DNA from: Tepidisphaeraceae bacterium
Lineage (GTDB): Bacteria > Planctomycetota > Phycisphaerae > Tepidisphaerales > Tepidisphaeraceae
Reading direction: 5' to 3'
Length of the DNA stretch: 64,000 bases
Assembly: GCA_035998445.1 (NCBI GenBank)
Contig: DASYHQ010000023.1
Location: forward strand, 62,001 to 126,000
Position numbers and translations under genes: made by a program. The notes below the pieces were generated by a model. The model worked only from the letters and a program-made list of their open reading frames with translations, had not been told where the DNA came from and made no database searches. Positions 1 through 64,000 of this stretch are shown in pieces (within the stretch, counting starts at the first letter, position 1; each line of letters begins with the position of its first letter).

Positions 1-1513
1 CCGTCGGGATGTTCAGGATCTTCCGGTATTTCGCGACCGTGCGGCGGGCCAGCTCGATGCCCTGTTCCTTCAGCTTCTCGACGATCTCGTCGTCGTTCAG
101 CGGGTTCTGCTTGTCCTCGTGGTCGATGATGATCTTGAGCTTTTCCTTCACCGCGTCCCAGCTCATCTCTTCGCCGGCGTCGTTGTGGGTGCCACCACTG
201 AAGAAGCGGCGCAGCGGATAAACGCCGCGCGGGGTTTGGATCCACTTTTCACTGACGGCACGCGAAACGGTCGCGACGTGGATGCCGAGCTGGTCGGCAA
301 CCAGGATCATCGGCAGCGGCTTGAGCGCCTCGGGGCCCTTCTCAAAGAACTCCTGCTGCGCGTCGACCACCACTCGGATGACGCGCATGATCGTGCTCTT
401 GCGCTGCTCGATGCTTTCGATCAGCCAGCGGGCGTTGCGCACGTTGTTGGACAAGAACTCGCGCGTCTTCTTGTCGACCGAGCGTTCCTTCATCATCTTG
501 CGGTACATGCCGCTGATGTAGAGGCTGGGGGCCGGGTCGTGCGTCATCTCGATCTCGTACTTGCCGGTCTCCTCATCGAAGTAGACGACCGCATCAGGCG
601 TGATGGGGGGCGCGTCGTCTCCACCAATCTGCTTGCCGGGGTGCGGGTGCAGTCGGGCGAGGTGTTTGACCGCCCGCTGGATCTCCGGGATCGGCCGGCC
701 GAGGCGCTTGCTGATCTGCGGGTAGCGGTTCATCTCCAGGTCTTTGAGATGGTCGCGGACCAGCGCCCGTTCCAGGTCAAAATCGTGGTCGTCGGCGAAG
801 TCCTCGTCGTTCTCGAGCGCGTCCAGCTGAATCAGCAGGCACTCGCTGAGGCTGCGGGCGCCGACGCCCGTCGGCTCGAGCGTATGAATGAGCGTGATGG
901 CGGCCTGGATGTCCTCGAGCGTCAGCGGGGTCTTGGAGTCCTTCTGCATCGCCTCGGGATCGGTGCGAAGGTAGCCTTCCGAGTTGATGTAGCTGATGAC
1001 GACCTCACCGGCCTTGCGCACGTCGGGCGTGCACTCGACGAACGCCCACTGGCCCATCAGGTGCTCCTGAAGGGTGATCGAGCGGGCGGCGGTGTTGTTC
1101 ATCGCGTCGAGCTTGCGGTCGCGGTCGCCATCCATGCTCGACGACGCCACGCGGTTGCCGACGCCGGCGTTGGGGCTGAACTCCTCGTTTTCCAGATACT
1201 CGCTGATGCGGGAAAGGCGGTCGAAGTCGTCGGCACCGTCCTCTTTGACGACCAAAGCGCGGTCGCCGTCTTCCAGGTCGCGGGTAGAGGTGGTGCCTTC
1301 ACCGCTTGGGGGCGTATCGGAAGATTCGCCCGGGTTGTCACCATCGATATCGCCTTCCCGAAGTTCCAGAACCGGGTTGTTTTGCAGTTCCTGCTCGATG
1401 CGTTCCTCCAGGGCCAGCAGGGGCAACTGAAGGATCTCCATGCTCTGGATCATGCGCGGCGTCAGCAGCTGCCGCTGGTCCATACGCATGGAAATAGATT
1501 GACTTAACTGCAT
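1..1513 (-). CDS. rpoN: RNA polymerase sigma-54 factor RpoN (3' end cut by window)
   Basis: Alternative sigma factor that directs RNA polymerase to -24/-12 promoters and needs an AAA+ activator to open DNA. The leftward reading frame starts at ATG 1513 (MQLSQSISMRMDQRQLL) and stays open for 504 codons to the window edge. The N-terminal Gln/Leu-rich activator-interacting region is followed by an acidic linker, the core-binding region and the DNA-binding domain. It ends with the RpoN box region (ARRTVAKYRKILNIP), which is normally only a few residues from the C-terminus, so almost the whole protein is present. The divergent neighbour at 1762 is a sigma-54 activator, which fits functional pairing. 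Identity is very likely; only the last residues are missing. Confidence 0.95.
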   Translation of the reverse strand, partial: MQLSQSISMRMDQRQLLTPRMIQSMEILQLPLLALEERIEQELQNNPVLELREGDIDGDNPGESSDTPPSGEGTTSTRDLEDGDRALVVKEDGADDFDRLSRISEYLENEEFSPNAGVGNRVASSSMDGDRDRKLDAMNNTAARSITLQEHLMGQWAFVECTPDVRKAGEVVISYINSEGYLRTDPEAMQKDSKTPLTLEDIQAAITLIHTLEPTGVGARSLSECLLIQLDALENDEDFADDHDFDLERALVRDHLKDLEMNRYPQISKRLGRPIPEIQRAVKHLARLHPHPGKQIGGDDAPPITPDAVVYFDEETGKYEIEMTHDPAPSLYISGMYRKMMKERSVDKKTREFLSNNVRNARWLIESIEQRKSTIMRVIRVVVDAQQEFFEKGPEALKPLPMILVADQLGIHVATVSRAVSEKWIQTPRGVYPLRRFFSGGTHNDAGEEMSWDAVKEKLKIIIDHEDKQNPLNDDEIVEKLKEQGIELARRTVAKYRKILNIPT

Positions 1514-1761
1514 CCCGGATCACCCTTTATAGGAAGCTGATGCTAGGCATGAGTTTTGCTCATGTCGAAAGAAGTATAGCAGCAACCCCAATAGTCGCCA
1601 ACCTAAAATCGACGGGGTTCATCGAACATTCACGCCGGATAAACCCTTACGAAATGGCTTGAAACTGCTGCGAAGTCCCGATAAACTCCGCACACACCAC
1701 CGGGCAGCACAGTTTATTGATATCCAGATGCGGTTCACGATCCAATAGCGGGGGAATTCTC

Positions 1762-2814
1762 TTGTCATCCACTCTGCATAGCAAAGTGAATCCAGCCAAT
1801 GGCGCAGTCGAGGCCGCTATCTACGCTGCGGCGCGATTGCTGGTAGGTCGATCGATCACCATGGTGACGTTGCGCGAGGTCGCCGCCACCGTGGCCAAAC
1901 GGCGGTCGACGGTGATGATTCTCGGTGAGACGGGCAGCGGCAAGGAGAACGTCGCCCGTTACATCCACGCCCGCTCGGAACGCGCCGGTGGCCCGTTCGT
2001 GCCGGTCGACTGCACCACGCTGGCCGACGGGTTGTTCGAAAGCGAAATGTTCGGCCACGTGCGCGGCGCCTTCACCGGCGCGGTCCGCGACGGGCTGGGC
2101 ATCATCCGCTCGGCCAACGGGGGCACGCTATTCCTGGACGAACTGGGCGAACTGTCGCTTCCCATGCAGGCCAAGCTGCTGCGCGTGCTGCAGGAACGCC
2201 GGGTGACGGCCGTCGGTGACACCAAGAGCAAGCCGGTCGACATTCGCGTGCTGTGCGCCACGAACCGCGATCTGCAGGCCATGGTGCATGCCAGCACGTT
2301 CCGCGAGGATCTGTACTACCGCTTGAACGTCATCGTAATGCAGGTGCCGCCGCTGCGGGCGCGGCTGGACGACGTCGCCGACCTCGCCCAGCACTTCCTG
2401 CACGTGCAGGGCGACGTTTACGAAGAACCGGTCAAGACCCTCTCGCCCGACGCCGCGATGGCGTTGGCCGCTTACGCTTGGCCCGGCAACGTGCGCGAGC
2501 TGGCGAACGTGATGGAACACGCCCACGTGCTGGCACGCACCGACCAGATCGCGCTCGCCGACCTTCCCCCGCGCCTGCAGGCCCTGCCTGTCAATCGTTT
2601 CAACTTGGGCGACGCCCGCCCGGGCATGCCACGCCCGACCGACACCGACGCCCCCGGCGGCCTGCACCTGGCCACGGTGGAACGCCGCACGATCGCCGAG
2701 GCCCTGCGCCGCTGCCGCAACAACAAGGCCGCCGCCAGCCGCATGCTCGGCATCAACATCCAGCGCCTCAACCGCCGGATCATTCACCTGAACGTGCTCA
2801 CGCCCGAGTCGTGA
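1762..2814 (+). CDS. Sigma-54-dependent transcriptional activator without sensor domain
   Basis: AAA+ enhancer-binding protein of about 350 residues that would remodel the sigma-54 holoenzyme. Visible motifs are Walker A GETGSGKE near residue 55, the sigma-54 contact loop GAFTGA near 102, Walker [10 protein letters not shown] near 120, an arginine-finger region ([11 protein letters not shown]) and [11 protein letters not shown]-terminal Fis-type helix-turn-helix follows ([20 protein letters not shown]). I chose TTG 1762 because GGGGGA lies 7 bases upstream; TTG 1717 in the same frame is the longer alternative. Only about 40 residues precede the AAA+ core, so there is no receiver, PAS or GAF domain, and control must come from another protein or from expression level. 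It lies divergent from rpoN. Confidence 0.93.
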
Positions 2815-2944
2815 ACCTCTTGCACTAAGCTCCTTCCCTTCGATCGCGCACGATCTACCAACGACAGGAAGCCTGCTTTACCCGCTCACTGATGTGAGCA
2901 GGCGCGCGTGCTGCGCGCATGCGAACCTCTCCCTCAAAGGATCC

Positions 2945-2971
2945 GTCATCCTGAGGTACCCCGAAGGATCT
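2945..2971. repeat. Solo arm of palindromic repeat family F1
   Basis: One copy of the arm that elsewhere (12867-12947, 34706-34779) occurs as a pair of inverted 25-27 bp arms; core TCATCCTGAGGTACC, then CCGAAGGATCT. No matching second arm is seen nearby, so this is a remnant or half-element. The surrounding spacer 2815-3233 shows no convincing gene, only short GC-rich hairpins near 2880-2925. Confidence 0.7.
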
Positions 2972-3233
2972 CTTCCGTCCTCAATCCCGTGACTGAAGGC
3001 GATCTTCCGTGCGCTTCAGACCCTGTATAGTCAAAACAACCATCAGTTCATTTCGAACCGTTATCGCGATAGAGGCTTTCGCACGCGCGGGTTAACGCAC
3101 ATCCGACGCGAGAAAACAGGTTGAAACAACCACTCTCTTCACGCGATCGCTGCGCGACGGCGCACTTTCGTTTTCATTCTTAACCCTTGTATCGATCACG
3201 CTTTGGAGATTCTGGAAATTTCCTTTTTCTATC

Positions 3234-3248
3234 TGGCACCGCCATCGC
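3234..3248 (+). promoter_or_regulatory. Candidate sigma-54 (-24/-12) promoter
   Basis: TGGCACCGCCATCGC has GG and GC separated by exactly 10 bases and matches TGGCACG-N4-TTGC except for two positions. It lies 56 bases before the start of the pseudo-receiver gene at 3305 and downstream of a sigma-54 activator gene. No activator-binding site was identified. The match is by eye; chance occurrence is possible. Confidence 0.45.
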
Positions 3249-3304
3249 TTTAGGGAAGTTCGTTGCAGTCATCAACGGTTGATGACTGCGGGAGCCAGGC
3301 ACGC

Positions 3305-3679
3305 ATGACGATCGAACACGACATCCTTTCCGTCCTGGCGGTCGACTGTCCACCGATGGACGCCGACGACGCCCTGAGCGTGACCGACGTCCCCACCGCC
3401 CGCGCCGCGTTGGCGGCGCTGCGGGTGATGCAGTTCGACCTGATCGTCACCACGACCACCGTCGCCGGCGAACCGGTGTGGCCGTTGATGAGCAAGGTGA
3501 GGGCGGTAAGGCCGAAGTTGCGGTGGGTGATGATGAGCGCCCACCTATCGCTTAGTGAAGAGGTCAAAGCCCGCTCGATGGGCGTCGCCCATGTGCTCTC
3601 GAGTCGAGCTGGAACGCGCGACTCCCTCGTGTTTGGCTCCATCCATCGGAAAACAACAACAGCACGGCAGTTCGTTTAG
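3305..3679 (+). CDS. Degenerate receiver-like protein
   Basis: Protein of about 124 residues with the look of a response-regulator receiver: alternating hydrophobic beta strands, a TARAALAALRVMQFDLIV segment where the phosphoacceptor strand should be, then RPKLRWVMMSAHLS (the Ser/Thr switch strand) and ARSMGVAHVLSS (the conserved Lys region, here without Lys). The phosphoacceptor Asp is replaced by Thr (LIVTTTT), so it is unlikely to be phosphorylated in the usual way. ATG 3305 is preferred over the upstream frame start at 3263. No output domain follows. It sits between the sigma-54 activator and two PEP-CTERM genes. Function is unknown; a protein-protein adaptor role is possible. Confidence 0.6.
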   Translation: MTIEHDILSVLAVDCPPMDADDALSVTDVPTARAALAALRVMQFDLIVTTTTVAGEPVWPLMSKVRAVRPKLRWVMMSAHLSLSEEVKARSMGVAHVLSSRAGTRDSLVFGSIHRKTTTARQFV

Positions 3680-3741
3680 CCGCCGTGAAAGATCAACGAT
3701 TTCAGTAGACCTATTTAACCCGGCAAGGGGAGGAGAATTTC

Positions 3742-4530
3742 ATGTTCACGTTCCGCCATCTCACCACGTCGATCGTGACCGGCGCCATCGCCTTGGCCGC
3801 CACCGCGACTCTCTCGAGCGCGGCGACCTACCAAGTATCAACGTTGAACGGGTCGCAAGGTTTCGGATATGACACCGACCAAGCCGCACCCGAATTCGCA
3901 GACGGTGGGGGAGCCAACGGAATCGCGTTCTACTCGAACGTCAACGGCCAAGGCGGCAACCCCAACGTCTCCAATGACGGGAACAAGCGATACACCTCCG
4001 TGCGCTTCACCCCGGCTGCCATCGGGATGACCGGCCTGACGCTCGGCGACATCTCCAGCATCGTCTACGACACGAAAAAGGTCAGCGGCCTGCGCGATTG
4101 GCAGGTCAAGGTCTACACCGACACCGCCACGTCGCCCAGCTGGTTCGCCCATCGCGTGAACTTCGATTCGAACGACGCGGACCATGATTGGACGACCTAC
4201 ACGCTGGACGGCAGCACGCAGACGCAGAGCCTGCACCAGCGCAACGTATTACCGACCGCCAACGTCGAAACATACGACCAATCCTTCAGCAGCATCCAGG
4301 CCAGCATCGGCAGCGAGGCCGTCCTCTTCTTCGACATCAGCGCCAGTTACCTGAGCGCGAATAACGAGGCCCCCATTGGGCCGAAGACGTCCTACGCGTA
4401 TCTCGACAACATCGTGATCGCCGCCAGCGGGTTCGAGACCGCGACGGTCACCGCCGTCCCCGAACCCGCCAGCCTCGCGGTCGCCGGGATCGCAGGCCTG
4501 GGCTTGCTGGCCCGCCGGCGTCGGGCTTAA
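3742..4530 (+). CDS. PEP-CTERM sorting domain protein
   Basis: Secreted protein of 262 residues. An N-terminal signal peptide (hydrophobic IVTGAIALAATATLSSAAT) is followed by a beta-rich extracellular region of unknown fold. The C-terminus is a classic sorting signal: VPEPASLAVAGIAGLGLL then ARRRRA. In other bacteria such tails are recognised by exosortase, which cuts at the PEP motif; no exosortase gene is in this window. ATG 3742 is preceded by GGGGAGGAG at about 7 bases. The next gene (4685) is also PEP-CTERM with unrelated mature sequence, so the pair shares a sorting route rather than ancestry. Confidence 0.9.
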   Translation: MFTFRHLTTSIVTGAIALAATATLSSAATYQVSTLNGSQGFGYDTDQAAPEFADGGGANGIAFYSNVNGQGGNPNVSNDGNKRYTSVRFTPAAIGMTGLTLGDISSIVYDTKKVSGLRDWQVKVYTDTATSPSWFAHRVNFDSNDADHDWTTYTLDGSTQTQSLHQRNVLPTANVETYDQSFSSIQASIGSEAVLFFDISASYLSANNEAPIGPKTSYAYLDNIVIAASGFETATVTAVPEPASLAVAGIAGLGLLARRRRA

Positions 4531-4684
4531 TTTGAACTTTCACGCGTTCGGCCGGGTGAATAGCTCGACCGGACGATTCAAGCGGCCACTGTTGGCCGAC
4601 CAAACTGCTGGGCGAGCAGAATTCGATGACAACCGGTGCGATCCACTCCGCCCGCGGCGCACAACTCATAATTCAAGGTAACCT

Positions 4685-5497
4685 ATGTTCAGCCGTAACT
4701 TCATCTCCGCGTCTACTTTGTTCGTCACCGTCTCCGGCAGCCTCTTGACCGCCTCTACCGCCCAGGCGGCGCCGGCGGGTTGGGACGCGTTCGTCATCAG
4801 GGACGCGGCCACGACCGTCATCGAGAACGACACGTTGGGGACGGTCGAATACATCATAAACATAAGTGGCAAGAAGGCCGGATTGGGCACGAACCTGATC
4901 AACGGCACCAAGGTCGGCAACATCGGCACCCTGTCAATCGACCGCCTTGACGCCAACGCCGCCGGCGGGTCGGCGTATGCGCCGTACATGAACATCTGGG
5001 TGAAGGATTCCCTCGGTAACTACGCGGTCATCGCCAACGAGCCGAGCAACCCCGAGTGGACCGGTACCTCCGAATGGGACACCACGGGTGCCAATCTCGC
5101 GACGAAGTCGATCAAGTTGTTCGAGATCAGCGCAGGCTTCACCCTTCCCGGCACCAACATCGTCCGTGATAGCCAAAGTGGTGCTCTTTGGTTTAACTCG
5201 CTCAACAGCACTGCCGTGACGTTCGACGCGTTTGCCGATTACATCATCGAAGCGCCCGACACCACGTACATTGCGGCCAATCATCCGACCGGTGGCGCGC
5301 CCCGCGAATTGGGGACGAACTTGGCCTACGGCTTCAACTGGATCTTTGGTGACACCCAGGGCAACTACAACAGCGGGTCCACCACCGGCTACATCGTCAC
5401 CAACCCTGTCGCCACCGCCGTCCCCGAGCCCGCCGCGATCGGCATGCTGGGTGTCGCCGGGCTGGCGCTGCTGAAGCGGAAGCGTCGCGCGATGTAA
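4685..5497 (+). CDS. PEP-CTERM sorting domain protein
   Basis: Secreted protein of 270 residues with signal peptide (SLLTASTAQA, cleavage expected after AQA), a Gly/Asn/Thr-rich beta region (for example GTNLINGTKVGNIGTL), and a C-terminal tail VPEPAAIGMLGVAGLALL followed by KRKRRAM. It lies 154 bases after the previous PEP-CTERM gene and is followed by a strong terminator at 5602. I recognise no catalytic motif. Likely a cell-surface or extracellular matrix protein. Confidence 0.88.
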   Translation: MFSRNFISASTLFVTVSGSLLTASTAQAAPAGWDAFVIRDAATTVIENDTLGTVEYIINISGKKAGLGTNLINGTKVGNIGTLSIDRLDANAAGGSAYAPYMNIWVKDSLGNYAVIANEPSNPEWTGTSEWDTTGANLATKSIKLFEISAGFTLPGTNIVRDSQSGALWFNSLNSTAVTFDAFADYIIEAPDTTYIAANHPTGGAPRELGTNLAYGFNWIFGDTQGNYNSGSTTGYIVTNPVATAVPEPAAIGMLGVAGLALLKRKRRAM

Positions 5498-5601
5498 TGT
5501 GGGCTGACGCGGCACCCGCCTTACGGCCTGCCCCTTGCCGCTGAAGCGGCAAGGCCGGTGGTCCGGTGGGCGAGTTCCGTCGGATCCAATTGAACAGTGG
5601 C

Positions 5602-5640
5602 GTGCCGGGTCGACGTGATCGACCCGGCACGCTCTTTTTC
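5602..5640 (+). terminator. Rho-independent terminator
   Basis: A perfect stem (GTGCCGGGTCGA / TCGACCCGGCAC) with a 5-base loop is followed by GCTCTTTTTC. It ends the PEP-CTERM transcript. A second hairpin (CCTTGCCGCT/AGCGGCAAGG, 5533-5554) lies just upstream. Because the terminator precedes it, the ABC ATPase downstream should have its own promoter. Confidence 0.85.
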
Positions 5641-5683
5641 ATCCACACGCGCCACTGGGTTGCGTTTGTGCTACAATATCCCT

Positions 5684-6475
5684 GTGCCGCTGCTGGAGAT
5701 TGCCAATCTCGATTTCGCGTATGGCCGGACGCCGGTGTTGCGGGACATCAACCTTACCGCCGACGAGGGGTCGACGCTGGGGGTCATTGGCAACAACGGG
5801 GGGGGTAAGACGACCTTGCTCCGGCTCATCCTTGGGTTAAGGCAGCCGCAGCGGGGAACGATTCGCATCGGGGGCTACTCGCCGCGCGAGGCGGCCAGGC
5901 GGGGGGATGTGTTTGGGTACGTGCCGCAGAATCCGGCGGCGCCGGAGAACTTTCCGATCAGCGTGCGCGACGTGGCTCGATTGGGGTTGGTGGGGAAGAC
6001 CGGCCTGTTTCGATCGCCGGCGGCCACTGATCTAGCGTTTGTCGATTCGTTGCTCGAACGGCTGGGACTCGCGTCGCTGCACGATGCGCCGGTGGGGTCG
6101 CTGTCGGGTGGGCAGTTGCAGCGGGTCTACATCGCCCGCGCGCTAGCGTGCCGGCCGAAGCTACTGGTGTTAGATGAGCCGACGACGGGCGTCGATCGCC
6201 GTGGGCAGCAGGAATTTTTGCAACTGCTTGCCGAACTCAAGCGTGAGATGAACCTGACGGTGATCTTCGTCAGCCATGACCTGCGGGCCGTTACCAGCAT
6301 GTGCGACCGCATCGCGTGTTTGAACGTCACGCTGCACTATCACGATGCGCCGCAGCACTTGCCCAGCGACCTGGTCTATCGCATGTTCTCGTGCGACCTG
6401 GAGGCGATCGGCATCGGCACGATGTGCAACCATCCGGAGCACATGACCGGCAAACCGGTGGCGTTGAACCGTTGA
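5684..6475 (+). CDS. ABC transporter ATPase, zinc/manganese uptake (ZnuC/MntB type)
   Basis: Nucleotide-binding subunit of a metal ABC importer, 263 residues. Motifs: Walker A GNNGGGKT, Q-loop FGYVPQNP, signature LSGGQLQRVYIARAL, Walker B LLVLDEP, D-loop and switch His (VIFVSHD). Start at GTG 5684 (MPLLEIANLDFAYG) puts the first strand where family members begin; the longer frame from 5597 would run through the terminator. It is followed by a 62-residue membrane protein and a permease (6735-7589) with no gap of note, so the three form an operon. No periplasmic binding-protein gene is present. Confidence 0.93.
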   Translation: MPLLEIANLDFAYGRTPVLRDINLTADEGSTLGVIGNNGGGKTTLLRLILGLRQPQRGTIRIGGYSPREAARRGDVFGYVPQNPAAPENFPISVRDVARLGLVGKTGLFRSPAATDLAFVDSLLERLGLASLHDAPVGSLSGGQLQRVYIARALACRPKLLVLDEPTTGVDRRGQQEFLQLLAELKREMNLTVIFVSHDLRAVTSMCDRIACLNVTLHYHDAPQHLPSDLVYRMFSCDLEAIGIGTMCNHPEHMTGKPVALNR

Positions 6476-6530
6476 GGCCGTTAATCTGCGATCCGGGACC
6501 GGAATTGATCATCCGTGAAGAGGAGGGACC

Positions 6531-6719
6531 GTGCTGCACATCCTGCTGATATCAACCTACGTGCTGACAGCCGCGGCAATCTGCGGGACGGCGGCGCTGG
6601 CAGTGCTGTTCCTGCTGTTGCGGTGGGTGTTCCGTTCGATGTTCAACGTTCCGCTGACATTCCAGAAGCCCCCGATGCAGTTGGAAACCCCGGCCGAAGA
6701 AGATCGCCCACTGCCATAG
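6531..6719 (+). CDS. Small single-pass membrane protein in metal ABC operon
   Basis: Sixty-two residues: a hydrophobic N-terminal segment of about 30 residues (LISTYVLTAAAICGTAALAV...) and a short charged, Pro-rich tail (PAEEDRPLP). GTG 6531 is preceded by AGGAGGGACC, a strong ribosome site. It lies between ATPase and permease genes of one operon. It is not related to a known binding protein by eye. A regulatory or assembly subunit of the transporter is possible, but that is inference. Confidence 0.7.
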   Translation: MLHILLISTYVLTAAAICGTAALAVLFLLLRWVFRSMFNVPLTFQKPPMQLETPAEEDRPLP

Positions 6720-6734
6720 CGCAGGTCCTCGCAT

Positions 6735-7589
6735 TTGCCAACCCGTATGTTCGGCCCCACAACCAATCCCGCCCATCCCAATGTCCTATTGGCCGCCGGC
6801 GCGATGGCGGTGGCATGCTCGCTGTTGAGCGTCTTCGTCATCCTGCGCCGTTGGGCGCTGGTGGGGGAGGGCATCAGCCATAGCGGGTTCGGTGGGGCGG
6901 GCACCGCATGGCTGGCGGCGCTGGTTTGGCCGGTGATGGAACAGCCGTTCATGCCATACGCGTTTGCGATCCTCTTCTGCCTGCTGGCGGCCGTCTCAAT
7001 CGGTTGGCTGAGCCGGCGGGAAAACGTGAACACCGACGCCGCCATCGGCATCTTCCTCGTCGCCTCGCTCGCCTGGGGATTTTTAGGCCAACAGGTTTAC
7101 GTTCAGACGCGCCACACCCAGCCGCCGGGGTGGGACACGTTTCTGTTCGGCCAGCTGGAACACCTGACGCTGCGCGACGCGATGGCGTCGGTCTTCCTGT
7201 GCGCCGCGGTGCTGCTGGTGCTGGTGGCGATGGGCAAGGAGCTGCTGGCCTACTGCTACGACCCCACGCTGGCCGAGACGGGCGGCGTCCGCGGATCGGT
7301 CGTGCATTACGTGCTGATGATCCTGATCGCGATCACGATGATCATCGGCATGCGCATCACCGGCAGCGTGCTGGTGCCGGCGCTGCTGGTCCTGCCCGGC
7401 GCCGCAGCGGTGCGACTGACCCGTGGCCTGCGACCGGCGTTCGCGACGTCGCTGGTGTTCGGCGTCGTCGGCACGGGGTTGGGCCTGGCCGCCGCGGCCT
7501 ACTGGCGCAGCTTACCCGCGGGGCCGTCGATCGTGCTGGCGCTGTTTGCGATGTTTCTGGTGACGCTGGCGATTCCGCGGCGGGCGTAG
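6735..7589 (+). CDS. Metal ABC transporter permease (ZnuB/MntC family)
   Basis: Integral membrane permease of 284 residues with eight or so hydrophobic segments and the family features LVGEGISHSGFGGAG (near residue 40) and VVHYVLMILIAITMIIG. It pairs with the ATPase at 5684. The start is uncertain: TTG 6735 has AGGT at about 8 bases; ATG 6747 lies four codons inside. Substrate (zinc, manganese or iron) cannot be decided without the binding protein. The gene ends just before a palindromic repeat (7617-7756). Confidence 0.9.
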   Translation: MPTRMFGPTTNPAHPNVLLAAGAMAVACSLLSVFVILRRWALVGEGISHSGFGGAGTAWLAALVWPVMEQPFMPYAFAILFCLLAAVSIGWLSRRENVNTDAAIGIFLVASLAWGFLGQQVYVQTRHTQPPGWDTFLFGQLEHLTLRDAMASVFLCAAVLLVLVAMGKELLAYCYDPTLAETGGVRGSVVHYVLMILIAITMIIGMRITGSVLVPALLVLPGAAAVRLTRGLRPAFATSLVFGVVGTGLGLAAAAYWRSLPAGPSIVLALFAMFLVTLAIPRRA

Positions 7590-7616
7590 AGACCGAGGAG
7601 ATTCACGGGCACTCCG

Positions 7617-7756
7617 ACCGTGGCATGGGCGTCTCGCCCATGCGTGTAGATTGGAACGAGTAATACGATTTGTTGCCGGCGGCGCTGAACGAGCCGCTAA
7701 ACCAAATCCGATCGCTGGCCTCAAGACGTGCATGGGCGAGACGCCCATGCCACGGT
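7617..7756. repeat. Palindromic repeat, family F2 (copy 1)
   Basis: Two perfect inverted 27-bp arms (7617-7643 and 7730-7756; core GGCATGGGCGTCTCGCCCAT) enclose 86 bases. Inside, GATTTG and CAAATC can form a second stem. Copies 2 and 3 are at 32122-32260 and 38637-38778, with nearly the same arm and an 86-88 base interior of different sequence. Each arm also contains an internal palindrome (ATGGGCG/CGCCCAT). It lies between converging genes and could terminate transcription in both directions. Confidence 0.85.
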
Positions 7757-7819
7757 AAAGGCGACCGCGAGCTTAGTCGTGATGCCCACGCCGGATAACT
7801 TTGTTCGCGGCATCAATCG

Positions 7820-8233
7820 CTAATCGAACTTCGGCCTGCGATCCCCCGGCGCGCCCCCGTCGTCGTACCACCGGCCCGATTTCAACGTGATCTTCTTCAG
7901 CCCCGCCGAGGCACATGCCAGCAGGATCTGCTGCTGCAAACCCGCGAGCAGCAGCTGCTTCAGGTCGTACAAATGGCTCGACGTGTCGACCAGCACCACT
8001 AGCGTGCCGCGGGACAAACTCTCCAGCGAACAATGCTCGTTCAACGACGGCGGCACCAGCTTCCCCCAACAGTCCGCCACCTTCGCCAGCTTCGTCTGCC
8101 GCTTCTGAACCGATTCCTTGAAAAACGCCACCATCTCCGGCCCCAGCGGATCGATCGGCTTGCGCTCCCGATGCTTCACGCGCGCCAGCCGCCGCAGCGT
8201 GGCGTCGAGGTGTTGTTGGGGGTTGAGGGGCAT
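7820..8233 (-). CDS. DUF721 family protein, DciA-like
   Basis: About 137 residues from ATG 8233 (MPLNPQQHLDATLRRL). It carries the DUF721 core: KVADCWGKLVPPSLNEHC then LSRGTLVVLVDTSSHLYDLKQLL and a final GLKKITLKSGRW. DUF721 includes DciA, the replicative-helicase operator of bacteria lacking DnaC, whose gene often lies near dnaN or recF. Here it is the last gene of a leftward run starting at dnaN, which supports a replication role. Weak sequence conservation is usual for this family. Confidence 0.75.
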   Translation of the reverse strand: MPLNPQQHLDATLRRLARVKHRERKPIDPLGPEMVAFFKESVQKRQTKLAKVADCWGKLVPPSLNEHCSLESLSRGTLVVLVDTSSHLYDLKQLLLAGLQQQILLACASAGLKKITLKSGRWYDDGGAPGDRRPKFD

Positions 8234-8265
8234 GGCGGGTGTCAGGCGCGCGGAACGAACTATCA

Positions 8266-8475
8266 TTATGCGACTTCGACAAATGCCGCGGATGTCGACG
8301 GCATTGGGACCGGCTGGCCTTCTTCGCGAAGGCCATCCAAGTGAAACTCGATCGCCTCGCGCATCTCGCGCTCGCACTCGTCTCGCGTGGCGCCCGTTGC
8401 CGCACAGCCGGGCAGATCGGGCGAATAGGCGGAGAAGCCGGACTGCGTGGGTTCGATGACGATCAGGTACTTCAT
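8266..8475 (-). CDS. hicB: HicB-like antitoxin
   Basis: Sixty-nine residues: MKYLIVIEPTQSGFSAYSPD then LPGCAATGATRDECEREM, the short partial RNase-H-like fold of HicB antitoxins. There is no C-terminal DNA-binding domain, as in the short HicB class. It overlaps the upstream hicA by four bases (ATGA), so the pair is translationally coupled with toxin first, the usual hicAB order. It should bind and block HicA. Confidence 0.85.
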   Translation of the reverse strand: MKYLIVIEPTQSGFSAYSPDLPGCAATGATRDECEREMREAIEFHLDGLREEGQPVPMPSTSAAFVEVA

Positions 8476-8657
8476 TTGATCCCTGCCTGCTTCAGAATGC
8501 TGTTCAGCGTGCCCGGCGCGAGGTCGTCGTTCGGCTTGCGGGGCACAGTAACAACACCACGTCGCTCGGCATGATTGAACTGACGATAGCTTCCACGCGT
8601 GCGGACGTGTCGCCAGCCGTCACGCTCGATCAGCCGGGTCACGTCGCGGACCTTCAT
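8472..8657 (-). CDS. hicA: HicA-like mRNA interferase, catalytic His replaced
   Basis: Sixty-one residues from ATG 8657 (MKVRDVTRLIERDGW). The double-stranded-RNA-binding-like fold of HicA toxins is recognisable: HVRTRGSYRQFNHAERRG, then VVTVPRKPNDDLAPGTLNSI. In the family, the position after GS is a catalytic His (GSH); here it is Tyr (GSY). The toxin may therefore be inactive or altered, while the downstream HicB is kept. It is upstream of and overlapping hicB. Confidence 0.85.
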   Translation of the reverse strand: MKVRDVTRLIERDGWRHVRTRGSYRQFNHAERRGVVTVPRKPNDDLAPGTLNSILKQAGIK

Positions 8658-8755
8658 CGACGGCTTTCTATCATCAGCACACGCCGTGTATTGAATACAT
8701 TCGCTGTCACGAGGTGCCGCGCCGCAATGGGTCACCAGTTATGGCACCGATCATA

Positions 8756-9109
8756 TCACGATTTTGACGGATACTGCTTAGCGAATCGCCAAGCCTCGAA
8801 AACTGGCATCAGCACGAAGATCAGCGGCGCGAAGCCAAACAAGAGCGTGAGACTGGTGTTCGACTGTAGCGGGAGAAAAAACGCGACCAGGCCAATGAGC
8901 ATCAGCGGGATCGACCACACGACCAGCCGCTTTCCACCAAACCGGTTGATGGCCACCCACGCGTCATCGGATTGGAACGATTGGGGAAATCGAACCCCGT
9001 AGAACGCGTTCCGACCAACATGCCCCCGCACCAGCGGGATGGCCAGCGCGATGCACAACAACCCTACCACCGTCCAACTGATGCCAATCGTGATCGCAAT
9101 GGGGTCCAT
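8756..9109 (-). CDS. SdpI-family membrane protein
   Basis: One hundred and seventeen residues with three hydrophobic helices. The signature between helices one and two, GRNAFYGVRFPQSFQSDDAW then VAINRFGGK, is that of SdpI/YhfL-like proteins (SdpI is the immunity protein for the SdpC toxin of Bacillus, but most relatives have no known role). It begins 9 bases after dnaN ends, so it is probably co-transcribed with it. Confidence 0.8.
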   Translation of the reverse strand: MDPIAITIGISWTVVGLLCIALAIPLVRGHVGRNAFYGVRFPQSFQSDDAWVAINRFGGKRLVVWSIPLMLIGLVAFFLPLQSNTSLTLLFGFAPLIFVLMPVFEAWRFAKQYPSKS

Positions 9110-9118
9110 AACGCCACC

Positions 9119-10228
9119 TTACTGCAAGTTCACCGGCATAATCACATACAGGAAATTCGGCCCACCCTTGAGCAACCCCGGCCGATTCGCGGCAGTCAGG
9201 TCCAGCGTGATGTCGTCGCTGTCGACGACGCGCAGCGCCTCGGTCAGGAACGTGGGGTTGAAGCCGATCTCCACGTCGGTGCCTTCGAACTTGCAGGGGA
9301 AGTTGACGGTGGCCTCACCGCTTTCTGGGCTGCGGCTGGTCAGCACCAGGCCCTTCTTGTTGAACGCCATGCGGACGCCCTTACTCTCCTCCGTCGTCAG
9401 CAACGCGGCTCGGCGGATGGCGGACAGGAAGTCGGCGGTGCCGGCGCTCATCTGCTTGTCCGTGTCCTTCGGAATCACGTCCTCGTACGGCGGGAACTGG
9501 CCTTCCACCAGATTGCTCGTCAGCGTGGCGCTGGTGGTGTGGAAGATCACCTGGTTCTCGCGCATCTGGAAGCCCACGGCCTCCTCCGGGTCGTCGATCA
9601 GCTTGTCGATCAGGTTCAACGCCTTGGCGGGAATGATCGCGCTGGCGCCTTCCTTCGGCAACTTGTCTTCAACCAGATCGCCCTTGGCCATGGCCAGACG
9701 GCGGCCATCGGTGCTCACCAGACTGATTTTCTTGCCCTTAGCCACCACCAGCACGCCGTTGAACGCGTAGCGCGTGCTTTCCTTAGCCGCAGCGAACAGG
9801 GTTTGGCCGATCAGCTGCTTCAGCGCGCCACCGAGGATGGTGAAGTCGGCCTCGCCTTCAAAGTCGGGCACGGGCGGGAACTCGGAGGCCTTCTGGGTGA
9901 AGATCTTGAAGTGCGAGTCCTGCCCGCGAATGCTGGCGTTGGCGCCACCGTCGCCGAGCTCGATTGCGAGGGTGTCGTCGATGCTCTCGCGGACGATGTC
10001 GCGCAGCTTGTCGGCCGGCAGGAGGATTTCGCCGGGCTCGTCGACCTGCACCTGGGCGTCGGTGTACCGGATGGCCACCTCGAGATCGGTCGCGGCGACG
10101 GTGAGCGTGTTGTTCTCAGCCGTCAGCTTCAGGCACTGCAGCACCGGCTTGGGCGTCCGCGATGCCACGACGTTGCCGGCGACACTGATCGCCTCCAGGA
10201 AGGCGCCTCGATTGCAAATCACTTTCAT
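9119..10228 (-). CDS. dnaN: DNA polymerase III beta sliding clamp
   Basis: Processivity clamp of 369 residues, the normal length, with three repeated clamp domains. Typical stretches are MKVICNRGAFLEAISVAGNV at the start, TDLEVAIRY, FNGVLVVAKGKKISLVSTDGRRLAMAKG, and the C-terminal RPGLLKGGPNFLYVIMPVNL. The gene is transcribed leftward; upstream (10229-10757) is a 500-base spacer with DnaA-box-like sites and no dnaA gene beside it. SdpI-like, hicAB and dciA-like genes follow downstream. Confidence 0.97.
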   Translation of the reverse strand: MKVICNRGAFLEAISVAGNVVASRTPKPVLQCLKLTAENNTLTVAATDLEVAIRYTDAQVQVDEPGEILLPADKLRDIVRESIDDTLAIELGDGGANASIRGQDSHFKIFTQKASEFPPVPDFEGEADFTILGGALKQLIGQTLFAAAKESTRYAFNGVLVVAKGKKISLVSTDGRRLAMAKGDLVEDKLPKEGASAIIPAKALNLIDKLIDDPEEAVGFQMRENQVIFHTTSATLTSNLVEGQFPPYEDVIPKDTDKQMSAGTADFLSAIRRAALLTTEESKGVRMAFNKKGLVLTSRSPESGEATVNFPCKFEGTDVEIGFNPTFLTEALRVVDSDDITLDLTAANRPGLLKGGPNFLYVIMPVNLQ

Positions 10229-10369
10229 CGCACAGACCTTTCGCGTTCTCTTTTCCGGCTCGCTTGGACGCCCCGAAAGGGGGTCCTGAACTGAGATGGG
10301 TACTCTACCCGTACTCTTTATCTGTATAAAGTAACTTCATAGAAGCAGTAGTGATGATGCCTGGCGCAA

Positions 10370-10589
10370 TGTGGATAAGTTCCGGGCGAAACAGCTAAGT
10401 TGATGCAGGCGTTGAAGTTGAAAGATGTATTATCGGACATAGGTCGTGGACAACCTGTTCGGTTAACTGTCGCGCCATTTGAGCTCGCTTGGCACCTTGG
10501 CAATCGCGCGGGCGACGATGGGCTGGCGCATGTTGCCGATAGTCTCGTGGCGCATCATGCTGGCGTCGGAACTTCTCAACTTATCCACC
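10370..10589. other. DnaA-box cluster, candidate replication origin or DnaA-regulated promoter
   Basis: The spacer 10229-10757 has no gene. It contains a perfect DnaA box on the minus strand (TGTGGATAA, 10370-10378), a Streptomyces-like variant (CGTGGACAA, 10445-10453) and TTATCCACC (10581-10589). An AT-richer stretch (TTTATCTGTATAAAGTAACT, about 10317-10336) lies to the left, where an unwinding element could be. Genes run away on both sides (dnaN left, 10758 right). Location beside dnaN is typical of origins, but three boxes are few. Confidence 0.45.
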
Positions 10590-10757
10590 CCTTACCCAGA
10601 CGCCCTGTGCAAGCAGGTTGCCGACAGCGTGCCGGGATGAAAACGATGATCCATTCGACACCGGACTTGCCGCTTCAGTGGCAAGTATTTTTAGCGCCGA
10701 ATCGTCCGTCCTTTGAACGATGACGAGGTACGTCCGTCGTCCCCCACCTTGTATCAC

Positions 10758-11150
10758 ATGATGCCCCTTCCCCTGCGTTATCTCTGGGCCTTCCCCACAA
10801 CCGCGATCGGTTTGATGCTGACGATCATCGCGCTGGCCACCGGTGGCCGCGCGAAGCGGCACACGGGCGTGCTGGAAGTGCATGGCGGTTGCCTGACGTT
10901 TCTACTGCACCGTTGCACGATGCTGCCCTACGGCGCAGCCGCCATGACGCTGGGCCATGTCGTCCTGGCGCGGGACGAGGCCTGTCTGACCGCCACGCGG
11001 GTCCACGAGCGCGTCCACGTTCGCCAGGCCGAGCGGTGGGGGCCGTTGTTCATGCCGGCATACGCGATCGCATCCCTCGTTGCCAAATTGAGAGGTGGCG
11101 ACGCCTACCGCGACAACGTGTTCGAGATGGAAGCCTTCGGCGATACCTGA
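10758..11150 (+). CDS. Membrane protein with HExxH-like motif, unknown function
   Basis: About 130 residues from ATG 10758 (TTG 10713 is a possible longer start). One or two hydrophobic segments (FPTTAIGLMLTIIALATG) are followed by LPYGAAAMTLGHVVLARD and then a conserved region HERVHVRQAERWGPLFMPAY. HERVH fits the HExxH zinc-protease pattern, but no third ligand is evident, so catalysis is uncertain. Similar short proteins occur in many bacteria without a known role. The next gene (11206) follows at 55 bases. Confidence 0.65.
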   Translation: MMPLPLRYLWAFPTTAIGLMLTIIALATGGRAKRHTGVLEVHGGCLTFLLHRCTMLPYGAAAMTLGHVVLARDEACLTATRVHERVHVRQAERWGPLFMPAYAIASLVAKLRGGDAYRDNVFEMEAFGDT

Positions 11151-11205
11151 TCCGGCGTTGATCGTTATTGCGCAGTCCACCGCACGCCCGGTTACAACCC
11201 CGTCC

Positions 11206-12165
11206 ATGATCGTCGATTGCCACGTCCACATGTCGGTCATGTCGCAAGCCAACGGGCTGATGTCCGATCGACTGTCCAAAAGCCTGCCGTTCCGGTTCAT
11301 GGGATGGCGGCTGGGGCTCGACCCGGCGTCGCCCACGTTCGACGGCGACCTCGAAACGGTGCTCCTGCGGCAGATCGACGGCGCGCCCGAGCTGGACGCC
11401 GCGGTGATCCTCGCGTTCGACGCCGTGCACGATCACGACGGCAACATCGATTTGCCCAACACGCATTTGTACGCCAAAAACGACTTCGTGATGAACCTCA
11501 CGAGCCGCCAGCCGAAGATGCTGTTCGGCGCTAGCATTCATCCGTACCGGCGCGACGCGGTCACCGAACTGGAGCGATGCGCCGCAGCGGGTTGCGTGCT
11601 GCTGAAGTGGTTGCCGATCGTGCAGAACTTCAACCCCGCCGACCCGAAGTGCGAGCCGTTCTACGAAGCGCTGGCGGCGTTGAAGGTGCCGCTGCTGTGC
11701 CACACGGGTGGCGAGCAGTCGCTGCCGAACCTGGATAAGAACGTTGCCGACCCGGCATTGCTGCTGCCGGCGCTGAAGCGGGGCGTCACGGTCATCATGG
11801 CCCACTGCGGCACGCGATCGACGCTGCGCGAGACGGATTATCTGCCCACCTTCACCCGCCTGGCCAAGGAATACGAACACTGCTACGGCGACACCGCTGC
11901 CCTAAGCCTGCCGACCCGCTCGTACGCCTACCGCGCCATCCTGAACGACCCGCAACTGCGCGAAAAGATCATCCACGGCAGCGACTGGCCCATCCTGCCC
12001 GTGCCGCCCCTGATGCAGATCGGCGTCGGTAAGTCCTTCCGCCTCTGGCGCGACCGCAACTGGATCCGCCGCGACATGGCGATCAAACGCGCGTTAGGCT
12101 TCGACGACGCCTACTGGCATCGCGCGGCGAAGGTGCTGCGATTGGCGGATTCGAAAAAGGATTAA
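11206..12165 (+). CDS. Amidohydrolase family protein (TIM-barrel metal hydrolase)
   Basis: About 319 residues from ATG 11206 (MIVDCHVHMSV). Features of amidohydrolase-2/TatD-like hydrolases: strand-1 DCHVH, FGASIHPYRRDAV, LLKWLPIVQNFNPADPKC, LLCHTGG, VIMAHCGTRS and IIHGSDWPILP, which supply the His and Asp metal ligands. It is closest in look to decarboxylase-like amidohydrolases. The substrate is unknown. It ends in repeat F5 (12164-12258). Confidence 0.85.
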   Translation: MIVDCHVHMSVMSQANGLMSDRLSKSLPFRFMGWRLGLDPASPTFDGDLETVLLRQIDGAPELDAAVILAFDAVHDHDGNIDLPNTHLYAKNDFVMNLTSRQPKMLFGASIHPYRRDAVTELERCAAAGCVLLKWLPIVQNFNPADPKCEPFYEALAALKVPLLCHTGGEQSLPNLDKNVADPALLLPALKRGVTVIMAHCGTRSTLRETDYLPTFTRLAKEYEHCYGDTAALSLPTRSYAYRAILNDPQLREKIIHGSDWPILPVPPLMQIGVGKSFRLWRDRNWIRRDMAIKRALGFDDAYWHRAAKVLRLADSKKD

Positions 12166-12258
12166 CCGCGAAGACGCGAAGGACGCGGAGAAAGAAGGAG
12201 AGACAAGCAATTACGTTTCTTCTCCCTCTGTCTCCGCGTCCTCCGCGTCTCCGCGGTT
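12164..12258. repeat. Palindromic repeat, family F5
   Basis: Inverted 28-bp arms (12164-12191 and 12231-12258, two mismatches; core GCGAAGACGCGAAGGACGCG) with a 39-base interior. A looser relative lies at about 34847-34880 with a distant partner near 35105-35130. The left arm overlaps the stop of the amidohydrolase gene. A terminator role between the converging genes is plausible, though there is no T-run. Confidence 0.75.
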
Positions 12259-12269
12259 CGCATTTCTGA

Positions 12270-12839
12270 TCATCGCCGATGTGTAAGCGCCGGCATGCCC
12301 ATATCAGCGCGGATTTGGTTCGCGGCCGACCAAAGTTGCGGTTCCTCTTCCAACAGCTTCACCACACTGGTCGTGGAGACGCCAAGGTTGACCGCGACCG
12401 CGGTGGGGTTGCCGCCGGTGGCTTTCAGCAGGTCCAGCACCAGGCCGGCGACGGCGGCGTACAGCGGGTGGCGGTAGGAGATCTCGATGCGCGTCTGCCG
12501 TCGCACCTGAAGGAAATAGTCCGGCGGCTCGAAGGTCAGCAAATCGATCGCTTCGCGCAGCTCGATCGCCAGCTTCAACCGCAGCCGCCGAACTGCCCGC
12601 ATCTTGTTCTCCAGCTGCGAGCGTGATTCGGTGGCCGTGCTGGCGATGCCGGTGGGCAAGTGCGTGAGGCGGATCGCGTTGCTCGTCTTATTCCGCTTCT
12701 GCCCGCCCGGCCCACTGCCGCGCGCGATGTCGAACCGACAGTCTTTCAACAGGACGTCGTCGGAGAGCAGACGGGTTGAGGCGGTCGATTCCACGGCAGA
12801 TTGTAGCCCGCGATCGGTCGAGGAGAGTTGAACCGCCAT
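12270..12839 (-). CDS. Peptide chain release factor-like protein (RF-1 domain, GGQ)
   Basis: About 189 residues from ATG 12839. The catalytic loop GSGPGGQKRNKTSNAIRLTH is that of class I release factors; GGQ triggers peptidyl-tRNA hydrolysis. No codon-recognition domain is present, as in ArfB/PrfH-like rescue factors. After the RF-1 domain comes a C-terminal extension (LLKATGGNPTAVAVNLGVST then TSVVKLLEE) that reads as a small helix-turn-helix-like module, different from the basic tail of ArfB. A role in rescue of stalled ribosomes is likely but not shown. Confidence 0.8.
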   Translation of the reverse strand: MAVQLSSTDRGLQSAVESTASTRLLSDDVLLKDCRFDIARGSGPGGQKRNKTSNAIRLTHLPTGIASTATESRSQLENKMRAVRRLRLKLAIELREAIDLLTFEPPDYFLQVRRQTRIEISYRHPLYAAVAGLVLDLLKATGGNPTAVAVNLGVSTTSVVKLLEEEPQLWSAANQIRADMGMPALTHRR

Positions 12840-12866
12840 GGACGCCAAGAGGAATTGTTGTCGTTC

Positions 12867-12947
12867 GTCATCCTGAGGTACTCCGAAGGATCTCCCCCTG
12901 TATTCGCTTCGTGAAGGAAGAGATCCTTCGGAGTACCTCAGGATGAC
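12867..12947. repeat. Palindromic repeat, family F1 (complete)
   Basis: Perfect inverted 27-bp arms (12867-12893, 12921-12947; core CCTGAGGTACTCCGAAGGAT) around a 27-base interior. Other copies: 34706-34779 (complete) and 2945-2971 (solo arm). It lies between two leftward genes, so it is not simply a convergent terminator. Confidence 0.85.
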
Positions 12948-13015
12948 GGCTTACTGCGTAGCGCTGGCTCTACTTTCTTCCTTGGGGTGCTTGGCGTCCT
13001 CGGCGGTTCAACCTC

Positions 13016-13558
13016 CTACTTCCGCAGTTTCGCCAGCGCCCGCATCACTGAAGCATCCGTCAGCTCCGCGGTAACCTCCGCGATTGGCACCCAGCGATAC
13101 GCCGTCGCGTCCGACCCTGCGACGGCCGACAGATCGGTGGCGCGGAACAGGTAACGCACATCGAAATGCTCGTGCAGCGGCTCGGTCTTGCGTGCGGGAA
13201 TAGGGTGGATATCCACATCGAAAACGCCTGATTTCTCGGCCGTTAATGAAGTTATCCCCACTTCCTCCACAACCTCTCGTGCGGCGGTGGCGGCCAGGTC
13301 GGCATCGGCCGGTTCCGCGTGCCCGCCCGGTTGCAGCCAGCGGTGCAGCTTCGAATGGTGGATCAGCAGCAGTGAATTGCCATCCGGCGACAGGATGAAC
13401 GCGCTAGCGGTGAAGTGGCCGGGCTCAAAGTGCGACCGCGAGAATGGATCGCCAGGCACTTGCGCCAGTTCGATCATGCGCGATCGGTGCGACGCCTCGG
13501 CGTTGTCGTACGGGTGAAACGCGTTCAACGACTCGATCAGCAATGCGCGGCGGTCCAT
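13016..13558 (-). CDS. Nudix hydrolase
   Basis: One hundred and eighty residues. The Nudix box is present in the extended form GGHAEPADADLAATAAREVV then EEVGI, with the REVVEEVGI half intact and two or three extra residues before it, as in many GGH-type relatives. The preceding strand SLLLIHHSKLHRWLQPGGH is typical. The family hydrolyses nucleoside diphosphates linked to another group; substrate unknown. Divergent from the FNT channel gene at 13682. Confidence 0.88.
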   Translation of the reverse strand: MDRRALLIESLNAFHPYDNAEASHRSRMIELAQVPGDPFSRSHFEPGHFTASAFILSPDGNSLLLIHHSKLHRWLQPGGHAEPADADLAATAAREVVEEVGITSLTAEKSGVFDVDIHPIPARKTEPLHEHFDVRYLFRATDLSAVAGSDATAYRWVPIAEVTAELTDASVMRALAKLRK

Positions 13559-13681
13559 GCCGGGCGATCATGTCGACCGCGCGGGCGTTGTCCACCCCCC
13601 GAGACCGCAGATTGCCCCTTACGCGATTGTCCGCCGCCGCCCCACAATGCCGCGGGGCCAACTTTCAGGAAACAAATCGAC

Positions 13682-14524
13682 ATGACGACCGACACTGCCC
13701 CCGCCGAGCCGAAAGATGCTCACGAGAAGGAAGAAGCGAAGGAGCGCAGCTCGCCGAGCGGCAAGATCGTCTACCTGGCCATCGAGCGCGAGGCGAAGGA
13801 GGAACTGTCGCGGCCGTCGGTCGGGCTGTTCTGGTCGGGGCTGGCCGCGGGGCTGTCGATGGCGTTTTCCGTCATCGGTGAAGCGGTGCTGCGCGAGCAC
13901 CTGCCCGAGGCCGCGTGGACGTCGCTGGTGGCCGAACTGGGGTACAGCATCGGGTTCCTGATCGTCATCCTGGGCCGGCAGCAGCTGTTTACCGAGAACA
14001 CGCTGACGCCCGTGCTGCCGTTGCTGCGCAATCGTGACCGCGCGACGTTCATGAATGTGGCGCGGCTGTGGGCGACGGTGCTGATTGCCAACCTGCTCGG
14101 CGCGATGATCATCGCGCTGGTGCTGGTGAAGACGAACGCCCTGGCGCAACCGGTGGTCGAACGGCTGCTGCAGATTGGCCATTCGTCGATCTCGCACGGG
14201 TTCGGCACGGTATTGCTGCGCGGCATTTTCGCCGGCTGGCTGATCGCGCTGCTGGTCTGGATGATGCCGGCCGCCGAGGCGGCGCGGTTCTTCTTGATTA
14301 TCGTGATTGCATGGATGGTGGGCATCGGCGAGTTCAGTCACGTGATCGCGGGCGCGGTCGACATCTTCGCGCTCGCCTGGGCCGGGGAAAAGTCGTGGGC
14401 GATCGCGTTTGGCGGCTTCGTGCTGCCGGCGCTCATCGGCAACATCATCGGGGGCGTGGCGCTGGTGGCGGGGCTGAACTATGCCCAGGTGTCGCCGGGC
14501 AGCGATCTGCGGTCGACGCGCTGA
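13682..14524 (+). CDS. Formate/nitrite transporter (FNT) family channel
   Basis: Inner-membrane channel of 280 residues with six hydrophobic helices after a charged N-terminal tail (about 45 residues rich in Glu, Lys and Ala). Family signatures: GLFWSGLAAGLSMAFSVI, GYSIGFLIVILGRQQLFTEN then TLTPVLPLL, and FSHVIAGAVDIFALAW. The LGRQQLFTENTL stretch places it in the YfdC-like subgroup rather than FocA. Substrate unknown (small monovalent anion expected). Confidence 0.88.
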   Translation: MTTDTAPAEPKDAHEKEEAKERSSPSGKIVYLAIEREAKEELSRPSVGLFWSGLAAGLSMAFSVIGEAVLREHLPEAAWTSLVAELGYSIGFLIVILGRQQLFTENTLTPVLPLLRNRDRATFMNVARLWATVLIANLLGAMIIALVLVKTNALAQPVVERLLQIGHSSISHGFGTVLLRGIFAGWLIALLVWMMPAAEAARFFLIIVIAWMVGIGEFSHVIAGAVDIFALAWAGEKSWAIAFGGFVLPALIGNIIGGVALVAGLNYAQVSPGSDLRSTR

Positions 14525-14681
14525 CGGCCGGTTCGTGGTGGGGCGGGCGCGAACGGTCCACGTCGCGCGATATTGCGCGGCCACCTGCTATGCTACTGCG
14601 TTTCTTCGCTTGTCCGAGCGATGGCGCGCCGCTCGGCGGTCGCGCTGCCCGCGTGTCTGCCTTTGTCCCTGGAGCCGGCTC

Positions 14682-16139
14682 ATGCATCGTGGAGTGATGT
14701 TTCAATACTTCGAGTGGAACTGTCCCGCCGACGGTTCCCTGTGGCGGCAGTTGGCCGAGCGGGCGCAGGAGATCAAGAACCTCGGCACCACCGCCGTCTG
14801 GATGCCGCCGGCGTACAAGTCGATGGATGGTGACCACGACACCGGCTACGCGCCCTACGACCTGTACGATTTGGGCGAGTTCGACCAGAAGGGGAGCGTG
14901 CGCACGAAGTACGGCACGAAGGACGAGTTCATCACCGCCGTGAAGGCCGTGAAGGACGCCGGCATGGTCGCTTATGCCGACATCGTGCTGAACCACCGCA
15001 TGGGCGGCGACGAGCTGGAAGACGTGGTGGTCGAGGAGGTCGCCTGTCACGATCGCAACCAGACGGTCGGCGGCACGCGCACGATCCGCACCTGGTCCAA
15101 GTTCACCTTCCCCGGCCGCGGCGACACGTACTCGCCGTTCAAGTGGGATCGCCAGCACTTCACCGCCTTCGGCGCCAACGCCGACGAGCCGCACGAGTCG
15201 GGGAAGATCTACCGCGTGACGGGCAAGAACTTCTCCGGCGAGGTCTGCTTCGAGAACGGCAACTTCGACTACCTGATGGGCAGCGACGTCGACTGCTATC
15301 ATCCCGACGTGAAGGCCGAGCTGGACCGCTGGGCCGCGTGGCTTGTCGAAACGACCGGCGTCGATGGTTTCCGGCTGGACGCGGTGAAGCACATCCCCGC
15401 GCCGTTCTTCAAGGAATGGCTCTCGAACGTGCGCGCCCACTTCAGTGGCCGCGAGTTCTTCGCCGTCGGCGAATACTGGACCGGCAGCTTAACGGAGGTA
15501 GAAGGGTACCTGGCCGCGGTGGACGGCGCGATGCGCCTGTTCGACGTGCCGCTGCACTACAAGTTCCACGAGGCATCGCAGGCGGGCGCCAGTTTCGACA
15601 TCTCGAAAATATTCGACGGCACGCTGGTGCAGGCCAACCCGCTGATGGCCGTCACGTTCGTCGACAACCACGACAGCCAACCGGGCCAGGCGCTGGAAAG
15701 CTGGATTGACGATTGGTTCAAGCCGATCGCCTACGCGCTGATCCTGCTGCGCAAGGACGGCTATCCCTGCGTCTTCTACGGCGACTACTTCGGCAGCAGC
15801 GGTGACCCCAACGGTAACCACCCGCTCACCAGCCACCGCAAGCTGATCGACGACATGCTGCAGGCCCGCGCCAAGCAGGCCTACGGCGAGCAGCACGACT
15901 ACTTCGACCATCCTACCTGCATCGCCTGGGCTTGGACCGGCGACGCCGACCATCCCGGTGGCCTCGTCGTCGTCCTGAGCGTCGGCGACGCCGGCTCGAA
16001 GCACATCACCACGCCGTACCCCAAAACCACCTACCGCGACCTCACCGGCCGCGATCACGAACCCGTCACCACCGACGAGAACGGCGCCGCCGACTTCCGC
16101 AGCCCCCCCGGCGGCGTGAGCATCTGGTGCGCGTGCTGA
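14682..16139 (+). CDS. Alpha-amylase (GH13, cytoplasmic AmyA type)
   Basis: Glycoside hydrolase of 485 residues that cleaves internal alpha-1,4 bonds of starch or glycogen. Starts MHRGVMFQYFEWNCPADGSL without a signal peptide, so it is intracellular. Conserved regions: I DIVLNHRMGG, II GVDGFRLDAVKH (nucleophile Asp), III FFAVGEYW (acid Glu), IV TFVDNHDSQ. The layout, including the inserted domain B with VACHDRNQTVGG and FNGNFDYLMGSDVD-like segments, matches Bacillus-type (GH13 subfamily 5) enzymes. ATG 14682 has GGAG 8-11 bases upstream. Confidence 0.93.
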   Translation: MHRGVMFQYFEWNCPADGSLWRQLAERAQEIKNLGTTAVWMPPAYKSMDGDHDTGYAPYDLYDLGEFDQKGSVRTKYGTKDEFITAVKAVKDAGMVAYADIVLNHRMGGDELEDVVVEEVACHDRNQTVGGTRTIRTWSKFTFPGRGDTYSPFKWDRQHFTAFGANADEPHESGKIYRVTGKNFSGEVCFENGNFDYLMGSDVDCYHPDVKAELDRWAAWLVETTGVDGFRLDAVKHIPAPFFKEWLSNVRAHFSGREFFAVGEYWTGSLTEVEGYLAAVDGAMRLFDVPLHYKFHEASQAGASFDISKIFDGTLVQANPLMAVTFVDNHDSQPGQALESWIDDWFKPIAYALILLRKDGYPCVFYGDYFGSSGDPNGNHPLTSHRKLIDDMLQARAKQAYGEQHDYFDHPTCIAWAWTGDADHPGGLVVVLSVGDAGSKHITTPYPKTTYRDLTGRDHEPVTTDENGAADFRSPPGGVSIWCAC

Positions 16140-16177
16140 TCGCGGTGGGGAGGTGCCGTGCCGACGCGCAGTACTCT

Positions 16178-16207
16178 TCTGTAGGACAGGCATTCCTGCC
16201 TGTCTCT
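16178..16207. repeat. Short palindromic repeat, family F4
   Basis: Core GACAGGCATTCCTGCCTGTC is self-complementary. Also at 34537-34566 in the same orientation and 35221-35250 inverted, each flanked by runs like CCCCCCGTATTCTCTC. It is the first of a string of repeats filling the gene-free stretch 16140-16650. Confidence 0.8.
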
Positions 16208-16254
16208 CAGGGCGTCCGCTTCTCCCCCCCCGTATTCTCTCTTCTGTGGCACAG

Positions 16255-16463
16255 GCAATCTTGAGCAACAACATACTTGACGCAAACGTCCGGTCCCCTC
16301 TCCCGCGTACTCGCCCCTGAGGGCTAGGGTGGGGGCCTTCCTGGCGACTCCGAACGGGTAGACACCCACCCTATCCCTCCCCCGGCGTACCGGGAGAGGG
16401 GACCAGACCGCAGGGGTGCGTCAAGTATGTGAATGCCCAATCTTGAGCAACAACATACTTGAC
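16255..16463. repeat. Direct repeat pair flanking F3 elements
   Basis: CAATCTTGAGCAACAACATA followed by CTTGAC occurs at 16255-16280 and again at 16438-16463, each leading into an F3 palindrome. An inverted partial copy (GTCAAGTATGT) lies at about 16419-16430. The arrangement reads as a tandem duplication of a unit of about 183 bases. Confidence 0.75.
16292..16404. repeat. Palindromic repeat, family F3 (copy 1)
   Basis: Ends are inverted (GGTCCCCTCTCCCG ... CGGGAGAGGGGACC), with inner blocks TAGGGTGGG and CCCACCCTA also complementary. Further copies: 16489-16611 and 23455-23574. It can fold as one long imperfect hairpin. Confidence 0.8.
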
Positions 16464-16488
16464 ACACACCGTGCCCGCGCGTTCCTCC

Positions 16489-16611
16489 GGTCCCCTCTCC
16501 CGGTACTCCGGGGGAGGGTTAGGGTGGGGGCGCGCGAGCGCCAACACGTTCCAGATCGTACGAGTGGCCCCCTCCCTAGCCCTCCCCCGCGAGTACGCGG
16601 GAGAGGGGACC
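16489..16611. repeat. Palindromic repeat, family F3 (copy 2)
   Basis: Same ends as copy 1 (GGTCCCCTCTCCCG-like, GGGAGAGGGGACC) and inner TTAGGGTGGGGG; the middle differs. It lies 40 bases before the end of the leftward M48 gene. Confidence 0.8.
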
Positions 16612-16650
16612 AGACGGCATCCACGGCGATATTACGTCGCTCGTAACGAT

Positions 16651-17676
16651 CTACTTCCCGCCCGCCTGCTCCTCTGCAAGCGCCCGCTGCTTCACCAGCA
16701 CCTGTTCCGGCTGATCGACCGGCGCGACGCAGCTCGAGAACGCGGCCAGCAGTTCCTGGGCCTGTTCGAGCGAGTTATCGCTTGGCATCGTCTCGGCGAT
16801 CTGCGCCGCCCGTGCCTGCAACTGCTGGAACTGCGACGGGCTGGCGACCGGGGGCCGGCGGTACTGTTGGGCGGCGGCGGGGAGGCGCGCGGTCTCCTTC
16901 TTCGTCCACTCGACGCGGCTCTTGAGCGTCGGGTGGTCGCTGGCCAGCTCGGGCGTGGTGTCATAGCCCAGGTCGATCATGCGTTGGAAGAAGTCGGCGA
17001 AGTGCTGCGGGTCCCAGCCGGCGCGTACGTAGAACTTGAAGCCGTACTCGTCGGCCTCGCGCTCGTCGGTGCGCGTAAAACCCTTGCCGATGAACTGGCC
17101 CGCCAGCAAACCCAGCCCCGCGCCGGCGGCGCCGTAGGTGGCGGCGCCCTTGGCCTCGTCCTGCGAGTATCCGATGGCCGCCCCCGCGGCGCCCGCGGCG
17201 GCGGCGCCACCGAGGATCGCGTACTGCCGGTTCATTCCCTGCTGCACGTGTCGCGCATAGACATGTGCGTACTCGTGCGCCACCACGGCCGCCAGCTCGT
17301 CCTCCGTCTTGCACTGGCGGAAGAGCGCGGTGTAGATGTACATGTGGTTACCGCCGGTCGTGAACGCGTTGAGCGTCTTGCTGTTGACGAAGTGGAAGCG
17401 CATGTCCTTCGAGAACATCCAGGCGTTGTCGCCACCCTTGCGGTGCGCGTCGGGCGCGTCGCCGTCGCCCATCTGCCGCGCCGCCTCGATCACGCGATCA
17501 CCGACCGCCTGCAGGTAGTTGGCCAGCGCCGGATCCTCGACCACCGCTGGCTGCAATTGATTGTGAACGTTGGCGGCCTGGCTGATCACCTGGCGATCGG
17601 TGGCGCATCCCGTGGCCACAGACAATCCACAAATGATTAACATCGCGCGCAACGCGCGGTGAAAGTACGTGGTCAT
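16651..17676 (-). CDS. M48 family metalloprotease lipoprotein
   Basis: Periplasmic or outer-membrane-facing zinc protease, 341 residues. The signal peptide ends in a lipobox (SVATGC), so it is lipid-anchored. Zinc site: HEYAHVYARH (HExxH) near residue 155, with the third ligand in the downstream DEREADEYG. Between them is a Gly/Ala-rich hydrophobic hairpin ([15 protein letters not shown] ... GAAGAGLGLLAGQ). This is the layout of the BepA/YfgC/LoiP-like group involved in envelope quality control. The C-terminal 80 residues are helical and Gln-rich. Confidence 0.92.
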   Translation of the reverse strand: MTTYFHRALRAMLIICGLSVATGCATDRQVISQAANVHNQLQPAVVEDPALANYLQAVGDRVIEAARQMGDGDAPDAHRKGGDNAWMFSKDMRFHFVNSKTLNAFTTGGNHMYIYTALFRQCKTEDELAAVVAHEYAHVYARHVQQGMNRQYAILGGAAAAGAAGAAIGYSQDEAKGAATYGAAGAGLGLLAGQFIGKGFTRTDEREADEYGFKFYVRAGWDPQHFADFFQRMIDLGYDTTPELASDHPTLKSRVEWTKKETARLPAAAQQYRRPPVASPSQFQQLQARAAQIAETMPSDNSLEQAQELLAAFSSCVAPVDQPEQVLVKQRALAEEQAGGK

Positions 17677-18305
17677 CGTCGTCCTCTCCTGTTCGAAACC
17701 GGACGACGCCGCGCGACGATCATTACATGTCGTTGCGCCGGCGTCACACTGGCGAATCTACATGACACAGGCAATCGTAGGAAGGCGCAGAACGAAGCGG
17801 CGTGCCACTCCCCTACTTCATCTAAGACACGTGCTCTAGCGGCACGTTGGCGGTCTGGAGAAGCTGCGCAAGCCGCGGAGTAAGACAGCAACTTCGCCGG
17901 GGTGCGCAGTGTGACGCTCGCGGAGTGCAGCAGTCCAGAATCAACGGTTTTCGTGGCGAAAATCGTGCTTTTATAGCGGGCTGGTGCGCTGAAAATGCTG
18001 CGCCTCCCACACGTTTCTGCGCTCATTGAAGTGGCCAATGTGGCAGCGCGAATTTTTTTCCGCGCGCGGTCGTTTGTCACCTAGCGTTTCGAACGTTCGG
18101 TAATACAGCACGTTTAGGCGCGCACGCTTCCTTACGACAGTCTGGCTGCCACGCGTGTCGCAGCGACATGCGTGATGAACGTCACCCTCATCGTCCGATG
18201 CAGGGTTCACGAGGCACGGTTGGCGACGCGGGAACGGTCCCGCACCCAGCGCGACCTCTGGCGATCGAAGGAGATCGTCGCACGAGGAAAGTGGAGAAAC
18301 GGAAA
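17677..18305. other. Gene-free stretch, nothing recognised
   Basis: About 630 bases between the M48 gene and a hypothetical gene. Short open frames occur on both strands, but none has a good ribosome site, family look or typical codon use. A modest AT-rich patch lies near 17938-17975. It may hold the divergent promoters for both neighbours. Confidence 0.4.
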
Positions 18306-18683
18306 ATGACTTATTGCCAGACCAATCACAGCCTGACCGAGACCGCCGATCGGTTTGAACAGGAACAGATGTTTGAGGAGGACGTGCGAGCCGTCCTGAC
18401 GATGCTTCGCCCCAACCGCCGCGAGCGGTTGATGGGGTGGCAGGAGCATCGCACGGGTGGCGCGCACTTCCGGGCGACCGTCTCCTGGTCACCGGAGTTC
18501 GCCGACGAGTCCGTCGACGAGCGCTTCACGGTGCCGCGGATGGTGGACGTGCTGGAGGCGGTGCTGATCGGCTCGGTGCGATCGGAGCTCGAGCTGCCGT
18601 TGCACGAGGAGTTCGATTTATATCGCGGCGTGGTGCGCGAGCTGTACAAGCGCGTGAACGACACGCAGTCGTGTTACGAGTGA
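18306..18683 (+). CDS. Hypothetical protein
   Basis: About 125 residues from ATG 18306 with GGAG about 11 bases upstream. Acidic, largely helical; includes EQEQMFEEDVRAVLTMLRPN then RRERLMGWQEHRTGG, VPRMVDVLEAVLIGSVRSEL and LYRGVVRELYKRVNDTQSCY. I recognise no family. Codon use (GC-rich third positions) matches the neighbours, which argues for a real gene. A second small gene follows at 18778. Confidence 0.55.
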   Translation: MTYCQTNHSLTETADRFEQEQMFEEDVRAVLTMLRPNRRERLMGWQEHRTGGAHFRATVSWSPEFADESVDERFTVPRMVDVLEAVLIGSVRSELELPLHEEFDLYRGVVRELYKRVNDTQSCYE

Positions 18684-18777
18684 GGTTATGAAGCACTGGC
18701 CACTGAAGTGGCCAGCGCGGCGCAACTGCTCGAACGTCCTCTCGTGAGTCCCGTCGTCCAACCGATAGTAGGAAGAG

Positions 18778-19065
18778 ATGAAACGCGTGACACCCGTGAT
18801 CGCCAAGACGTCGTCCAGCCGAACGAACCGCCTGCGCGCCAAGCGGCGCACGAAGGCGGACCGCGCCGCGGTCGCATCGCTGGTGGAGCTGCTCAAGCGT
18901 GGCGCCGACGTCCGCCAGCGCAAGGCCCGCCGCACGCGTGCCGCCATTAAGGTGCGCTCGTACGAGAACGACCTGAAGCTGGAGGTCGCGATCGAGCGGT
19001 TGATCGACGATTTGTACCTCATGCCCCTGGCGCCAGATGACCTGTCGGTTGCGTCGTTGATTTGA
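18778..19065 (+). CDS. Small basic protein with FlgM-like C-terminal motif
   Basis: Ninety-five residues. The N-terminal half is very basic (SSRTNRLRAKRRTKADRAAV, RQRKARRTRAAIKV); the C-terminal half, SYENDLKLEVAIERLIDDLY, resembles the YxxDxKLdxAIdrLldDL segment of FlgM-type anti-sigma-28 factors. That resemblance is short and by eye. No flagellar genes are nearby. AGG lies 5 bases before ATG. The function is unknown. Confidence 0.5.
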   Translation: MKRVTPVIAKTSSSRTNRLRAKRRTKADRAAVASLVELLKRGADVRQRKARRTRAAIKVRSYENDLKLEVAIERLIDDLYLMPLAPDDLSVASLI

Positions 19066-19084
19066 TGTAAGGACAGGTGCCGAT

Positions 19085-19165
19085 CCTCCCCCCGTTTAGC
19101 CGCGGGCTTGCCCGGGCGTGTTCTACGATTGAATCGCGGGCAAGCCCGTGGCTAAACGGGGGAGG
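19085..19165. repeat. Palindromic repeat, family F6
   Basis: Inverted arms of 29-30 bp (19085-19114 and 19137-19165; core CGTTTAGCCGCGGGCTTGCC) with one mismatch and one length difference, around 22 bases. The TAGCCG-CGGCTTGCC core recurs inside mqnC (22696-22765) and partly at 21785-21803. It follows the gene ending at 19065 and could end its transcript. Confidence 0.75.
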
Positions 19166-19403
19166 ACGCGCACCGGTCGACGGATAACCGATCCGATCGA
19201 CCCAAAGGCGTAGGGTTTTACGACTTTTTAGCCCGAATTCCCCGAAAGCGAACAAAGTCATAGACTTAGGCGTACGATACTGTATAGTGTCCGTCGACAA
19301 CTGACCCGCCTCGATCCACACGACTCCCTGCCATACGCAGCCCGTTTGATCAGCCCAGTTGTAGCGCATTGGTTGGCTTTTCTCGGCAGGTTGCCGTGGC
19401 CCT

Positions 19404-19426
19404 CTTGGTGCGCAGTCCTCACCAAG
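19404..19426 (+). promoter_or_regulatory. Hairpin in the rhlE leader, next to the ribosome site
   Basis: CTTGGTG and CACCAAG form a perfect 7-bp stem with a 9-base loop, ending two bases before the AGG of the ribosome site for ATG 19438. A promoter-like TAGACT-16-TATAGT lies at about 19262-19289, which would give a leader of about 140 bases. Structured leaders are common for cold-inducible DEAD-box helicase genes; control here is inference. Confidence 0.4.
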
Positions 19427-19437
19427 TAGGAATTGCC

Positions 19438-20946
19438 ATGCAGTTTGCCGATCTTCGGCTCGCCGAGCCGATTCTCCGTTCCCTCGTTTCCGAAAATTAC
19501 CTGACCGCCACGCCTGTTCAGGCTGGTGCCATTCCCCCGGCGCTCGAAGGCCGTGACGTGCTGGGCTGTGCCCAGACCGGCACGGGCAAGACGGCCGCGT
19601 TCGCGCTGCCGACGTTGCACCGCCTGTCGACCACCCCGCGGGCCAACCCGGCTTCGAAGGGGGCCCGTTGCCTCGTGCTCTCGCCCACGCGTGAGCTCGC
19701 GACGCAGATCGCCGACGGCTTCCGTGCTTACGGAAAGAACCTTCAGCTGCGCCACACCGTGATCTTCGGTGGCGTCGGCCAGTACCCGCAGGTGGACGCG
19801 CTGCGTCGCGGCGTCGACATCATCGTCGCCACGCCGGGGCGTCTCATGGACCTGATGAACCAGGGCTATGTCGATTTGCGCTCGATCGAAGTCTTCGTCC
19901 TGGATGAGGCCGATCGCATGCTGGACATGGGCTTTATCGCCGACATCCGCCGCATCGTGGCCAAGCTGCCGCAGAACAAGCAGACGTTGCTGTTCAGCGC
20001 GACCATGCCGACCGAGATCCGCCGCCTGGCCGATTCCTTAATGAAGGACCCGGCCACGGTTCAGATCGCCCCGGTCGCCCACACGGTCGATTTGATCGAG
20101 CAGTCGGTCTATCACGTGGATAAGAAGAACAAGCCGCAGCTGCTGGCCCACCTGGTCAACGAGCTGCCGATGAGCCGGGCAATCGTGTTCACCCGCACGA
20201 AGCACGGGGCCGACCGCGTGGTGACCCACCTGAACAAGGCGGGCATCAAGGCCGAAGCGATCCACGGCAACAAGAGCCAGAACGCGCGTCAGCGGGCGCT
20301 GGCGGGCTTCAAGGTCGGCAAGACGCCGGTCCTGGTCGCCACCGACATCGCCAGCCGTGGCATCGATGTGGACGACGTATCGCACGTGGTGAATTACGAT
20401 TTGACGCACGAGCCCGAGACGTACGTGCACCGCATCGGCCGAACCGGCCGTAACGGTGCCAAGGGCGCCGCCGTCAGCTTCTGCGACGCCGAAGAGCGTT
20501 CGAACCTTCGCGGGATTGAACGGCTGATCCGCAAGCAGATTCCCGTGAAGAACGATCACCCGACCTACACCGCCGTGGTGCAGGTGCAGCATGAACGCAG
20601 CGAGCGCGACGAGCGCCCAGAGCGTTCGGACCGCGACCGTGGTGGTGACCGTGGTCACCGCTCGTTCGGCGGTAGCGATCGCCGGCAGGCGTCGTCGCGC
20701 GAGGGTGAGGGGAACGGCTTCGGTGGCAACCGGTCGCAACCGGCCGCCCCGCGTAACCATGCTCCGATCCCCCAGCGGCCGCCGCACAGCCATGCTCCGC
20801 GGAACGTGGCTACGCCCAAGTTTACCAGCGGTCGCCCCGCGGCCGGTGGTGGCGCCGGTGCCCAACGCACGGGTCAGCAGAAGCGCTTCGGCGCCGCTGC
20901 GGGTCCTAAGCGTTCGGGTGGCTTTGCGAAACGTGCCGCACGTTAA
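19438..20946 (+). CDS. rhlE: DEAD-box RNA helicase, RhlE type
   Basis: ATP-dependent RNA helicase of 502 residues used in ribosome assembly and RNA turnover. Motifs in order: Q motif ([12 protein letters not shown]), [12 protein letters not shown], Ia [80 protein letters not shown]. The last 130 residues are a disordered Arg/Gly/Ser-rich tail ([20 protein letters not shown]), typical of RhlE-like enzymes. ATG 19438 is the start because the Q-motif region begins at once. Confidence 0.95.
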
Positions 20947-20979
20947 GCTACAACGCCGTATCTGACATCATTTTAGTAG

Positions 20980-21012
20980 ACGCCCCGTGCCACTCGCACG
21001 GGGCGTTCTTGT
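20980..21012 (+). terminator. Rho-independent terminator of rhlE
   Basis: CGCCCCGTGC-CACTC-GCACGGGGCG hairpin (perfect 10-bp stem) followed by TTCTTGTTTG, 34 bases after the rhlE stop. Confidence 0.9.
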
Positions 21013-21104
21013 TTGTCGCTCGCGGTTTCCTGACCAGAGGTTCCTCGGTTACAGCAGATCGTGGTCCGCGAAACCGCAAGCGAGCAACGGAATGAACTTG
21101 TCTC

Positions 21105-21128
21105 TCATTATAACCGATGTAATAATGA
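21105..21128 (+). promoter_or_regulatory. Inverted-repeat operator/promoter of the AbrB-Doc operon
   Basis: TCATTAT and ATAATGA (7-bp perfect inverted arms, 10-base spacer) lie just before the ribosome site AGAGGAG. They overlap a TAATAAT element that could be the -10 with TTGTCT (about 21098) as -35. AbrB/MazE-type antitoxins usually repress their own promoter at such palindromes. Confidence 0.5.
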
Positions 21129-21144
21129 CCAGAGGAGTCTAACC

Positions 21145-21372
21145 ATGGCTATTACCGTCAAACTCACCACCGTCGGCAACTCGACCGGAATCGTCCTGCC
21201 GAAGGAACTGCTGGAAAAGCTCCGCGTGCAGAAGGGCGACACGCTGCACGTTCTGGAGACCCCCAACGGCATCGAACTGACCAGTTTCGACCCTGAGTTC
21301 GCCCGTCAGATGGACGTGGCGGAAAAGGTGATGCGGCGGCGGCGGAACCTTCTCAAGAAACTGGCGGAGTAG
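21145..21372 (+). CDS. AbrB/MazE-fold antitoxin
   Basis: Seventy-five residues from ATG 21145 (AGAGGAG 8 bases upstream). The swapped-hairpin DNA-binding fold is clear: KLTTVGNSTGIVLPKELLEK then LRVQKGDTLHVLE. The C-terminal tail (RQMDVAEKVMRRRRNLLKKL) would wrap the toxin. The Doc-like toxin gene starts three bases after the stop, so the two are co-expressed. Confidence 0.88.
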   Translation: MAITVKLTTVGNSTGIVLPKELLEKLRVQKGDTLHVLETPNGIELTSFDPEFARQMDVAEKVMRRRRNLLKKLAE

Positions 21373-21375
21373 GCC

Positions 21376-21777
21376 ATGGACGACCCAATCTGGATCAGTC
21401 AGGAATTGGCTTTGGCCATTCACAAGAGACAGCTCGCCGAGCATGGTGGGCTGGACGGTGTGCGCGACCTGGGCCTGCTGCAGTCCGCCATCGCGCGGCC
21501 GCGCCACCTGTTCGCTTACAACGACCCGACGCCCGAGCTACCTGCGCTGGCTGCGTCGTATGCGTTTGGCATTGCGCGCAACCACCCGTTCATCGACGGC
21601 AACAAGCGCACGGCCGCGGTCGTGTGCGAAACGTTCTTGGAGTTGAACGGGTTGCAGATCGAGGCAACGGACTTGGAGATGTATCCCGTCTTCCTCGACC
21701 TGGCCGCCGGTACCGTAAGTGAGGAACAACTGACCGCTTGGCTCGTCGCTCATGTGCGCCGCACGGACGTGGAGTAA
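21376..21777 (+). CDS. doc: Doc-type toxin (Fic fold, death on curing)
   Basis: One hundred and thirty-three residues. The Fic core HPFIDGNKRTAA matches the Doc version (HxFxxGNKR). Doc phosphorylates elongation factor Tu rather than adding AMP. The N-terminal EHGGLDGVRDLGLLQSAIAR and RPRHLFAYND segments are also typical of Doc. It is the second gene of the AbrB-Doc toxin-antitoxin pair. All core residues look intact, so the toxin is probably active. Confidence 0.92.
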   Translation: MDDPIWISQELALAIHKRQLAEHGGLDGVRDLGLLQSAIARPRHLFAYNDPTPELPALAASYAFGIARNHPFIDGNKRTAAVVCETFLELNGLQIEATDLEMYPVFLDLAAGTVSEEQLTAWLVAHVRRTDVE

Positions 21778-21969
21778 CCCTACATAGCGGTGGGCTTGCC
21801 CACCGTCTTCCGTCGCGCATTATGAATCTGTGGTTCGGACGGTTTCCCCCCGGCAAGCCGGGGGCAAAGTGAAGAAGCTTCAGTCCAACGACCGTCCGAA
21901 CCTTTCACGCGTCGTGAAACTTCAATCGTCTCGTTTCTTCCGCCCGAAGAACACCCTAAAGTAAGTCGC

Positions 21970-23442
21970 ATGGCCAAGCTGTCGTTCAACATCGATCCGG
22001 TCATTGAGGGCAAGGCCCGCTTAACCGACGCGCAAGCGCTGGAGCTGCACCACAACGCGTCGCTGCACGATTTGGGCCAATGGGCCCATGCGACCGCGCT
22101 TCGGATGCATCCGGAGGATTACCGCACGTACGTGATTGACCGGAACATCAACTACACGAACGTCTGCACTGCCAAGTGCACGTTCTGCGCGTTCCGCCGC
22201 GACCACGACGACAGCGATGCCTACACACTCTCGTTCGACACCATCGGCGAGAAGATCAAAGAACTAGTCGCGATCAACGGCACGCAGATCCTCATGCAAG
22301 GCGGCATGAACGACCGCCTGCCGATCGAGTGGTACGAGGAGTTGCTGCGCTACATCAAGACGAACTTCCCGACCGTTCACATTCACGCGTTCAGCCCGCC
22401 GGAGTTTGTGGAGTTCGAACGGTTCTTCGGCCTGGACGTGCGCGACATCATCCGCCGCTTCAAGGCCGCGGGACTCGCGACGATTCCGGGTGGCGGCGGT
22501 GAGATCTTCAATCCGCGCGTCCGGCGGCGCATCGGCATTGGCAAGTGCTCTGGTGACGACTGGCTGCGCGTGATGCGCGTGGCACACGAGGAAGGCCTGA
22601 ACACCAGCGCCACGATGCTCATCGGCCACATCGAGTTCGCCCGCGAGCGCGTCGAGCACATGGCCGCGCTGCGCGACATGCAGGACTACGCGCTATATAG
22701 CCGTCGGCTTGCCGGTGGTCTTCGTGGCGTTCCAAAGCAAGACCACCGGCAAGCCGGCGGCTATGTGCAGGTGATCGATGCCATCCGACAGCGCTGGCCC
22801 GGCGTGTTCGCATCATCACAACTGACCCCGGAGAACGGACGACTGGCCAACGCCGGCTCCTACACCGCCTTCATCCACTGGCCGTTCCAGCGCGAGAACA
22901 CCCCGCTCGGCCGCGCGAAGGAATGGACCGAGGCAGCCTACGGTCCGTTCGACGAAAGCACGAACGACGACGTCCTGCGCGGCCGCGTCGTGCGCATGGC
23001 CGGGGCGGACGAATACCTGCGCACGCTGGCGATCGCCCGGCTGTACCTCGACAACTTCCCGTCGCTGCAAAGCAGTTGGGTAACGATGGGCCCGAAGATC
23101 GGGCAGCTGGCGCTCTTCTTCGGCGCCAACGACATGGGCAGCGTAATGATGGAGGAAAACGTCGTCAGCGCCGCCGGCACGACCTACCGCCTGGAGGCGC
23201 GCGAGATCTGCCGTCTCATCCGCGACGCCGGCTGGGTGCCCGCCCAGCGCGACCAGTACTACCACGTGCTGGCCCGCCACGATGGGCCGGATTCCCCCGA
23301 CCTCCAACCACGGCCAGACGTGCCGACGCGCAACGTGCGCAAGATCGACAACCAGTTCATCGGCGCCGCGCCGGGGCTGGACGACGGCGCCGATCGCAGC
23401 GTGAAGCTTCAGCTGCCGATTCTGGGTGAAGCGGCGCGATAA
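21970..23442 (+). CDS. mqnC: Cyclic dehypoxanthine futalosine synthase, radical SAM, with in-frame repeat insert
   Basis: Radical SAM enzyme of the futalosine menaquinone pathway, 490 residues. The 4Fe-4S motif is in RNINYTNVCTAKCTFCAFRR. Family blocks follow: GTQILMQGG, HAFSPPEFVEF, IPGGGGEIF, RVRRRIG, TSATMLIGHIEFARERVEHM, then SYTAFIHWPFQRENTPLG. Between the last two, where relatives have about 5 residues (QDETGG), this protein has about 55 extra. Part of that extra is encoded by a near-perfect palindrome (22696-22765). The frame stays open throughout, so the gene may be functional. No other mqn gene is in the window. Confidence 0.9.
   Translation: MAKLSFNIDPVIEGKARLTDAQALELHHNASLHDLGQWAHATALRMHPEDYRTYVIDRNINYTNVCTAKCTFCAFRRDHDDSDAYTLSFDTIGEKIKELVAINGTQILMQGGMNDRLPIEWYEELLRYIKTNFPTVHIHAFSPPEFVEFERFFGLDVRDIIRRFKAAGLATIPGGGGEIFNPRVRRRIGIGKCSGDDWLRVMRVAHEEGLNTSATMLIGHIEFARERVEHMAALRDMQDYALYSRRLAGGLRGVPKQDHRQAGGYVQVIDAIRQRWPGVFASSQLTPENGRLANAGSYTAFIHWPFQRENTPLGRAKEWTEAAYGPFDESTNDDVLRGRVVRMAGADEYLRTLAIARLYLDNFPSLQSSWVTMGPKIGQLALFFGANDMGSVMMEENVVSAAGTTYRLEAREICRLIRDAGWVPAQRDQYYHVLARHDGPDSPDLQPRPDVPTRNVRKIDNQFIGAAPGLDDGADRSVKLQLPILGEAAR
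22696..22765 (+). repeat. Palindromic repeat (F6-like) inserted in frame inside mqnC
   Basis: Inverted 27-bp arms (22696-22722, 22739-22765) with two mismatches and a 16-base loop; core CGGCTTGCCGGTGGTCTT. The core resembles the intergenic F6 element (TAGCCGCGGGCTTGCCC). It encodes about 23 residues (YSRRLAGGLRGVPKQD then HRQAGGY) within an extra segment absent from typical MqnC. This parallels Rickettsia palindromic elements, which also sit inside genes without breaking frame. Confidence 0.8.
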
Positions 23443-23454
23443 CGCGTCGGGTCC

Positions 23455-23574
23455 GGTCCCTCTCCCATGTACTCATGGGAGAGGCTAGGTGAGGGTGATT
23501 TCGAACTGCTGATGACTCTCGTAAGAACAAAATCACCCTCACCTAGCCTCTCCCGGAGTACCGGGAGAGGGACC
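23455..23574. repeat. Palindromic repeat, family F3 (copy 3)
   Basis: Ends GGTCCCTCTCCC and GGGAGAGGGACC are inverted; inner GAGGCTAGGTGAGGGTGATT and its complement AATCACCCTCACCTAGCCTC are perfect 20-bp arms. It begins 12 bases after the mqnC stop. The rest of the spacer to 23898 holds no gene that I can support. Confidence 0.85.
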
Positions 23575-23898
23575 GGAAGAGCCTCGTCCGGCTGAACAAC
23601 ACGTTCCAAGGAAGACCAAGGGGGTCGCAGTCGCAGAGCGGACGTGCGGCGGCTCCTCGTCCGCGTCTATTCCATCATCGCCCACCCGAATATTTTCCCC
23701 GCGCACGTCGCCAAACACGGGGCATAATGAGTGAATCGACGGCGCGCGACCACGCCGCCCGCAACCTGCCCGACTCCTCGATCCAACGAAGGAGGCGACC
23801 GACAACCCACCACAATCGCACGGCGACGCCGTGGCACCGGAACGTGATTCTCCGTCAACGCGGTCTGCACCCTTGCCCCCACACCCCTGGAGGTTGAC

Positions 23899-25083
23899 AT
23901 GAGTCGCTCGCTGTACGCCCACCCGGTCTTTCGTCTCATCATCGATCACAATCCGTTCTTCCTGCTGAGCGCCGTCAGCATGCTGGTCGCGTGCCGTCTG
24001 TTGCTGGACGCGATGGCGCTGCTGCCGGGCGAGTTCGGCAAGCTGCTGATGCTGATCGCGACGCTGAACGTGTACGAGCTGCTGCTGATCGGCCTGGCGA
24101 TGCTGCTGCTGTCGCGGCCGGCGTGCTTTCGGGACGTGCGCATCCTGCTGATCCTTGAGGCGCTGTTCCTCGTCGACGTGACGTTCCTCAACAGCGAGCT
24201 GTACTCGGCCAATTTAACGGCCGGCATCGCGACCAACGTCGCGCTGTTTGGGCTGGCGGCGCTGAAGGTCGGCGCGGTGCGGCGAATCGCCAACCTTGGT
24301 GATGGTCGCACGATCGCGTTCATCCTCGGCACGATCGCGCTGTTGCTGTTCATTCCGGGCGTGCTGGCGCATTGGGAGAAGGCCCAGGATGGCGCGATCA
24401 CCGCGCGCACGCTGTATGGGTTCTGGTGGCTCGCCGGCGCGATCCCGGTCGCCGGGGCGTTCCTGCTGCCGCACGGTATTGCGCGGGGCGGTGACCCGTG
24501 GGACGTCGCGGTGCGGCTGGCGTTCGTCGGGCTTCCGTTCGTTTCGGTGATGGCGCACCTTTGCGGCGCCAGCTGGGTCTACGACACCGGCTTTACGGTC
24601 GCGAACATTGCCCCGGTGCTGCTGGGCGTGGCGGTCGCCGCGCCGCGCGTGCTGGGCCTCTCTTATGCTGAACCGGCGCGACTGCTGCTGCCGGTGCTGG
24701 CGATCATCTTGTCAGCGGCCACGATCAAATCAGGGGCGGGTGGCTGGATCGACCTGAACCGATTCTCGCCACTGCACTTTGCGACGGTGTCGGCCGGGCT
24801 GGTCTACCTGTGGCATGCCTGGGAATTTCGCCGGCCGGTCTTGGCGGCGATGGTGTGCGGCGCAGCGACCCTCTACCTGCTGAAGCGTCTGCCGCGCGAC
24901 GTCTGGCGGGCGCTGGAGCAGTTTGTGCTCGACGTGATCAACGTTGCCGCCGGGCTATTGCCGCGCACCGCGATGCAGTGGGGCCTCGTGACGCTCTTCG
25001 GCGCATTCGCGCTGCTGGGGGTCGGTTTGGCCGTCAGCTTGAAAAAGCCACCAATGCAGCCGCAACCGGTGCCGGAAAAATAG
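23899..25083 (+). CDS. Multi-pass membrane protein, unknown function
   Basis: Three hundred and ninety-four residues with about ten hydrophobic segments (for example VSMLVACRLLLDAMALL, LLLIGLAMLLLS, GLVTLFGAFALLGVGLAVSL) and a short Pro/Gln tail (KKPPMQPQPVPEK). GGAGG lies about 6 bases before ATG 23899. No charged catalytic cluster or transporter signature was recognised. Long gene-free spacers flank it on both sides, so it is probably transcribed alone. Confidence 0.7.
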   Translation: MSRSLYAHPVFRLIIDHNPFFLLSAVSMLVACRLLLDAMALLPGEFGKLLMLIATLNVYELLLIGLAMLLLSRPACFRDVRILLILEALFLVDVTFLNSELYSANLTAGIATNVALFGLAALKVGAVRRIANLGDGRTIAFILGTIALLLFIPGVLAHWEKAQDGAITARTLYGFWWLAGAIPVAGAFLLPHGIARGGDPWDVAVRLAFVGLPFVSVMAHLCGASWVYDTGFTVANIAPVLLGVAVAAPRVLGLSYAEPARLLLPVLAIILSAATIKSGAGGWIDLNRFSPLHFATVSAGLVYLWHAWEFRRPVLAAMVCGAATLYLLKRLPRDVWRALEQFVLDVINVAAGLLPRTAMQWGLVTLFGAFALLGVGLAVSLKKPPMQPQPVPEK

Positions 25084-25234
25084 GCGTTTTGCAGGGTCAT
25101 TGGCACCTTGAGAATCGTGGGCGTCAGCCGATAAGAAGGCAGGACGCAGGCTGAAACCGATCTCAACCGAACTTCTTGCCCGTAAAAGAGATGGGCGCAG
25201 GTGCCGATGTGCTGGAAAGGTGGGGAAGGGTGGC

Positions 25235-25263
25235 TTGTCATCCCCCGCGCAACGGTTTAGAAT
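25235..25263 (+). promoter_or_regulatory. Strong sigma-70-like promoter
   Basis: TTGTCA, a 17-base spacer and TAGAAT: five of six matches in each box with ideal spacing. It lies 560 bases upstream of rny and directly before a stretch rich in hairpins, so it probably drives a structured leader or small RNA. Confidence 0.6.
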
Positions 25264-25269
25264 TTGGGC

Positions 25270-25410
25270 ATACTGCTCGCTGACACTGGTCGGCGGGCGC
25301 GGGTCGCCCGTGCGGATGGGTCCTGACCCGTAAGGTGTTGTGACTAACGCTGCCGGTGGACCGCTCGCAAGCGCCCAAGAGGCTTGGCGAGCGGATCGGC
25401 AGTGACGAGA
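25270..25410 (+). ncRNA. Candidate structured RNA downstream of a strong promoter
   Basis: Three hairpins follow in order: GGGCG-CGGGT-CGCCC (about 25294-25308), GGGT-CCTG-ACCC (25318-25329) and a long stem of CTGCCG ... CGGCAG enclosing CCGCTCGC ... GCGAGCGG and AAGC ... GCTT (25350-25402). No signal recognition particle, RNase P, tmRNA or 6S hallmark was recognised. It could be a leader for the small frame at 25436 or a free RNA. No clear T-run terminator follows. Confidence 0.4.
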
Positions 25411-25435
25411 TCGTGGTTTACCGCGGAGTTCTCCC

Positions 25436-25693
25436 GTGCAGGTCCTTGTCTTCATCCTCACCCTGGCCGCCGTTGTTGCGGTGTTTCGAGTGATCGTGAC
25501 GGCTTGGCCCGACGTTGCCCGCCGACTTGCGCAACTGCCCACCCTTGGGCTCCAGCGACTGCAAGTTTTCGCGAACACGCCCGTTGCACAGTCAAGGCCG
25601 CTGACCGTTCTGGCCAGCATTCGACCTTGTCGAGCTCCGCCCACACTCCGGCTACGGCCAGTCCGTCTCGATCGTTTTAGCGATTTACGCTGA
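25436..25693 (+). CDS. Possible small membrane protein
   Basis: Eighty-five residues from GTG 25436 with GGAG 7 bases upstream. The first 30 residues make a convincing transmembrane helix (VLVFILTLAAVVAVFRVIVT) followed by AWPDVARRL. The second half (RPLTVLASIRPCRAPP onward) looks like chance translation. It may be a real short gene with a frameshift or an overlong frame. It lies 130 bases before rny. Confidence 0.35.
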   Translation: MQVLVFILTLAAVVAVFRVIVTAWPDVARRLAQLPTLGLQRLQVFANTPVAQSRPLTVLASIRPCRAPPTLRLRPVRLDRFSDLR

Positions 25694-25823
25694 AGCGGTC
25701 CGAGGTCGATGCTGCGCCGACCGAGCCGTCGTCACCCCACCTTTCCCCGATCCGCAAGAGACGTAACGTGCTGCGCGCAATGGCCATATGGGCCGCGCGC
25801 GAGCCCGATGGGGAATTGACATC

Positions 25824-27377
25824 ATGGAATGGTTCATCGGTGGTTTGATCGGCGCGGTTCTTGGCGCCGGAGCGTTATTCGGGTTCCTGGTTTTCACGGC
25901 CAACAACATCGTCCGCCGGGCGAAGGAAGAATCGCAGCGCCTGAAGGACGCCGCCGTCCGCGAGGGTGAGACGCGTGCAAAGGAGACCGAACTCACCGCC
26001 CGTCAGGACGCGCTGAAGCGCAAGGAACAGTCGGAAAAGGAACTGGAGTCGGAACGCAACGAGCTGAAGGCCCTGGAACAACGGCTGACCAAGCGCGAGG
26101 ACACGCTGGATCGCAAGCTCGATACGCTGTCGATGAAGGAGCGCAACCTCACCGATCTGGAAGGTCGCCTCGCCGGCCGCGAGAAGGTGCTGGTTCAGAA
26201 GGAGACCGACCTGACGACCGTGCTGAAAGAGCAGCGGGACCGGCTGTTGCAGATGACCGGCATGTCCCCCGAGCAGGCCCGCGAGATGCTGCTGCGGCGC
26301 ATCGAGGACGAGTGCAAGCAGGAGGCCGGCGAGATCATCCAGAAGGCCACCGAGCACGCGCAGGAAGAGGCCAAGGAAAAGAGCCGGCAGATCATCATCC
26401 AAGCCATCCAGCGCTACGCCGCCGAGCAGACCAGCGACCACACGGTGAGCACGGTCGTCATTCCGTCCGACGACATGAAGGGCCGCGTGATCGGCCGCGA
26501 AGGGCGCAACATCCGCTCGTTCGAGAAGGCGACCGGCGTCGACGTGATCATCGACGACACGCCGGGCCTGGTGGTCGTCAGCTGCTTCGATCCCGTCCGT
26601 CGTGAGGTGGCGCGCATCAGCCTTGAAAAGCTGGTGCAGGATGGCCGCATTCACCCGGCCCGCATCGAGGAGATCGTCGCCAGCACCAACAAGGAGATGG
26701 ACGACGAGCTGATCCGCATCGGCAAGGAAGCGGTGCAGGAAGCGAATTTGCCGAACATCGCCAAACCGATCATTCCCATGCTGGGCCGGCTGGGCTACCG
26801 CACGAGCTATGGGCAGAACGTGCTGAAGCATAGCCTCGAAGTGGCCTACCTCGCGCAGGTGATGGCCAGCGAGCTGGGCCTTGACGGCGTGCTCGCCCGC
26901 CGATGCGGGTTGCTGCACGACATTGGTAAAGCGATGGACCATGAAACCGAAGGCGGTCACCCGCAGATCGGCATGGAGTTTTTGCGCAAGTTCAACGAGA
27001 GCGAGGCCGTGCTGAACGCGACGATCGGCCACCACGGCGACGTGCCGGCGACCACGCCGTACACCCCGATCATCATGGCCGCCGACGCCATCAGCGCCAG
27101 CCGCCCGGGCGCGCGGCGCGAGTCGCTCGAGCGCTACATCAAGCGCCTGCAGGACCTGGAAGGCATTGCGCTCGAGTTCGAGGGCGTCCGGCAGGCCTAC
27201 GCCATTCAGGCCGGCCGCGAGGTGCGCGTGATCGTCGACGCCAAGCTGGTCGACGACCGCGTGAGCGCCAAGCTCGCCCGCGACATCGCCAAGAAGATCG
27301 AGAGCGAGATGCAGTACCCCGGCGAGATCAAGGTCACGCTGATCCGCGAGCTGCGCAGCGTGGAGTACGCTCGGTGA
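25824..27377 (+). CDS. rny: Ribonuclease Y
   Basis: Membrane-anchored endoribonuclease that starts mRNA decay, 517 residues. N-terminal transmembrane helix ([20 protein letters not shown]), long charged coiled coil (about residues 30-190), KH RNA-binding domain ([20 protein letters not shown]), then HD domain with [12 protein letters not shown] and [14 protein letters not shown] supplying the metal ligands, and the usual C-terminal end ([20 protein letters not shown]). ATG 25824 gives the standard membrane anchor. A terminator follows at 27410. Confidence 0.97.
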
Positions 27378-27409
27378 GGCGCTAGCTACCAACGCATCCA
27401 AACATCTAA

Positions 27410-27447
27410 AGCGGGACAGGCAATCGCGTCTGTCCCGCTCTTTTTTG
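27410..27447 (+). terminator. Rho-independent terminator of rny
   Basis: AGCGGGACAG and CTGTCCCGCT form a perfect 10-bp stem around 10 bases, followed by CTTTTTTG. Confidence 0.92.
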
Positions 27448-27519
27448 CTAAGGGAAAGCGTAGGCCAACCGCTCCGTCAGTGGCCCGTTCGTTGCTCTGC
27501 CATTGGATGGAGGCAACGC

Positions 27520-29172
27520 ATGGTGCGCACGAAGAGCGGTGTGGATGAGATTCGTAGGATCGCCCGTGAAAAGTTTGGATTCGAATCGCTGCGACACGGG
27601 CAGGAAGACGTGATCAAGCTTGTTCTAGAAGGGCGGGACGTGCTGTCGATCATGCCGACCGGGTCGGGGAAGAGCGCCGTCTACCAGATCGCCGGGCTGT
27701 TGATCGATGGGCCGACGGTGGTCATCTCGCCGTTGATTGCGCTGCAGAAGGACCAAGTCGAGTCGATCGAAGAAAAGGACGTCGCCGAGGCGGCGGTCGT
27801 CAATTCCACCGTGCGCGTCGGCGAGCGCCGCGAGGCATTTGCGATGCTTCGCGAGGGGGAACTGGAATACCTCTTCCTGGCCCCCGAACAGCTGGCCAAT
27901 CCCGACACCATGGCGCATCTGAAGGCCAACCCGCCATCGCTGTTGGTGGTGGACGAGGCGCACTGCGTGAGCGAATGGGGGCACGACTTCCGTCCTGAGT
28001 ATGGCCGCATCGGCAAGTTGATCGAGGCGCTCGATCGGCGGCCGGTCATCCTCGCCTTAACCGCGACGGCGGCGCCGAACGTGCGCGAGCAGATCCTCGA
28101 CCGGCTCGACATGCGCGACGCTCGCACGATCGTCTGGGGTTTTGATCGGCCGAATATTCATCTGTCCGTCGAGCATTGTCCGGATCTGGAGACGAAGCGG
28201 CGCATCGTTGCCGACCGCGTGAAGGACCTGCCCAAGCCGGGCCTCGTGTACGTCGGCACGCACGCGCACGCCGAGGAGATCGCCGAGGACCTGCGCAAGG
28301 AGAACATCGCTGTCGACGCGTACCACGGCGGACTGAAGAAGGCCGAGCGCGAGGCCGTGCAGGACCGCTACATGAACCGCGGCAGCCAGGTGATCGTCGC
28401 CACCAACGCGTTCGGCATGGGCGTGGACAAGGCTGACGTGCGTTTCGTGGTGCACTACGACGTGCCGGAATCGATCGACAGCTACTTCCAGGAGATCGGC
28501 CGCGCCGGTCGCGATGGTGAACCGGCGACGGCGATCCTGCTCTATCGCCCGGAAGACATCGGCAGCCGCAAGGGACAGACGGCCGGTGGGAAGCTTTCTG
28601 AAGACCAGGCGCAGCAGGTCGCCGACGCGATCGCCGCCAACGGAAAGAAGCCGATCGACCTCGAGCAACTGCACGAGCAGACCGACGTGCCCGCCTCCAA
28701 GGTGGAGGCGGCGGTGCACCGGTTGGAAGAGTTAGGCGTGGTAGCGATCGACGAGGACGGCGACGTCGCTGCCGCGGCGTCGAAAAAGAAACTCGAAGCC
28801 GCCGGTGAACAGGCTGCCGCGGCGCATGAAGCGCACCGACAGTATCGCCTGGGTCGCCTGGAGATCATGAAGGACTACGCCGAGACCGGCGAGTGCCGAC
28901 GGCAGTACCTGCTGCGCTACTTCGGTGAAAACCTGCCCGAGCCGTGCGGCCACTGCGACAACTGCGAGGAAGGCGTGGTCGCCGAGCACCAACGACAGGC
29001 GGCGACGCACCCGTTCGGCATCAAGTCGCGCGTGCTGCACAAGAAGTGGGGCGAGGGCACCGTGATGCGCTACGAGGACGACAAGATCGTCATCCTGTTC
29101 GACAAAGAAGGCTACAAGAGCGTCGTCACGCAGTTTGTCATTGATAACGACCTGCTGAAGTCGCAGGGATGA
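27520..29172 (+). CDS. recQ: ATP-dependent DNA helicase RecQ
   Basis: 3'-5' DNA helicase, 550 residues. Motifs: FGFESLRHGQEDVI (motif 0), MPTGSGKSAVYQ (I), LLVVDEAHCVSEWGHDFRPE (II with aromatic loop), ALTATAAPNVR (III), VATNAFGMGVDKADVRFVVH (V), FQEIGRAGRDG (VI). Zinc-binding Cys cluster: CRRQYLL ... CGHCDNC. Instead of an HRDC domain it ends with a Tudor-like module (SRVLHKKWGEGTVMRYEDDK onward) similar to the C-terminal domain of PcrA/UvrD. ATG 27520 has GGAGG 6 bases upstream. Confidence 0.93.
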   Translation: MVRTKSGVDEIRRIAREKFGFESLRHGQEDVIKLVLEGRDVLSIMPTGSGKSAVYQIAGLLIDGPTVVISPLIALQKDQVESIEEKDVAEAAVVNSTVRVGERREAFAMLREGELEYLFLAPEQLANPDTMAHLKANPPSLLVVDEAHCVSEWGHDFRPEYGRIGKLIEALDRRPVILALTATAAPNVREQILDRLDMRDARTIVWGFDRPNIHLSVEHCPDLETKRRIVADRVKDLPKPGLVYVGTHAHAEEIAEDLRKENIAVDAYHGGLKKAEREAVQDRYMNRGSQVIVATNAFGMGVDKADVRFVVHYDVPESIDSYFQEIGRAGRDGEPATAILLYRPEDIGSRKGQTAGGKLSEDQAQQVADAIAANGKKPIDLEQLHEQTDVPASKVEAAVHRLEELGVVAIDEDGDVAAAASKKKLEAAGEQAAAAHEAHRQYRLGRLEIMKDYAETGECRRQYLLRYFGENLPEPCGHCDNCEEGVVAEHQRQAATHPFGIKSRVLHKKWGEGTVMRYEDDKIVILFDKEGYKSVVTQFVIDNDLLKSQG

Positions 29173-29307
29173 ACAGTCGCTGCCTGATGCCTGGTCGTCG
29201 GAGCGCCAAATGCACGCGTCGCCCAAAGATGCGAACTGCACGGCTGCTGCAGCCCCTAATGGCCCGCGGTTTGCGAGCTGTACCGCGGACATTTAACGGA
29301 GGTTCGA

Positions 29308-29430
29308 ATGAACGAATTACGTACACTTCCCGAACGTGCCGGCGCAATCGGAATTGCTTTCCTCGTTTGGCTTTTCGGCGGTGGCTTGGGTCTGGCGCTT
29401 ATCGTCTTCCTGGTCTTGAAGATGCTGTAG
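29308..29430 (+). CDS. Forty-residue single-pass membrane protein
   Basis: MNELRTLPERAGAIGIAFLV continues with a Gly-rich hydrophobic stretch (WLFGGGLGLALIVFLVLKML) and stops at 29430. GGAGG lies 6 bases before ATG 29308, a strong site. One transmembrane helix with glycine pairs; no family recognised. It lies alone between recQ and comEC. Confidence 0.6.
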   Translation: MNELRTLPERAGAIGIAFLVWLFGGGLGLALIVFLVLKML

Positions 29431-29583
29431 CACCGGCGAACGCAGCAAAGGCCAAGATCATTCTCCGCCCTCTCCCGAATCATCGAGGGGAGGGCCGCTG
29501 CTTTGGCATCCCCTCAACTGGCCCTGGCGAATTAACGCGACTTCGTGCAAGCAGGCTCTGCCGCATGGTAGGCTGTCGCGTGC

Positions 29584-32112
29584 ATGGAGCCATCCGCAGC
29601 CGATCGAACTTGGGCCGACGCGTTGCGCCGTCGCCCGGCGGTGTTGGTGGCGGTCGCGCTCATGGCCGGCATCGCATGCCATGCAAGGCTGCCGCACCAG
29701 CCGTTGTTGTGGATCACGGCAACTCTCCTGTTCCTCGCGACAAGTTGGCGATGGGTGCGACAGCCCACGGCCGCTGCGCTGTTGCTCGCAGCGGTGTTTT
29801 CTGCCGGCGCGGCGCTCGCGCAGTTCCGCGCGTTCTACTGGACCATCTCTGACATCGCACTCTACACGTCGGAACAGCAGCGGCTGGCGCAATTGGAGCT
29901 GCGCATCATCGACCCGCCACGCATTCTCGTCGGCCCGCCGACCGCCATGCGGCCCATTCCACCGAAGCAGGTAACGCGGGCGCAGGTGCTTCGCGTGAAG
30001 ACGTGGGACGGCTGGCGCGATACCACCGGCGGCGCGCTCGTGCAGATCGAGGAACCGCACCCGCGCCTGCACGTCGGCCAGACCGTCCGCGTGCTGGGCC
30101 GCCTGCAACGCCCAGCGCCGGCGGCCAATCCGGGGCAGTTCGATTGGGCCGACTACTACCGCCAGCAGCGCATCCTTACCTCCATCACCATCCCACGCGC
30201 CAGCAACATCGCGATTATCGATGAAGGATCGCCCTCGCTGCTCGACCGGTTGCGCGCCAGCGTGCGCGAACTGCTGGCCGCCGGTTTCACGCCGTCGCAG
30301 TCGATCGACCACGCGCTGCTGCGCGCGTTGCTCGTGGGCGACCCCGATCCGGAACTGCGTGACATCCAAGACCAATTCAAACGCACCGGCACCAGCCATC
30401 ACCTGTCGATCAGCGGCCTGCACGTCGCCGTGCTCGGCGGGTTCGTCTTCCTGATCTGTCGGCTCGCGCGACTGCGCCCGCGCACGACGGCGACGGTCAC
30501 GCTCGCGTTTGTCGTGCTCTACGGCATCGTCGCGCTGCCGTCGCCACCGGTGGTGCGGTCGGTGCTGCTGTGCGCGATGTTCGCCGCCGGCCTGCTCAGC
30601 GGGCGCAGCGTGGATGCGGTGCAGCTGCTGTCGATCACCGCGATCGTCATGCTGATCTATCATCCCTTGGACCTGTTCACGCCCGGCTTTCAACTCAGCT
30701 TCGGCACCGTGCTGGGACTGTTCCTGCTGACGCCGGCGTTCACGAAGCTGATGCAGAGCTTTCGCGACCGCGACCTGATGCTGGCGCCCAAGCAACCTGG
30801 CCGCATAGCAGCGGCAGGGCGGTGGGCCGACAGCCAGATGTTCGCGGCCATCGTGACGGGCATCGTCGCGTGGCTGGTCAGCATGCCGCTGATCGCGTGG
30901 CACTTCGGGCAAGTCAACCCATGGGCGATCGTTGGCAGCATCGCGCTGGCGCTGCCGGTCTTCGCGGCGCTCATCTGCGGCTTGTTGAAGGTCGTGTTGA
31001 CGATCGCCTGGCCCGGCGCCGCTGAAGTGTGGGCCACAATCGCGGCGTGGCCGATCGCGCTGATGCGCCAGATGCTGACGTGGCTCGATGCGATGCCCGG
31101 TGCCAGTGTGCCGCTTCCCGCACCGCCGCCGTATTTGCTGGCGTTGTGTTACACGTTGCTGCTGGCGTCGGTCTTCCTGCGGGCGCGATCCGGACTGCGA
31201 TGGACGCTGATTACGCTGGCGATCGTCTCGTACCTCGCCATCCTCGCGCTGCCCGTGCGGCAGGCGGTGATGCAGCGCGTCGCAGCGGGCGACGACCTGC
31301 GCGTTACGCTGCTCTACGTGGGCGCCGGCCAATGTGCTGTCATTGAACCGCCCGGCGGGCGCACGATGGTGGTGGATGCAGGTAGTACCTCGCTATCCGA
31401 TTTGTGGCGCAAGTGCCTCGGCCCGTTCCTGCACGCGGCCGGCAAGACGTCGCTCGACACCGTCCTCATCACCCACGGCGACGCCGACCATACCAGCGCG
31501 GTCGCGGACGTCGTCAGCGTGTACGGTGTGCGCGAGGTGCTGGCCGGGGCGTATCTTGCGCCCAACGCCGTTGGAGATTCCGCGGCCGAGGGGGTGCTGG
31601 CGTCGTTGGATGATCTGGACCGCCCGCCGCGCATCGTGTCGCCGGGCGATGTGTTGCCGCTCGGGCGGCAGACGCGCGTCGAGATCCTCTGGCCGCGCGA
31701 GGGCATGGCATTACAGGACAACGACAGCGGCGTTGTAATGAAGCTGTCGCACGCCGGCCGGACGATCCTGTTCCCCGCCGACATCGAGGACGCCGCGATG
31801 GCGGAACTGCTGAAGCAGCCGGCGTCGCTGAAGGCCGACGTGCTGATCGCCGCCCATCATGGCAGCAGCGAGAAACTGACGGCCGCGTTCGTGACGGCGG
31901 TCGACCCGAGCGCGATCCTCAGCAGTAACGACCGCACGCTGACGCACAAGCAAAGAACGTTCGAAACGCTCATCGGTGATCGGCCGCTGTACCGCACGCA
32001 CCACTGCGGCGCGATCACGGTAACGATCGGCGGCGACGGTTCGCTGCGCGTCGAGCCGTTTCAACAGACCGGCGCCGCGCCACCAGCGCTCACGCTGCCG
32101 GCGATTCGATAG
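29584..32112 (+). CDS. comEC: ComEC/Rec2 DNA uptake channel
   Basis: Inner-membrane protein of 842 residues thought to carry single-stranded DNA into the cytoplasm. N-terminal membrane helices and an OB-like extracellular segment (residues about 80-210) are followed by the Competence domain (FKRTGTSHHLSISGLHVAVL, near residue 265). The C-terminal metallo-beta-lactamase domain has LITHGDADHTSAVADVV and IAAHHGSSEK metal-ligand motifs. All three parts expected of full-length ComEC are present. No other competence gene is nearby. Confidence 0.93.
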   Translation: MEPSAADRTWADALRRRPAVLVAVALMAGIACHARLPHQPLLWITATLLFLATSWRWVRQPTAAALLLAAVFSAGAALAQFRAFYWTISDIALYTSEQQRLAQLELRIIDPPRILVGPPTAMRPIPPKQVTRAQVLRVKTWDGWRDTTGGALVQIEEPHPRLHVGQTVRVLGRLQRPAPAANPGQFDWADYYRQQRILTSITIPRASNIAIIDEGSPSLLDRLRASVRELLAAGFTPSQSIDHALLRALLVGDPDPELRDIQDQFKRTGTSHHLSISGLHVAVLGGFVFLICRLARLRPRTTATVTLAFVVLYGIVALPSPPVVRSVLLCAMFAAGLLSGRSVDAVQLLSITAIVMLIYHPLDLFTPGFQLSFGTVLGLFLLTPAFTKLMQSFRDRDLMLAPKQPGRIAAAGRWADSQMFAAIVTGIVAWLVSMPLIAWHFGQVNPWAIVGSIALALPVFAALICGLLKVVLTIAWPGAAEVWATIAAWPIALMRQMLTWLDAMPGASVPLPAPPPYLLALCYTLLLASVFLRARSGLRWTLITLAIVSYLAILALPVRQAVMQRVAAGDDLRVTLLYVGAGQCAVIEPPGGRTMVVDAGSTSLSDLWRKCLGPFLHAAGKTSLDTVLITHGDADHTSAVADVVSVYGVREVLAGAYLAPNAVGDSAAEGVLASLDDLDRPPRIVSPGDVLPLGRQTRVEILWPREGMALQDNDSGVVMKLSHAGRTILFPADIEDAAMAELLKQPASLKADVLIAAHHGSSEKLTAAFVTAVDPSAILSSNDRTLTHKQRTFETLIGDRPLYRTHHCGAITVTIGGDGSLRVEPFQQTGAAPPALTLPAIR

Positions 32113-32121
32113 GCAGGTCCG

Positions 32122-32260
32122 ACCGTGGCATGGGCGTCTCGCCCTTGCATGTGGACTGAATGAGCGAGTGAATTAGTGGCCGCCCGCTTCCATCGCGCAG
32201 CAGCAACTAATTCAATCTCTCGTCTTCATCACGAGCATGGGCGAGACGCCCATGCCACGG
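32122..32260. repeat. Palindromic repeat, family F2 (copy 2)
   Basis: Arms 32122-32148 and 32235-32260 (core GGCATGGGCGTCTCGCCC; one substitution in the left arm, CCCTTGC for CCCATGC). The 86-base interior has its own stem (GAATTAGT / ACTAATTC). It lies between converging comEC and cstA. Confidence 0.85.
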
Positions 32261-32277
32261 CCGGAACGGCCGTCCCT

Positions 32278-34446
32278 CTACTCAGCCCTCACCTCTGGCC
32301 TGCCCCAGATCCGTCGCGCCGCGGAGACGAGGACGATCGCGGTGCAGGTGAGCATGATGACGATCAGCGTCGTCTGCAGCGCGCTGTTGAACAGGATCGT
32401 CCCATTTCGGGTGCCGGCGGCCTTGGACATTTGCGTCATGAATCCGTTCACCTGCGCGTGGCCCAGCACGAAGGCGGCCGTGGTGGTGGTCGTCAGCACG
32501 AGCAGCATCGGGCAGATCGTTACCCAGAGGTAGCGGCGCTTGCCGATGTTGGCCAGATAAGCGCTGAGGATCGCCAGCGCGATGACGGCCAGCATCTGGT
32601 TGGCCACGCCAAACATGCCCCAGATGGTGGCGAAGTTGTCGCTGCCGAGGAAGTAGGCCCAGCCGCAGACCATTAGCGCCGTGGCGATCACGGCGCTGGG
32701 CCACCAGTCGGTCTGGCCGAACTTCGGGTGGATCAGTTTCCCGCCGATCTCCTGAATCAGGAACCGGCCGACGCGCGTGCCGGTGTCGATCGTGGTCAGG
32801 ATGAACAGGGCCTCGAACATGATCGCGAAGTGGTACCAGTACTTCCAAAGCCCCTCGACGAACGCCTGGCTGCCGCCCGCGACCTTCTGGGCGATGCCGT
32901 CGAAAATGTGGGCCATGCCGACCGCCAGCGTGACCGCGCCACCCGTGCGGCCGCGCAGCGCTTCCTGGGTGCGCTCTTCATAGACGTTGAGGTGGTCGAC
33001 GTCGGCGCCGATCTCGACGAACCGGTCGTGGTACTGCGGCACCATGCCCAGGTCGGTGTTCATCGCGTAATAGTCGCCCACCGGCAGCGTGGCGGCGGCG
33101 ATCATCGCGACCACGCCGACCGTGCCTTCGATCAGCATCGCGCCGTAACCGATCGGGCGGGCGTGGCTCTCCTGCTTGATCATCTTCGGCGTGGTGCCGC
33201 TGCTCACCAGCGCGTGGAAGCCGCTGATCGCGCCGCACATGATCGTGATGAACAGGAACGGGAAGATCGCCCCCTTCACGGTTGGGCCGCCGTTGAAGAA
33301 CATCGTGTTGAACGCCGGCGCTTTCAGTTCGGGGTTGGCGATGAAGACGCCGAGGATGAGCGCGATGATCGTGCCGACCTTCAGGAAACTGGAAAGATAA
33401 TCGCGCGGGCAGAGCAGCACCCACACCGGCAGCACGCTGGCGACGAAGCCGTAGCCGGCCATCGCCCAGGTCACCTGTGTATCGGTCCAATTGAACCACG
33501 GCGCAATCGGCGAGTTAGCGACGTACCCGCCCGCGACCGTCGCCACGAGCGTGAGGATCGCCCCGATGATCGACGCCTCGATCACGCGGCCCTTGCGAAT
33601 GCGATAGGTGTACAGGCCGACGAAGAGCGCGATTGGGATGGTCGCGGCGATCGTGAAGGTGCCCCAGGAGGAGCCGGGGACGAGACGGACGGCGCTCGTG
33701 GGCAGGTCGTACTGCGTGACCGTCGGTGTCGCGGCTTCCTGAAGTGGTTCGCTGGGAAAAGCGCTTTCTGGCAACCTGGGAAGCAGGCTGTGCTCGCCTG
33801 CGATTTTCAATGTGAACGCTTCCGAAATCGGCATTTCCTGGCGTTGCCCGCCGGACATCCAAGTGAGTTTTGAATTGGGCGGAACCTGATGCAGCGTGTG
33901 GTTCTCGACGCTTTGTGAGATCGTCATCCCTTGAGGCATTACGAGGCTCGACCCCGCCGGGTATCGCACCTCTTCCCCACCCAGCGCCTTCACCACCACC
34001 TTCCCCAAGCCCGCCAGCGCGATCACAAGGATAAACAGGATCGCGATCGTCGCCGCCGTTCCCGCGGCGGGGCCGACGTCGCTGAGGGCGATCTGGGCGA
34101 GACTACGGCCACCCCGCCGCATGCTGGCGGCCAGGGCAATGAAGTCCTGCACTGCGCCGGCGAGGCAGACGCCAATCACGATCCAGAGCAACCCCGGCAT
34201 GTACCCGAACTGCGCCGCCAGCACGGGCCCGATGAGTGGCCCCGCGCCACTGATGGCCGCGAAGTGGTGACCGAACAGCACCCACTTGGGCGTGGGGTGG
34301 TAGTTCTGCCCATCCTCGAACTGGTAAGCGGGGGTCTGCCGGCTGTCGTCGAGCCCCACGACCTTGAAGGCAAGGAAATTGCTGTAGTAGCGGTACGCGA
34401 TCGCCATCACACAAAGGATGCCGAGCAGCAGGGGCATGGCGTGCAT
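32278..34446 (-). CDS. cstA: Carbon starvation protein CstA (peptide/pyruvate transporter)
   Basis: Membrane transporter of about 722 residues from ATG 34446 (a TTG start at 34452 is possible). Family blocks: RYYSNFLAFKVVGLDD, FGHHFAAISGAGPLIGPVLA, GAVQDFIALAASMRRGG, FFNGGPTVKGAIFPFLFITI, GAISGFHALVSSGTTPKM and GMFGVANQMLAVIAL. CstA relatives take up peptides or pyruvate under carbon limitation. An extra soluble segment of about 100 residues (after GGEEVRYPAGS) between early helices is longer than in E. coli CstA. It is flanked by repeats F2 and F4. Confidence 0.95.
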   Translation of the reverse strand: MHAMPLLLGILCVMAIAYRYYSNFLAFKVVGLDDSRQTPAYQFEDGQNYHPTPKWVLFGHHFAAISGAGPLIGPVLAAQFGYMPGLLWIVIGVCLAGAVQDFIALAASMRRGGRSLAQIALSDVGPAAGTAATIAILFILVIALAGLGKVVVKALGGEEVRYPAGSSLVMPQGMTISQSVENHTLHQVPPNSKLTWMSGGQRQEMPISEAFTLKIAGEHSLLPRLPESAFPSEPLQEAATPTVTQYDLPTSAVRLVPGSSWGTFTIAATIPIALFVGLYTYRIRKGRVIEASIIGAILTLVATVAGGYVANSPIAPWFNWTDTQVTWAMAGYGFVASVLPVWVLLCPRDYLSSFLKVGTIIALILGVFIANPELKAPAFNTMFFNGGPTVKGAIFPFLFITIMCGAISGFHALVSSGTTPKMIKQESHARPIGYGAMLIEGTVGVVAMIAAATLPVGDYYAMNTDLGMVPQYHDRFVEIGADVDHLNVYEERTQEALRGRTGGAVTLAVGMAHIFDGIAQKVAGGSQAFVEGLWKYWYHFAIMFEALFILTTIDTGTRVGRFLIQEIGGKLIHPKFGQTDWWPSAVIATALMVCGWAYFLGSDNFATIWGMFGVANQMLAVIALAILSAYLANIGKRRYLWVTICPMLLVLTTTTTAAFVLGHAQVNGFMTQMSKAAGTRNGTILFNSALQTTLIVIMLTCTAIVLVSAARRIWGRPEVRAE

Positions 34447-34536
34447 GAACAATGGTCTCCGAAAATCGTGGCCGACTGTATGGGTCGGGGAGTGTAGCAG
34501 AATTCGGTGGGACCGCAGCGGCGGGGCCGTCTCTCT

Positions 34537-34566
34537 TCTGTAGGACAGGCATTCCTGCCTGTCTCT
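34537..34566. repeat. Short palindromic repeat, family F4 (copy 2)
   Basis: Same core as 16178-16207 (GACAGGCATTCCTGCCTGTC). A variant, GCACAGGCATTCTTGCCTGTG, follows at about 34603-34623. The gene-free stretch 34447-35450 is made mostly of such repeats. Confidence 0.8.
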
Positions 34567-34705
34567 CCCCCCGTCTTATCTCCCCCCGTATTCTCTCCTG
34601 TGGCACAGGCATTCTTGCCTGTGTCTCTTCTATCTTTGCTTTCGGATTGGGACAGGCATTCTCCTCCGGACCTATGCACTTGAGAAACTGGCCCGCTGCC
34701 GAGCC

Positions 34706-34779
34706 GTCATCCTGAGGTACTCCGAAGGATCTCCCCCCGTATTAGGTCGCAAAGAGATCCTTCGGAGTACCTCAGGATG
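34706..34779. repeat. Palindromic repeat, family F1 (copy 3)
   Basis: Arms 34706-34732 and 34755-34779 (core CCTGAGGTACTCCGAAGGAT), 22-base interior beginning CCCCCCGTATTAGG. It is nearly identical to the arms at 12867-12947. Confidence 0.85.
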
Positions 34780-35006
34780 CCGATTGCTTCGTCAAGTGCA
34801 TAAGTCCGTTCTCGTCTGTCTCTCTCTGCACTTCTCCCCATGGATTGACGAGTCGCGAAGGCGCGAAGCCGGACGCGAAGAAATGCAAAGGGCGTTGCGC
34901 CGGTTCCCCCTCAATCGCGCAGCGCGGGCGTAGAAATGGATAGCGTCTCTTTGATAACTGAATAGGACAACGCGCGGGTCAGCGCGACCGTCATCGCAAC
35001 CACTCG

Positions 35007-35036
35007 ATGGTGCAAAATGGTGCACAATGGTGCACG
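35007..35036. repeat. Three tandem 10-bp direct repeats
   Basis: ATGGTGCAAA, ATGGTGCACA and ATGGTGCACG run head to tail. Ten-base periodicity puts identical sites on one face of the helix, as in some operator arrays. It lies 415 bases before the first porin gene; a regulatory role is only a guess. Confidence 0.4.
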
Positions 35037-35220
35037 GATTCGTGTTTTGCCTACCCAGACCGCCGTCGGTACATCAGCTTGCAGAGTCTCCATCGCGATT
35101 CCTTCGTGTCTTCGCGCCTTCGCGTCTCTGCTCTGCCGATGGAAGCGCAACGGTGGCGCGAAGCGAGGCAGGCAAGACGGTCTGTCCTCCTGAAAGGGAA
35201 TACGGGGGGAGAGCGGGGGG

Positions 35221-35250
35221 AGAGACAGGCAGGAATGCCTGTCCTACAGA
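35221..35250. repeat. Short palindromic repeat, family F4 (copy 3, inverted)
   Basis: Reverse orientation of the 34537 copy, with its GGGGGAGAG flank also reversed. The two copies bracket about 650 bases that include F1 and the decamer array. No gene was found between them. Confidence 0.75.
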
Positions 35251-35450
35251 AGACGCTTCGGGCGCGGAAACGAGCATCGTCGCATCTTCGGGATTAACCA
35301 ATCGCTCACATATCCCACATCGTGCATTCATGCGCCGCGACCATAACCCTTGCCACTGATTAGTTCAGACCGCTTGAAGATCAACCGGCGTGACCCGTGA
35401 GTCGCGCGAACCAGTGGCCAACCATCGCGCCACGCAACTGAGGAGCCTCT

Positions 35451-36821
35451 ATGTCTCACCGCACCCGCTGGCAGATGCCGGCGTTCGTCGCGGGCACGCT
35501 CGTGTGTGGCGCCGCCACCGTCGCCCACGCCGAACAACCGTCGCAGCAGGAAATGCAGCAGCAGATCCAGTCGCTGCAACAGCAGATCGACCAACTGAAG
35601 AAGCAGCAGCAGGCCGCCCCGGCCACCACCCCCGCGCCGTCGACGCTCGACAGCGTCATGCGCGACGCCGACATGCGCAGCACCCCCACGCTGCAGGCCA
35701 GCGCGACCGACTTCACCGCCGGCTACAAGAGCGGCAAGTTCATCATCCAGTCGGCCGACGGGAACTTCTCGATCAACCCGAACTTCCAGTTGAAGGTCCG
35801 CAACGTCACGAACATCCGTGACACCGGTGGCGAGGACATCGTCGAGAACGGCTTCGAGATGCGCCGCGTTAAGTTCGGCTTTGCCGGCAACGCCTTCTCG
35901 AAGGACCTGACCTACGAGTTCCTCTGGGAAACCTCGCGCAGCACCGGTGGTGTGGCGCTGCAGGATGCCTGGGCCCGCTATCGTTTTGCCCCAAGCTGGC
36001 TCGTGCGCGTCGGGCAGTTCAAGGACCCGCTCGGCAAGGAACAGACCGGCAGCAGCAAGCGCCTGATGGCGGCCGAGCGGTCGCTGTTGAACGAGCTGTT
36101 GATCGGTGGCGACAACTACGTGCAGGGCGCCACGCTGATCTACGCCCCGAAGGAAAGCAAGTTCAAGGGCGAGTTCGGCGTGACCGACGGCACGCAGTCG
36201 GCCAACACCAACTTCCGCGACACCAACGCCGCCGGCGCAGTCGCCGACACCCGTCCCGACTGGGGCGTCGCCGGTCGCGGCGAGCACCAGCTGATCGGTA
36301 AGGACTTCAAGGGCTACGACGACTTCAGCGCCATGCTGCAGACCGACACGCTGCTCGTGGTGGGCGCCGGTGTGGACTTCACGCAAAACGGCGATTCCGA
36401 CCTGCTGACCTATACTGCTGACGTGCAGTTCGAGACCAGCAAGGGCCTGGGCCTGTTCGGCGCCGTCATCGGTCGCTCGGCGACCGAGGTGAACGCCGCC
36501 GGCGCCAGCGCCGACGACATCGGATTCCTCGTGCAGGCCAGCCAGATGCTGGGCACCACCTGGGCCAAGGCCGAGTGGGAAGGGTTCGTCCGCTACGACG
36601 TGACGCTCCTGGACGACGTCCGCGTCGCCGCCCCGTTCGAAGACGAGGTGCACGAGTTCACCGTCGGCGTGAACGGCTACTTCCATGGCCACGCGTCGAA
36701 GGTCACGCTCGACTTCACCTACCTGCCGAACGGCTCGCCGGTGAACGTGGATGGCGCCGGCATCCTGCAGAGCGACGACGACCAGTTCATGATCCGCGCT
36801 CAGTACCAGCTGCTGATCTAG
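35451..36821 (+). CDS. Phosphate-selective porin O/P-like outer-membrane porin
   Basis: Outer-membrane beta-barrel of 456 residues. The signal peptide (ending TVAHAEQ) is followed by a Gln-rich coiled coil (QQEMQQQIQSLQQQIDQLKK) and then the OprP/OprO-like barrel: NGFEMRRVKFGFAGNAFSKD, WARYRFAPSWLVRVGQFKDP, LMAAERSLLNELLIGGDN and the ending DQFMIRAQYQLLI. The coiled coil probably trimerises in the periplasm. The paralogue at 37183 is closely similar over the barrel. Substrate unknown; anion selectivity is the family precedent. Confidence 0.9.
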   Translation: MSHRTRWQMPAFVAGTLVCGAATVAHAEQPSQQEMQQQIQSLQQQIDQLKKQQQAAPATTPAPSTLDSVMRDADMRSTPTLQASATDFTAGYKSGKFIIQSADGNFSINPNFQLKVRNVTNIRDTGGEDIVENGFEMRRVKFGFAGNAFSKDLTYEFLWETSRSTGGVALQDAWARYRFAPSWLVRVGQFKDPLGKEQTGSSKRLMAAERSLLNELLIGGDNYVQGATLIYAPKESKFKGEFGVTDGTQSANTNFRDTNAAGAVADTRPDWGVAGRGEHQLIGKDFKGYDDFSAMLQTDTLLVVGAGVDFTQNGDSDLLTYTADVQFETSKGLGLFGAVIGRSATEVNAAGASADDIGFLVQASQMLGTTWAKAEWEGFVRYDVTLLDDVRVAAPFEDEVHEFTVGVNGYFHGHASKVTLDFTYLPNGSPVNVDGAGILQSDDDQFMIRAQYQLLI

Positions 36822-36878
36822 TCGACGGTCGTACGAAGCGATCGGCATCTGGTCGATCGGCTTCACATTGCGAACGCG

Positions 36879-36914
36879 AACGGCACCCGTCGAAGGACGG
36901 GTGCCGTTCTTTTG
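36879..36914 (+). terminator. Rho-independent terminator of the first porin gene
   Basis: AACGGCACCCGTC-GAAG-GACGGGTGCCGTT stem followed by CTTTTG. The remaining spacer to 37182 shows no gene; it should carry the promoter of the second porin. Confidence 0.9.
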
Positions 36915-37182
36915 CGAAGACAGCTGTCCTGATGTGCGATCCGCTCCAACAAGCGCGGTGCATGTCAGTCATCACTTCGCAATGCAGAGCACTTGGCAAC
37001 GGCAGTGCCGAACGAGGTCACTGCTGTCGTATGTTAAGGGTTGGATAAGATCATTAAAGTTGGCCCTGCCGCGCGTACCGATAACCTCAACTAGGTCGTC
37101 CTCGAATGGCTGAGCAAGCGCAGAAGTGGGCGGGTTACCCACGCGATCTCAGCGCGGCGACTTCGGAAAGGTAGATGAGGAC

Positions 37183-38568
37183 ATGTTAGGACAACTGAAG
37201 GCCGCAGCCGTGACTGCGTTGGTCGTCGGATCGATCGTGGCGCCCGCGGCCACCGCCACCGCCGCCGATGCGACGACGTCGACCGCCGCGACGCAGGATC
37301 TCTCGAACCAGATCGACGCGCTGCGCAAGCAGATCGACGCCCTGCAGGCCCAGGCCGACCAGCGCGCCGCCACCGCGACGATCGATGCGGTCGTTGAAGA
37401 CGCTGACCGCCGCAGCGCCGCCCCCACGTTGCAGGCGACCTCGGTCGACTTCACCGGCGGGTACCGCGACGGCAAGTTCACGCTGCAGTCGGCCGACGGG
37501 AAGTTCTCGCTGAGCCCGACGGCGCAGCTGCAGTTCCGCAACGTCACGAACATCTCGGATGACGTCGACGGCACCGACACCGAGAACGGGTTCGAGATCC
37601 GCCGCGCGAAGATCGGCATCAACGGCAACCTGTACTCGAAGGACCTGACGTACGAGATCCTGTTCGACGTGCCGCGCAACAGCGGCAACGCCGCGCTGCA
37701 GTTCGCGTGGGCCAAGTACAAGTTCGCGCCAAGCTGGGCGGTGCGCGTCGGTCAGTTTGGTGACCCGCTGGGCCGCGAACAGACCGGCAGCAGCCGGCGC
37801 ATGCTGGCGGCCGAGCGGTCGCTGTTGAACGACCTGCTGATCGGCGGCGACAATCCTGTGCAGGGCGCCAGCCTGATCTACGCGCCGACCGACGGGAAGC
37901 TGCGCAGCGAGTTCGCGATCACCGACGGCACCGGCCAGCTCAACACGAACTTCCGCGACGTCAGCGGCACCACGCCCGACACGCGCCCCGACTTCGGCCT
38001 CGCCGGGCGGGCCGAGTACCAGATCATCGGCAAGAAGTTCAAGGGATACGAGGACTTCACCGCGCTGAAGCAGACCGATACCCTGTTGGTCGCCGGCGCA
38101 GGCCTCGACTTCACGCAGAACGGCGACAACGACCTGCTGACCTACACGGTCGATTTGCAGTACGAGAACGCCCGCGGCTTCAACGCCTTCGGCGCGATCG
38201 TCGGCCGGTACGCCACCGAGTTCAACGCCGGCACCGTCGCCGTGCCGAACACCGAGACGGTGAACGACATCGGCTTCGTGCTGCAGGCCGGCCAGCTGGT
38301 CGGCAAGTGGGCCAAGGCCGAGTGGGAAGTCTTCGGCCGCTACGACTTCATCAACCTCGCCGCCGAGCGCGTGGCCGACCCGTACGACAACCAGATCCAC
38401 GAGATCACCGTCGGCACCAACGCCTACTGGCAGGGCCACAACGTGAAGGGCACGATCGACCTGACCTACCTGCCCAACGGCTCGCCGGTCACCAGCGACG
38501 GCAACGGCGTCCTGCAAAGCGCCGATGCCCAGTTCGTCCTCCGCGCTCAGCTTCAACTGGCGCTGTAG
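37183..38568 (+). CDS. Phosphate-selective porin O/P-like outer-membrane porin (paralogue)
   Basis: About 461 residues from ATG 37183 (MLGQLKAAAVTALVVGSIVA; a frame from 37126 is open but lacks a signal-like start). Signal peptide ending ATATAAD, short coiled coil (LSNQIDALRKQIDALQAQAD), then a barrel aligning block by block with the previous porin: NGFEIRRAKIGINGNLYSKD, LTYEILFDVPRNSGNAALQF, MLAAERSLLNDLLIGGDN. Tandem duplication with divergence in the Gln-rich region. Own terminator on each side, so the two genes are separately transcribed. Confidence 0.9.
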   Translation: MLGQLKAAAVTALVVGSIVAPAATATAADATTSTAATQDLSNQIDALRKQIDALQAQADQRAATATIDAVVEDADRRSAAPTLQATSVDFTGGYRDGKFTLQSADGKFSLSPTAQLQFRNVTNISDDVDGTDTENGFEIRRAKIGINGNLYSKDLTYEILFDVPRNSGNAALQFAWAKYKFAPSWAVRVGQFGDPLGREQTGSSRRMLAAERSLLNDLLIGGDNPVQGASLIYAPTDGKLRSEFAITDGTGQLNTNFRDVSGTTPDTRPDFGLAGRAEYQIIGKKFKGYEDFTALKQTDTLLVAGAGLDFTQNGDNDLLTYTVDLQYENARGFNAFGAIVGRYATEFNAGTVAVPNTETVNDIGFVLQAGQLVGKWAKAEWEVFGRYDFINLAAERVADPYDNQIHEITVGTNAYWQGHNVKGTIDLTYLPNGSPVTSDGNGVLQSADAQFVLRAQLQLAL

Positions 38569-38596
38569 ACGATCGATCGGTTTGAACGAGAACGAC

Positions 38597-38628
38597 ACCG
38601 GCACGCGTTGGGAACAACGCGTGCCGGT
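38597..38628 (+). terminator. Terminator of the second porin gene
   Basis: ACCGGCACGCGTTG and CAACGCGTGCCGGT form a perfect 14-bp stem with a 4-base loop, followed by TTGCATTT. An F2 repeat begins 9 bases later. Confidence 0.88.
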
Positions 38629-38636
38629 TTGCATTT

Positions 38637-38778
38637 ACCGTGGCATGGGCGTCTCGCCCATGCGTGTCAATTGGATGGTTAATGTGATTGACGGCGCCCT
38701 GCGCTGATCACGCAGGTAGCCCACAAATCAGACGCTTTGCCCTTACCCGGTGCATGGGCGAGACGCCCATGCCACGGT
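38637..38778. repeat. Palindromic repeat, family F2 (copy 3)
   Basis: Arms 38637-38663 and 38752-38778 as in copy 1; the interior of 88 bases differs, apart from GTGTCAATTGG resembling GTGTAGATTGG of copy 1. It sits between converging genes (porin and esterase), as do the other two copies. Confidence 0.85.
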
Positions 38779-38788
38779 AGGACCAGCC

Positions 38789-39748
38789 TTACACCAGTTC
38801 ATCCCCGAACCACGCCACGATCTCGCGCTCAACGGCTTGATACTCCGCCGCCTCATCGGGATAGGTGAAGTGACCCGCCTGCCTGACGAACAGCTTCTTC
38901 CGCCCGGCAAGTGCATTGTGCACCGCGAACTGTCCCGGTGGCGGGACGGCGGGGTCGAACAGCGCCGCCGACACCAGCGTGGGAATGTGCGTGTGCAGCG
39001 CCGCCGTCGCCGAATCGAAGTACTGCAGCACGTCGACGACTTCCGGGTGCCGCTGGTGATACAGCCGCACCGCCTCGCCGCTGCCGTTGCACTGCATCGT
39101 CAGGCGCAATGGGTGGTTGCCGAAGCTGGGCACCTCCAGGAACGCCCGGGCCAAACGCGTGTCCCACGGCAGCGCCATCGCGCCAATGCCACCACCAAAG
39201 CTGGAACCGAAATAATGGATCGTCGGCAGGTCGGGGTGCAGCTCGTTCAGCACGTTCATCGCGGCCCAGAAGTCGGCGACGCACTTGCCGTGCAGGTAAG
39301 TGTCGCGCGACTCGATGCCGTACAGCACGTGCCGCGCGCCGTTGTCCGGCAGGTCTGGCCGCGCCGACCGATGGAAGCCTCGACCACAGGGGAAGATCGC
39401 CACCGCGTTCGCAAATACCGGCCCGTACGCCGGTGCCTCGCGCCCGCCGTACCCGTGGCCGACCACCATGCCGTGCCGCGGCGTGCGGTCGATCGGCACC
39501 GTGATCCACCCGCCCACGCGAAATCCGTCCAACGAATCGTACTCGATCTCGTAGGTCTTCACATCGCTGTGGTTCGGCGTCGCGATCTCGCGTAACGTCG
39601 GCCGCGGCGCGATCGCGCGCGTGCGGGCATTCAGGTCCTGCCAGAAGTCGGCAAAGTCGGGTGGGCCCAGCGACGCGCCCACCTGGCGCAACGCCGCTTC
39701 GTTGTAACCATACGTGGGATCAAACGGAAGATCGTGCTGAAACATCAT
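38789..39748 (-). CDS. Acetylxylan esterase-like alpha/beta hydrolase (CE7 type)
   Basis: Three hundred and nineteen residues. N-terminal FADFWQDLNARTRAI and YEIEYDSLDGFRVGGWITVP match AXE1/cephalosporin C deacetylase enzymes. The nucleophile elbow is FGSSFGGGIG (Ser in GxSxG), acid region VSAALFDPAVPPPGQFAVHN and final His in RQAGHFTYPDE. CE7 enzymes remove acetyl groups from xylo-oligosaccharides. No signal peptide, so cytoplasmic. It is followed by an acyltransferase-like gene upstream in the same direction with an 8-base gap. Confidence 0.85.
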   Translation of the reverse strand: MMFQHDLPFDPTYGYNEAALRQVGASLGPPDFADFWQDLNARTRAIAPRPTLREIATPNHSDVKTYEIEYDSLDGFRVGGWITVPIDRTPRHGMVVGHGYGGREAPAYGPVFANAVAIFPCGRGFHRSARPDLPDNGARHVLYGIESRDTYLHGKCVADFWAAMNVLNELHPDLPTIHYFGSSFGGGIGAMALPWDTRLARAFLEVPSFGNHPLRLTMQCNGSGEAVRLYHQRHPEVVDVLQYFDSATAALHTHIPTLVSAALFDPAVPPPGQFAVHNALAGRKKLFVRQAGHFTYPDEAAEYQAVEREIVAWFGDELV

Positions 39749-39756
39749 CCGACACT

Positions 39757-40938
39757 TTACCGAAACAATGGGGATAACTCGATGCGCGTGAACGCCCGAT
39801 CGGCCGCGCTCGTGCCCGCAGACAGGTGAATCACGCGATTGGCCGGCTCGAAGACCATCGACTGCAGCGTCATCGCGCCACCCACGTGCTGCAGCATCGC
39901 CTCAACCGATCGCTCGCCAATGCCACCGAAGTCGCGCGTGGACTGCTTCAGCAGATAATCGTATCGCGAGCAACGGCCCGGCGTAGCCAGATCGGCGCCG
40001 CGCTGATGATTCGTGCTGAGCAGCGCGGTGCGATCATCTGCCCGGCGAACCACGACGCCCTCGGGCGTGATCTCCGCCACCGCGCGGTCACCGGTAGCGT
40101 CCATCAGCATGAGATTGTTGGCCGTTTGCCGCGGCGTGTTCTTCAGGAATGCGATCGCTTCATCTACCGTCTTACATTGTTCCAGGACGGCGCGGTACAG
40201 CAGCGTGTAGGGCATGCCGGTGGGCATGCGCGGGCTGCGCGTCACCTCCATGTTGGCCAGCGACAGGCCGTGCTCGTTCATGCCCGACAGCACGCCGATC
40301 ATGCCCGGCCAGCCGACCGACGCGAACGCGTACCGGTCGGCGGGCTTCACGATGAACAGCGTCGTGTGCTTGTCGGCCACGCCGAGCGACGGGAAGTCCA
40401 GGTTGCGCCCAAACCGCGCCACGCCATCGTTCGACGCCGCGGCGGGCAGGGTAACGGTGGAGCATGCGGTCATCGGCGTCAAATCGAGGAAGCACTGGGC
40501 GAGCATCGTGTCGCGACCATCAATGGCTGACCCCGCTGCCAGCGCCGCGATCTCATCTCGGTGTTCCGGCAGCGACAGCGCCGCAAAGGCGTTCGCCGCC
40601 AGCCGCGCCATCACGCGCTCGCTGCCACCGGCGAGGAAGACCATGAGGTACTTCTCGTGCAGCATGCGCACCGTGCCGCCCAGCGCCTTGCCATGGCCCG
40701 CGCCCATCTCCGCCGGCGAGCCGGACAGGTAGACCACCGGCACGGGAAACGTCTGTTCGACTGATTGGGTCGTTGCGCCTGTTTTCGCGCCCACAGCCGC
40801 GCCCGGCGTGATGACCACCGCCGACGACTGCCTCGGGGCCGATTCTCGAATCATCAGCGGCTGTCGAGACGAAGCACAGCCCGCTTGCACCACAGCGAAC
40901 GCAACAATCGACGCTAACAATGAAGAGCGAATGATCAT
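39757..40938 (-). CDS. C45 family autoproteolytic acyltransferase/hydrolase, lipoprotein
   Basis: Three hundred and ninety-three residues. Lipobox VVQAGC near residue 20 predicts a lipid-anchored protein. It resembles acyl-CoA:6-aminopenicillanate acyltransferase (C45) enzymes: GSPAEMGAGHGKALGG, the self-cleavage/nucleophile site DLTPMTACSTV (Cys becomes N-terminal), FGRNLDFP, VGWPGMIGVLSGMNEHGLSL then ANMEV, and TNHQRG. These are N-terminal-nucleophile hydrolases acting on amide bonds. Substrate unknown. It is probably co-transcribed with the esterase downstream. Confidence 0.85.
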   Translation of the reverse strand: MIIRSSLLASIVAFAVVQAGCASSRQPLMIRESAPRQSSAVVITPGAAVGAKTGATTQSVEQTFPVPVVYLSGSPAEMGAGHGKALGGTVRMLHEKYLMVFLAGGSERVMARLAANAFAALSLPEHRDEIAALAAGSAIDGRDTMLAQCFLDLTPMTACSTVTLPAAASNDGVARFGRNLDFPSLGVADKHTTLFIVKPADRYAFASVGWPGMIGVLSGMNEHGLSLANMEVTRSPRMPTGMPYTLLYRAVLEQCKTVDEAIAFLKNTPRQTANNLMLMDATGDRAVAEITPEGVVVRRADDRTALLSTNHQRGADLATPGRCSRYDYLLKQSTRDFGGIGERSVEAMLQHVGGAMTLQSMVFEPANRVIHLSAGTSAADRAFTRIELSPLFR

Positions 40939-41245
40939 GGATTACGTAATACAGCTGTAGATGGCACTCGGTTCTCAGTCACCGTGCTGCGTCCTATAAT
41001 TTTTCGCACGCGCGACGCCAACGTCCGAGAATGTTAGTAGCTGGCGATCAACCCCCGTTTCAATACTGAGAATCTCAACTGGATTGATCGCGACGGGTGA
41101 TTTTCCTCGCAGCGCATTTCGCGGTTCATCCCGCTACCGACGTGGGTCGATGGATTGGTCAGCGACCCGCGGTTTAGACGTTCCATCCAGCGAGGTCCGC
41201 CGATTATCATTCGACGATCAGATCGATCGGTTTGCTGAGGTTTAC

Positions 41246-41347
41246 ATGCAAACGAAGCTGTTTTCGGTCCTGTCGCACGCCGCCGAGGTCGCCTTGTTCT
41301 TTCTGGTCGCCGCCATCTTGGCGACCGGCATGCTCTGGATGAAATAG
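41246..41347 (+). CDS. Thirty-three-residue membrane peptide
   Basis: MQTKLFSVLSHAAEVALFFL then VAAILATGMLWMK, ending at TAG 41347. TGAGG lies 6 bases before ATG 41246. One transmembrane helix; no family known. It lies between the leftward C45 gene and tRNA-Asn. Real expression is uncertain because such short frames arise by chance. Confidence 0.4.
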   Translation: MQTKLFSVLSHAAEVALFFLVAAILATGMLWMK

Positions 41348-41381
41348 CGTCACAGCCGAGCGCGGAAGACGCTTTCCTCGC

Positions 41382-41409
41382 TTGACACCCCACGTGATAC
41401 CGATACATT
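41382..41409 (+). promoter_or_regulatory. Promoter of tRNA-Asn
   Basis: TTGACA (perfect -35), 16-base spacer and TACATT (-10), ending 30 bases before the mature tRNA 5' end. Confidence 0.75.
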
Positions 41410-41439
41410 GGCGCCCCCGCCAATCCGTGGCGTCCCAAT

Positions 41440-41511
41440 TCGGCAGTAGCTCAATGGTAGAGCAGCCGGCTGTTAACCGGCTGGTTGTAGGTTCGAGTCC
41501 TACCTGCCGAG
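41440..41511 (+). tRNA. tRNA-Asn (GTT anticodon)
   Basis: Cloverleaf folds fully: acceptor TCGGCAG/CTGCCGA with discriminator G, D arm GCTC-AATGGTA-GAGC, anticodon stem GCCGG/CCGGC around CTGTTAA (anticodon GTT), T arm GTAGG-TTCGAGT-CCTAC. CCA is not encoded. Everything to its right up to the window edge looks accessory, so it marks the end of the ordinary chromosome here; no duplicate 3' end of the tRNA was found that would prove an integration site. Confidence 0.97.
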
Positions 41512-41552
41512 CTTCATAACTTCTTGTTTGACAAGGTGTTATATAGTTTACC

Positions 41553-41594
41553 GCGAACCCTGTTAATTCGAGTTAACAGGGTTCGCTCGTTTTC
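41553..41594 (+). terminator. Terminator after tRNA-Asn
   Basis: GCGAACCCTGTTAA and TTAACAGGGTTCGC form a perfect 14-bp stem with 6-base loop (41553-41586), followed by TCGTTTTC. The rest of 41595-41936 has no supported gene. Confidence 0.85.
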
Positions 41595-41936
41595 GGGCTG
41601 GTTTTGCGGGGTTTTCGTCTCTGACGCTCTCGGCTGGCAAGGGGAGAGAGCGACACCGAGGGCACCATCTCCTCGCTCCCGGCCGTTCTCACCCCGGAAC
41701 TCTCGGACTCTCCACTCTATTTCCCGGTCCCAGTTAACAACCGTGTCGGGATCGGATCCTGTGCGTGACCCTTATCTAAAAGGGGTGGGGCGGGTGACAC
41801 GAGCTACGGGTTTGCGGCAGGCGTGCCGCACTCGGGGATAGTGGTCTGACCCTCACCCGCCGCGACCTGAAACCGCGACCGAGCCGTCCGGCGAAGGAGA
41901 TTTGCCGGTTGACGGAAGAGCCATCATAGTGGCGGG

Positions 41937-42545
41937 TTATTCATTCGGCCGGACCGCCGCGATGAAGTCGAAGTCGTGCGCCGTGACGTACAGCGGAAAC
42001 TTTAGCTGCTTCATTTGGGCTGCCGCCCGCTGCATGAACCGCTGAAACTTCACGACCACCATCAAGCTGCTCATGTAACTTGCGTCCCGATTCGCCTTCT
42101 CACGAAACGCCTTGCTCGCGTACACGTCCTGCAACCGCTCCAGCCCGTTGATCGTGAAGTCATCGAACTGCTCGGACTGCCAGTCCGAAATCCAGTCGTG
42201 ATCGTCGTGCCCCCCGTCAGCGGTGTAAGCGAAAAGATCGCAGTACCAGCGATCCGGATTGATGTCGAACCCGTTCATCTCTGTATACGCCGCCGCGATC
42301 GGAATGCGCGCTGACTCTTCGCGGAAGAAGCGATCGAAGTGCGCCGCCGCGTCGGCCGGATCATTTGAGATTGAGAGGTCCAGCACGACGTGGAACGGCG
42401 TCACTGGCATTGCGCGGATTTCCTTAGCGATCTCCAGCTCGCAGGCTTCAAGATCGCCACGTCGAAGCGCTGGCGTGAGTCGCTCCATCGTCGCAAAGAA
42501 CAAGTCGGGCACGTCGCCTCCCCCGAATGAATAACGGATCAGCAT
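41937..42545 (-). CDS. Cassette-borne hypothetical protein
   Basis: Two hundred and two residues, MLIRYSFGGGDVPDLFFATM onward, with an acidic middle (YTADGGHDDHDWISDWQSEQ) and a basic/aromatic C-terminus. No family recognised. Its ATG lies inside the GTTGAATGC end of the attC-like site at 42543-42629, as is usual for integron cassette genes, and the stop is followed by AACCCGCC. The opening MLIRY plus the DNA upstream resemble the other cassette start at 45721 (MLVRF). Confidence 0.6.
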   Translation of the reverse strand: MLIRYSFGGGDVPDLFFATMERLTPALRRGDLEACELEIAKEIRAMPVTPFHVVLDLSISNDPADAAAHFDRFFREESARIPIAAAYTEMNGFDINPDRWYCDLFAYTADGGHDDHDWISDWQSEQFDDFTINGLERLQDVYASKAFREKANRDASYMSSLMVVVKFQRFMQRAAAQMKQLKFPLYVTAHDFDFIAAVRPNE

Positions 42546-42629
42546 TCAACGGCCGGCCGGGCACCGAGCTGCGTTAGAATCACAAGGACCGTCCCGTCCG
42601 GCCGGTCCGTTCCAGTGCGTTGTTATACC
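42543..42629 (-). other. attC-like recombination site A
   Basis: Read leftward: GTATAACAACGC ... AACGGACCGGCCGG ... CCGGCCGGCCGTTGAATGC. The two GC-rich arms pair over 13 bases with a single unpaired A in the first arm, the extrahelical base that marks attC polarity. The 3' end GTTGAAT fits GTTRRRY exactly; the 5' GTATAAC fits RYYYAAC at all but one position. The stop of the preceding cassette gene (TAA) lies within GTATAAC. Length about 86 bp. No integrase is in the window. Confidence 0.6.
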
Positions 42630-43050
42630 TCACCGCCGGACGGCTGAAGTAGTCGAGCGCCACCGCACGCTTTGATCGCCTTCAGGTACTGCATCGAACG
42701 CATGGGCGGGCACGCGAGAACCGCACGGCAGAACGCGTCCGGCGGGATATACCCGTGAGCGTTGACATAATGCACGATCAGCTCCGGCGCCACGTAGATC
42801 ACACCGTCCGCAGGGACGAACAGGTTCGCTGTGCCGTGCTCGCCCTCAAACTGGCATAGCTCGCATTCGTGAGTGCCCCCTCGGCACATCCGGCTGCCAT
42901 GGATTCTTTTGCATCTCGACCAACGCGTCATACACGTGACGCTCGACGCAACCAGTGGCATATGGCTTTCCGCGCTCAAGCCAACCGACGGCGACGAGCT
43001 TCGCTTCGCCGGGAAAGTAGGTGCACGGGGGCTAAGTCTTCGAACCACAA
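42623..43050 (-). pseudogene. Frameshifted cassette gene (HECELC / FPGEAKLVAVGWLERG family)
   Basis: Three frames must be joined to read the protein: LWFEDLAP (frame 1), CTYFPGEAKLVAVGWLERGK onward to PWQPDVPRG (frame 2), then THECELCQFEGEHGTANLFV to KACGG (frame 3). The breaks coincide with runs of five C (43027-43031 on the opposite strand) and five G (42876-42880); deleting one base in each restores a single frame. The zinc-ribbon-like HECELC and AVLACPPM parts are intact. No ATG precedes it; TTG 43050 is the likely original start. Decay or two homopolymer sequencing errors could explain it. Confidence 0.7.
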
Positions 43051-43067
43051 GCGGGTGTCCCCGGTGA

Positions 43068-43161
43068 GGTATAACGATTGGCCGTTCAGCGGCCGGCGTA
43101 CAACCGACTCGCGCACTTCAGTTTACTCGATCGCCGGTCCGTTGCTGCGGCTGGTTACGCC
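43068..43161 (-). other. attC-like recombination site B
   Basis: Read leftward: GGCGTAACCAGCCGCAGC, AACGGACCGGCG ... CGCCGGCCGCTG ... CGTTATACC. CAGC/GCTG, GG/CC and CCGGCG/CGCCGG pair with AAC and A unpaired. It shares AACGGACCGGC with site A. It begins where a leftward frame stops (GCGTAAC) and ends where the frameshifted cassette begins. Outer boxes TAAC/GTTA are complementary. Less regular than site A. Confidence 0.5.
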
Positions 43162-43348
43162 GCTGTGAAACGCACGGCGTCAACCCCATCGCCTTCCCGC
43201 TGAAGAGCCCGTGATGCGCCTTTGCCGAGATGCAGAACACCCCGTACGGCACGACTACCGCGTGGCCGGTGTCGCTCTCCTTCTCCAGCCTGGTACGGGC
43301 TCGGCACACCATCGCTGTTGGCGAACCGGAACAGTGGGCGGTGCCCAC
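43118..43348 (-). CDS. Doubtful cassette ORF
   Basis: Seventy-six residues, with a natural-looking central part (YGVFCISAKAHHGLFSGKAM then GLTPC) but running through attC-like site B to its stop. It starts in a GTGGGCACCGCCCAC repeat. It may be a broken or frameshifted cassette gene whose true stop was the TAA in GCGTAAC. No family recognised. Confidence 0.25.
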   Translation of the reverse strand: MGTAHCSGSPTAMVCRARTRLEKESDTGHAVVVPYGVFCISAKAHHGLFSGKAMGLTPCVSQRRNQPQQRTGDRVN

Positions 43349-43387
43349 CCTACGTGACTACGCGGGCGGCCGTGGGCTTAATGTGGC

Positions 43388-45367
43388 TCAGCGCGCCTTA
43401 CGCAGGGCGTCGAGGTTCGGCACCTGCCAAAGTTCGCCCGCGGCGTCGATCGCCAGCCCGTCGGGCGCGGTGAGGATGACGGTGCCGCCGTGACCGAGGG
43501 CATACACCAAGGTCTGCCCGTTGCGCTCGGCGAGCTTGGCATCGTATCCGGACCCGCGAGCCCCGTGGATCTGAACCGCCAGATCAGCCACCGCGCGGCC
43601 ATCGGCGAAGGTGGCGGTCCGTTCCCGTCCCCGGTCGAACCATCGGAAGGCGATCGCGTCGGACGAGGTGATCGCGGTGACGGCGCCGTCGACCACGCGG
43701 ACGGTCGCTCCCAAGTCGCGCAACGCCGGCGCGATGTCGTCGGCGGGGGGCAGGTTTACCCAGCCGGAGACAGCGGGCGCGGTCACCGTGTACGCCTGGA
43801 AGCCCTCGGGCACGGTGTCGAAACTCGTATAGCCGTCGCTTCGCTTTGCGCTCAGCCACGCACGCAATTCGGGCCCGGCGAAGCCGTGCTGCACGTGCTG
43901 GTAGGTCGCCGATGGCGACCACGTGGGCGTCCAGGCGTCCACGAGCGTGCCGGCCGGCACGTCGGCATAATGGCGGAACTCGGTAACTACATCCAGCCGG
44001 TACGCCGTGTGGAGCAACTCGGCCATCAACTGCACCTTCGGCCCGCCGGCGGTCGAGAGGAACAGCACATCGCTCGACTGCGTGATCGGCACGCCCGGCT
44101 GGCCAACAATGCTGTAAATGGCGGCCGGCAGGTTCGGTTCGTTGCGCAACACCGCACCGTCGGCGCTGCGAACGTCGATGGTCTCGTCGCGCAGCAGGTA
44201 CAGCGCCGCGGCCTCGGGCGAATCGACGACCATCGCGACCTTCAGGTCGCCGTCCACGGGATAGGCAGCCTCCTTCTGGGACGGCGCGCCGGAATCAGGA
44301 GTGCCAATCAAACCACTGTCACACGCACAGACTGCCGGTGGACCCGGCGGCGGCTCGGGCGGGTCGGGTGGGACGAGCAACTGGTGAAAATTGAAGAACG
44401 ATCGGCCGTCGACGTCGCCGCCGCGCGCGCGGTAGTCGCGCAGCGATTCGTATCGATACCGGCTGACGCCGATCTCGTAGGCGACCACCCCGTACTCGGG
44501 CGCGTCGTCGCTGCGGGCCACCTTGTTCAGCGTGATCCGATCAATGTCGTGCGCGGCCACCTTCGACCCGGCGAACGCCAGCGGCGCGCGGACCCGGCCC
44601 GTGACGGTGAGCGACCTTATGGTGAAGTGACCGGTGAAGTCGCGCAGCGCTGCGCGAACCTCCTTCAGGCGATCGCTGATCCCCTCGTCGGGCTTGGCGA
44701 AGAACCGCTCCTCATCCGGGCGCGAGCGGGGCAACACCGGCGCGAACGTGCCGGCGGCGTCGGGCAGCCAGGCGATGCCGGCGACCACGTTGCTGTCGAT
44801 CATGGCCCCCACCGAGACCGTGCCGACGGTTCCCGCGACGTCCACGGTGCTGTCGCCCATCGTGCCCCGAATCGTCAACCGGCCCAGCGGCGGCACGGGG
44901 CGCCTCTCTGGCCGGGAATCGGGCGGGCGCACCCACATCGTCGCGCCGACCACGTCGCCACGAACCTGCAGGTGGTCGATGCGTCCGGCGTCGATCCGCG
45001 CGCCGTCGATCTCGTGCACCGTCATCCTGCCGACCCGCGGTAGCGTCACCTCGCCGGTGAGGCGCGCGCCCGTGGCGGTGATGCGCGCCAGCGGTTGGGC
45101 GGCGGTAATGTCATCCAGCGTCACGAGCCCATCGGCGCCGCCGCGTGACTTGATGAGCAGCGACGTGGTCGGCCCAACCGCGGCGTCGAAGGTCAGGTCG
45201 AACGCGTCGCCGTCAGGCGTCAGCGTGACCGACCCCGGCCCCGTCAGGCGCACCATCACCTGCGTGCCGTCGCCATCCGTAACGGTCGCCGGCAGGCCGC
45301 TGGCGACGATCGTCGACGACAGGAGCCGGCGGCGTTCGAGCGGTTCACAAAATCGGTTCAACGGCAT
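43388..45367 (-). CDS. LEPR-XLL-signal secreted protein
   Basis: Six hundred and fifty-nine residues from ATG 45367. The N-terminus MPLNRFCEPLERRRLLSSTI carries the LEPR-XLL-type motif (LERRRLL) that planctomycetes place at the start of large surface proteins. The body is beta-rich with valine/aspartate repeats (for example GRLTIRGTMGDSTVDVAGTV), a Pro-rich hinge (PPDPPEPPPGPPAV) and a final segment with VILTAPDGLAIDAAGELWQV that recalls beta-propeller blades. No enzyme motif seen. The frame extends upstream to 45493 but the motif fixes the start. Confidence 0.8.
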   Translation of the reverse strand: MPLNRFCEPLERRRLLSSTIVASGLPATVTDGDGTQVMVRLTGPGSVTLTPDGDAFDLTFDAAVGPTTSLLIKSRGGADGLVTLDDITAAQPLARITATGARLTGEVTLPRVGRMTVHEIDGARIDAGRIDHLQVRGDVVGATMWVRPPDSRPERRPVPPLGRLTIRGTMGDSTVDVAGTVGTVSVGAMIDSNVVAGIAWLPDAAGTFAPVLPRSRPDEERFFAKPDEGISDRLKEVRAALRDFTGHFTIRSLTVTGRVRAPLAFAGSKVAAHDIDRITLNKVARSDDAPEYGVVAYEIGVSRYRYESLRDYRARGGDVDGRSFFNFHQLLVPPDPPEPPPGPPAVCACDSGLIGTPDSGAPSQKEAAYPVDGDLKVAMVVDSPEAAALYLLRDETIDVRSADGAVLRNEPNLPAAIYSIVGQPGVPITQSSDVLFLSTAGGPKVQLMAELLHTAYRLDVVTEFRHYADVPAGTLVDAWTPTWSPSATYQHVQHGFAGPELRAWLSAKRSDGYTSFDTVPEGFQAYTVTAPAVSGWVNLPPADDIAPALRDLGATVRVVDGAVTAITSSDAIAFRWFDRGRERTATFADGRAVADLAVQIHGARGSGYDAKLAERNGQTLVYALGHGGTVILTAPDGLAIDAAGELWQVPNLDALRKAR

Positions 45368-45413
45368 CTGTCCCCTCAAGTCCCCAGGCGGCGCAAGGTA
45401 CGGCTGCGCGAGG

Positions 45414-45721
45414 TTATAAATGTACGCACCGCGGCACGCAACCCGCCTGCAAGAAGGTGTCGATCTCTGCGTCGGTTGCTTTCCTATTGGCACCGCGCGT
45501 TTCTGCGACGCTCACGACTCCGAGCAACGTGATCGGGTCGTCGGCACCGAACCGTCCCAGCGGCCCGTCGGCCCGTCGGCCATCCACCGTTCCGACTCGT
45601 TCGGCAATCGCGCGCGATACACGCCGTAACCCTTTTCCCGCAGTGCGAGGTACGCGGGGACGACCACATTGCCAGCGTCGTTGAGATTCACGGTTTCCTG
45701 TTGTGGGAAACGGACCAACAT
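45414..45721 (-). pseudogene. Cassette gene broken by an 8-bp tandem duplication
   Basis: The first part reads MLVRFPQQETVNLNDAGNVV to ERWMADGP; the second part, in another frame, reads LGRFGADDPITLLGVVSVAE onward to the stop (FLQAGCVPRCVHL). On the plus strand GGCCCGTC is repeated twice in tandem at 45562-45577. Removing one copy joins MADGP directly to LGRFGADDP and gives one open frame of about 100 residues. The start ATG lies in GGCCATTGAATGTTGGTCCG, nearly the same as the end of attC-like site A, so this was also a cassette gene. Confidence 0.75.
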
Positions 45722-46384
45722 TCAATGGCCGGCCCCGCGCCGCCGACGGAGCAGGGCCGGGGCTGCAAGTGCGACGAGCGCGAGCGCCGTCGGCTCCGGC
45801 ACCTGCGTCAGCGACGCGCTGAGGCTGCCGGCCCCGCCTCCAAGCACCTTGACGGCCAGCGCGTACTGGCGGCCCTGAAGGAGCGTCACCGTGCGGTCGA
45901 GCGCGAACAGCGGTGCCGACGACCACGCGCTCTGGGCCAGGTACGCGCCGCCGGTGAAGTCGTAGATCGACATGGTCAGAACTGTGCCGCTGGCGGTCGT
46001 CCCGCTGCCGCTGAACTGCCAGTCGGAGTCGGCCGAGACGGTGAAGACCGAGTCGATCGCCGCGCGTAGCCCGGGCCGCGCGCTGCCGGTCCACGTGCCG
46101 GTGACCGAGCCGTAGAACGTCATGCCGTCGCCCGCGAGCGTCGAGCGGTGCGTCGCGGTGCCCGTCGCGTAATGAGCATCGCCCAGCGCGCCGGCCGTGG
46201 CGGTCGCCTGCTCGTCCCACGGGCCGGTTGTGCGGTAGGTCTTGACGTCGTTCGGCGGGGTGTACGAGGGGTGGGTCGGCGTCGCGACGGCCTCCCGGTA
46301 GGCGGTCGTCCACGTCAGCGTCGCGGCTGGCGCGGCGGTGGCGAGGGACGAGATCAAGATCACGACGGTGATGAGCGTGCGCAC
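45722..46384 (-). CDS. PEP-CTERM sorting domain protein (third)
   Basis: Two hundred and twenty residues from GTG 46384, with GGGAGG about 8 bases upstream. Signal peptide TLITVVILISSLATAAPAAT; mature part beta-rich (DSVFTVSADSDWQFSGSG, SIYDFTGGAYLAQSAW), resembling secreted jelly-roll-like PEP-CTERM proteins. Tail: VPEPTALALVALAAPALL then RRRRGAGH. The stop overlaps the cassette start context of the neighbouring broken gene (45721). Its sorting tail suggests it is handled by the same exosortase as the pair at 3742-5497. Confidence 0.85.
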   Translation of the reverse strand: MRTLITVVILISSLATAAPAATLTWTTAYREAVATPTHPSYTPPNDVKTYRTTGPWDEQATATAGALGDAHYATGTATHRSTLAGDGMTFYGSVTGTWTGSARPGLRAAIDSVFTVSADSDWQFSGSGTTASGTVLTMSIYDFTGGAYLAQSAWSSAPLFALDRTVTLLQGRQYALAVKVLGGGAGSLSASLTQVPEPTALALVALAAPALLRRRRGAGH

Positions 46385-46619
46385 GGGGTTGCCTCCCTTT
46401 TCCAGCTGGACGTTGGCCGAGCGCGGGCCTGCTGGCCGCTGCTTGGTCGATCGAGGATGCCGCGCGGCGTTGGGGCCGTCAAGGACGATGTGGACGGTGC
46501 GGTGGCAGATCGTTGGCGATGGGCATGGGACCCGGTGGGCCCGGCCGTCTGTAACGATCGTCCGACCGCCCACGACCGGCGTTCGCTGCGAGGGGGGCCC
46601 ACAGATTCTTCCACCTTTT

Positions 46620-46664
46620 CCACCCCTTCCTCCCCCCAACCCGGTAGTTAACAGGTAGGGGACC
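46620..46664 (+). repeat. Shared 45-bp block, copy 1
   Basis: CCACCCCTTCCTCC, then CCAACCCGGTAGTTAACAGG, then TAGGGGA. A second copy is at 52189-52234, with the same direction and a few changes. Each copy lies upstream of a small gene at the head of an operon of the mobile element (46756 and 52256). The rest of 46385-46755 has no other supported feature. Confidence 0.7.
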
Positions 46665-46755
46665 TCGCGTTGGTCCCTTCAACCTGTTGCCAGGCAGCAC
46701 ACCGGTCCGCCGTGGAAGGTCGTTGCGGGCATCGCCTCCTTTCGAAGGAGCCCCG

Positions 46756-46974
46756 ATGTCGTACCTCGACCCGACCGACCCGTCCGCGATGTCCGTTGAG
46801 GACCGTTTACGCGAGGTTGCCTCCATCCTCGCCCGCGGCGTGCTGCGCCTGCACCTCCGTGGCGCCCTCGGCCCGGACAGCCACTCCAATCTTCCTCTTA
46901 TTCCACACTCGGATCCTGCCCCCGATCGACTTGATGTGTCGGCCGGGATGCAGCACATGGGACACCGTGGTTAA
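46756..46974 (+). CDS. Small ORF preceding DUF2924-recombinase operon
   Basis: Seventy-two residues from ATG 46756 with AAGGAG 6 bases upstream. MSYLDPTDPSAMSVEDRLRE then VASILARGVLRLHLRG has the shape of the short proteins (a helix like LAxILARGVLRL) that often come before DUF2924 genes in recombinase loci. The C-terminus is Pro/His-rich. It lies 34 bases before DUF2924. Role unknown, perhaps a recombination directionality or accessory factor. Confidence 0.6.
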   Translation: MSYLDPTDPSAMSVEDRLREVASILARGVLRLHLRGALGPDSHSNLPLIPHSDPAPDRLDVSAGMQHMGHRG

Positions 46975-47008
46975 CGCACCAAGGGCCTCAGAGAGAAGGA
47001 GTTACAGC

Positions 47009-47487
47009 ATGAGTACCAACGTGAAGGCCGAACTGGCGGCGCTCCAGCACCTGAGCCCCAAGCAGCTTCGCCAGAAGTACGCCGACGTGTTCGGCGAACC
47101 GTCTAGGTCGGGCAACAAGGACTTCCTGATCAAGCGCATCAGCTGGCGGGTCCAGTCGCTGGCGGAAGGGGGCCTCAGCGAGCGGGCGAAGGCGCGGGCG
47201 GCCGAGATTGCCCGTGACGCCGACCTTCGCACCACCGTGCCGCGCACGCCCGCTGTGGCGCAAACGGTGACGCTCCCGGCCCCACTGATGAACCGCCGGC
47301 TGCCCATGCCCGGCGCCGTGCTGACGCGCCAGTACCAGGGCCGGCTGATCCAGGTCACCGTCCTGCCCAAGGGCTTCGAGTGGGACGGCACTGTCTACCG
47401 CTCCCTCAGTGCCGTCGCCAAGGCCGTGACCGGCAGCCACTGGAACGGCTACGGGTTCTTCAACCTCTTACAGCAAGGAGACAGCAA

Positions 47488-47491
<4 letters not shown>
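47009..47491 (+). CDS. DUF2924 domain protein
   Basis: One hundred and sixty residues from ATG 47009. Blocks: LAALQHLSPKQLRQKYADVF, GNKDFLIKRISWRVQSLAEG, then a C-terminal DNA-binding-like half with YQGRLIQVTVLPKGFEWDGT and SAVAKAVTGSHWNGYGFF. DUF2924 genes regularly sit next to large serine recombinases in mobile elements. Here the stop overlaps the recombinase start (ATGA), so the two are co-translated and probably act together. Confidence 0.9.
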
Positions 47492-49025
<1,534 letters not shown>

Positions 49026-49029
<4 letters not shown>

Positions 49030-49424
49030 GCATCACCGTCCAATGTCCCGTTCATTTCAGCGGCGCACGGCACGGCCGCAAGCAGATGGTCGTCGGCACC
49101 AAGCCGGCAGTGCCGCTCGGCCACATCCCGCGGGTCTCACGCCTGATGGCGCTGGCGATAAGGTTCGACGGGCTGCTGCGGGCAGGTGAGGTTCAGGACT
49201 ACGCCGATCTCGCCCGGCTGGGGCACGTGACGCGCGCCCGCATCAGCCAAGTGATGAACCTGCTCAACCTCGCGCCGGACATCCAGGAGGAACTGCTGTT
49301 CCTGCCGACCGTTACGGGAGGCCGGGAGCCGGTGAAGGAGTGGCAGGTGCGGCCGATCGCGGCGGTGGCGGAGTGGGGGCGGCAGAGGGAAATGTGGGGG
49401 CGGCTGGTTCATGCAAAGTTCTGA
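49026..49424 (+). CDS. HTH protein downstream of recombinase
   Basis: One hundred and thirty-two residues. The middle has a helix-turn-helix (YADLARLGHVTRARISQVMN) followed by LLNLAPDIQEELLFLP, a ParB/KorB-like pattern seen in the small genes that follow such recombinases. It overlaps the recombinase by four bases. Probably a regulator of the element; the palindrome 100 bases downstream (49528) could be its site. Confidence 0.75.
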
Positions 49425-49527
49425 CTCCTCTCTGGCGGACTGAAGCTACTGCACTCGACACCGACCAATTGCTATTGCAGTCCGAGACCCGGATGTCGTG
49501 AATCTTCCGCTCATCTTCACAATGACA

Positions 49528-49548
49528 TGTTAGGGTGTTACCCTAACA
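49528..49548. promoter_or_regulatory. Perfect palindromic operator
   Basis: TGTTAGGGT-GTT-ACCCTAACA: 9-bp perfect arms around 3 bases, between the HTH gene (ends 49424) and the gene at 49629. No T-run follows, so an operator is more likely than a terminator. Confidence 0.55.
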
Positions 49549-49628
49549 TACGCCCCGAGAGGCGGTCGCCCGGTTAATTGTAAAGACCATCGGCAGCTTG
49601 GCCCTGCCACCTTTTCTAACGGATTGCC

Positions 49629-50945
49629 ATGAAGTGCCCCGCTTATTGCTGCAATTTCTCATTCGTGTGTTCCACATGCACAAGCAGCCTTTATGCCCTC
49701 CGGGTCTTGTACGACCGGGCTGAACTAATCGAGAAGGCCACCGAAGGGTCTTCTGCTGCGAATTATGTATTTTCGCCCATTACTGGGCCAGCCGATCCGG
49801 CGATGGAAACGGTTCGCAAGGACATCAGGGCCAAGTTTGGCCAACGACGCCTCGAGTTGTGTACCGAGCAGCACGACTCGGCCAACGATCTCCGCCCGTG
49901 CATCCACTACATCCGCATCGTCGCAAAACACGAATTCGCCATGCTGAGCGACCACTTGGGATGGGTCGCAAGCCTTCGGGACATGATCGAGAAGACGGAC
50001 CAGATCAAGCAGTTCGTGATGGCGGTCCGCGAGCGAGCTTATCAGGCTCGCGATGACGCTCGACACAAGTACATGGTGGAGGCAAACCGCGGGTACAGTT
50101 TAGTAATCGGAGCCGGGGTCGACGCTGAGCATCTACGGGAGCAGCGGACCGCGAAATGGCCACGGGTGCTCCCGGTTGGGAAGCTGCTCTACGGCATTCC
50201 ACCACTTATTGATCTGGAGGAGTGGAACCGCGAGGAGCGGAATCAGCCTGACCCTCGCGCCGACCGAACGGCCGTGCACCACGATCAGGCGGCGCTCCGC
50301 GCCCTTGTCCGGCTGCTGGACCGCACGCTCGCGATGCTGGCGATCCCCGAGCTCGCCCGCCCGCGCGCCGAAGGCACGTACTTCGAGAACGACATGCGCG
50401 AGGCGGCGGGCCTGTCGACGGGCGCCGGCTTCCCGAAGCCGCCGGTCGTGTTCACGGACGTCAGCTGCACCCTGTACGACATTAACGGCATGGCGATCTT
50501 CGGGGCGAAGCTGGAACTCTGGGAACAGCGGCCGGCCAGCGAGTACCAGGAGTGGCGGGCCCGGAGCCTGATCCCGCACCTGCATCGCTGGCGGGCGGTG
50601 GCCAACGATCGGCTTGACGATCCCATCGTTGCACCGGCGATCGCTGGTCCACCCGCGCCTCAAACTCCGCCGTCTCCGCCGCCACCACTGACGCCGCCCG
50701 ACCCGATCGCGCAGATGGCCGAACGCTACCTCGTGCTGGCGCGCGACGCCGCTTACACCACCGTTGAGCAGATCGCTGAGCAATTGGGGAAGGAGTTCGA
50801 CTGCGGGCGTTCGACCGTGTTCAAGCGGCTGGGGCGAGCCCGAAAGGCCGGCCTGCTGCCCCGGAAGGAGCGCAAGCCCAAGGAATGGACCAACCAAATG
50901 CAGCAGATCGACCCCACGCGCGGGTCCGGTCGCCAATCCGCCTAG
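49629..50945 (+). CDS. Hypothetical protein with C-terminal HTH
   Basis: Four hundred and thirty-eight residues from ATG 49629. The N-terminus is Cys-rich (MKCPAYCCNFSFVCSTCTSS); the middle is helical (LDRTLAMLAIPELARPRA) and leads to a Pro-rich linker (PPAPQTPPSPPPPLTPP). The C-terminus ends in a winged-helix-like segment (YTTVEQIAEQLGKEFDCGRS then TVFKRLGRARKAGLLPRK). No family recognised for the first 330 residues. First gene of the rightward block after the recombinase operon. Confidence 0.65.
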   Translation: MKCPAYCCNFSFVCSTCTSSLYALRVLYDRAELIEKATEGSSAANYVFSPITGPADPAMETVRKDIRAKFGQRRLELCTEQHDSANDLRPCIHYIRIVAKHEFAMLSDHLGWVASLRDMIEKTDQIKQFVMAVRERAYQARDDARHKYMVEANRGYSLVIGAGVDAEHLREQRTAKWPRVLPVGKLLYGIPPLIDLEEWNREERNQPDPRADRTAVHHDQAALRALVRLLDRTLAMLAIPELARPRAEGTYFENDMREAAGLSTGAGFPKPPVVFTDVSCTLYDINGMAIFGAKLELWEQRPASEYQEWRARSLIPHLHRWRAVANDRLDDPIVAPAIAGPPAPQTPPSPPPPLTPPDPIAQMAERYLVLARDAAYTTVEQIAEQLGKEFDCGRSTVFKRLGRARKAGLLPRKERKPKEWTNQMQQIDPTRGSGRQSA

Positions 50946-51135
50946 TCCAGAATCCAGTCCGAAGATTGGACTGGTGCGAACGGGCCGATGCCGAACCCGC
51001 GTCGAGACCATGACTTGCACATCCACATGGTCCAGCGCGGGCTGGACAAACGACAAGGGGTATCGGAACGTCATCGCGACGCCGGTGCGCAAGCCCAACG
51101 CAAATTGGGCTCGGCTCCTCCTCAGGAGGTCCCCC

Positions 51136-51480
51136 ATGTCCGTCCCCACCCGTTACGTCGCCCTGTCCGCCCCCGACCAGTGGCTGATCCGCCAGCTCCA
51201 GCAACTGGGCTTCGGCCGCATCAGCTTCACCGTCCGCGCCGGTAGCGCTCATCCCATGAGCGGTTACCGCGTCGTCCGCACCGTCAAGCTCCGCGCTGGC
51301 GGTGAAGATGTCCGCCCCATGCCGCAGGTGCTCCGCGCCGACTTCATCCTCCGCAACGAGCAGCTGGTCCTGCTGGAGAACCTGCGCGTGATCCCCGACG
51401 GCACCCGCGTGACCGTGAAGGTCGCCGTCGGCCTGCCGACCAACGCGTTCGAGGTCGAGCAGGAACACCAAGCGGCGTAG
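51136..51480 (+). CDS. Small hypothetical protein of mobile element
   Basis: One hundred and fourteen residues from ATG 51136 with CAGGAGGT 5 bases upstream, an excellent ribosome site. MSVPTRYVALSAPDQWLIRQ then LQQLGFGRISFTVRAGSAHP, followed by a beta-rich Val-rich end (GTRVTVKVAVGL). No family recognised. Gene-free gaps on both sides. Confidence 0.65.
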   Translation: MSVPTRYVALSAPDQWLIRQLQQLGFGRISFTVRAGSAHPMSGYRVVRTVKLRAGGEDVRPMPQVLRADFILRNEQLVLLENLRVIPDGTRVTVKVAVGLPTNAFEVEQEHQAA

Positions 51481-51656
51481 GCCGACCGGTCCTTCTTACC
51501 AACTAGTCACAGACACGTAGCCGGCCGCGCTCGCGGAGGCCGTTGTGGTGATCGCCGACTTATGGCGCGCACTCGACTGCCTTCGTTGGCCGGTTCACGT
51601 GCATTCCTTGTCGTCGTTCATCGCAACGTGCCTCCCCGCAGCCGGGGGAGGTTCGC

Positions 51657-52259
51657 TTGAGACCACGTTCCGTTGATGACCCGAGATACACGACCGCCGA
51701 CGCGGCGGTCATTAAACAGATGTCGTGCCGGTTCGCCCACCGGTTCCGCCGTGACGACCTTGAGGACTTCCAGCAGGAAGTCGCGATGCGCGTCTGCCAG
51801 TGCACGCACCGATTCAACCCCATACGCGGCAAACGTGCGGCGTTCGTCAGCGTGATCGCCAAGCACCGCATCCTGCAGTTGATCGAGCGACAGGAGGCCC
51901 GCAAACGCGGCTACCGGCGGACCGTGCAGCCGGCGCCGTGGGACCAGGACTGGCTGACCGACCGTCGCACCACGCCGCAGCGGGTGGACCTGGCGATCGA
52001 CGTGCGGGACGCGATGGCCCGGATGCCGGCCGAGGTGCGCCACGTTGCCGACCTTCGGATGGAGCGCCACACCGTCCGTGCGATCGGCGAGCAACTCGGA
52101 CTGCCGCGCGACCAAGTGCGCGGGCGACTGCGGCACGTCGCCATCACCGTAAAAGAACTCAATCCGCACTTCGAAAAATCTCAGAACTCCACCCCTTCCT
52201 TCGGCCAACCCGGTAGTTCACCCGTAGGGGAGACCGCAACAAAAGGAGCCGCAGCATGA
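51657..52259 (+). CDS. Sigma-70-like (ECF-type) factor of mobile element
   Basis: Two hundred residues from TTG 51657 with GGGGGAGG 6 bases upstream. Region 2 like: FRRDDLEDFQQEVAMRVCQC then FNPIRGKRAAFVSVIAKHRI; region 4 like: VDLAIDVRDAMARMPAEVRH then VADLRMERHTVRAIGEQLGL, an HTH that fits promoter -35 binding. Last 30 residues run through the shared block. It could turn on late genes of the element. It overlaps the next gene by four bases. Confidence 0.7.
   Translation: MRPRSVDDPRYTTADAAVIKQMSCRFAHRFRRDDLEDFQQEVAMRVCQCTHRFNPIRGKRAAFVSVIAKHRILQLIERQEARKRGYRRTVQPAPWDQDWLTDRRTTPQRVDLAIDVRDAMARMPAEVRHVADLRMERHTVRAIGEQLGLPRDQVRGRLRHVAITVKELNPHFEKSQNSTPSFGQPGSSPVGETATKGAAA
52189..52234 (+). repeat. 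Shared 45-bp block, copy 2
   Basis: CCACCCCTTCCTTC, GGCCAACCCGGTAGTTCACC, CGTAGGGGAGACC. Same as the block at 46620-46664 apart from a few substitutions. Here it lies inside the 3' end of the sigma-like gene and just before the ribosome site AAAAGGAG of the gene at 52256. Confidence 0.7.
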
Positions 52260-52552
52260 CCACGACCAACATCAACTTCATCATCACCGACCCGCTCGTC
52301 CCGATGGACGAGGTGGAAACCACGCTTCGTCTGGCCCGCCTGGCGGTGGAAAGCCTGCACGACGAGGACCGCGTGGCGATCGAGACGGTCAGCACGGTCG
52401 ACCATGCGTCACGCTCGTGCCTGATCGACACGACGGTCGACACGGGCCGGGCGCTCGCCACCGTCTTCGCCGGCTACGTCCGGCGCGAGTTCGGCAACGC
52501 CGCCGTGCGGGTCCAGCGCGTGACGCTCCACGTGGAAGGGGGGGAACGATGA
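52256..52552 (+). CDS. Small hypothetical protein
   Basis: Ninety-eight residues, MTTTNINFIITDPLVPMDEV onward, acidic, mixed alpha/beta. Good ribosome site (AAAAGGAG 7-9 bases upstream). Overlaps both neighbours by four bases (ATGA), so it belongs to the primase operon. No family recognised. Confidence 0.7.
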   Translation: MTTTNINFIITDPLVPMDEVETTLRLARLAVESLHDEDRVAIETVSTVDHASRSCLIDTTVDTGRALATVFAGYVRREFGNAAVRVQRVTLHVEGGER

Positions 52553-53865
52553 GCCCGATCGACATGACCAACGCTTCGACGCGAGCCCAGGTCGCCGCGT
52601 TCGCCGAGGCGATGTACGAGCGCGACGACGTCCTCGAGGTCCGCCGCCTGCCCACGCGCAAGGGCACGTTGGCCTCCCGATGGACGACGGCCGCCAAGCT
52701 GCCCGCCGCCGTCCCGTCCCTGCTGGCCGACAACGCGTCGGGCCTGAACGTCTACGTCGGCGTCAACCCGCGCACTGGCCACGGCCAGCGCAACGCCGCC
52801 GGCGTGACCCTCAGCCGTTCATTCGTCCTCGACATCGATCACACCCGCGACCTCGCCGCGGTCCGCGCGATGCTGGCCCAGGTCCTGATCGAGCACGACG
52901 GGGAGCGGATGCCCCTGCCGCCCCCGAGCGCGATCGTCGACAGCGGCCACGGCTTCTGGTTCTGGTGGCGCCTGGCCGAGGAGATGCGCGAGCTCTACGT
53001 GCGCACGCTCGCGTTGGACATGCTGGTGACGATGACGGGGACCGACCCCAGCGTCAGCGACTCGGCCCGGATCGCCCGGTTGCCCGGCTTCACCAACTGG
53101 AAGGAGCCCGTCGCCCGATCGGTGTTAATCGAGGTGACGCCCGGCCTGATGTACTCCAACGGCTCGGCCTTCGACCTGCTGATGGCCGAGGCCGTCGCCC
53201 AGGCCCGGCTTAACGAGATTGCGGACGCCCAACGACACGCTGAAGCAGCCGAAGCGGCGAAGGCGAAGATGGCCGCAAAGCGTGCCGCGGGGCTCAGCGA
53301 CGAGACCGCCAGAGTCATCGACCGCTTTAACGAGGTCCACGACGTGCGGGACGTGCTGGAGGCCCATGGCTACCTGTTCGCCCCCGGCGGCAAGGGTCGC
53401 GGTAACGCGACGTTCATCCGGCCCGGATCGAGCAACAAGACCAACGGCCACGTCGTCACCTGCGGCGACGGGCGCCGGCGTTCCATTCACTTCAGCACCG
53501 CCGACCCCCTCAACGACGGCAAGTTCGGCAAGGGCATCAAGTGCGGCTGCTGTGACGCGTTCGACGTCTTCCAGAAGCTGGCGCACCCGAGCGACCACAG
53601 CGGCGCCGTGCGGGCGGCGGCCGTGCTGCTGGGCATCGCCCACAAGGGGGTGCCCGACGCCGACGTGATCGACCGCATGGCCGACAGCCCCGACGCCGAG
53701 GTGCTTCGGGTCGCCCTCTGCGAAACCCCGGACCAGGACGCGTGCCTGGCCCTGCTCCGGGGCACGATCGCCCGCCACACCGGCTACGGGCCGCAGATCG
53801 ACCGCATCGCCGCCCAGCTGCTGACCGTCGCCTCGGCCCGCAACCTGACCGGAGGCAAACGATGA
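52549..53865 (+). CDS. Archaeo-eukaryotic primase-like replication protein
   Basis: Four hundred and thirty-eight residues. The N-terminal half has the RepB/AEP primase layout: LNVYVGVNPRTGHGQRNAAG, FVLDIDHTRDLAAVR (DxD metal site), IVDSGHGFWFWWRL (SGxG(H/F) motif) and DSARIARLPGFTNWK. A coiled segment (NEIADAQRHAEAAEAAKAKM) leads to a C-terminal half with GNATFIRPGSSNKTNGHVVT and KCGCCDAFDVFQ, which recalls zinc-binding primase C-terminal domains. It probably makes primers for replication of the element. Overlaps the ATPase gene downstream by four bases. Confidence 0.65.
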   Translation: MSPIDMTNASTRAQVAAFAEAMYERDDVLEVRRLPTRKGTLASRWTTAAKLPAAVPSLLADNASGLNVYVGVNPRTGHGQRNAAGVTLSRSFVLDIDHTRDLAAVRAMLAQVLIEHDGERMPLPPPSAIVDSGHGFWFWWRLAEEMRELYVRTLALDMLVTMTGTDPSVSDSARIARLPGFTNWKEPVARSVLIEVTPGLMYSNGSAFDLLMAEAVAQARLNEIADAQRHAEAAEAAKAKMAAKRAAGLSDETARVIDRFNEVHDVRDVLEAHGYLFAPGGKGRGNATFIRPGSSNKTNGHVVTCGDGRRRSIHFSTADPLNDGKFGKGIKCGCCDAFDVFQKLAHPSDHSGAVRAAAVLLGIAHKGVPDADVIDRMADSPDAEVLRVALCETPDQDACLALLRGTIARHTGYGPQIDRIAAQLLTVASARNLTGGKR

Positions 53866-55100
53866 GCGCCGCCAGCACCAATGGCCAATACGCCAGAGAC
53901 GGTCACCCCGGCCAAGACTGGGGTGAGGACGACGACGATGCCGACCGCTCGGCCTGGATGCGGGATGCCGCCGAGGACCTGCGAGCGCGGGCCGGACCGA
54001 CCGATCGGTCGCCACCGCCGCCGCCCCTGAAGTTCAGCGGGATCGGGATTGGACAGTTGATGGACGCCTGTCCGGACCTGCGCGCGATGGTCATCGACGG
54101 ACTGCTGCGTCGCGGCGAGACGATGAACGTCATCAGCGCCCCGAAGATCGGCAAGAGCTGGCTGACGCTGCACATCGCGCTGTGCATCGTCACCGGCACC
54201 CCGATCTTCGGACTCTACCGGGTGGCGAGGGGCCGCGTGCTGCTGCTGGACAACGAGCTGCACCGCGAGACGCTGGCCAAACGCGTCAAGATCGTCGCCG
54301 ACGCGATGTGCCTGCCGCGCGACCGCTACGAGCACGACCTGATCGTCCAGCCGATGCGCGGGCAGCTGCGGGACTGGCAGCAGCTGCGGGGGTACTTCGC
54401 CAGCGTGCCGCCGGGCCACTTCGCGCTGATCATCTGCGACGCGTTCTACCGGTTCATGCCGGCCGACAGCGACGAGAACGACAACGGGACGATGGCGAGC
54501 GTCTACAACCTGATCGACGCCTTCGCCGAGCAGACCGGGGCGTCGTTCGTGCTCGTGCACCATTCCAGCAAGGGGGTGCAGTCGGACAAGTCGGTGACGG
54601 ACGTCGGGGCCGGGGCGGGGGCCCAGTCGCGGGCGACCGACACGCACCTGATATTGCGGCACCACGAGAACGACGGCGTCGTCGTGCTGGACGCGGCGGT
54701 GCGGTCGTGGAAGCCGATCGAGGCGGTCTGCCTGCGGTGGGACTTCCCGCTGTGGCGGACGGCGCCGGGCGAGGACCCGACGCTGCTGCGGCGGTCGCGG
54801 CCGCGCAAGGAGGCCAAGGCGCCGCCCGACGTGACGCCGGACAAGCCCAAGGAGGAACCGTGGACCGTCGAACGATTCGTCAAAGACTTCGTGACCGACG
54901 CGCCGCAGGAACAGAAGGTGGTCGCCGCCAAGGCGCGTGCCAAGGGACTGAAGCACCGGCAGGTCGACGACCTGATCGCCCTGTCGATCGCCGAGGGCAA
55001 AGCGTGGCGATGGTCGTTCGCAGGGACCAAGACCGTGTACCTGGCCAACCGCGAGCAGCCGGTGACGGAGACCGCAGGAGGCCCGGATGTGGCAGCATGA
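53862..55100 (+). CDS. RepA-like AAA ATPase/helicase
   Basis: Four hundred and twelve residues. RecA-like core of the AAA_25/RepA type: NVISAPKIGKSWLTLHIALC (Walker A APKIGKSW), VLLLDNEL (a Walker-B-like strand with Glu), ALIICDAFYRFMPADSDEND and SFVLVHHSSKG. The N-terminal 60 residues are acidic and disordered. C-terminal FVTDAPQEQKVVAAKARAKG looks like a winged helix (HRQVDDLIALSIAEGKAWRW). Partner of the primase just upstream; together they would form a replication module. Confidence 0.85.
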   Translation: MSAASTNGQYARDGHPGQDWGEDDDDADRSAWMRDAAEDLRARAGPTDRSPPPPPLKFSGIGIGQLMDACPDLRAMVIDGLLRRGETMNVISAPKIGKSWLTLHIALCIVTGTPIFGLYRVARGRVLLLDNELHRETLAKRVKIVADAMCLPRDRYEHDLIVQPMRGQLRDWQQLRGYFASVPPGHFALIICDAFYRFMPADSDENDNGTMASVYNLIDAFAEQTGASFVLVHHSSKGVQSDKSVTDVGAGAGAQSRATDTHLILRHHENDGVVVLDAAVRSWKPIEAVCLRWDFPLWRTAPGEDPTLLRRSRPRKEAKAPPDVTPDKPKEEPWTVERFVKDFVTDAPQEQKVVAAKARAKGLKHRQVDDLIALSIAEGKAWRWSFAGTKTVYLANREQPVTETAGGPDVAA

Positions 55101-55135
55101 AGGTCATATACACACACACACGAATCCCCCCCACA

Positions 55136-55169
55136 CCCCCCAGTGTGCGGGCAAGCCGCACCTGGGGGG
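55136..55169 (+). other. Hairpin after the replication operon
   Basis: CCCCCCAG ... CTGGGGGG with inner GTGC/GCAC makes a stem of 8 + 4 bp. It follows an (AC)n stretch at 55110-55121. No T-run; it may slow or end transcription of the 52.2-55.1 kb operon. The surrounding 55101-55357 has no convincing gene. Confidence 0.45.
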
Positions 55170-55357
55170 CTGGCCATGTGCGCGTGTGCGCAACGGAAGC
55201 CACACTGCATCCCGGCCGAAGGCGAAGCGGGCGCGGCCGGACCGTCATGGCGACCATGTACCCACTCTCCATCCGGGCCGACAATCCGCCGAACAAATAG
55301 CTGTTTTTACTATGCTCGCAAGACGCAGGGACGTACGATACGCAGGAGACGCACACC

Positions 55358-56614
55358 ATGGACATCACCCTCCGCCCGACCGAGTCGATCACGCCCTACG
55401 AGCACAACCCGCGCGTCAACGACGGCGCCGTGGACGCGGTCGCTGCGTCGTTGAAGGCGTTCGGGTTTAGGCAGCCGATTGTCGTCGACGCCGAGGACGT
55501 GATCGTCGTCGGCCACACGCGCTGGAAGGCGGCGCGGAAGCTGGGCCTTGCGATGGTGCCCGTCCACGTCGCCGCTGACCTGACGCCCGCCCAAGCGCGG
55601 GCATACCGCATCGCCGACAACGCCACGAACGAGCTGGCGGAATGGGACAAGCTGCTGCTCCCAGCCGAACTGCAGGGCTTGCAGGCAATGGACGTGGATC
55701 TCGGCCTCCTCGGCTTCGACCCCGCGGAGTTGGACCGGCTGCTGGTGGGGGAGGGTAAAGACGGCCTGACCGACCCCGACGACGTCCCACCCGTCCCGGC
55801 CGAACCGGTGACCCAGCCCGGCGACCTGTGGACGCTGGGCGACCACCGCGTGCTGTGCGGGGACAGCACGGTGGTCAAGGACGTGGAACGGCTGCTCGAC
55901 GGCGCCGTGCCGTTCCTGATGGTGACCGACCCACCCTACGGCGTCAGCTACAACCCCGAGTGGCGTCATCAGGCGGGGCTCAACGAATCGTCGAGGACCG
56001 GGAAAGTACAGAACGACGACCGCGTCGACTGGACGGACGCCTACCGGCTCTTCCCCGGCCACGTCGCCTACGTCTGGCACGCGGGGGTGCATGCGTCAGA
56101 GGTGAGTGCAAATCTACAGGCGGCGGGCTTCGGCGTGCGGGCGCAGATCATCTGGCGGAAGCCGCGGTTCGTGATCGGGCGCGGTGCGTACCACTGGGGG
56201 CACGAGCCGTGCTGGTACGCGGTACGGGAGGGCGGGTCAGCGAAGTGGTGCGGGGACCGTAGTCAGTCGACCGTCTGGGACATCGCCCAACGGGACGATA
56301 CGGGCGATACCGTCCACGGGACGCAGAAGCCGGTGGAATGCATGGCGCGGCCGGTGAGGAACCATGGTGGGAAGGAAGACGCGGTGTACGACCCGTTCCT
56401 CGGCAGCGGGACCACGGTGATGGCGGCCGAGCAGTTGGGGCGGCGGTGCTGCGGGATGGAGATCAGCCCGGGGTACGTGGACGTGATCGTGCAGCGCTGG
56501 GAGGCGTTCACCGGCAAGCGGGCGAGCCGAGTAGACGGCAAGGGGAAGAAGCAACCGCCCATGACCGACAACACCCCAGCCGAGGCCGGGGTGGTCGAGG
56601 GGGTGGGGCGATGA
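55358..56614 (+). CDS. ParB-like domain fused to DNA methyltransferase
   Basis: Four hundred and eighteen residues. N-terminal ParB/sulfiredoxin domain (PYEHNPRVNDGAVDAVAASL then FRQPIVVDAEDVIVVGHTRW) with GHTRWKAA box. Residues about 155-390 form an N4/N6 adenine/cytosine methylase: VLCGDSTVVKDVERLL, MVTDPPYGVSYNPEW (motif IV DPPY), VWHAGVHASEV, TQKPVECM, DPFLGSGTTVMAAEQLGRRC (motif I). The fold order is the beta class. Such fusions are common in phages and protect or mark element DNA. No restriction enzyme is near, so it is an orphan methylase. Confidence 0.92.
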   Translation: MDITLRPTESITPYEHNPRVNDGAVDAVAASLKAFGFRQPIVVDAEDVIVVGHTRWKAARKLGLAMVPVHVAADLTPAQARAYRIADNATNELAEWDKLLLPAELQGLQAMDVDLGLLGFDPAELDRLLVGEGKDGLTDPDDVPPVPAEPVTQPGDLWTLGDHRVLCGDSTVVKDVERLLDGAVPFLMVTDPPYGVSYNPEWRHQAGLNESSRTGKVQNDDRVDWTDAYRLFPGHVAYVWHAGVHASEVSANLQAAGFGVRAQIIWRKPRFVIGRGAYHWGHEPCWYAVREGGSAKWCGDRSQSTVWDIAQRDDTGDTVHGTQKPVECMARPVRNHGGKEDAVYDPFLGSGTTVMAAEQLGRRCCGMEISPGYVDVIVQRWEAFTGKRASRVDGKGKKQPPMTDNTPAEAGVVEGVGR

Positions 56615-56619
56615 CTACG

Positions 56620-56835
56620 TTACCGCTCAACCTCCTCCTCGGTCATGTCCCGCAGCTGCTGCTCGAGCCGGTCCAGCTGTCGCGGCAGGTCGAGCGGGTA
56701 CGTCTTGGCCCACGCGGCCAACTGCTGACGCGCGGCATCGGGTTGAGCTGCGCCGAGGAGGAAGGCATCGTGCCCATCGCCATCGTCATCGATCAGGCAC
56801 ATCAGGTCGTCGACAAAGTCGATCGTGTAGCGCAT
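56620..56835 (-). CDS. Small acidic protein
   Basis: Seventy-one residues, MRYTIDFVDDLMCLIDDDGD then QLAAWAKTYPLDLPRQLDRL and RDMTEEEVER. No family recognised. Last of three tightly spaced leftward genes (gaps of 3 bases). Confidence 0.6.
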   Translation of the reverse strand: MRYTIDFVDDLMCLIDDDGDGHDAFLLGAAQPDAARQQLAAWAKTYPLDLPRQLDRLEQQLRDMTEEEVER

Positions 56836-56838
56836 CGG

Positions 56839-57219
56839 TCAGGTTCCTTTCGAAGGGGGTGTGAGTTGCTGGTGCCCCTGCTCGGCCAGCGCGGTGAACT
56901 CGATCATCGCGTCGAGGTAGGGGTCGCTGCCGCCGGCCGGATAGCAGCGCCGGTGCCGCACGTCGACGATGCCCCGGTCCTTGCAGAACTCCAGCGCGAC
57001 GTTCACGCGGGTGTGGGCCAGCCGCTCGGCCCGGGCGATGCGCTCCATCGTCGTACCCTCACCGGTCGCCGGCGTCTCGGCCAGGGCGTGGGCGACGGCC
57101 TCGAAGCTGGCCCGGTCGCAGCGGTGGACGTAGGTGCGCCCGCCGCTGGCGACCGTGCGGACCAGGTGGTCGTCGACGAGGGCGTAGCGGACGAGGCGCT
57201 GGCGAGTGTGGCTGGTCAT
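56839..57219 (-). CDS. Hypothetical protein, winged-helix-like
   Basis: One hundred and twenty-six residues, MTSHTRQRLVRYALVDDHLV onward, with EGTTMERIARAERLAHTRVN then VALEFCKDRGIVDVRHRRCY, which fits a winged helix (helix, recognition helix, wing). Middle gene of the leftward trio after the HARE-HTH gene. A DNA-binding accessory protein is likely. Confidence 0.6.
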   Translation of the reverse strand: MTSHTRQRLVRYALVDDHLVRTVASGGRTYVHRCDRASFEAVAHALAETPATGEGTTMERIARAERLAHTRVNVALEFCKDRGIVDVRHRRCYPAGGSDPYLDAMIEFTALAEQGHQQLTPPSKGT

Positions 57220-57222
57220 CGC

Positions 57223-57807
57223 TCAGTTCCCCCCGTTGAGGGCGAAGTGGCCGCGGTCGGTCTTCTTGAAGCGGCTGCTGTCGCCCTTGACGGTGATCTC
57301 CCGCAGGATCGCGCTGTACAAGGTCGCGGCGGGCGTGGGGGCTGCGGTCGTCCACAGGCCCTGTTCCTGCATCCGGGCCACCATCGTCTTGCACTGCAGG
57401 GGCTCGTCGGCCTGTTGAAGGACCTGCGCGGCCGCGTCGAGGCAGGTCAGCTTGCCCGCAGGCTTCGCGGTCGTCTCTTCGGGCTTCTTAGCCTCTTTAG
57501 CCGGCGTTGCCACCGCTGCCGTCGCCTTCGCCTTTGCGGGCCGTTTTGCGCGTGGTGCGACCTCGGCGGGCTCAGGGTCGCCTACGGGCGCGATCGCCTC
57601 GCGTTGGGCCTCTGGCGCGCGCTGCGGGGCCTCGGGTTCCGCAGCCGCCGGGCGCAGGTGGCGCACGTCCTTGACCCGCACGGGCTTGCCCATGTCGCTG
57701 ACGGCGTTCCACCCGGTCTTGGCCGGGCCGAGGATGGTCACCCCTACCCACCGGCTGCCGACCTTCGCCTCGTACGCTTCGCCCACTTGTACCTGGTCCT
57801 TCGTCAT
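57223..57807 (-). CDS. HARE-HTH domain protein
   Basis: One hundred and ninety-four residues from ATG 57807 with TAGGAG 6 bases upstream. An N-terminal beta module (VGEAYEAKVGSRWVGVTILG) is followed by an Ala/Pro/Glu/Lys-rich linker and a C-terminal HARE-HTH (HB1/ASXL) domain: LTCLDAAAQVLQQADEPLQC, KTMVARMQEQGLW, ATLYSAILREITVKGDSSRF, KKTDRGHFALN. These winged helices bind DNA and often accompany base-modifying systems. A second HARE-HTH protein is encoded at 60717. Confidence 0.8.
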   Translation of the reverse strand: MTKDQVQVGEAYEAKVGSRWVGVTILGPAKTGWNAVSDMGKPVRVKDVRHLRPAAAEPEAPQRAPEAQREAIAPVGDPEPAEVAPRAKRPAKAKATAAVATPAKEAKKPEETTAKPAGKLTCLDAAAQVLQQADEPLQCKTMVARMQEQGLWTTAAPTPAATLYSAILREITVKGDSSRFKKTDRGHFALNGGN

Positions 57808-57864
57808 GTTCGCTCCTACATTGAACTCCTGAAGGGGCCGGCCATCCCGGCCCCGCGTGGGACC

Positions 57865-57890
57865 ATGTGTCCATGGGTGGCGGGACACAT
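57865..57890. promoter_or_regulatory. Operator-like inverted repeat between divergent genes
   Basis: ATGTGTCC and GGACACAT, perfect 8-bp arms around 10 bases, in the 118-base gap between the leftward HARE-HTH gene and the rightward gene at 57926. Another pair, GGGGCCGG/CCGGCCCC, lies at 57834-57854. Arm centres two helical turns apart suit a dimeric repressor. Confidence 0.5.
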
Positions 57891-57925
57891 CAAGTCATTA
57901 ATCCACTTGTGGAAGTGGGGGACCT

Positions 57926-58390
57926 GTGGCCCAGCAACGTGCTAAGGGTCCCGCTTCCAGCGCACCGGTGGGCACCGACGAGGAGCCGGTCTACGCGGGG
58001 CTGTCGGCTCGGCAGGGGCGGGCCATCGACGCGCTGCTGCAGGGGCAGACGATCACGCAGGTGGCGCTGGCAGCGGGGGCATCCCGGCGTGCCGTCCACA
58101 AGTGGATGCACCGTCCCCGCTTCCGGGCCGCGCTGCTCGACGCCCGCCGCGAAGCCTTCGGTCAGGCGATCGGCCTCACCCAGCGTTACGCGCCGGTGGC
58201 CGTCGCCACGCTGGTCAAGGTGATGAACGACGCCGGCGCCAGTGCCAACGCCAAGGTCGCTGCTGCCGCGGTGCTGCTGAAGTTCGGCCGGGAGGGGATC
58301 GAGCTCGACGACTTGGCGGTGCGGGTCGAGGTGCTGGAGCAGGCGCTGCAGCCGCATCCGGGCCAACGTGCATTGGAGGACCAGACGTGA
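57926..58390 (+). CDS. Terminase small subunit-like HTH protein
   Basis: One hundred and fifty-four residues from GTG 57926. An HTH of the phBC6A51 type is clear: LSARQGRAIDALLQGQTITQ, VALAAGASRRAVHKWMHRPR then FRAALLDARREAFGQAI, followed by two helices (YAPVAVATLVKVMNDAG and SANAKVAAAAVLLKFGRE). Such proteins act as small terminases or related packaging/transcription factors. No large terminase follows here, so its role is unclear. Confidence 0.7.
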   Translation: MAQQRAKGPASSAPVGTDEEPVYAGLSARQGRAIDALLQGQTITQVALAAGASRRAVHKWMHRPRFRAALLDARREAFGQAIGLTQRYAPVAVATLVKVMNDAGASANAKVAAAAVLLKFGREGIELDDLAVRVEVLEQALQPHPGQRALEDQT

Positions 58391-58686
58391 ACCTTGTGCG
58401 ACGCGTGGAGAACCTCGAGCTGCTCAGGCGTCGGCAGGCGCCACCGTCGCCCGTGCCGCTGGATACGCCCGCCGACGTGCTGAACATTCTGGCCGAGCAA
58501 GCGGGGGCGGTACGGGGCGATGTCGGTGCAGACCCCACCGAGAAGGCCCGGACGCTGGTCGGGCTGTCAGCCGTCGCTCTGCGGGCCATGGACAGCCGCG
58601 ACGTGCACGATCGGTTGGAAGCCGTCGAACGCGTGTTGAAGCTGCGGGCGAAGGAACAGCGGAAACAGGAACAGAAGCGGAGGTAA
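58387..58686 (+). CDS. Small hypothetical protein
   Basis: Ninety-nine residues from GTG 58387, overlapping the previous stop by four bases. Helical with a basic end (KLRAKEQRKQEQKRR). Includes VNILAEQAGAVRGD-like helix and RTLVGLSAVALRAMD. No family recognised. Confidence 0.6.
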   Translation: MNLVRRVENLELLRRRQAPPSPVPLDTPADVLNILAEQAGAVRGDVGADPTEKARTLVGLSAVALRAMDSRDVHDRLEAVERVLKLRAKEQRKQEQKRR

Positions 58687-58690
58687 CGTC

Positions 58691-59494
58691 ATGCCCGTCG
58701 ATGCGATGTACGACCAGTTCACGCCGACCGAGCGGCTGTCGCTGCTGCTCGAAGCCATGGCCCGCGAGGATTGGCCCGAGGCGCGGAAGCTGCGGGCGAC
58801 CTGCCCGGACAAGACCTACCGCATGGGCGACCTGGCCTTCCACGAGCCGCGCGAGTTCATCTGGGACCTGGCCACCATCGCCGCGGCGGACCTGCGCGTG
58901 ATGTACGGCAAGATCCGCATGATGCAGTCGTTCAACGAGGTCCTCCCGTTCCTGACCGACCAGCACGCGATGGCGGCCGAGCTGTCGTTCATGGACGGAT
59001 GGCGCCTCGGCAACGACATGCCCGAACTGCCAAGGCCGGACGTGGACAGGGACGGGGTGGAGGGCCACGACGCGGTGCAGCCGGCGGTGGATGGTTTCTA
59101 CCCGGAGCAGGACGATGACGATGACAATGACGAGGACGATGACGCGGACCGGGTGCCGGGCCGTGAGCCGACGGTCGAGGAGATGGAGGTGATCGACCGA
59201 TGGAAAGCACCCCAGCGGTGGGTCGCGGTGGCGCAGCGACGCATCACCGGCCTGTACGTCCCGGTGATCCGCCGCGTGACGGGCGACGCATTAGGCGTGT
59301 GGGCGGCGTGGGACGCGTTCTGCCAGGCGAAGGTGGGCGTGGACGGGGACACGGCGATGCGGGCGCACTGCCCGCCGGTGGCGGAGCTGGTCAAGGAACT
59401 GACGGCGACGTACCCGGAGGTGCGGGCACGGGAGGACAAGCAGGCGGAGTATGCGGCCGATCTGGAACGGGCGTGGGGGAAGAGGTTTGGGTGA
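58691..59494 (+). CDS. Hypothetical protein with acidic Asp-rich linker
   Basis: Two hundred and sixty-seven residues. A helical N-terminal domain (FTPTERLSLLLEAMAREDWP) is followed by a run of Asp/Asn/Glu (EQDDDDDNDEDDDADR) and a C-terminal helical part (HCPPVAELVKELTATYPEVR). No family recognised. It starts four bases after the preceding gene and ends the mobile-element block. Confidence 0.6.
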   Translation: MPVDAMYDQFTPTERLSLLLEAMAREDWPEARKLRATCPDKTYRMGDLAFHEPREFIWDLATIAAADLRVMYGKIRMMQSFNEVLPFLTDQHAMAAELSFMDGWRLGNDMPELPRPDVDRDGVEGHDAVQPAVDGFYPEQDDDDDNDEDDDADRVPGREPTVEEMEVIDRWKAPQRWVAVAQRRITGLYVPVIRRVTGDALGVWAAWDAFCQAKVGVDGDTAMRAHCPPVAELVKELTATYPEVRAREDKQAEYAADLERAWGKRFG

Positions 59495-59614
59495 GGGGTG
59501 GCTGGTACTCCAAGTGCGTTATCAATACCCGGTCGAATTACACTTGTGCGCGGGTGGGGTTCATCTAGCATCTCGGCTTCTCGCCCTCATCCCCCGGCGA
59601 GGTAGGGAGGTGCT

Positions 59615-60346
59615 ATGGAAGCGATAAGTATTGTGCAGTCGACGGCCGACCTAGTATTTGAAGTGGCGCAATGGCCACGGGCAGCATGGTCGACGTTCTG
59701 GCGAGCCGTGTTCAAGCCGTGGGCAATCTGGCGACAAGTCGACCACGAGTTTCGCTACCCCGATCAGGCCCGCGCGGACAACACGATGCCGGCGTTGCTG
59801 TTCTGGGTGCTCGTGGTCGTCGTGCCATTCTTTATGTTCGCCGACCATTGGCTAGGCCCTGCCGCAGTACGGTATCCGTGGCTAGAGCCGATCGCTTCAC
59901 AACCTTGGCCAGTCCGTTTATTCGCTGTCGCGTTCTTTTTGGCGGCAGGACCAATGAAGTGTGCCCGGACGATTCTGAAGGCGAGCCCGAGGCCGCATGG
60001 CAAAGACGCACTTAAGCGGCTGTTCGCGATCGAGTGCGTCGTGCTGGCTCCGGCGTACTACGCGCTGATGCTTATCCTGCTGCTAGGTGTCGCAGGGATG
60101 CAATCGGGACAGAACACGGTGATCACCGTCTGCGCTCTGATCTCAATCTACGCTCAATGGCCGTTAGTCCGCGCGGAACTCGGAGCCAATCGGATGGACA
60201 CGTTTCTGACGGTCATGACCTGTTTCGGTCGCTGGTGGGGACAGGTAATCCTGATGATCCTGGTTTTCGGAACGCTTTTCATGTTGGCGAAGGGGATACC
60301 TGACGAGGTGCTTAGGGGTGCAACAACGTTACCTTCCGGAAGATAA
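59615..60346 (+). CDS. Multi-pass membrane protein
   Basis: Two hundred and forty-three residues; GGGAGG lies 6 bases before ATG 59615. Four to five hydrophobic segments: MPALLFWVLVVVVPFFMFAD, LFAVAFFLAAGP, YYALMLILLLGVAG, ITVCALISIYAQWPL, ILMILVFGTLFMLAKG. The arrangement is Yip1-like, but no firm family match. It lies between the mobile element and the operon at 60717. Confidence 0.6.
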   Translation: MEAISIVQSTADLVFEVAQWPRAAWSTFWRAVFKPWAIWRQVDHEFRYPDQARADNTMPALLFWVLVVVVPFFMFADHWLGPAAVRYPWLEPIASQPWPVRLFAVAFFLAAGPMKCARTILKASPRPHGKDALKRLFAIECVVLAPAYYALMLILLLGVAGMQSGQNTVITVCALISIYAQWPLVRAELGANRMDTFLTVMTCFGRWWGQVILMILVFGTLFMLAKGIPDEVLRGATTLPSGR

Positions 60347-60716
60347 TCCATTTGGACTTCAAGCGGCGGGCGACATCGGGTGCAGTATGCGGGGATCTGA
60401 AGCTGGCGAACGTGGTGATGCGGCTTGCGCGAAAATGGGTAAACGTTTCGCAGCCCGCTACTGTGCGTCCTAGTCATCAGTCATGTGCTGCTGTACAAAT
60501 GCAGGATCATACGAATGAACGATGTAGGTGAAGCTTAGGACTCACCCATGTCGACACCCTCCATGATCAGGGTTTTTGAGGGGAAGGTGGCAACGCTCTG
60601 GGTTCTCTCGCAATCGGAAGTCACGTTGCTCTCGATGGCGGGGATAAGCTTTATCCTTCACTCAAGTGGATGTTCATCGTATTTGGAGGCCGAAGCCCTC
60701 CTCGCACGAGGCCGAA
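60347..60716. other. Spacer before the putative conflict operon, no gene seen
   Basis: No supported gene, repeat or RNA. Base composition looks less GC-rich than the left part of the window. It should contain the promoter for the four-gene operon that starts at 60717; no clear -35/-10 pair stands out. Confidence 0.35.
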
Positions 60717-62243
60717 ATGAGTGAGTTTCTGCGAGTTGCCGAAGCCCTAATGCTGCACGAGCAGCGCCCGATGCGACCGAGGGAATTGGTCCAGCTCGGG
60801 TTGACGCGCAGGCTCTTTTCTGACCGTAGGGCGGGAAAGACGCCTTGGCAGACAATGAAGTCGAAGCTGTCGGTACACGTCCGGCGGAAGGGGAAGAACT
60901 CGACGTTTGTTAGGACCGGCCCCAACCAGTTTTTCTTGCGTCGGCTGGTGCCGGGCGATGTGTACGAGGCACCCCCTCAACAGAAGCCAGAGTCTACCGA
61001 GCAGGTACTGGTGTTCCCGAGCGCGCTATTGCGTACGCGCGATCGATTTCAAGGTATTAGTCGGAACTTTCACCGGCTCCAGGCCCGCATACTAAAACCG
61101 GACGTGTCATTCCACATCGACCGTCTCCGCGCCGAAAGCGATAATGATCACAAGCAGGTCCTGACTTACGTCATGATCACGCGGCGCGGGCGGGTTCTGG
61201 CCTTCAAACGCGGCAGCTATAATCGCGTCGAGGACTTCCTGCGTGGAGCCCACTGCATCGGGTTCGGTGGCCATGTTTCAAAGACTGACGTTGACCTTTT
61301 CAGCCTTTCTGACATGGGGGTCGTCCGAAGCGCGAGTCGAGAATTGTTCGAGGAACTCCGACTGCCGGCGAAGGACATCGAACGTCTGAAGGTCGGCAAG
61401 GGTCTAAAGCTGGTCGGCCTCCTAAATGACGACTCATCGCTGGTCGGTCAACGCCACCTCGCCTTTCTTTTCACGTACGAGGTGAGCAATGATCGCGCGT
61501 GGGCCAAACCTGAGCGTGGCGAGAAGTCGATCACGCAGCTCCGGTGGCTGAGTCCAAATTCCGGGACGGTGCCGATTTGGGACTTCGAGTATTGGTCACA
61601 GCTTTGTCTCCGCGAATACTTCCCTCAGATCGCTCACGCAGTTCCTCAGCACCGCATTGTTCGGCGTGTGCCCCTCCGCCCCCCGCATCTGCTCTGTGTC
61701 CTGGGTGAGGTTGGGAGCGGAAAATCTGAAGCCACCCGCTTGATCACACGCGAGTTTGACTACGAAGAAATTAACTCAGGAAGGATTGTCGCCGAAATCC
61801 TCGGCATCCCTCCAGTCGGAGAATACGGACGGGACAGGTTTCAACAAAAGGCAGGGGAATTCATAAAACGTGCCGATGGTCCACAGCGCCTCGCTGACGC
61901 GATTTGGACAAGAGTACAGAAGGTTTCATCGGGAAAAGTACTTATCGATGGAATACGCCAGCGCACGACTCTTAACTGCCTTCAACAATTGGCGGGAAAC
62001 CTTCAAATAGGCGTGCTCTATGTCCACACCCTGCCCGATCTGGCGTACAAGTTCTACCGGGCACGCGAACAACCACGGCTTTCCATTTTCGAGTTCCTTG
62101 AACGTCGGAACGCAGAGGTCGAGCGGGACGTTGCAGGCATGATTTCAGTAGCCGACGCGGTGCTTTATAATTGGATCGGGCGAGCCGAGTATCAGCAGGC
62201 GATCTGCGACCTCATGGAGACAGTCATGAAAGAGCAGGTCTAA
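60717..62243 (+). CDS. HARE-HTH-Nudix-P-loop kinase fusion protein
   Basis: Five hundred and eight residues from ATG 60717 (GTG 60666 is a longer option). Three parts: (1) HARE-HTH-like winged helix, residues about 1-75 (FLRVAEALMLHEQRPMRPRE ... FVRTGPNQFFLR); (2) Nudix-like domain, about 110-280, with VLTYVMITRRGRVLAFKRGS, HCIGFGGHV and RELFEELRL (REUxEE kept, Gly of the box replaced by Arg, long insert before it); (3) P-loop nucleoside/nucleotide kinase, about 320-500, with GEVGSGKSEATRLI near 330 and EINSGRIVAEIL. It could sense or alter modified nucleotides on DNA. Head of a tight four-gene operon. Confidence 0.75.
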   Translation: MSEFLRVAEALMLHEQRPMRPRELVQLGLTRRLFSDRRAGKTPWQTMKSKLSVHVRRKGKNSTFVRTGPNQFFLRRLVPGDVYEAPPQQKPESTEQVLVFPSALLRTRDRFQGISRNFHRLQARILKPDVSFHIDRLRAESDNDHKQVLTYVMITRRGRVLAFKRGSYNRVEDFLRGAHCIGFGGHVSKTDVDLFSLSDMGVVRSASRELFEELRLPAKDIERLKVGKGLKLVGLLNDDSSLVGQRHLAFLFTYEVSNDRAWAKPERGEKSITQLRWLSPNSGTVPIWDFEYWSQLCLREYFPQIAHAVPQHRIVRRVPLRPPHLLCVLGEVGSGKSEATRLITREFDYEEINSGRIVAEILGIPPVGEYGRDRFQQKAGEFIKRADGPQRLADAIWTRVQKVSSGKVLIDGIRQRTTLNCLQQLAGNLQIGVLYVHTLPDLAYKFYRAREQPRLSIFEFLERRNAEVERDVAGMISVADAVLYNWIGRAEYQQAICDLMETVMKEQV

Positions 62244-62858
62244 ATGGATGGAGGCTACGACGAAGGCTACAAAAAGTGCAGCTGCTTCTGGGGCACCCAG
62301 CCCGGAAGTCTGATCCTGCGTTTACGGGACATTGTGGGCGACTTTGCGGGGCTGCGCGTCCTAGATGCTGGATGTGGCGAGGGGAAGAATGCCGCGTTTC
62401 TGGCAGGGCTAGGTGCTTCCGTTGATGCGTTCGACGTGTCCGAAACGGCCTTAGAGCACGCCCGGATGCTGTGGCCTGACCGCTCGAATATCGAATGGCA
62501 GATCGCAGACGCGAGACAGTTACCGATTTCCCACGACTCGTACGACATCGTCATCGCATATGGACTGTTTCACTGCCTTCAAAATCAGCGAGAAGTCGTG
62601 GATTTGGCGCACCGCTTGATGCGCTGCACACGGCGAGGCGGCCTCCACGTGGTCTGTACGTTCAATCATCGCCATCAAGAGTTGCACGCACATCCTGGTT
62701 TCTCGCCGGTATTGCTCCCTCACGTTTTTTTCGAAACGTTGTACGCAGGTTGGAGCATGATCCATCACTCGGATACCGACCTGCATGAGACTCACCCTCA
62801 CAACAACTTGCCACACAAGCACTCGATGACGCGCCTCATAGCCCGGAAGGAGGTGTGA
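62244..62858 (+). CDS. Class I SAM-dependent methyltransferase
   Basis: Two hundred and four residues. SAM site: GLRVLDAGCGEGKNAAFLAG (motif I), FDVSETALEHAR (motif II), WQIADARQLP, YDIVIAYGLFHCL (motif IV region). It resembles TehB-type small-molecule methyltransferases more than DNA methylases, since no DPPY-type motif is present. The C-terminus is His-rich (HSDTDLHETHPHNNLPHKHS). ATG follows the previous stop directly, so translation is coupled. Substrate unknown; a nucleotide or a small toxic compound would fit the neighbours. Confidence 0.8.
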   Translation: MDGGYDEGYKKCSCFWGTQPGSLILRLRDIVGDFAGLRVLDAGCGEGKNAAFLAGLGASVDAFDVSETALEHARMLWPDRSNIEWQIADARQLPISHDSYDIVIAYGLFHCLQNQREVVDLAHRLMRCTRRGGLHVVCTFNHRHQELHAHPGFSPVLLPHVFFETLYAGWSMIHHSDTDLHETHPHNNLPHKHSMTRLIARKEV

Positions 62859-62860
62859 AC

Positions 62861-63694
62861 GTGATCTGTCCAGTCGAGTTGCGTTGGCGCTACCGTGAGG
62901 AGCGGATACTTCCATTCATCGGCGCTGGTTCGTCCATGTCCGTTTCGTGGTCCGACTCATATGGCGTAAACAGAAAGGGACCATCCTGGGAGGACTTGGT
63001 TGCTCAAGCCGCACACCTGCTCGGATTCGAGCACCCGTCATTAGCTCGTGTGCGCGGCGCTGACCTCCAGATATTGGAATACTTCAAGAGGAAGAACAAT
63101 CAGGAAACTGCGAAGCTCACAAACTGGCTCGGCAAGTACATGGACCCACCTGATGATGCCCTTCGAAATGCGCCAATCCTTCGCGAACTGGTTGCCCTCG
63201 ATAAGTGCCGATTCTTCTACACGACGAACTTCGACAACTTCTTGGAGCGCGTCTTTGCGTTGCACAAGCGACCGCATTCCGTGGTCGCGTTCGAAGCCGA
63301 GATGGGAATCGAGCGTACTTGCGAGATTGTCAAGTTTCACGGTGACCTTGACCACCCATCGCAGATCGTCTTAACGGAATCGGATTATGAGAAACGGCTG
63401 GCTTTGTCCACGCCAATGGATCATCGCCTTAGGGCGGATTTGCTAGGTCGAGTCGTTCTCTTCATCGGGTACAGTTTCCGCGACCCGAACGTGTCATATT
63501 TGTTTCGGCTTTTCACGGATCAACATTGGGAGCAGCCCAATTCCTTGGGTGGGGACAGGGCATACATCGCAGTCTCAGATCCGTCAGACTTTGAGTATGA
63601 GTTGTTCGAGGCGCGACGAATAAGGGTGATTCCGATCAGCGGGAAAAACCGTACAGAAGAGATGGCCCAGTTGCTAAATGAGATGAGGAGTTAA
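62861..63694 (+). CDS. SIR2-like domain protein
   Basis: About 277 residues from GTG 62861 (AGGAGG 7 bases upstream; GTG 62855 overlaps the previous stop). SIR2 fold: ILPFIGAGSSMS (NAD-binding GAGxS), FFYTTNFDNFLERVF (catalytic Asn), IVKFHGDLDHP (catalytic His), VLTESDYEKRL, VVLFIGYSFRDPNVSYLF. This is the prokaryotic SIR2-like class that, in Thoeris ThsA and DSR systems, destroys NAD+ during phage infection. No extra sensor domain is fused, so activation must come from operon partners. Confidence 0.85.
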   Translation: MICPVELRWRYREERILPFIGAGSSMSVSWSDSYGVNRKGPSWEDLVAQAAHLLGFEHPSLARVRGADLQILEYFKRKNNQETAKLTNWLGKYMDPPDDALRNAPILRELVALDKCRFFYTTNFDNFLERVFALHKRPHSVVAFEAEMGIERTCEIVKFHGDLDHPSQIVLTESDYEKRLALSTPMDHRLRADLLGRVVLFIGYSFRDPNVSYLFRLFTDQHWEQPNSLGGDRAYIAVSDPSDFEYELFEARRIRVIPISGKNRTEEMAQLLNEMRS

Positions 63695-63698
63695 TCCC

Positions 63699-64000
63699 AT
63701 GGCGAGTCCTATTACGGTCGTGTACGTGACGACCTCCAATTTCAAGGAAGAAGAGTGCAAGCTCATCGTCGAACATTGCACGCTACCCAGCGGATCGCCG
63801 GTGAAGGGCAATTTCGAGTTCGATTTTCGAAAGGAGCCCATTCCTGAGACGCTGGAAGTCAACATCGAGCAGATGGTCCGCGCTGAGGTCCGCGCCGCCT
63901 ACTCCAAATTCCGAATCCCCTGCATCGTTGAACATGCAGGGTTAATCTTCGAGAATTATAGGGCAGTTTGGTACCCGGGGGGGCTGACGAAGCCGATGTG
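63699..64000 (+). CDS. ITPase (HAM1/RdgB-like) protein, cut by window end
   Basis: First 100 residues from ATG 63699 (GAGGAG 8 bases upstream). ITVVYVTTSNFKEEECKLIV matches the TSNxxK entry of non-canonical purine NTP pyrophosphatases; later LEVNIEQMVRAEVRAAYSKF and PCIVEHAGLIFENYRAVWYP GGLTKPM align with the family centre. In typical enzymes the central motif is ED/DD-x-GL; here it is VEHAGL, so His replaces a metal- or base-binding Asp. Fourth gene of the operon; it could hydrolyse an altered nucleotide or act as a nucleotide sensor. Confidence 0.7.
   Translation, partial: MASPITVVYVTTSNFKEEECKLIVEHCTLPSGSPVKGNFEFDFRKEPIPETLEVNIEQMVRAEVRAAYSKFRIPCIVEHAGLIFENYRAVWYPGGLTKPM

What the first reader, a model, noticed from the sequence alone, without database searches (positions are those of the whole stretch)
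60717..64000. Candidate undescribed defence or nucleotide-surveillance operon: HARE-HTH-Nudix-kinase, methyltransferase, SIR2, ITPase-like
Four tightly coupled genes combine a DNA-binding winged helix fused to a Nudix-like and a P-loop kinase domain, a SAM methyltransferase, a SIR2-like NAD-binding domain and a HAM1-like pyrophosphatase. The motifs are seen directly. SIR2-like NADases are known effectors of anti-phage systems, and Nudix, kinase and ITPase enzymes act on modified or unusual nucleotides. I infer a system that senses or makes a nucleotide signal (perhaps phage-modified) and triggers NAD+ loss. It lies next to a mobile element, as defence genes often do. I do not know of a named system with this exact set.
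Basis: partly seen in the sequence, partly recalled or inferred. Interest (0 to 1): 0.88.

Follow-up and report, generated by a model that had tools for sequence, protein, structure and literature searches.

The report
Methyltransferase-kinase relative of Kongming phage defence
This is a conserved bacterial gene set, probably an antiviral alarm, in which dedicated enzymes appear to make an unusual methylated nucleotide that switches on an enzyme destroying the cell's NAD+; its sensor-effector half resembles the known Kongming system, but its signal-making half is different and apparently undescribed.

Summary
Four abutting genes encode a HARE-HTH/Nudix/adenylate-kinase-like fusion, a TehB-fold SAM methyltransferase, a SIR2 protein and a HAM1-like protein (complete just past the window edge). 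The set is recurrent: a scan of GTDB genomes found 21 further loci with the same four genes, in several arrangements and phyla. The SIR2 and HAM1 proteins are relatives of KomC and KomB of Kongming, where dITP binding activates the NADase. The HAM1 copies have lost the catalytic Asp, as in KomB. Kongming's deaminase is never present here (21 loci versus 24 deaminase loci, no overlap). The base-reading motif also differs: SMR in 24/24 deaminase-type, SQ[SA] in 24/24 methyltransferase-type (one evolutionary change). A fifth gene was found: a Dam adenine-DNA methyltransferase abuts the set in seven non-alphaproteobacterial genomes, including this one, and is the only Dam there; alphaproteobacterial copies lack it, and all 12 of those genomes have a CcrM-like enzyme. 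Best reading: a Kongming-like immune system with a different, probably methylated adenine-type signal, dependent on N6-methyladenine. Family relationships are shown; messenger, trigger and anti-phage activity are inferred. A new variant of a known kind.

The parts
60717..62243 (+). HARE-HTH / Nudix / adenylate-kinase-like fusion protein (508 aa)
   Evidence: ORF; Pfam HARE-HTH 2.1e-6; AF2 model with Nudix Tm1382 Z 20.2 and AdkA-like kinase Z 19.7; start codon chosen from homologues
60747..60944 (+). HARE-HTH domain (predicted modified-DNA reader)
   Evidence: Pfam PF05066, residues 28-93 in the GTG numbering
60999..61631 (+). Nudix domain; GFGGHV and RE..EE glutamates invariant in homologues
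   Evidence: VIA-align 3e57 over model residues 95-305; invariant E209, E212, E213
61680..62231 (+). adenylate-kinase-like P-loop domain (GxxGSGKS, DGIR, R..FQ)
   Evidence: VIA-align 3lw7/3h0k over residues 322-505; conserved motifs
62244..62858 (+). class I SAM methyltransferase, TehB fold, distinctive subfamily (FWG..., HPHN..H.HS.TR)
   Evidence: Pfam; AF2 pLDDT 93, best PDB hits TehB; invariant columns
62855..63694 (+). SIR2-like NADase, KomC relative; GAG, TTN.D, KFHGD, GYS retained
   Evidence: Pfam SIR2_2 4.2e-26; phmmer KomC 8zsf 4.1e-34; motifs
63699..64000 (+). HAM1-like sensor, KomB relative, catalytic Asp replaced by His (VEH); the gene runs on 352 bases past the window (L002:9699-10352). 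Beyond it, outside the window at L002:10356-11186 (-), lies the abutting Dam-family DNA N6-adenine methyltransferase
   Evidence: HAM1. Dam: TIGR00571 1.4e-63, PF02086 4.8e-46, adjacent in seven loci

Best explanation
A Kongming-like immune operon with a different messenger. The HAM1-like protein has lost its catalytic residue and works as a nucleotide sensor; when it binds its ligand it activates the SIR2 NADase, which depletes NAD+ and stops the infected cell (inferred by homology to KomB-KomC). The ligand is not made by a deaminase. The methyltransferase and the adenylate-kinase-like domain are proposed to make it: a methylated, adenine-type (deoxy)nucleoside triphosphate. The fused HARE-HTH would read DNA state and gate the kinase, and the Nudix domain would remove the nucleotide in healthy cells. 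N6-methyladenine in host DNA, put there by the operon's Dam or by the host's CcrM, is an input: either as a self mark read by HARE-HTH, or as the source of N6-methyl-dAMP when a phage degrades the chromosome. Shown: gene set, homology, retained and lost catalytic motifs, motif switch, Dam adjacency. Inferred: all biochemical steps, the trigger, and anti-phage function.
For: SIR2 and HAM1 match KomC (4.1e-34) and KomB (4.3e-20) structures and a second HAM1/SIR2 complex, 9v0g. Kongming mechanism: KomA, phage kinase and host NDK make dITP, which activates the KomBC NADase (PMC12774641, PMC12948488). The HAM1 catalytic Asp is His or Gln in every copy that could be scored, of both types; the base motif is SMR in 24/24 deaminase-type and SQ[SA] in 24/24 methyltransferase-type loci. 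21 further four-gene loci, including inverted and relocated fusion genes, none with a deaminase. Kinase domain closest to an AMP-bound adenylate-kinase relative. Dam abuts the set in seven non-alphaproteobacterial loci and is the only Dam found in those genomes; 12/12 alphaproteobacterial hosts have a 361-401 aa RAMA/CcrM-like protein and no adjacent Dam. Flanks hold HmaC, MADS-like, type I RM and ThsA-like SIR2 genes in some loci.
Against: No experiment. The MTase fold is TehB-like and names no substrate. The motif switch is one change on the HAM1 tree and the alphaproteobacterial copies are one clade, so both correlations count as single events. CcrM is expected in almost any alphaproteobacterium, so 12/12 alone proves little. 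L072 has both flanks and no Dam or RAMA match; L056 and L057 could not be judged. Two Dam copies (L050, L053) read DPTY instead of DPPY. Loss of the Arg makes dITP less likely as ligand, but does not identify the base.
Confidence: 0.6

Rival explanations
1. Ordinary Kongming in new clothes: the sensor still recognises dITP (or another 6-oxo purine), the phage supplies or releases it, and the fusion and MTase only regulate or clean up.
For: SIR2 and HAM1 are KomC/KomB homologues. Many HAM1-SIR2 pairs carry no modifying enzyme nearby, e.g. Pantoea and Archangium, so the core may not need one.
Against: No deaminase in any methyltransferase-type locus; the Arg of the SHR/SMR base motif is replaced in 24/24 copies; the MTase and fusion travel with the pair across many phyla.
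Confidence: 0.15
2. The HARE-HTH/Nudix/kinase and MTase act as the restraint: Nudix destroys an activating nucleotide, and phage interference with that activity releases the SIR2 toxin, as in a toxin-antitoxin or guard system.
For: Tight linkage; Nudix catalytic glutamates invariant; the fusion gene can be inverted next to SIR2-HAM1; HTH-Nudix proteins without kinase sit beside CHAT, TIR and caspase genes on plasmids.
Against: Does not explain the conserved kinase and MTase active sites or the Dam gene.
Confidence: 0.15
3. A housekeeping or detoxification operon for modified nucleotides, unrelated to phage.
For: Nudix, ITPase-like and kinase folds are typical of nucleotide-pool sanitation; TehB-like MTases detoxify.
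Against: HAM1 lacks its catalytic Asp; SIR2 relatives are NADase effectors; sporadic spread; mobile and defence neighbours; decayed copies (L071, L082, L102).
Confidence: 0.07

Closest known systems
Kongming (KomABC)
   Same: HAM1-like sensor with lost catalytic Asp and SIR2 NADase of the same families, encoded side by side
   Different: No KomA deaminase; instead a MTase, an own adenylate-kinase-like domain fused to HARE-HTH and Nudix, and often Dam; SIR2-HAM1 gene order reversed; base motif SQ[SA] instead of SMR
HAM1/SIR2 complex of PDB 9v0g-9v57 (closest to Archangium loci L075/L076/L121)
   Same: Same two protein families, same SIR2-HAM1 gene order, same larger HAM1 clade
   Different: No MTase or fusion gene found beside the Archangium pairs; motif SP[LF]/SAS; no paper found for it
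HARE-HTH proteins of restriction and Dnd/BREX systems (PMC10853773, PMC12839542)
   Same: HARE-HTH as a predicted reader of modified DNA in a conflict system
   Different: There fused to nucleases; here to Nudix and a nucleotide kinase
Thoeris ThsA, DSR2 and other SIR2 NADase defences
   Same: SIR2 NADase effector domain
   Different: Different sensors and signals; only the effector domain is shared

Membership tests
Kongming (KomABC) | KomC-type SIR2 NADase | tested here: met
   phmmer 8zsf 4.1e-34; GAG, TTN.D, KFHGD motifs kept
Kongming (KomABC) | KomB-type HAM1 protein with lost catalytic Asp | tested here: met
   phmmer 8zsg 4.3e-20; VEH
Kongming (KomABC) | KomA adenosine deaminase gene in the locus | tested here: not met
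   No match in the window, L002 or any of 21 MTase-type loci; 24 other loci have it
Kongming (KomABC) | HAM1 base motif SMR and membership of the KomB clade | tested here: not met
   SQS; on the other side of a branch with SH-aLRT 98
Kongming (KomABC) | dITP as activating signal | not testable with these tools
   Needs binding and NADase assays
Kongming (KomABC) | Dependence on a phage-encoded nucleotide kinase | not testable with these tools
   The operon encodes its own kinase-like domain, which suggests otherwise
HAM1/RdgB ITPase (enzyme) | Catalytic Asp (VED/IED motif) | tested here: not met
   VEH in window protein and homologues
Dam family (gene after the operon) | Dam profile over cut-off, DPPY motif | tested here: met
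   TIGR00571 215 bits against cut-off 114.85; DPPY
TehB tellurite methyltransferase | NCBIfam tehB equivalog cut-off | tested here: not met
   46.5 bits against 219.5, although TehB is the closest fold

The most novel reading that the evidence does not exclude
A self-genome alarm: the host marks its own DNA with N6-methyladenine (operon Dam or CcrM). When a phage degrades the chromosome, N6-methyl-dAMP is released. The fused kinase (and perhaps the MTase) turns it into a triphosphate that cells do not otherwise hold, and the HAM1 sensor reads it and fires the SIR2 NADase. DNA methylation would then be the stored precursor of an immune messenger.
Probability: 0.2. Interest if true: 0.95.

Novelty: new variant of a known kind. 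Interest (0 to 1): 0.82.

Why it matters
Base-modified nucleotides as immune messengers are known from very few systems, with dITP the one documented in the literature I could read. A second class, with its own methyltransferase and kinase and a visibly changed sensor pocket, would show that this is a general signalling principle with interchangeable chemistry. The linkage to Dam or CcrM opens a testable question: whether adenine methylation of the host genome feeds or licenses an immune signal.

Tried and rejected
Phage records: no match for the fusion or the HAM1 by protein search; viral contigs: none for the fusion or MTase, and five for the HAM1, of which the one read (L045) is a true Kongming prophage. 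Considered that the fusion might be the widespread Nudix found in 160 of 392 genomes of the phylum: the listed matches cover essentially only the Nudix part. Considered that Dam belongs to the mobile element: rejected because it abuts the set in seven unrelated genomes, up- or downstream. Control: no Dam match in the deaminase-type genome loci; only two IMG/VR prophage contigs (L045, L046) have a distant one, several kb from KomABC. Promoter and terminator scans gave no more than chance. No paper describing the set or PDB 9v0g was found; the original Kongming paper was not found in the library.

Full report
OBSERVATION. The window ends inside an operon. Extending the contig completes it: fusion 60717-62243, MTase 62244-62858, SIR2 62855-63694, HAM1-like 63699-64352, then a convergent Dam gene at window-equivalent 64356-65186 (L002:10356-11186). 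Genes abut or overlap by a few bases. Pfam supports HARE-HTH, MTase and SIR2 over cut-off and Nudix and kinase below it; the full HAM1 protein is over cut-off. The AlphaFold2 model of the fusion (19-row alignment, mean pLDDT 87.8) gives Tm1382 Nudix Z 20.2 over residues 95-305 and adenylate-kinase-related proteins 3h0k/3lw7 Z 19.7 over 322-505. The MTase model (pLDDT 93) is closest to TehB, but falls far below the tehB equivalog cut-off.

CONSERVATION. A genome scan with a HAM1 alignment gave 80 loci. Searching their ORFs with the window proteins showed 21 loci with fusion, MTase, SIR2 and HAM1, in Nitrospirota, Armatimonadota, Acidobacteriota, Pseudomonadota, Nitrospinota, Verrucomicrobiota and Bacteroidota; an Actinomycetota locus (L057) lacks only the MTase, at a contig end. 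The set is collinear in most; in L061, L063, L067 and L069 the fusion gene is inverted downstream. Identity to the window proteins is mostly 31-60%. In L072, L074 and L085 the SIR2 and HAM1 are of a divergent lineage, while L072 and L074 keep close fusion and MTase genes, so sensor-effector pairs have diverged or been exchanged. This scan was led by HAM1; the reverse test, led by the fusion, found full-length fusions in 3 of 397 Hyphomicrobiales genomes (one seeded), 1 of 396 Acidobacteriota (seeded) and 1 of 392 in the window's phylum (the window itself), and the two unseeded ones also lie beside SIR2 and HAM1. MTase-led searches of 178 genomes of the phylum of L050 and 178 of the order of L065 found only the seeds, plus one weak match.

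KONGMING RELATIONSHIP. phmmer against PDB gives KomC 4.1e-34 for the SIR2, and for the HAM1 9v0g 1.1e-23 and KomB 4.3e-20. Kongming uses KomA deaminase, a phage nucleotide kinase and host NDK to make dITP, which activates the KomB-KomC NADase (PMC12774641, PMC12948488). A Kongming-type locus on a Zymomonas plasmid was used for comparison. Deaminase genes occur in 24 of the 80 loci and never with the fusion or MTase. In the HAM1 family the ITPase catalytic Asp is His or Gln throughout, and the motif aligned with ITPA Ser-His-Arg is SMR in all 24 deaminase-type copies and SQS or SQA in all 24 methyltransferase-type copies that can be scored. From my knowledge of ITPA/RdgB structures, the His-Arg pair contacts the 6-oxo group of hypoxanthine or xanthine; its loss argues for a different base. 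On the HAM1 tree the two types lie on either side of a branch with SH-aLRT 98, so this is one change and not many.

DAM. The gene after the operon is a Dam (TIGR00571 215 bits). Relatives abut the set in L050, L053, L054, L074 (upstream) and L055, L085 (downstream). In these seven genomes it is the only D12 methylase found. None of 12 alphaproteobacterial loci has one (Fisher p = 1e-4 against seven of eight judged others; but the alphaproteobacterial copies are one clade). All 12 alphaproteobacterial genomes have one RAMA protein of 361-401 aa open frame, the length and domain expected of CcrM (my knowledge; Caulobacter was the only control genome to ring), whereas of the 11 others only L052 has a RAMA match. 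L072, on a conjugative-type element, has neither; L056 and L057 are cut by contig ends.

CONTEXT. The window copy lies next to plasmid- or phage-like genes: RepB primase, AAA_25, ParB-DNA methylase. Elsewhere the flanks carry integrases or resolvases, HmaC (L053), MADS-like (L068), type I RM (L058) and ThsA-like SIR2 genes (L064, L068). HTH-Nudix proteins lacking the kinase adjoin CHAT genes on Leisingera and Agrobacterium plasmids, the latter also near TIR and caspase-like genes, which suggests that HTH-Nudix is a sensor or regulator module used with different effectors.

MECHANISM. Homology makes a nucleotide-gated NADase the most likely output (about 0.85 by my judgement). The MTase and kinase are the likely makers of the nucleotide, since they stand where the deaminase and the phage kinase stand in Kongming (about 0.6). 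An adenine-type ligand is suggested by the AMP-binding kinase relative and the Dam/CcrM pattern, but is not shown (about 0.35). The role of 6mA, as self mark for HARE-HTH (a domain proposed to read modified DNA, PMC10853773, PMC11037411) or as precursor, is open.

LIMITS. No experiment; the substrate of the MTase is unknown; correlations rest on few evolutionary events; several loci are from fragmented metagenome assemblies; the novelty statement is limited to the libraries searched (PADLOC 2023, NCBIfam 2026, open-licence PMC papers), in which the original Kongming paper was not found.

Noticed in passing
window 57223-57888 (-): A second HARE-HTH protein (221 aa, domain at the C-terminus, 1.6e-9) about 3 kb upstream of the operon.
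   Followed up: no
L145:337-1998, L146, L147, L148: In four Hyphomicrobiales genomes relatives of the kinase domain sit in 543-570 aa proteins; the one scanned (L145) is a fusion to adenylosuccinate synthetase (4.8e-43), a possible purine-modifying pair.
   Followed up: partly
L053:7911-10568: Downstream of the Bryobacterales copy: HIT-domain protein, dCTP deaminase (1.3e-31) and a TCAD9 protein, perhaps another nucleotide-based defence set.
   Followed up: no
L035, L036 (plasmids): HTH-Nudix genes without kinase directly followed by CHAT-domain genes; in pTi of Agrobacterium also next to TIR and caspase-like genes.
   Followed up: partly
L042:5437-6783: Bradyrhizobium plasmid p195_1: a small NUDIX hydrolase gene directly before a SIR2 gene of the same family, without an annotated HAM1, a possible further sensor type.
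   Followed up: no
L127:6764-8272 and L129:6986-8449: In two Bacillota genomes the HAM1 and SIR2 parts lie in one open frame (503 and 488 aa), i.e. a natural sensor-effector fusion.
   Followed up: no
L071, L082, L102: Truncated or broken remnants of the HAM1 or operon, as expected of defence genes under turnover.
   Followed up: no
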